Shown piece by piece: positions 1 through 18,100 of a DNA stretch of 18,100 bases; the first letter of the stretch is position 1, and the number at the start of each line of letters is the position of its first letter. The stretch comes from a bacterium (GTDB lineage: Bacteria > B130-G9): contig JAGHCW010000030.1 of assembly GCA_021160245.1 (NCBI GenBank), forward strand, positions 1 to 18,100. The letters run 5' to 3'. The notes beneath the pieces are model-generated. The model was not told the origin of the DNA and searched no databases. It worked only from the letters and a program-made list of their open reading frames with translations. A program made the position numbers and the translations under genes.

Positions 1-1
1 C

Positions 2-322
2 TATTCCCTACTTTCTCTATCGGCGGAGACCGCGATTTGCCGTTGCCCTCGTAAAGGCCCTTCTGGCCGCCTTCATATCATTGCCATCAACTCTCAAGGC
101 CCGCCGGTGGGTCCAATCTCGCCGGAAAGTGAGCGAAAGTGGCCTCCACAACCTGATCTACAGACGCCCCCTTATTATAGACTACTTCCTCTGGCGCAAG
201 CGCAGGTTCTCCCAGCTTCGCTTTCCAAGCAGCAGATCTCTGACAGATATGGAGAGGCAGCGCGGGACGAACTCGACAAGATCAGACGGAATGGCAACCA
301 AGGAATAGCAACCGAGATGTAA
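2..322 (+). CDS. possible C-terminal part of an unknown protein, cut by the window edge
   Basis: This frame is open from base 2 to a TAA at 320-322, 31 bp before the start of the DUF4282 gene. The last 30 or so codons encode a charged, helix-like tail (for example SDRYGEAARDELDKIRR) and use codons like those of neighbouring genes. The middle is proline-rich and the first 35 codons do not look like a real protein. A GTG at 107 could start a 71-residue protein, with only a weak AAGG upstream. I do not recognise it and assign no function. It may be the end of a gene that begins outside the window, or a chance open frame. Confidence 0.3.
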   Translation, partial: YSLLSLSAETAICRCPRKGPSGRLHIIAINSQGPPVGPISPESERKWPPQPDLQTPPYYRLLPLAQAQVLPASLSKQQISDRYGEAARDELDKIRRNGNQGIATEM

Positions 323-339
323 TATGAACTACTGCCCAA

Positions 340-346
340 AAGGAGG
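340..346 (+). promoter_or_regulatory. ribosome binding site of the DUF4282 gene
   Basis: AAGGAGG lies 7 bp before the ATG at 354. It decides the start: an ATG at 324 in the same frame has no such site and would add ten residues ahead of the family's normal N-terminus. Confidence 0.8.
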
Positions 347-353
347 GCACACT

Positions 354-647
354 ATGAACGTCCAGAAGGGCTTTTTCGCATCGCTTTTTGATCTCTCTTT
401 CTCCAATCTGATCACCACAAGAGTTCTTAAGTTCATCTACGTTCTCGCCATGATCGGCTCCGCGATTGTGACAATTGTTTACATCGGGGCTGCGTTCAGC
501 GCCTCAACTGGTTTCGGAGTTCTGGTGCTACTTCTCTGCCCGATACCCTTTCTTCTCTATGTGATACTGGCGAGGATCTGGATAGAGTTTATTCTTGTCG
601 TTTTCCGTATGGCAGATGACGTGAGGGAGATAGCAACTCGGAAGTAG
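354..647 (+). CDS. DUF4282 family small membrane protein
   Basis: This is a 97-residue integral membrane protein of the DUF4282 type, whose function is unknown. Residues 1-22 are an amphipathic N-terminal stretch (KGFFASLFDLSFSNLIT). A first hydrophobic segment covers about 25-47 and a second about 53-85. The C-terminal signature RIWIEFILVVFRMADDVREI, an arginine and glutamate inside the second hydrophobic segment followed by an acidic helix, is what makes the family recognisable to me. The start at 354 is set by an excellent AAGGAGG. It converges on the helicase gene, with 135 bp between the stop codons and no obvious hairpin terminator there. Family assignment is fairly sure; no job can be inferred from its neighbours. 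Confidence 0.82.
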   Translation: MNVQKGFFASLFDLSFSNLITTRVLKFIYVLAMIGSAIVTIVYIGAAFSASTGFGVLVLLLCPIPFLLYVILARIWIEFILVVFRMADDVREIATRK

Positions 648-782
648 GCGAGGGACTATACAATATATTGAATGCGAGAGAGCCGAACTACCATATATAG
701 ATTTCGAGCGCGCAATTGCACCTGCGTAATCATCAGTAGGCGAAAAGCAAGGGAGCACTCGTAGCAGGAAGAGGCAATCAGG

Positions 783-3503
783 CTATGCGACCACCCTCAC
801 ACGCTCTTTGGCCAGCGTGAGCCGATAGCCGACTCCGTATTTCGAGGCAAATAGGCCTCGGATCTCTTTCGGTGAGAGTTCCGCGGACACCTCGGCGGCG
901 GCAAGCATCGCTTTCAGGAGCTTGCCCTTGTGGTCGGCGATTTGCTTCTCATAGGGAAATGAATCCGGACTCGCGCTGCCCCATAGCGCCTCGTAAATCC
1001 GCTCTTTATGAACGAATCCTGGCGCGTGTTCCGCCAGCAGGCGGAGGAGCTTGAACGTTTTGGGAGTGAGAGTTGCGACGAGACCCTTGTAGGTAACGGA
1101 TAGGTTTGTGCAATTGACGGTCAGCAGGTTGTCCTCAAATTCTGCTTCCGGTGATTCGGTTGCAGCGATGTCGGGCTCAACGTGTTCTGCGTCCCGGTCT
1201 GCTTTCACGGGAACTTGAGGCGGCCTAAGGCCAAATCGGGACGCGAGCCTCGTTGCAGCTGGGAAGCCGACGAGCTCTGCGATGCGAGATGAATCGGTTT
1301 TACGGAGCTTAGAGACTGTTCGTATCTTTGCGTTAACGAGTTTTCGGATTCTCGGGCGGCCAAGCTGTGCGCCGAGGGCGTGCGAAAGGGGAATCGCGTC
1401 ATCCATAACTCCCAGTGAGAGCCTATCTACGAGATGCTCAAGGCCTTCGAGGGATTTCGCTGGCCAGTTGTAAAGCCTGCACATCTGAAGCAAAGAGTCG
1501 CAAAGCCAGGAATCCGTCTCACCAATCCGATGAATAAGTCCCGGCCACACATTATAGTAGCCGTGTTCAAGGTCAGAAAGCGGCGCCTCAGATATCCAGT
1601 CAAGCATAAGTAACGACCGCTTGATCGACCGCGTCTGGTCAAAGGAAGGGCGCTTTTCGCTGCCCAGTAGCTCCGCAATCATCGGGCGGTCCTGCGCCGC
1701 CTCATCTGCCGCCACAGTTCTCAAGCGCGCCACATACTTGTCATTCTGCCATTCGGAACGAGAGAGCGGAACGTAAACGCCAAGCGCATCGGTTGCAGAC
1801 GCAATGAGAAGAAGGAGCTCCAGAGTCGAGGGAAATATGCTTCGACTTTCCTTTGCCCAGCCGGCGAATGAGAGGCCAGTCCTTGCGGTAATGCTCGCCC
1901 TAGCAATTAGCAGACCTAGCTCCATAACCTGCAGGTTGTCCCCATGCTCAGAGTTTATGAGCTCCCAGTCAATGAGATTCTGTATTGCTTCCGAAATATC
2001 GAGCTCGAGTCTGCTTCTGGCGGCTTGGGGAGTGGGAGCTTGAGACTTGGCCCAGAAGTTTCGTCCGGTGTAAGTTGAGAGCAGAAACTCCGCGAGCTCG
2101 CTCCGGGCGCCCACGATGCGCGAGGCCAAGAGGTTCAGGATGATGTCCTCAAGCAGCATCTCATGGAGCCTGGGCATCGCCTCCTCAAAGCTACCGGTCA
2201 CATACATATCCGTAAGCCGCTTCACGTCGAACTCGGCAGAAGTTACAAGAAAGGAGCGGCCGAAGTCCGGCTCAAGCGATAGTCGCCCCGCGCGGCCGCT
2301 TAGGTTCTCATATTCCCCCCTGGTGATGTCCACGAGGTGCATCTGCTTAAACTCTTTGGAATATCGCCAGCGCTTGTGATCGATCAGGACGTTTTTTACC
2401 GGGAGATTGATTCCCATTCCCAACGTGGATGTTGAGAAGATAACGCGGACCTCCCCGCGGCGGACTCCGGACTCTATGGCCCGGCGCTGCTGATAGTCCA
2501 GATCGGCGTTGTGGAAGGCGATGCCGTTGGCAAGCAGCGAGAGCAGCAGCTCCTTTGATGACGACTCCTCAGTTAGGTCACGAAGCTGCTCAAGCGTGTG
2601 CTCGGCCGCCGGGATATGGCTCCGCTCAGCGAATGCTCTGGCCATCTCGATAGTGCTAGTTTTATCACGTAAAAATACGATACATTGCTCGTCCCGCCCA
2701 ACTAGCTCCTCCACCAGGGAAAGCGAGGCGCAGCTTATCGACATATCAGTCAATGAACCGAATTGCTCCTGCCCCTCTGCGCCCTCATTGTGCAGGATGT
2801 AGTAGAACGTGCCCTCGCAAAAGACGCCTTTGCGTAGCTCAACCGGCCTTGCGTGCTCCTCAAGCAACCGGGCGCCTGTCCATTCCCTGATGTCGCTGGC
2901 CTTCGATAGAACCGCGGAAAGCCCGATGAGCTGAAGCTTGCCGCCGATGCGTAAGATCTTGGACAGCAAGAGCTCCAGACGAGGCCCCCGAGTCTCATCC
3001 GACAGCATCTGCATCTCATCAACCACGACAACGCCGACGTTCTCAAGAATCGTGGGCCGCGTAAGAAGAAGCGAGTCCATCTTTTCAAAGACCACAATAG
3101 CGATGTCAAAGTCGCCCTCTTCAATCTGCCTATCGAACTCTCTTCTATCGCGTGATGAGACGACGGTTTTGAGTCCGATTCGGGCGTAATGGGCCTGGAA
3201 TTGGTCGAACTTTTCCTCTGCAAGCGACCTCAGCGGCAACAGGTAAAACGCCCTCGTTTTGCGCCTCGCAGCTCCGACGGCAGCCATCTCGCCGATGAAG
3301 GTCTTGCCGGAGGATGTTGGTGCGAATATAAGGAGGTTCTGACCAGAAAAAAGTCCAAACTCCGCAACGGCGCGGGCCTGAATAGGCAGCAGTTTCGGAT
3401 GAAACTTCCGCCATATATCAATTATCGCATCGTCGAAACCGTACGCCGCAAGAAGCGAGATGTCCATCCCTGGCGCGGCCTTGTCAGAACCACCGACGAT
3501 CAT
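783..3503 (-). CDS. Ski2/Hel308-like superfamily 2 helicase with C-terminal OmpR/PhoB-type winged-helix domain
   Basis: The product is a 906-residue ATP-dependent nucleic-acid helicase. Motifs seen: Q-motif-like region near 33-42; Walker A APTSSGKT at 61-68; motif II DEMQ at 162-165; motif III as SAV rather than SAT at 196-198; motif V around STSTLGMGINLP at 357-368; motif VI GRAGR at 403-407. Spacing and wording of motifs V and VI match Hel308/Ski2 proteins. Residues about 700-760 look like helix-hairpin-helix repeats, as in the Hel308 C-terminus. An acidic linker (about 765-792) leads to a winged helix at about 793-896 of the response-regulator effector type (LTPKTFKLLRLLAEH, then ALWG, ending YGVGYRL), with no receiver domain. 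AAGGAGG at 3516-3522 supports the first ATG. It is the last gene of the minus-strand run. Likely role is DNA repair or recombination; the target is unknown. Confidence 0.88.
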   Translation of the reverse strand: MIVGGSDKAAPGMDISLLAAYGFDDAIIDIWRKFHPKLLPIQARAVAEFGLFSGQNLLIFAPTSSGKTFIGEMAAVGAARRKTRAFYLLPLRSLAEEKFDQFQAHYARIGLKTVVSSRDRREFDRQIEEGDFDIAIVVFEKMDSLLLTRPTILENVGVVVVDEMQMLSDETRGPRLELLLSKILRIGGKLQLIGLSAVLSKASDIREWTGARLLEEHARPVELRKGVFCEGTFYYILHNEGAEGQEQFGSLTDMSISCASLSLVEELVGRDEQCIVFLRDKTSTIEMARAFAERSHIPAAEHTLEQLRDLTEESSSKELLLSLLANGIAFHNADLDYQQRRAIESGVRRGEVRVIFSTSTLGMGINLPVKNVLIDHKRWRYSKEFKQMHLVDITRGEYENLSGRAGRLSLEPDFGRSFLVTSAEFDVKRLTDMYVTGSFEEAMPRLHEMLLEDIILNLLASRIVGARSELAEFLLSTYTGRNFWAKSQAPTPQAARSRLELDISEAIQNLIDWELINSEHGDNLQVMELGLLIARASITARTGLSFAGWAKESRSIFPSTLELLLLIASATDALGVYVPLSRSEWQNDKYVARLRTVAADEAAQDRPMIAELLGSEKRPSFDQTRSIKRSLLMLDWISEAPLSDLEHGYYNVWPGLIHRIGETDSWLCDSLLQMCRLYNWPAKSLEGLEHLVDRLSLGVMDDAIPLSHALGAQLGRPRIRKLVNAKIRTVSKLRKTDSSRIAELVGFPAATRLASRFGLRPPQVPVKADRDAEHVEPDIAATESPEAEFEDNLLTVNCTNLSVTYKGLVATLTPKTFKLLRLLAEHAPGFVHKERIYEALWGSASPDSFPYEKQIADHKGKLLKAMLAAAEVSAELSPKEIRGLFASKYGVGYRLTLAKERVRVVA

Positions 3504-3546
3504 AGACTAGACGCTCCTCCTTATGCAGCCTGGCAAGCCGCCTCGC

Positions 3547-4689
3547 TCATTTGAGAAGTGACGATGAGATGATAAGTCGCATCACCTCCGATGTGCCCTC
3601 GTATATCTCAGTGACCTTTGCGTCGCGGTAATGCCTCTCAACGGCATAGTCCTTCATGTAGCCGTAACCACCATGTATCTGAACGGCGAGTCGAGTGGCC
3701 TCAACACAGGTCTCGGAAGCGAAGAGCTTGGCCATCGCAGCCTCCGTCGAGAATCTCTTGCCCGTCGATTTCACGTGCGCCGCCCGAAGCGTCAGTAGCC
3801 TTGCGGCATCGATCTTTGTCGCCATGTCGGCTATCATTATTTGGATGGCCTGAAAGAGGGCAATTGGCTTGCCGAATTGCTCCCTTTCCTTCGCGTACTT
3901 AACGCTTTCCTCGAGTGCTGCCCGGGCGATGCCGACGGCTTGACTTGCGATCCCGATTCTACTTGCGTCAAAGCCGCCAAGAGCTATCTTGAAGCCCTGC
4001 CCTTCCTCGCCGAGTCGCTGGTCCGCGGGGACTCTGCAATCGGTAAGAACGAGCTCTGCCGTGCCGGATGCGTTCATGCCCATCTTCTTCTCAACTGTGC
4101 CGATCTCAAGGCCCGGCGTGCCCTTGTGTATTATGAAGGCGGACAGGCCTCTATGGCCCTTCTCTCTATCGGTCGAGGCGAAGAGCATGATGATGTCTGC
4201 GAACGCTCCGCCCGACGCGAATACCTTATTCCCATTCAAAACGTAATCATCGCCGTCGCGAACGGCAGTCGTCTGAATGGCGCCCGCGTCCGAGCCCGCA
4301 TTCGGCTCCGTAAGCGAGAAACAACCGATAATCTCGGCAGTCGCAACGCGCGGCAGGTATTCTTGCTTCTGGGCATCCGTACCGAACTTGTAGATCAGCT
4401 CCCCAACTAGCGAGTTATGAATCGACACGAGCACGCCGCACGACGCCTCAGCCCTCGATATCTCCTCAACCACGAGCGCGTAACTGATGGGGTCCACCTC
4501 AGACCCGCCATACTCCTCGGGCAGCGTCATCCCCATGAGACCCAGCTCACCCATCTTCTTCAGTATCTCGGCCGGCCATAAACCCTCTTCATCGAGCTTC
4601 TGGGCTACCGGCTTGATCTCCTTCTCCGCGAAATCCCGAGCCATTGCCCGCATCATCTGTTGGTCCTCGGAGAGCTCAAAATTGATCAT
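3547..4689 (-). CDS. short-chain acyl-CoA dehydrogenase (butyryl-CoA dehydrogenase-like)
   Basis: This 380-residue FAD flavoprotein should interconvert a short acyl-CoA and its 2-enoyl-CoA, passing electrons to electron-transfer flavoprotein. Both classical family signatures are present: SLTEPNAGSDAG near 125-136, and the QIHGGYGYMKDY region near 335-350. The catalytic base is the Glu of IYEGTSEV, residue 364, where short- and medium-chain enzymes have theirs. Length is normal. One oddity is NKVFASGG where most relatives have a W-I-T-N-G type flavin-contact sequence. The start has AGGAG 11 bp upstream. It lies 66 bp after the hydroxyacyl-CoA dehydrogenase gene and probably shares its transcript. 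No etfAB genes occur in the window, so the electron partner and the direction (oxidation or butanoyl-CoA formation) cannot be decided. Confidence 0.93.
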   Translation of the reverse strand: MINFELSEDQQMMRAMARDFAEKEIKPVAQKLDEEGLWPAEILKKMGELGLMGMTLPEEYGGSEVDPISYALVVEEISRAEASCGVLVSIHNSLVGELIYKFGTDAQKQEYLPRVATAEIIGCFSLTEPNAGSDAGAIQTTAVRDGDDYVLNGNKVFASGGAFADIIMLFASTDREKGHRGLSAFIIHKGTPGLEIGTVEKKMGMNASGTAELVLTDCRVPADQRLGEEGQGFKIALGGFDASRIGIASQAVGIARAALEESVKYAKEREQFGKPIALFQAIQIMIADMATKIDAARLLTLRAAHVKSTGKRFSTEAAMAKLFASETCVEATRLAVQIHGGYGYMKDYAVERHYRDAKVTEIYEGTSEVMRLIISSSLLK

Positions 4690-4755
4690 TTGTGGATAAC
4701 TCCTATCTTCACCAATAAAATGAATAACGCAGCAAGTTAAGGACTCGCGACTTGC

Positions 4756-5604
4756 TCAATAGTCATAGAACCCCTTGCCGGATTTGCGGCCTAGATAGCC
4801 CGCGTCAACCATCTTTGTAAGAAGTGGACAAGGACGATACTTCGGATCGCCAAAACCATCATACAACACTTTCAGAATGAAGAGGCAGACGTCCAGACCG
4901 ATCAGATCGGCCAGAGCGAGCGGACCCATCGGATGATTCATGCCGAGCTTCATCACCGTGTCAATCGCATCAGCAGTCCCAACCCCCTCGTGAAGGGCAA
5001 ATATCGCTTCGTTAATCATCGGCATCAGCACGCGATTGGAGACGAAACCGGGCGCATCATTCACCTCAACCGGAGTCTTACCGAGCTTCTCGGAGAGCTC
5101 CTTGGTTATCCTGAACGTCTCGTCCGATGTCGCTATGCCCCTGATTATCTCGACCAGATTCATCAGCGGCACCGGGTTCATAAAGTGCATCCCGATGAAC
5201 TTGTCGGGGCGCTTCGTCGTGGCGGCCAACTTGGTTATCGAAATAGACGATGTGTTTGTGGCAAGGATAACCTCCGGGCCGCAAACCCCGTCTAGCTTCT
5301 CAAAAAGTGCCGTCTTGACCGCTAGGTCCTCAAAGGCCGCCTCGATCACAAAATCGGCGTTGGCGAAGGATGAAAGGTCTTCGGCCGGGCTGACGTTTGC
5401 CAGCGCCTTGTCCCTCTGCTCTTGCGTTATTCTCTCTTTCTTGAGAAACCGGTCCAGGCTTTTCTCGATGCCCTTAAGCCCGCGCTCGATGAGGCTCATC
5501 TCCCTGTCGTTCAGAAGCACCTTGTGCCCCGTGAACGCCAGCACCTGGGCGATGCCGCTGCCCATAGTCCCCGCGCCGATCACCCCCACTGTCCCAATTG
5601 CCAT
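4756..5604 (-). CDS. hbd: 3-hydroxybutyryl-CoA / 3-hydroxyacyl-CoA dehydrogenase
   Basis: The product is a 282-residue NAD(P)-dependent dehydrogenase that interconverts acetoacetyl-CoA and 3-hydroxybutyryl-CoA. The Rossmann dinucleotide motif GAGTMG is at 10-15. Active-site residues of the family are all in place: Ser119 (NTSS), His140 (GMHFMNP), Glu152 and Asn190 (GFVSN). The C-terminal helical domain ends in the usual [11 protein letters not shown]. Length matches the single-function clostridial Hbd / PaaH type and not the large bifunctional FadB type, which explains why no hydratase domain is attached. A strong AGGAGG lies 9 bp upstream of the ATG. It sits 42 bp downstream of the thiolase and 66 bp upstream of the acyl-CoA dehydrogenase, so the three are likely co-expressed. 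Confidence 0.95.
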
Positions 5605-5646
5605 ATCGGAAAACCTCCTATCTGAAATATATAGACTTTGAGTGTT

Positions 5647-6828
5647 TTACCTCTCCACGATCATCGCAACCGCGTTGCCGCCACCGAGGCAAAGCGCCGC
5701 GATGCCTCGCTTTAGGTCACGCGCCTCCATTTGATGGAGCAGCGTGGTCATTATCCTGGCGCCGGTTGCGCCGATCGGGTGACCAAGCGCCACAGCGCCT
5801 CCGTTGCAGTTGACCTTCGCGAGGTCCAGCCCCAGCTCCTCGCAACAGACAATGGCCTGAACCGAGAACGCCTCATTGAGCTCGACGATGTCGATATCGT
5901 CCAACGTCAGATTGGCCTTTTCAAGAGCCATTCTGATTGCCGGTACCGGCGCCAACATCACCATCTCCGGCGCCAGGCCACTCGTCGCATAGCTGACGAT
6001 CTTGGCCATTGGCTTCAGATTACGCGCCCTAGCTTCATCTGAACTCATGACGATGGCGGCCGAGGCGCCGTCGTTCACGCTGGGGGCGTTCCCCGCTGTA
6101 ACCGTGCCATCTTTCTTGAAGACCGGCCGCAATTTGGCGAGCTTCTCAACCGAAGTTCCGGCGCGTGGGCCTTCGTCCGTGTCAACAACAATTGGGGCGC
6201 CTCGCCGCTGCGGAATGGTGACCGGGACGATCTCTTTCTTGAATCTCCCGGCCTCAATCGCGGCCACAGCCTTTCGATGGCTGTTGTAGGCGTATTCATC
6301 CTGCCGCTCGCGGCTGACGCTGAACTTCTCCGCAATTATCTCGCCGGTGTTGCCCATGTGTTGGTCGTCGAACGGGCACCACAGCCCGTCGTGGATCATC
6401 AAGTCAAGGAGCTTACCATGACCCAGCCGGTACCCAAACCTCGCCTTTGGCAAAGCAAATGGGACGTTACTCATCGATTCCATCCCACCGGCGAAAACTA
6501 TCTTCGCGTCACCTACCTTAACCGCCTGATAAGCAAGGACGATTGCCTTCAAGCCTCCGCCGCAGACTTTGTTTATCGTAAGAGCTGCGACCGCGTCCGT
6601 CAGGCCGCCAAATAGGGCCGCCTGGCGCGCCGGGCACTGGCCTAGGCCCGCGCTCACGACGTTACTGATGATTATCTCATCGACCGCTTCGGGCTGCAGC
6701 CCGGAACGTCTCAGCAGCTCGTTCACGCAGACCGCGCCTAGCTTCGGCGCCGTGACGGCCGCAAGTGCGCCTCCGAGCGTTCCGACGGGTGTTCTAACCG
6801 CTTGTGTAATGACTATGTCTTGAACCAT
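5647..6828 (-). CDS. thiolase (acetyl-CoA acetyltransferase)
   Basis: A 393-residue thiolase that joins two acetyl-CoA into acetoacetyl-CoA or cleaves 3-ketoacyl-CoA. Catalytic residues fall where they do in biosynthetic thiolases: nucleophile Cys89 (INKVCGGGLKA), NEAF at 318-321, His350 (GHPIG) and the second cysteine Cys380 (ALCLGGGNA). The residue two after Cys89 is glycine where the family signature expects Ser or Thr. The frame is open 69 bp further upstream, to 6897, but that would overlap the end of ppiD. The ATG at 6828 follows a GGGAG and gives the normal N-terminus (MVQDIVITQAVRTPVG). It begins 22 bp after the ppiD stop, so it is probably on the same transcript. Substrate length cannot be told from sequence. 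Confidence 0.94.
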   Translation of the reverse strand: MVQDIVITQAVRTPVGTLGGALAAVTAPKLGAVCVNELLRRSGLQPEAVDEIIISNVVSAGLGQCPARQAALFGGLTDAVAALTINKVCGGGLKAIVLAYQAVKVGDAKIVFAGGMESMSNVPFALPKARFGYRLGHGKLLDLMIHDGLWCPFDDQHMGNTGEIIAEKFSVSRERQDEYAYNSHRKAVAAIEAGRFKKEIVPVTIPQRRGAPIVVDTDEGPRAGTSVEKLAKLRPVFKKDGTVTAGNAPSVNDGASAAIVMSSDEARARNLKPMAKIVSYATSGLAPEMVMLAPVPAIRMALEKANLTLDDIDIVELNEAFSVQAIVCCEELGLDLAKVNCNGGAVALGHPIGATGARIMTTLLHQMEARDLKRGIAALCLGGGNAVAMIVER

Positions 6829-6850
6829 ATCTGTCAAATCTCCCAAAGAA

Positions 6851-8794
6851 TTAGCGAGTGGGCGCGGCGCCTTTTGGGCTCCGGCCCTTCTTCGCAATCG
6901 ACGGGTCTATTTTTATCTCTGCTTTTTCTTTCAGGTCATTCAGCCATGCTGTGAGGAGTTCAGATTCCCTCTTAGAGCGAATCTTCTCTATTGTCTGCCA
7001 TTTGTCCTTTTGAAACTCCGCTTCATTAAAGGTCGTGTGCTCCAGCACCCCATAGACCACATAGCGATCTCGAACCTTAATCGGACCGCCAACATCCCCT
7101 ACCTTAGCAGCAAAAGCCGCCTCGATCAGCTCCTCGCTTCTGCCAATACCGCGGATATAACCTTTCTTGCCAAATTGCTCGGTCTCCTTAACCTCGTAGC
7201 TGAACTTCTTTGCTATCGCGTCAAATGACTTGAGGTCCTTGACCTGCTTGGCGAATTGGGCTGATTTGCGCTTCGCGATCTTCTCGCCCTCGTTTTTTAC
7301 CCAATCTCTTTTGACCTTGGTCTTGGCGTCCTCAAAGGGCATGACTATCGGCGTCTTTTCATCAAGCATCTTGATCAGATAATACTCGTCCCTCCCCTTG
7401 ACAGCTGGGCTTATCGCGCCCTTTGCAAGCCCCAATGCCGCATTAGCGAACTGATAGGAGCGACCGAGTCCCTCTATCTTGTCCGAACGCTTGAAGAAGC
7501 CCGTCGTCTTGAGCTGCATATTCTCAGCCTTGGCAAGCGCCGCAAGATCGCTCGTTTTTTCTACTTTCTCACGCGCCTTCTCAGCCGCTTGCTTAGCCAA
7601 TTCGAGCGCTTTTTCATCCACTAGCTTTGACTTCACTTCCGCGCTAACAGCCTCGAATTCTTTGGTCTCTGGCGGCTTTCTCTCCTCGAGTTTGATGATG
7701 TGGTAGCCGAACTGGGTCTTGACCACATCGCTAATCTCGCCCTCCTTGAGCGCAAATGCCGCTCGCTCGAACGGCTTTGCCATCTGTCCGCGGCCAAAAA
7801 ATCCCAGGTCTCCGCCCTTCGAGGCGGATGGACAATCGGAGTTCTCCTTGGCTAGTTTCGCAAAATCCTCGCCAGCCTTCACCCTCTCAAGAAGGCCCTC
7901 TATCTTCTTCTTGGCCTCATCGTCCAGCTTCTTCGTCGCGCCATCGGGGACCTTCACGAGGATGTGGCTCGCACGCACCTCCTCCTCTTTCTTGTAGTCC
8001 TTAACGTGCGCATCGTAGTAATCGAGCATCTCATTCTCCGTTACCTCGACACTGGCCTTGAATGCGCTGGGCTCGAAGACTAGATACTCGACATTCACCT
8101 CTCGCTCGCTCTTGTAGTTCTCCTTTTGCGACTCATAGAGCTTCTTCAAGTCTGCGTCGCTTGGCTTGAGCTTCCTGCCGAGATCGCGACCTCTGAACTC
8201 CACATATTTGCATTTCACCTTCTCACTCTTCTCGAGATACTGCTGCTTGACCTCCTCGTCCGTTACGCGAACGCTTGAGGTGACCAAGTTGCGAAGTCGG
8301 TCCACCTTCTGTCGCTGACGAATGCTATATTCATATCGCTCGGGAGGGATGCGGTTCATCGACAGGATCTTCATGTAGCGACTGGGGCTAAAATTGCCGT
8401 TCTCATCCTGAAAGGCCTTTGTCTTCTCAATCTCGGCCGTAACCTCAGCGTCTGTAACCACAATCCCCTGTCTTGTGGCCTCCTGCATCATCAGCCGACG
8501 CTGGATTAACTCCTGCAGCGCTCTGTTCTCGATGTCCAAGCTATCGAGGATCTCCTGAGTCATACGGTCTTTGTATATCTCTCGATAATACTCAGAATAT
8601 CGCCGCATCGCATCAATATACTCCTCGCGACCTATCTCATCGCCGTTCACTGTAGCGATGGCATCGCCACTTCTACCCTCAAGCCCCTGTTTGCCAGTGC
8701 CCCAAACCACGAATATGGTTCCGATAAACGCGGCTATGACAAGCCACAGGAATATCGAGAGCTTTTTCATGTGCTTGCGCATTGCTAACATCAT
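6851..8794 (-). CDS. ppiD: PpiD-like membrane-anchored periplasmic peptidyl-prolyl isomerase / chaperone
   Basis: This 647-residue protein is built like PpiD, an inner-membrane-anchored folding helper that meets exported proteins as they leave the Sec channel. A short basic N-terminus and one membrane helix (about 11-32) are followed by a SurA-N-type helical chaperone region (about 40-170). A parvulin domain covers about 273-371, from ASHILVKV to GYHIIKLEE. The C-terminal part, with [11 protein letters not shown] near 430 and [18 protein letters not shown] near the end, follows the E. coli PpiD pattern, and two further stretches (about 430-475 and 540-586) look like degenerate parvulin repeats. 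TAGGAGG lies about 9 bp before the ATG at 8794. A 160 bp gap separates it from cysS; no convincing promoter was found in that gap. Confidence 0.9.
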
Positions 8795-8954
8795 CGGAAG
8801 TTACCTCCTATTAAAATGACCATTCTCCACGCGAAATGCCGACTAAGAAGACTTCCCATGCCGCGGCCTTCTCTAGCCAAGTGGCGCTCTCGAAGTCCGT
8901 CGCTTCCGAATTGCGCAAAGTACGCCTTCTTGAAGCGAAGCGAGCGGAGAATCA

Positions 8955-10346
8955 TCATAAGCGTTTGATCCTGACTCCGTCTTTTGTATCTTCAACGACT
9001 ATTCCATGTTCTTTCAGTTGATCGCGAATCTCATCCGCGAGTTTCCAGTTCTTGCTCTCTCTTGCCTCCTGTCGTTTGTCGATGAGCTCCCTTACTTCGG
9101 CGGGCATCTCATCCTCCTGCCCTAACTCGAGAACGCCGATTATGCCGTCCAGCTTCGTAAGCAGCGCCTCGATATTCGCACGATCGCCGCCACTGATCCC
9201 ACTCTCCTGAAGCCGCTCATTAACCGTCCTTATGAATGTGAAGAGAACGCCCAACGCTTTCGAGATATTGAGGTCGTCGTCCATCGCCTCCTCAAACCTG
9301 CTCCGGCACTTCTCTGTGGCCTCGGCCAATTCCGGGCTGTCTGCGTCGAAAGTTCCGGCCGACCTGAGATTCCTCACGAAATCATCGATCCTGCAAAGCG
9401 AGGCGCCTGCCTGCTCAAGGAGATCGAGGCTGAAACTCAACTGCTTCCTGTAATGGGACGAGAGCAACAGATAGCGCAGCTGACGAGCCTTGTAGCCCAG
9501 TGCGAGTATATCCCGCAGTGTGTAGATGTTGCCCATCGATTTCGCCATCTTGCTTTTGTCTAGAAGTAGGTACTCTGAGTGGAGCCAGAACCTCGCCAAA
9601 GGCTTTCCGGTCGCAGCTTGAGATTGCGCGAGTTCGTTCTCGTGGTGCGGAAACATGTTATCTACTCCGCCCGTGTGGAGATCGAATGTCTCCCCAAGAT
9701 AGCTCATGCTCATCGCGGAGCACTCGATGTGCCAGCCGGGCCGGCCAGGGCCTATCTCCGTCTCCCAGAATGGCTCATTCTCGCGCTTGGCCTTCCAGAG
9801 CGCAAAATCCCTAACGTCTTGCTTCTCATACTCGTCCTGATCGATCCTACTGCGCGTTTTCGTTGAGCCCGGCTCAATCCCGGAGAGCGCGCCGTACGGC
9901 TTGAACTTGGCAACGTCGAAGTAGAAAGAGCCATCTTGCTCGTAGGCGTAGCCACCATCAATGAGCTGCTTGACTAGCGAGACCATCTCGTCAATGTGCT
10001 CTGTTGCCCGGGGATAATGCTCAGCCGGCTCAATGTTCATCGCCTTGATATCTTCAAAAAAGGCCTTCTCATATCGGGCAGTGAATTCTGAAAGCGGAAT
10101 GCCCTCCTCATTCGAGCGCCTTATAGTCTTGTCATCAATGTCGGTGATATTCATAACCTGCGTTACCTTGAAGCCCTTATATTTTAGGTAGCGCCTGAGC
10201 AGATCCTCGAATATAAACGTGCGCAGATTGCCGATATGAATATAGCCATAGACGGTTGGACCACAAGCATAGAAACCCACATCAGGGGGCTTTAGCGGAG
10301 CGAAGACCTCCTTCTTGCGGGTCAAACTGTTGAACAAACGCAACAT
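8955..10346 (-). CDS. cysS: cysteinyl-tRNA synthetase
   Basis: This 463-residue class I aminoacyl-tRNA synthetase charges tRNA-Cys in the cytoplasm. The ATP-binding signatures are HIGN at 37-40 and KMAKS at 266-270 (the family's usual KMSKS has Ser replaced by Ala). The zinc-site residues that recognise cysteine are Cys28, Cys209, His234 and Glu238, the same numbers as in E. coli. Length and the C-terminal anticodon-binding helices are normal. The ribosome binding site is weak (AGGGA about 9 bp upstream). It lies 176 bp after ispE and 160 bp before ppiD, the two longest gaps of the run. The upstream gap holds only two short inverted repeats (10416-10427, 10463-10478) without a following T-run, so read-through from ispE is possible. 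Confidence 0.97.
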   Translation of the reverse strand: MLRLFNSLTRKKEVFAPLKPPDVGFYACGPTVYGYIHIGNLRTFIFEDLLRRYLKYKGFKVTQVMNITDIDDKTIRRSNEEGIPLSEFTARYEKAFFEDIKAMNIEPAEHYPRATEHIDEMVSLVKQLIDGGYAYEQDGSFYFDVAKFKPYGALSGIEPGSTKTRSRIDQDEYEKQDVRDFALWKAKRENEPFWETEIGPGRPGWHIECSAMSMSYLGETFDLHTGGVDNMFPHHENELAQSQAATGKPLARFWLHSEYLLLDKSKMAKSMGNIYTLRDILALGYKARQLRYLLLSSHYRKQLSFSLDLLEQAGASLCRIDDFVRNLRSAGTFDADSPELAEATEKCRSRFEEAMDDDLNISKALGVLFTFIRTVNERLQESGISGGDRANIEALLTKLDGIIGVLELGQEDEMPAEVRELIDKRQEARESKNWKLADEIRDQLKEHGIVVEDTKDGVRIKRL

Positions 10347-10522
10347 TCTTCTAGTCCCTAATCCCTGTTTTGAAACACCAATCTAAGCTGACGTGACCGT
10401 CTGCAATCGGATTCTCCCCCTTTGGGGCGAACGACCACAACGCAAACTATCACAACGGCCTTCACACCTGCAAGTGTGCGTCGTGTAAGATATAGATTCA
10501 GAAGTCGAGGCGATGCTAGTCA

Positions 10523-11404
10523 TCAATTATGCGACGCATTCTCTCGTCCGATGCTCTTGCAGCATTCTGCGAAATAGCCCGCTATCTCGAGCTTTTTGAC
10601 CAACAATTCGCCCTCCTCGGGCGACCTAACAGGGGTAAAAACGGTCGAGCCGCTCCCTGAGAGCATTGTGTTTGAAACACCCAGCTCTGAGAATAAAGCG
10701 AGCAATTCTCGGATAGTGGGATAAGGCCCTAAGGCAGCCTTCTGTAGATCATTACACATATACTCAAAACGCCCCGGCTCGAGAATGTGCGCCAGAAATT
10801 GCTCCGAGAGATTCACATCAACGCCTCGCTGCTCGACAGCCCTCTTCAGAATCGAAGAGCTGTAAACCCGCCCGGTATTTACGGAGAGACCCGGATTGCA
10901 CAGGACGAAGTGCGATTCGGGTAGCTGGAGCGTATCACGGAGTATCTCACCTCTTCCGGTCGCAAGCGCAGTGCCGCCCAAGAGAAAGAACGGAACGTCC
11001 GAGCCTATTCGACTTGCGATACGAATAAGCGAATCTCGCCCGATCTTAAGGCTATAGCTATTGCAGAGCGCGTTCAGAACAGACGCGGCGTTACTACTGC
11101 CGCCGCCAAGTCCGCCGCCAATGGGGATACGTTTCTCTATCCTGAACGTGAAGCCCAGGTCAAAGCCCGTCTCCGCTTGCAGCCAATGGACGGCCTGCCA
11201 GACGAGGTTCTTCTCATCAACGGGACAGGCCATTTGATTTGTGTGTATCTCGATTCGACTCGGCCCGCCATTCTCATCAATTGTTATCGAATCACAGAGG
11301 TCAACAGTCTGCATCACGCTCCTGATCTCGTGATACCCGTCAGGCCTTTCAGCAAGCACCTCAAGCGTTAAGTTGATCTTTGCGGGTGATTGGACGGTTA
11401 GCAT
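10523..11404 (-). CDS. ispE: 4-diphosphocytidyl-2-C-methyl-D-erythritol kinase
   Basis: This 293-residue GHMP-family kinase phosphorylates CDP-methylerythritol with ATP in the MEP pathway to isoprenoid precursors. The N-terminus PAKINLTL carries the active-site lysine (Lys9). The glycine-rich ATP loop PIGGGLGGGSSNAA is at 94-107, the catalytic aspartate is Asp136 in GSDVPFF, and the third GHMP motif LSGSGST is at 248-254. The gene starts 6 bp after the stop of the LolB-like gene and has no recognisable ribosome binding site, which suggests translational coupling. The order lolB-ispE is shared with many proteobacteria, which supports both names. Confidence 0.96.
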   Translation of the reverse strand: MLTVQSPAKINLTLEVLAERPDGYHEIRSVMQTVDLCDSITIDENGGPSRIEIHTNQMACPVDEKNLVWQAVHWLQAETGFDLGFTFRIEKRIPIGGGLGGGSSNAASVLNALCNSYSLKIGRDSLIRIASRIGSDVPFFLLGGTALATGRGEILRDTLQLPESHFVLCNPGLSVNTGRVYSSSILKRAVEQRGVDVNLSEQFLAHILEPGRFEYMCNDLQKAALGPYPTIRELLALFSELGVSNTMLSGSGSTVFTPVRSPEEGELLVKKLEIAGYFAECCKSIGRENASHN

Positions 11405-11410
11405 GTCAAA

Positions 11411-12235
11411 TCAGTCTGTGGCGTCTTGAGGCGCGGACAGGGCATCAACTCTGAAAAGAGAGGGAGGGAAGGTCACGTTGACCTCCGGGTCCGAAAGGTG
11501 GATCCTAATCGAGTCGCCGCTCTCTGGAACTTTGAGTATGATTGTGCACGGAATGCGGCATAGCTCTCCGTCAGGTCCCACAAGCTCCTCATAATCAGAA
11601 TAGACCGCCTCAACTTGGGCGCCATCGTTGTGTTTGGGAATCCAGATGAATCTCTCAACGTCGCATGAGCTGGGATCTTCCCTGATAAGCATCGTCGCGT
11701 CTGCCTCATCGGTTGACAAGTCTAGTTGAACAAGCTCCTGTCCGATGCGGATTGTGCTGCCGAAGACAATTGCATCGGTGTCAAACTCCGGCATACCAAG
11801 GGCCGAAGAAACCAGCCATTCCGGCGTAAGCCCCATGATGGAGATGGTGGAATCGGAGGCCCCTCGCCGCTTAAGAAGTGTCAGACTCGTCTCCCCGCGC
11901 TGGGTGAATCGCCCGCCATCAAAAGCAACAACATACCTTGGGTGTCGAAACGGCCCTAGGAACTCGATCCGGAAGCGATTTGGACGCTCCAGCAGAAGCG
12001 CCGCTTTGCCGCGATAGGCCCGGCCGCCGGTCATCATAGTGAGCTTTGTGAAAGACCTAACCGACGTTAGCGTCGCTCGTTCTGAAATCGCTTTGCGAAG
12101 AATCCGTTGCGCCTCATCTACTTCGATCATGACCCGTTGAGGTCCGGTTAAAAGGCTGCATGAGGAAACCATGAGGCTCAAGAGAGCGATGCACAATAGA
12201 AAAAAGAGACAGGCTTTGTTCTCCTGGCTGCTCAT
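11411..12235 (-). CDS. LolB-like outer-membrane lipoprotein
   Basis: A 274-residue predicted lipoprotein. The start at 12235 gives a good lipoprotein signal peptide: a short polar N-terminus, a hydrophobic core and the lipobox VSSC with Cys26 as the lipidated residue. The frame is open upstream to 12385; ATGs at 12295 and 12322 are possible starts but give implausibly long N-regions, and none has a clear ribosome binding site. The mature part resembles the LolA/LolB fold (sequence such as GKAALLLERPNRFRIEFLGP followed by a strand with FDGG), which receives lipoproteins from LolA and inserts them in the outer membrane. Sequence similarity is weak; the position between a TPR lipoprotein gene and ispE is the stronger argument. 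A different LolA-fold lipoprotein is the main alternative. Confidence 0.72.
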   Translation of the reverse strand: MSSQENKACLFFLLCIALLSLMVSSCSLLTGPQRVMIEVDEAQRILRKAISERATLTSVRSFTKLTMMTGGRAYRGKAALLLERPNRFRIEFLGPFRHPRYVVAFDGGRFTQRGETSLTLLKRRGASDSTISIMGLTPEWLVSSALGMPEFDTDAIVFGSTIRIGQELVQLDLSTDEADATMLIREDPSSCDVERFIWIPKHNDGAQVEAVYSDYEELVGPDGELCRIPCTIILKVPESGDSIRIHLSDPEVNVTFPPSLFRVDALSAPQDATD

Positions 12236-12305
12236 TACGCAACGAATTGCAGTCTTTGGTCTCGAGTGAGAGGCTGTGGATATAAGGTTCGACATTGCTC
12301 TCAAT

Positions 12306-13613
12306 TTAGCGGGAAGAGCCATCGTCCCGAGCGGATGAGGAGCTGCTTTCGGACGGTTCGCCAAGAAGCGGAGAGAGAGCGTCAATAAGCTTTAGCAGCG
12401 CCGGGTCGTCGGATTTGGCAGATTCTATGAGCGCGAGATACTTGCGAGCCTCTGCCAGCATCCCCTTTGTCCTGTAGGCAATGGCGAGGTGCGCGCAGAT
12501 TATGGGCTCAGAAGCCGGGTCATCTTTAACCCCCGAGATGGCTTTCTGCAGATATTCTATTGCATCGTCGGTCTTGCCAATCTTGAGAAGACCCCATCCC
12601 AGACTGTCCAGAAATGCTGAGTTGTGCGGCTCCAACGCCAGGGCGGACTTAACAAGTGCGATGCCCTTCAGAACCGTTATTCCCCTGTCGATATAAAGGT
12701 AGCCGAGGTAATTCAGAGCGGTCGCGAAATCGGGTTGAAGCGAGATTGTAGCCTTGAGATGCTCTATCGCTTCTTCTGTCCTCCCGGCCTCGTCCAGTAG
12801 TCTGGCGAGGTGAAAACGGAACATCACGTCATCGGGAGACCGAGACACCATTGCTCGAGCCAAGTCCAGAGCCTTTTCATCTTCTCCACTCAGGCTATAG
12901 GCATCGAATAGGAGCCTCGTTATTCGAGAGTCATCAGGACGCAGCGAAGATGCCTGCTCAAGGTGAGGAACCGCATCGCCCGGCTTGCCAACAAGCAGTA
13001 ACAGTCGGCCGAGTAAAAAATGCCCGGGAAGCGACTCCGGATTCGTATCGAGCATCTTCCTCAATTCCCCGATCGCCGCCTCGTATTGCCTCGAGGCGTA
13101 AAGAAGTTCGACCATCGTCAATCTAAGCCGGCTCTCGTCAAATCCAAGCCGCACAGCTTCCCGGTAGCAATTGATCGCCTCCGGAATGTCAAGAAGCAGT
13201 CTGTGCGCGTCGCCACAGAGAGCGTGCGCCTCGCCTAGGTTTGGCATATTTTGAACTGCAAGGTCCAGCTTGACTATCGCCTCGTTCAACTTGCCCTGTT
13301 CAAGCAACGTCCTGCCCTGTTCAAGACCTATGTGAGATGATGCTGGCAGCCGTCGCGCCGCCTTTTCATACTCCGCGAGAGCCTCGTCGAGATCACCGTT
13401 CAGCGCAAAGAGCTGGCCGTAGCAGTAAAGAGTGTACCCCTCTGCCATCGAGGCGAGCTCAGGGCTTATCGTTGACGTGCTGCTCCATACCGGACCCCCA
13501 CTTTGAGTTTCCGGCTCCTCTGATTGCTTAGTCATGGACGAGCAGGAGAGGAGGCCCAACGATAGCCCCAACAGACAAACCGTTGCCAGATATCTTAAAA
13601 ATCGCCTCTTCAT
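12306..13613 (-). CDS. TPR-repeat lipoprotein (LbcA-like)
   Basis: A 435-residue predicted lipoprotein made almost wholly of tetratricopeptide repeats, roughly ten from about residue 45 to 410. The signal peptide (MKRRFLRYL, hydrophobic core) ends in the lipobox LLSC with Cys24. A block near the C-terminus with the wording ALNYLGYLYIDRG then FLDSLGWGLLKIGKTDDA is typical of the TPR lipoprotein encoded next to lolB and ispE in Pseudomonas (LbcA, partner of the protease CtpA). The role is probably as an envelope scaffold; the partner is unknown. The tail is serine-rich. A GTG at 13646, nine bases after GAGGT, would add eleven residues and is a real alternative start; I prefer the ATG because of the signal peptide. 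Confidence 0.85.
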   Translation of the reverse strand: MKRRFLRYLATVCLLGLSLGLLSCSSMTKQSEEPETQSGGPVWSSTSTISPELASMAEGYTLYCYGQLFALNGDLDEALAEYEKAARRLPASSHIGLEQGRTLLEQGKLNEAIVKLDLAVQNMPNLGEAHALCGDAHRLLLDIPEAINCYREAVRLGFDESRLRLTMVELLYASRQYEAAIGELRKMLDTNPESLPGHFLLGRLLLLVGKPGDAVPHLEQASSLRPDDSRITRLLFDAYSLSGEDEKALDLARAMVSRSPDDVMFRFHLARLLDEAGRTEEAIEHLKATISLQPDFATALNYLGYLYIDRGITVLKGIALVKSALALEPHNSAFLDSLGWGLLKIGKTDDAIEYLQKAISGVKDDPASEPIICAHLAIAYRTKGMLAEARKYLALIESAKSDDPALLKLIDALSPLLGEPSESSSSSARDDGSSR

Positions 13614-13707
13614 AGGCGCAAGAGACAGGACGTTTGACAGTCTCACGGGAATCTGACCTCACTACTCCTTCAGGAAAACATCTCAACTATACTGTAGCCC
13701 ATAGATT

Positions 13708-15882
13708 CTATTTCGGCAATTCACTTCTTATCACACTGACATTTCCGCTGGCATCCTCGACGCGGAGAGTCAGTCTATGTCCTCCGCCGGAGAGTGCGGG
13801 TGTTATGACCTCAAACTTCTCCTCCTTGGAATCGAATATGCCATCTTTGGCAAATACTACGCCGAAGGGTTGTTCATCGATCGCGAGCCACGCGGCCTGG
13901 ATATTGCCGGACGCGTCGAGGAACGTGCCCCGGACTAGATAAGAACCGTCGGGGCGGGACTTAATCCGCCTGATCTTCGCCGTTGGCGGCGTATTATCCA
14001 CTGTGAACGCGTCGCTCTCATCTTCATCACAGAGCTCCTCATTCAGAGGGTTTGATGGGCTGTCACAGACCGAGACCTTGAAGCGATATTCGCCGTCCGA
14101 AAGAGTACTCGTGTCAATGACGTAAAAGGTCAACGGAGTCTCGTTCGCAAGTGGACGCCAATTTCCGGTCGCGCCCTTCATATAAACTGAGTACAAAAGA
14201 TCGTCCTTGTTCGGGTCGCTTGCCTGCCAAGTTACCGCCCGCAGCGTCTTTGTGTGCTTCATCTCAGAGAACTCCTCCAGACGCTTCAGCTTCTGATTGC
14301 GAGCGTTTGTTCCTTGCGCCTTGCATGATCTTATTATGCTGGAGGGGGGGTTGCCCGAATCGTGAACGACGATCTTCCGAATCTTGGGCGAGAGATTCAG
14401 CTGAGCGTACGGAACCACAAGTTCCCCAAGAACGGGAGATTCGGCCTTTCGCGATGCGCTTAAGACGGCCTTAATCTGAATGTACCGGCCAAGCTCGCTC
14501 TTGCACTGGCTTCCCTCCTTCTTGGTCAAAGGCCCTTCCCAGGAGTTCCAGGATTCATCCACCTTTGAGACCTCGCCCGACCTCGTGAAGAGCCGCACGC
14601 CTGTCTTCTTGGGCGTATCTGCATCCCAAGTCACCATGCCCCAACGGGAGCGAGAGCCAGCATCCAGAACTTTCGAGATAATGCTGCCCTCCGGCTTCAT
14701 CGCATTCGGCTGCAGCTCAAATACCTTGGCCACCTCCGATGTGCCTATGGCAAAACCGCCCCCGGACAGCTTGCAGGCGGATATGAACTTCGCGTCCTCA
14801 ATTGACCTCAAAAGATCGGACTCGCCGTCTCTTGTTAAACGCACAACAACGCCCTCGTCCCCTCTATAACCAAAGATAAGCATGTCGCCCTTGTCCCAGC
14901 CCATTGAAAACAGCGTGCTGTCCGGACTCTCGAATATACGCTCGCTATTGCCGCCCTTGTCTATCCTGTAAACGGCAGACTTAAATCTGGACGGTCGTCT
15001 TGGGGGGGCCTTTCCCGGCGGCGGCCCACCGGCCCCCTTCTGTGATGACATCCTGGCCTTAAGGGCGGCAGCCATTGCCTCATTCGTCGGCGGAGGCCCT
15101 GATGGCATAGCGCCACCAGATTCCGTGGTCAAGAGAACGAAGATACTATCGCCATCCGGCAGTATCGTTCTCACCTCCAAGCCCTCGACCTCAAGATGCG
15201 CCTTCAATCCCTTCGAGCCCAAAGTAGAATAGACGATTCCGGAAGATGTGCCCACGAAGAGCTCCTTTCGGAGGGAATCGTAGTGAAGTGTCATAATATT
15301 CTTGGCTTCCAACTCAAGAATCATCTTCCCCTTGCCAGGGCCGTCTATCTTGAAGACACGACCAGAAGGTCCCGTGCCGGCGTAAACCTCGCCCCGTGGC
15401 CCAGCGGCCAACGACCACACGTACTCCTCCCCTGTTTTATAGAGAGTCGTCGCCTTTCCGGTCTTCGCATCAATCCTAAACACTATACCCGAGGGTCCGG
15501 TCCCCACATATATCCGACCTTTGGACACCATGACCGAGTGAATCTGCTGCTCTTTGGAATCAAAGAGAAGCTCAGGCTTTGCGCCCGGCTTCTGCGCATA
15601 GAGTTTGCCATCATTGCCGGTGCCGGCGAATATCGTCCCCGAAGCATCGGTCGCCACGGCCCAAACCTGGGAATCTTTGAGAGCCGCTCTCTCGTTCAAC
15701 TCACAGGACAGGATTATCTTCCCCTTATCCGTTAGTGTAACGCCCTCAAGCTCACAGGCGGCGAAGTCCTTCTTGTTCTCAAGACGGAACTCGCTCGTCG
15801 TCGCCATGGTCATAGAGGCGAGGGTCAAGACGAAGCATATAAGCACAGCAATCCGAATAACACGTGAGCCAAAATTATCCAT
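13708..15882 (-). CDS. secreted beta-propeller protein with C-terminal fibronectin/Ig-like domains
   Basis: A 724-residue exported protein. An N-terminal signal peptide (about 1-27) is followed by a repeated blade motif, with copies FAGTG, YVGTGPSGIVFRID, YAGTGPSGRVFKID and FVGTS at about 85, 125, 167 and 209, then more divergent blades to about 400. A low-complexity insert rich in Pro, Gly and Ala (about 257-300) interrupts the propeller. The region at about 400-500 looks like a beta-sandwich. Residues about 545-640 have a fibronectin-like pattern (VTWQASDPNKDDLLYSVY, then DTSTLSDGEYRFKVSVCD), and the last 80 resemble an Ig-like domain (GGHRLTLRVEDASGNVS). GAGGAG lies just before the ATG. 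Binding or scaffold functions are usual for such proteins; I see no enzyme motif. It lies 45 bp downstream of the S55-like gene. Confidence 0.85.
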   Translation of the reverse strand: MDNFGSRVIRIAVLICFVLTLASMTMATTSEFRLENKKDFAACELEGVTLTDKGKIILSCELNERAALKDSQVWAVATDASGTIFAGTGNDGKLYAQKPGAKPELLFDSKEQQIHSVMVSKGRIYVGTGPSGIVFRIDAKTGKATTLYKTGEEYVWSLAAGPRGEVYAGTGPSGRVFKIDGPGKGKMILELEAKNIMTLHYDSLRKELFVGTSSGIVYSTLGSKGLKAHLEVEGLEVRTILPDGDSIFVLLTTESGGAMPSGPPPTNEAMAAALKARMSSQKGAGGPPPGKAPPRRPSRFKSAVYRIDKGGNSERIFESPDSTLFSMGWDKGDMLIFGYRGDEGVVVRLTRDGESDLLRSIEDAKFISACKLSGGGFAIGTSEVAKVFELQPNAMKPEGSIISKVLDAGSRSRWGMVTWDADTPKKTGVRLFTRSGEVSKVDESWNSWEGPLTKKEGSQCKSELGRYIQIKAVLSASRKAESPVLGELVVPYAQLNLSPKIRKIVVHDSGNPPSSIIRSCKAQGTNARNQKLKRLEEFSEMKHTKTLRAVTWQASDPNKDDLLYSVYMKGATGNWRPLANETPLTFYVIDTSTLSDGEYRFKVSVCDSPSNPLNEELCDEDESDAFTVDNTPPTAKIRRIKSRPDGSYLVRGTFLDASGNIQAAWLAIDEQPFGVVFAKDGIFDSKEEKFEVITPALSGGGHRLTLRVEDASGNVSVIRSELPK

Positions 15883-15927
15883 TATTCTCTCCTCAATGAA
15901 ATGACTAGGACTGCGGAATGGCCGCTC

Positions 15928-17817
15928 TTAGTACTTTCGGGGCTTGATATTTACTGTCAGCTTCTGCTGTCCGTTCAGGTTGAAATCCGTGTCGAATACC
16001 CATTTCTCTAGGACCTCGAACCGGGCTTCGCTCTGCGTGCCGACGGTCGTCCCGGACGACAGAATCGCATCCGCAGACCCCGGCAGCTGCCGCAGCACCT
16101 CCCTACCGAGCATCCTAGTTCTGCTCCTTCTGGCAAGCACCACGATTAGTTGCCTATGACTCGGCGCCTCAGATAGCATATCTGCTACATCACCGAAGCT
16201 CTTCGGCTCGAATTTGCCCTTCGCGCGCATATGCTCCCACATCTGGTAACTGTCTGCACCGAAGACCAATAACTCTGCGCCTCCGGAATCGCACGCTTTT
16301 GGAATAGGCAGCCGGAACGACTGGATCGTCTCCTTCTGCTCAAATGGCAAAATGCCCACGTCGAGACGGAGGCTCTCCCCGGGGCGGAGTCTTTTCTTAT
16401 CTATGCTCAGAGAAGAGATGTTGGCCATGTCCACCAATTGTCGAACCTTAAGCCGCATCTGAACGCCCTCTACGCGAACATCCTCAAATCCGTTATCTAT
16501 GATCGCCACGAACGGCGCCCACAGAGAGTACAAAAAAGACCGCATGAGATCGCCCTGATAGGCGGAATACGAATCGCGAAGCGCAACCGGCGGGTGATTC
16601 TCGATATTCGCCGTAATCTCCCAATCAATGGCCATCTCCCCGCTCCCAAATTGAAACGTATCCACACTGTATGCCGCGACAAGGGCAAGCATGAATGGGG
16701 CGTAGAACCTGTCTCTGATTATGTCAAAGTGGAGCTTGCGGCTCTTCCCCGTTAGAGCGTCGTTAAGCCATACGTCCGCCGGAAGCATGTCAGGTTTCAC
16801 CCCGATCTTCCCAGCTACCGCCGGATACCTGTCCTGCGTTATCACGCCGATGGGCCTTGAGGCGCACGATATTTTGTAGTTCGATTGGTAGCTGGGGAAA
16901 CCCGTTATGATGGCGCCACTGCACATCGGGTAGCTCACGCTCCCAGCCCCGGACGAGGGATGTCCGTATGCGAGAATCGTATCACCGTCTCTGTAGGTTA
17001 GCGTACCCATCGCGGAAATGTCGAAATCTCCCGTAACGATAGCCTCGCCCAGCGGGCAGCCGGGACGCAATCGGTCGGGATCGATCTCGATGGCTTTCGC
17101 CGAGCTTGATTGAACAGAAACGGGCCCAAAACCGTTGAGCAGCCCATTCATCCCTCCAGCGCTTGATACTAAGGAAAGCGGCAAAGGTGAGAGTTTCGCG
17201 CCCGCAAAGTTGGACAAGAGAGAATTGCTAGCTGCAGCATGGCTCGAGACCTCAAGCTCAGGAGCCATCTGGCAAAACATGGGAGGGGGCGTTAACTTGA
17301 GAGGCAACCTGAACCTTCCACAGTTGTCAAGATATGGTTCCAGCCCGGCCGCCTGTGCTGCGACGAAACCGCCCGAGGCGCGCCTCGAACGGCCCGTTGA
17401 TGGCGCGTTGAGAACGGTCAGCATCTCCTCAATAGGAGTTATTCCGCCGATGGGCTCCTTTTCCGCAACGCCTCCATAAGCCAATGCGCCTATCAGCTTG
17501 CCGTCAATATAGCAAGGGCTGCCGCTCATGCCAGCGAGCACCCCGAACCGCTTAAACCTCTCACATGTCCCCAGGAACATGATCCGATTGCTCTGGGGAT
17601 TTATTCCGGGGATGACGCCGAGTATCTCAATATGAAGCTCCTCAGGCTCAAAACCCTCAAGCGCGGTGAGGCATGTCCCGGTCATTCCCGGTTTGATCTC
17701 GCTGACCGGCATGATCTCGACGTTCGCCCCAAGTCCTATGGAGACGCCTGATAGATAAATAACTGCGGATATAGCCAATAATTTTACAAAACGGTTGGAA
17801 TTCATAGACATTCTCAT
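15928..17817 (-). CDS. exported SpoIVB-type (peptidase family S55) domain protein
   Basis: About 629 residues with an N-terminal signal sequence (hydrophobic to about residue 31). The motif GMSGSPCYIDGKLIGAL at 96-112 matches the serine motif of SpoIVB, the sporulation signalling protease of Bacillus, with Ser98 as nucleophile. A second block, GTLTYRDGDTILAYGHP at about 271-287 with His286, matches the histidine motif of SpoIVB. In SpoIVB the His block comes before the Ser block; here the order is reversed. The position matching the SpoIVB catalytic Asp (15 residues before the Ser) is Gly. Residues about 430-629 look like beta-rich domains ending in a basic tail. The start is uncertain: ATGs at 17832, 17817, 17811 and 17805 are in frame; the promoter position favours 17817 or later. 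Role unknown; perhaps an envelope protease or a catalytically dead relative. Confidence 0.82.
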   Translation of the reverse strand: MRMSMNSNRFVKLLAISAVIYLSGVSIGLGANVEIMPVSEIKPGMTGTCLTALEGFEPEELHIEILGVIPGINPQSNRIMFLGTCERFKRFGVLAGMSGSPCYIDGKLIGALAYGGVAEKEPIGGITPIEEMLTVLNAPSTGRSRRASGGFVAAQAAGLEPYLDNCGRFRLPLKLTPPPMFCQMAPELEVSSHAAASNSLLSNFAGAKLSPLPLSLVSSAGGMNGLLNGFGPVSVQSSSAKAIEIDPDRLRPGCPLGEAIVTGDFDISAMGTLTYRDGDTILAYGHPSSGAGSVSYPMCSGAIITGFPSYQSNYKISCASRPIGVITQDRYPAVAGKIGVKPDMLPADVWLNDALTGKSRKLHFDIIRDRFYAPFMLALVAAYSVDTFQFGSGEMAIDWEITANIENHPPVALRDSYSAYQGDLMRSFLYSLWAPFVAIIDNGFEDVRVEGVQMRLKVRQLVDMANISSLSIDKKRLRPGESLRLDVGILPFEQKETIQSFRLPIPKACDSGGAELLVFGADSYQMWEHMRAKGKFEPKSFGDVADMLSEAPSHRQLIVVLARRSRTRMLGREVLRQLPGSADAILSSGTTVGTQSEARFEVLEKWVFDTDFNLNGQQKLTVNIKPRKY

Positions 17818-17851
17818 TTGTGGGCCATCCATTTATTTAGTTTGCGGGTCG

Positions 17852-17880
17852 AATCTAGGCATATTGGGCTGCTCTGTCAA
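17852..17880 (-). promoter_or_regulatory. sigma70-like promoter for the minus-strand gene run
   Basis: On the minus strand a perfect -35 box TTGACA (17880-17875) is followed after 17 bp by TAGATT (17857-17852), a four-of-six match to TATAAT. Transcription would start near 17845, giving a leader of about 28 bases to the ATG at 17817. It is the best-matching promoter I noticed in the window and stands before the first gene of the eleven-gene run. Confidence 0.55.
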
Positions 17881-18034
17881 CTTCCTCCTCTCTTATGCTA
17901 ACACATAAGTTGCATTCAAGGGTCATCCGAGAATCAGATTATCTTGGCCTCGGGCGAAAAGTGTTCAATTATGATGCTCTTGCAGTATTCTCATTCCTTC
18001 TGGATTTAGTGAACTTGATGGGAGTTGGTCTTTT

Positions 18035-18100
18035 ATGGGCGCTCGAATCGGGATTGACTGCAGGAAAATACTCGACTACGGCATCGGAACGATAACAGCA
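18035..18100 (+). CDS. glycosyltransferase (GT4-type), N-terminal fragment cut by the window edge
   Basis: Only 22 codons are inside the window, but the sequence is telling: RIGIDCRKILDYGIGT matches the conserved N-terminus of group 1 (GT4) glycosyltransferases, where a first beta strand and an Asp-Ala/Cys-Arg-Lys turn are followed by an F/Y-G-I-G-T loop that binds the acceptor side. GGGAG at 18020-18024 lies 10 bp before the ATG. The gene diverges from the S55-like gene; the 217 bp between the two starts must hold both promoters. A longer open frame overlapping here (17895-18095) is a shadow. Identity rests on one motif, so it is moderately sure. Confidence 0.62.
   Translation, partial: MGARIGIDCRKILDYGIGTITA

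Follow-up and report, generated by a model that had tools for sequence, protein, structure and literature searches.

The 634-residue protein encoded in the 18,100-nucleotide stretch of DNA analysed here (the window, which is the whole contig) raises the question of whether the protease domain of SpoIVB (family S55) can occur with its two halves in exchanged order, and whether such a protein would still be an enzyme. Our preferred reading, to which we assign a probability of roughly 0.78, is that the protein is a serine endopeptidase of the S55 type (clan PA), secreted and linked to the cell envelope, with its barrels in swapped order through circular permutation. Briefly, the nucleophile barrel would come first in the chain, followed by a variable linker and then by the barrel with the His and the Asp. 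Folding back on itself, the chain would bring Ser103, His291, and Asp334 together as a triad of the chymotrypsin type that reads S-H-D along the sequence; Asp334 would take the role of Asp102, at a position that is Asn in canonical SpoIVB. The predicted site of action is the periplasm, in association with the outer membrane, where the protein may act in processing or quality control.

The features of the gene and of its putative partner are collected in Table 1. An earlier note on this DNA started the protein at the second in-frame ATG (17817), and its Ser98 and His286 correspond to Ser103 and His291 in the numbering used here. In the 634-residue protein, GMSGSPCYIDGKLIGA occupies residues 101-116 and GTLTYRDGDTILAYGHP residues 276-292. 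A hydrophobic run lies N-terminal to the Ser half in all 44 homologues examined for it. No Pfam match to a PDZ domain was found ahead of the protease domain, and the signal-like segment alone precedes the Ser half.

Table 1 Positions of the S55-type gene, its protein regions, and the neighbouring gene in the window.
Feature	Position	Strand	Remarks
Permuted S55-type protease gene, predicted secreted, 634 aa	15928..17832	minus	one open frame
Signal-peptide-like N-terminus, residues 1-36	17725..17832	minus	basic start, then hydrophobic run LLAISAVIYLSGVSIGLG
Ser half, residues 37-148	17389..17724	minus	corresponds to C-terminal barrel of S55/chymotrypsin-type proteases
GMSGSP motif, residues 101-106	17515..17532	minus	putative nucleophile Ser103 at 17524-17526
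Variable linker, residues 149-244	17101..17388	minus	connects old C-terminal helix with His half
His half, residues 245-400	16633..17100	minus	corresponds to N-terminal half of SpoIVB protease domain
GTLTYRDGDTILAYGH motif, residues 276-291	16960..17007	minus	putative catalytic His291 at 16960-16962
Asp334, proposed catalytic acid	16831..16833	minus	92/92 permuted members
C-terminal tail, residues 401-634	15931..16632	minus	conserved P511, G517, G621 in homologue alignment
Propeller/Ig-like protein, predicted secreted, 724 aa, probable partner	13708..15882	minus	weak propeller and Ig-like Pfam matches

The earlier note had placed the serine block ahead of the histidine block, opposite to SpoIVB, and this order holds: Ser103 stands about 190 residues ahead of His291, whereas all canonical SpoIVBs that we collected have the His first and the Ser some 140-160 residues later. 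The Ser-first order was found in 92 of 92 non-redundant homologues from many families, and none of them shows the His-before-Ser order of family S55. Since order and motifs are both kept in these 92 proteins, the swap is not a matter of chance, and the swapped-order S55 protease domain is confirmed as real and conserved.

The homology of the Ser half to SpoIVB was detected by several routes. Pfam PF05580 (S55) matches residues 37-125 only, through positions 109-198 of its 210 (the C-terminal half of the profile), scoring 25.0 bits where the cut-off is 25; all 42 family members that were scanned match the same profile. Positions 297-396 of the 402 in NCBIfam TIGR02860 match residues 39-138 with 24 bits against an equivalog cut-off of 305, so the protein does not classify as a SpoIVB orthologue. 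In the PDB, only SpoIVB 9lnf matched at the sequence level; residues 222-317 of its chain align with residues 44-139 of the protein. The flanks of the Ser motif also match SpoIVB as had been proposed: EIKPG...TAL-G...EELHIEILGV before it aligns with EVKEG...LTV...EKFDIKIV, and ITPIEEML after it with YGVHIEWML.

Profile comparison with 22 diverse canonical SpoIVBs (hhalign) assigned both halves. It paired the Ser half (37-150) with the C-terminal half of SpoIVB at 99.4 % (E 8e-22); for the His half (245-400) the partner is the N-terminal half, at 61 % (E 8e-5) in a colinear alignment of 82 columns. When the comparison was limited to reference columns, the score of the His half was 30.0, and the best of 200 column shuffles reached 24.1; a reversed-profile control for this half gave a negligible match. 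Taken on its own, over some 80 columns, the His-half match is moderate. With a doubled canonical domain as the target, a low-threshold alignment spans the Ser half of the first copy and the His half of the second. A MAFFT alignment that was blind to the placement of the halves put both halves of one canonical protein likewise. Conserved positions coincide between the permuted and canonical proteins at G276-T277/G217-T218, G290-H291/G233-H234, K320/K271, G329-x4-D334/G283-x4-N288, and G341/G295. The suggestion of a circular permutation is therefore supported, with both halves homologous to the two of SpoIVB and standing in swapped order. To our knowledge, no chymotrypsin-fold protein with a natural circular permutation has been described, and a literature search found none. 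If the reading is true, the family would offer a test case for how far a two-barrel protease tolerates the exchange of its barrels.

Whether the exchanged domain is active depends on its catalytic residues. Ser103, His291, and Asp334 are each present in 92 of 92 non-redundant homologues, Lys320 in 91, and Asp269 in 89. Invariance of the Ser, the His, and an acid is what the earlier note had proposed to look for. It had also pointed to a glycine where SpoIVB has its catalytic Asp, and this residue is Gly88, 15 residues before Ser103. Among the three outcomes that it left open (a Ser/His dyad, another acid, or an inactive protein), the evidence favours another acid. We propose Asp334 because of its conservation and its alignment; 21 of the 22 canonical SpoIVBs carry Asn at this place in the alignment. 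Asp334 lies 43 residues after His291, and in chymotrypsin Asp102 lies 45 residues after His57. The alignments thus give good support to a putative triad that runs S-H-D, which is the clan PA order H-D-S rotated. Two other candidates for the acid were rejected. The equivalent of SpoIVB Asp363 is not conserved in the permuted family and is remote in 9lnf. Asp269 is not invariant and seems to be the counterpart of canonical SpoIVB Asp211, for which reasons a structural role is likelier.

It is unlikely, in our judgement, that catalysis has been lost and that the permuted domain serves as an envelope scaffold or binding module. This alternative could draw on the loss of the residue aligned with Asp363, and on the Ala, Ser, or Gly that the permuted family has at the position of SpoIVB Thr393, which we align with that of chymotrypsin Ser214. 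Inactive forms, however, usually lose one of the three catalytic residues, and here all three are invariant across distant homologues in which most of their neighbours vary. Nor is the loss of the Asp363 equivalent an argument against activity, since Asp363 lies about 24 Å from His236 in the SpoIVB crystal structure of 2025, whose authors proposed Thr393 instead (PMC12502668). An active envelope protease is the most likely prediction. If Asp334 is indeed the acid, the SpoIVB crystal could be reread with a conserved Asn (around residue 290 in B. subtilis numbering), rather than Asp363, at the classical Asp position; a text search of the structure paper gave no mention of this Asn (PMC12502668).

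Structure prediction bears mainly on the Ser half. AlphaFold2 with residues 37-634 and one homologue gave an unusable model (mean pLDDT 33). With residues 37-388, for which one homologue and two canonical SpoIVB halves were supplied as separate rows, the mean pLDDT was 37; the Ser half alone was usable, and the His half had a pLDDT near 30. The modelled Ser half (37-148, local pLDDT about 40-75) matches HtrA proteases in their C-terminal barrels, among them HtrA1 264-367 and DegQ 127-243, with Z values of up to 11.4 (98 aligned positions, rmsd 2.9). HtrA was the top Foldseek group, and the matches listed by Foldseek and VIA include HtrA, not SpoIVB 9lnf. At this model quality, the match fits a second barrel that stands first in the chain. 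The 9lnf crystal has His236 near residue 378 (PMC12502668), and hence the counterparts of both halves are in contact in the related SpoIVB. By analogy with this crystal, we infer that Ser103, His291, and Asp334 may meet in space.

The same contacts might be made between chains, with the Ser half of one protein pairing with the His half of another in a domain-swapped dimer or oligomer, to which we give only a slim chance. The length and variability of the linker would permit such an exchange (38-198 residues between positions 149 and 257 across the 92 homologues, median 89), and sequence data fit pairing between chains as well as within one; however, the shortest linkers already allow the chain to fold back on itself, and no sequence feature calls for exchange. 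It is highly improbable that only the Ser half is S55-like and that the His half is unrelated, its GTxT...GH motif being a mere look-alike: Pfam, NCBIfam, and phmmer do detect the Ser half only, and a published study reports just an N-terminal SpoIVB domain (PMC5491611), but the profile score lies above all 200 shuffles in a colinear match in which conserved residues coincide in several blocks, and a lone second barrel would miss half an active site, yet its Ser103 is invariant.

The permuted protease can be set beside known systems. It shares with SpoIVB of B. subtilis (MEROPS S55, PF05580, 9lnf) the homology of both halves, secretion, the GTxTF...GH and GMSGSP motifs, and the helix after the Ser strand. 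It differs in the reversed halves, in having no detected PDZ domain, in Asp334 where SpoIVB has Asn, in having no Asp at the 363 position, in an extra tail of 235 residues, and in the occurrence of its family far outside endospore formers. No credible relative of the tail was found in the PDB. The HtrA/Deg proteases (DegP, DegS, HtrA1) are periplasmic serine proteases of the envelope; a common clan PA fold is expected, and their C-terminal barrel is the one matched by the modelled Ser half. Unlike the permuted protein, HtrA carries His and Asp before Ser, together with PDZ domains, and no sequence match of the permuted protein to HtrA was found.

The link to the outer membrane comes from the Bacillota. 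Of 149 Bacillota genomes, 35 carry the swapped form and 35 carry Omp85; 33 have both, two have only the one, two only the other, and 112 neither (Fisher p 3e-28, a value that ignores shared descent and is inflated by it). Both are held together by 18 families, and in 27 of the 33 genomes with both, the two genes lie within 15 kb. The genomes with Omp85 and no swapped form (G187 and G228) are 86 % and 72 % complete. The swapped proteins of the two genomes without detectable Omp85 (L184 in G256 and L185 in G290) are short, divergent frames that keep the Ser, the His, and the Asp. Outside the Bacillota the link is barely informative, since Omp85 is found in 364 of 389 sampled genomes; the genome of the window has it. 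Neighbours of the swapped gene in Bacillota include FlgH, FlgI, a DUF748/YhdP-like protein, Omp85, and a PF09992 glycosidase.

An outer-membrane association has precedent in two studies (PMC5007114, PMC5491611). In Negativicutes and Halanaerobiales, Antunes et al. reported a large gene locus for the outer membrane that includes conserved proteins left unassigned (PMC5007114). Poppleton et al. found Vpar_0521 of Veillonella parvula in the outer-membrane fraction and called its role undetermined (PMC5491611). As described there, Vpar_0521 is a longer protein with an N-terminal SpoIVB domain that is kept in diderm Firmicutes, and a DUF2233 gene lies two tags away (PMC5491611); in the loci studied here, PF09992 lies just upstream. 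Judged by its description and this neighbour rather than by its sequence, Vpar_0521 is probably a member of the permuted family. The published account of Vpar_0521 differs from ours in reporting neither a His half nor a permutation (PMC5491611), and the permutation and the triad are not described in the parts of either paper that were consulted (PMC5007114, PMC5491611). If the assignment is true, it would explain a protein that had been singled out as an unidentified component of the outer membrane in diderm Firmicutes.

Beyond the Bacillota, the S55 gene has a different companion. A homologue of the 724-residue protein lies directly downstream of it at 13 of 17 further loci, of which 11 come from other families, and none was seen beside the Bacillota copies. 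The two genes are a conserved module outside the Bacillota, and the 724-residue protein is the best candidate partner in the lineage of the window, in whose genome it is the likely partner or substrate of the protease. A 324-residue frame with no Pfam match (11411-12385, minus strand) overlaps the start of a TPR gene frame (12306-13646); its homologues (37-39 %) were seen in loci of the same family only, in the same order. PADLOC returned nothing, and we therefore see no link to defence. Homologues of the S55 protein with 57-60 % identity occur in three genomes of the same family. One of these three (L005 in G002) is interrupted by an in-frame TGA. A scan of the genome contigs with the single sequence retrieved one relative only, and viral contigs held canonical SpoIVB only.

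The swapped family was found in 93 of the 389 sampled genomes (completeness at least 90 %), spread over many families, with one named member from Acidobacteriota. A protein this common is nevertheless annotated from half of its domain. Weak matches of the canonical type occur in only two of the 389 genomes (G054 and G107), both of the Bacillota group, a label that for the group of G054 is deduced from SpoIVB in nearly all members and from the canonical-type sequence of G054. In a tree of the Ser half, which is unrooted and built on few columns, all canonical proteins fall on one side of one branch (100/100). Since a single branch separates canonical from swapped proteins, a single rearrangement is enough. 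Tentatively, and with more doubt than belief, we raise the idea that the permuted chymotrypsin-fold family may be an ancient outer-membrane component, of which SpoIVB, with its ordinary order, its PDZ domain, and Asn for Asp, would be a side branch confined to the Bacillota. In each of five genomes (G041, G414, G438, G489, and G596), the permuted family is matched three to five times, hinting at lineage-specific expansion.
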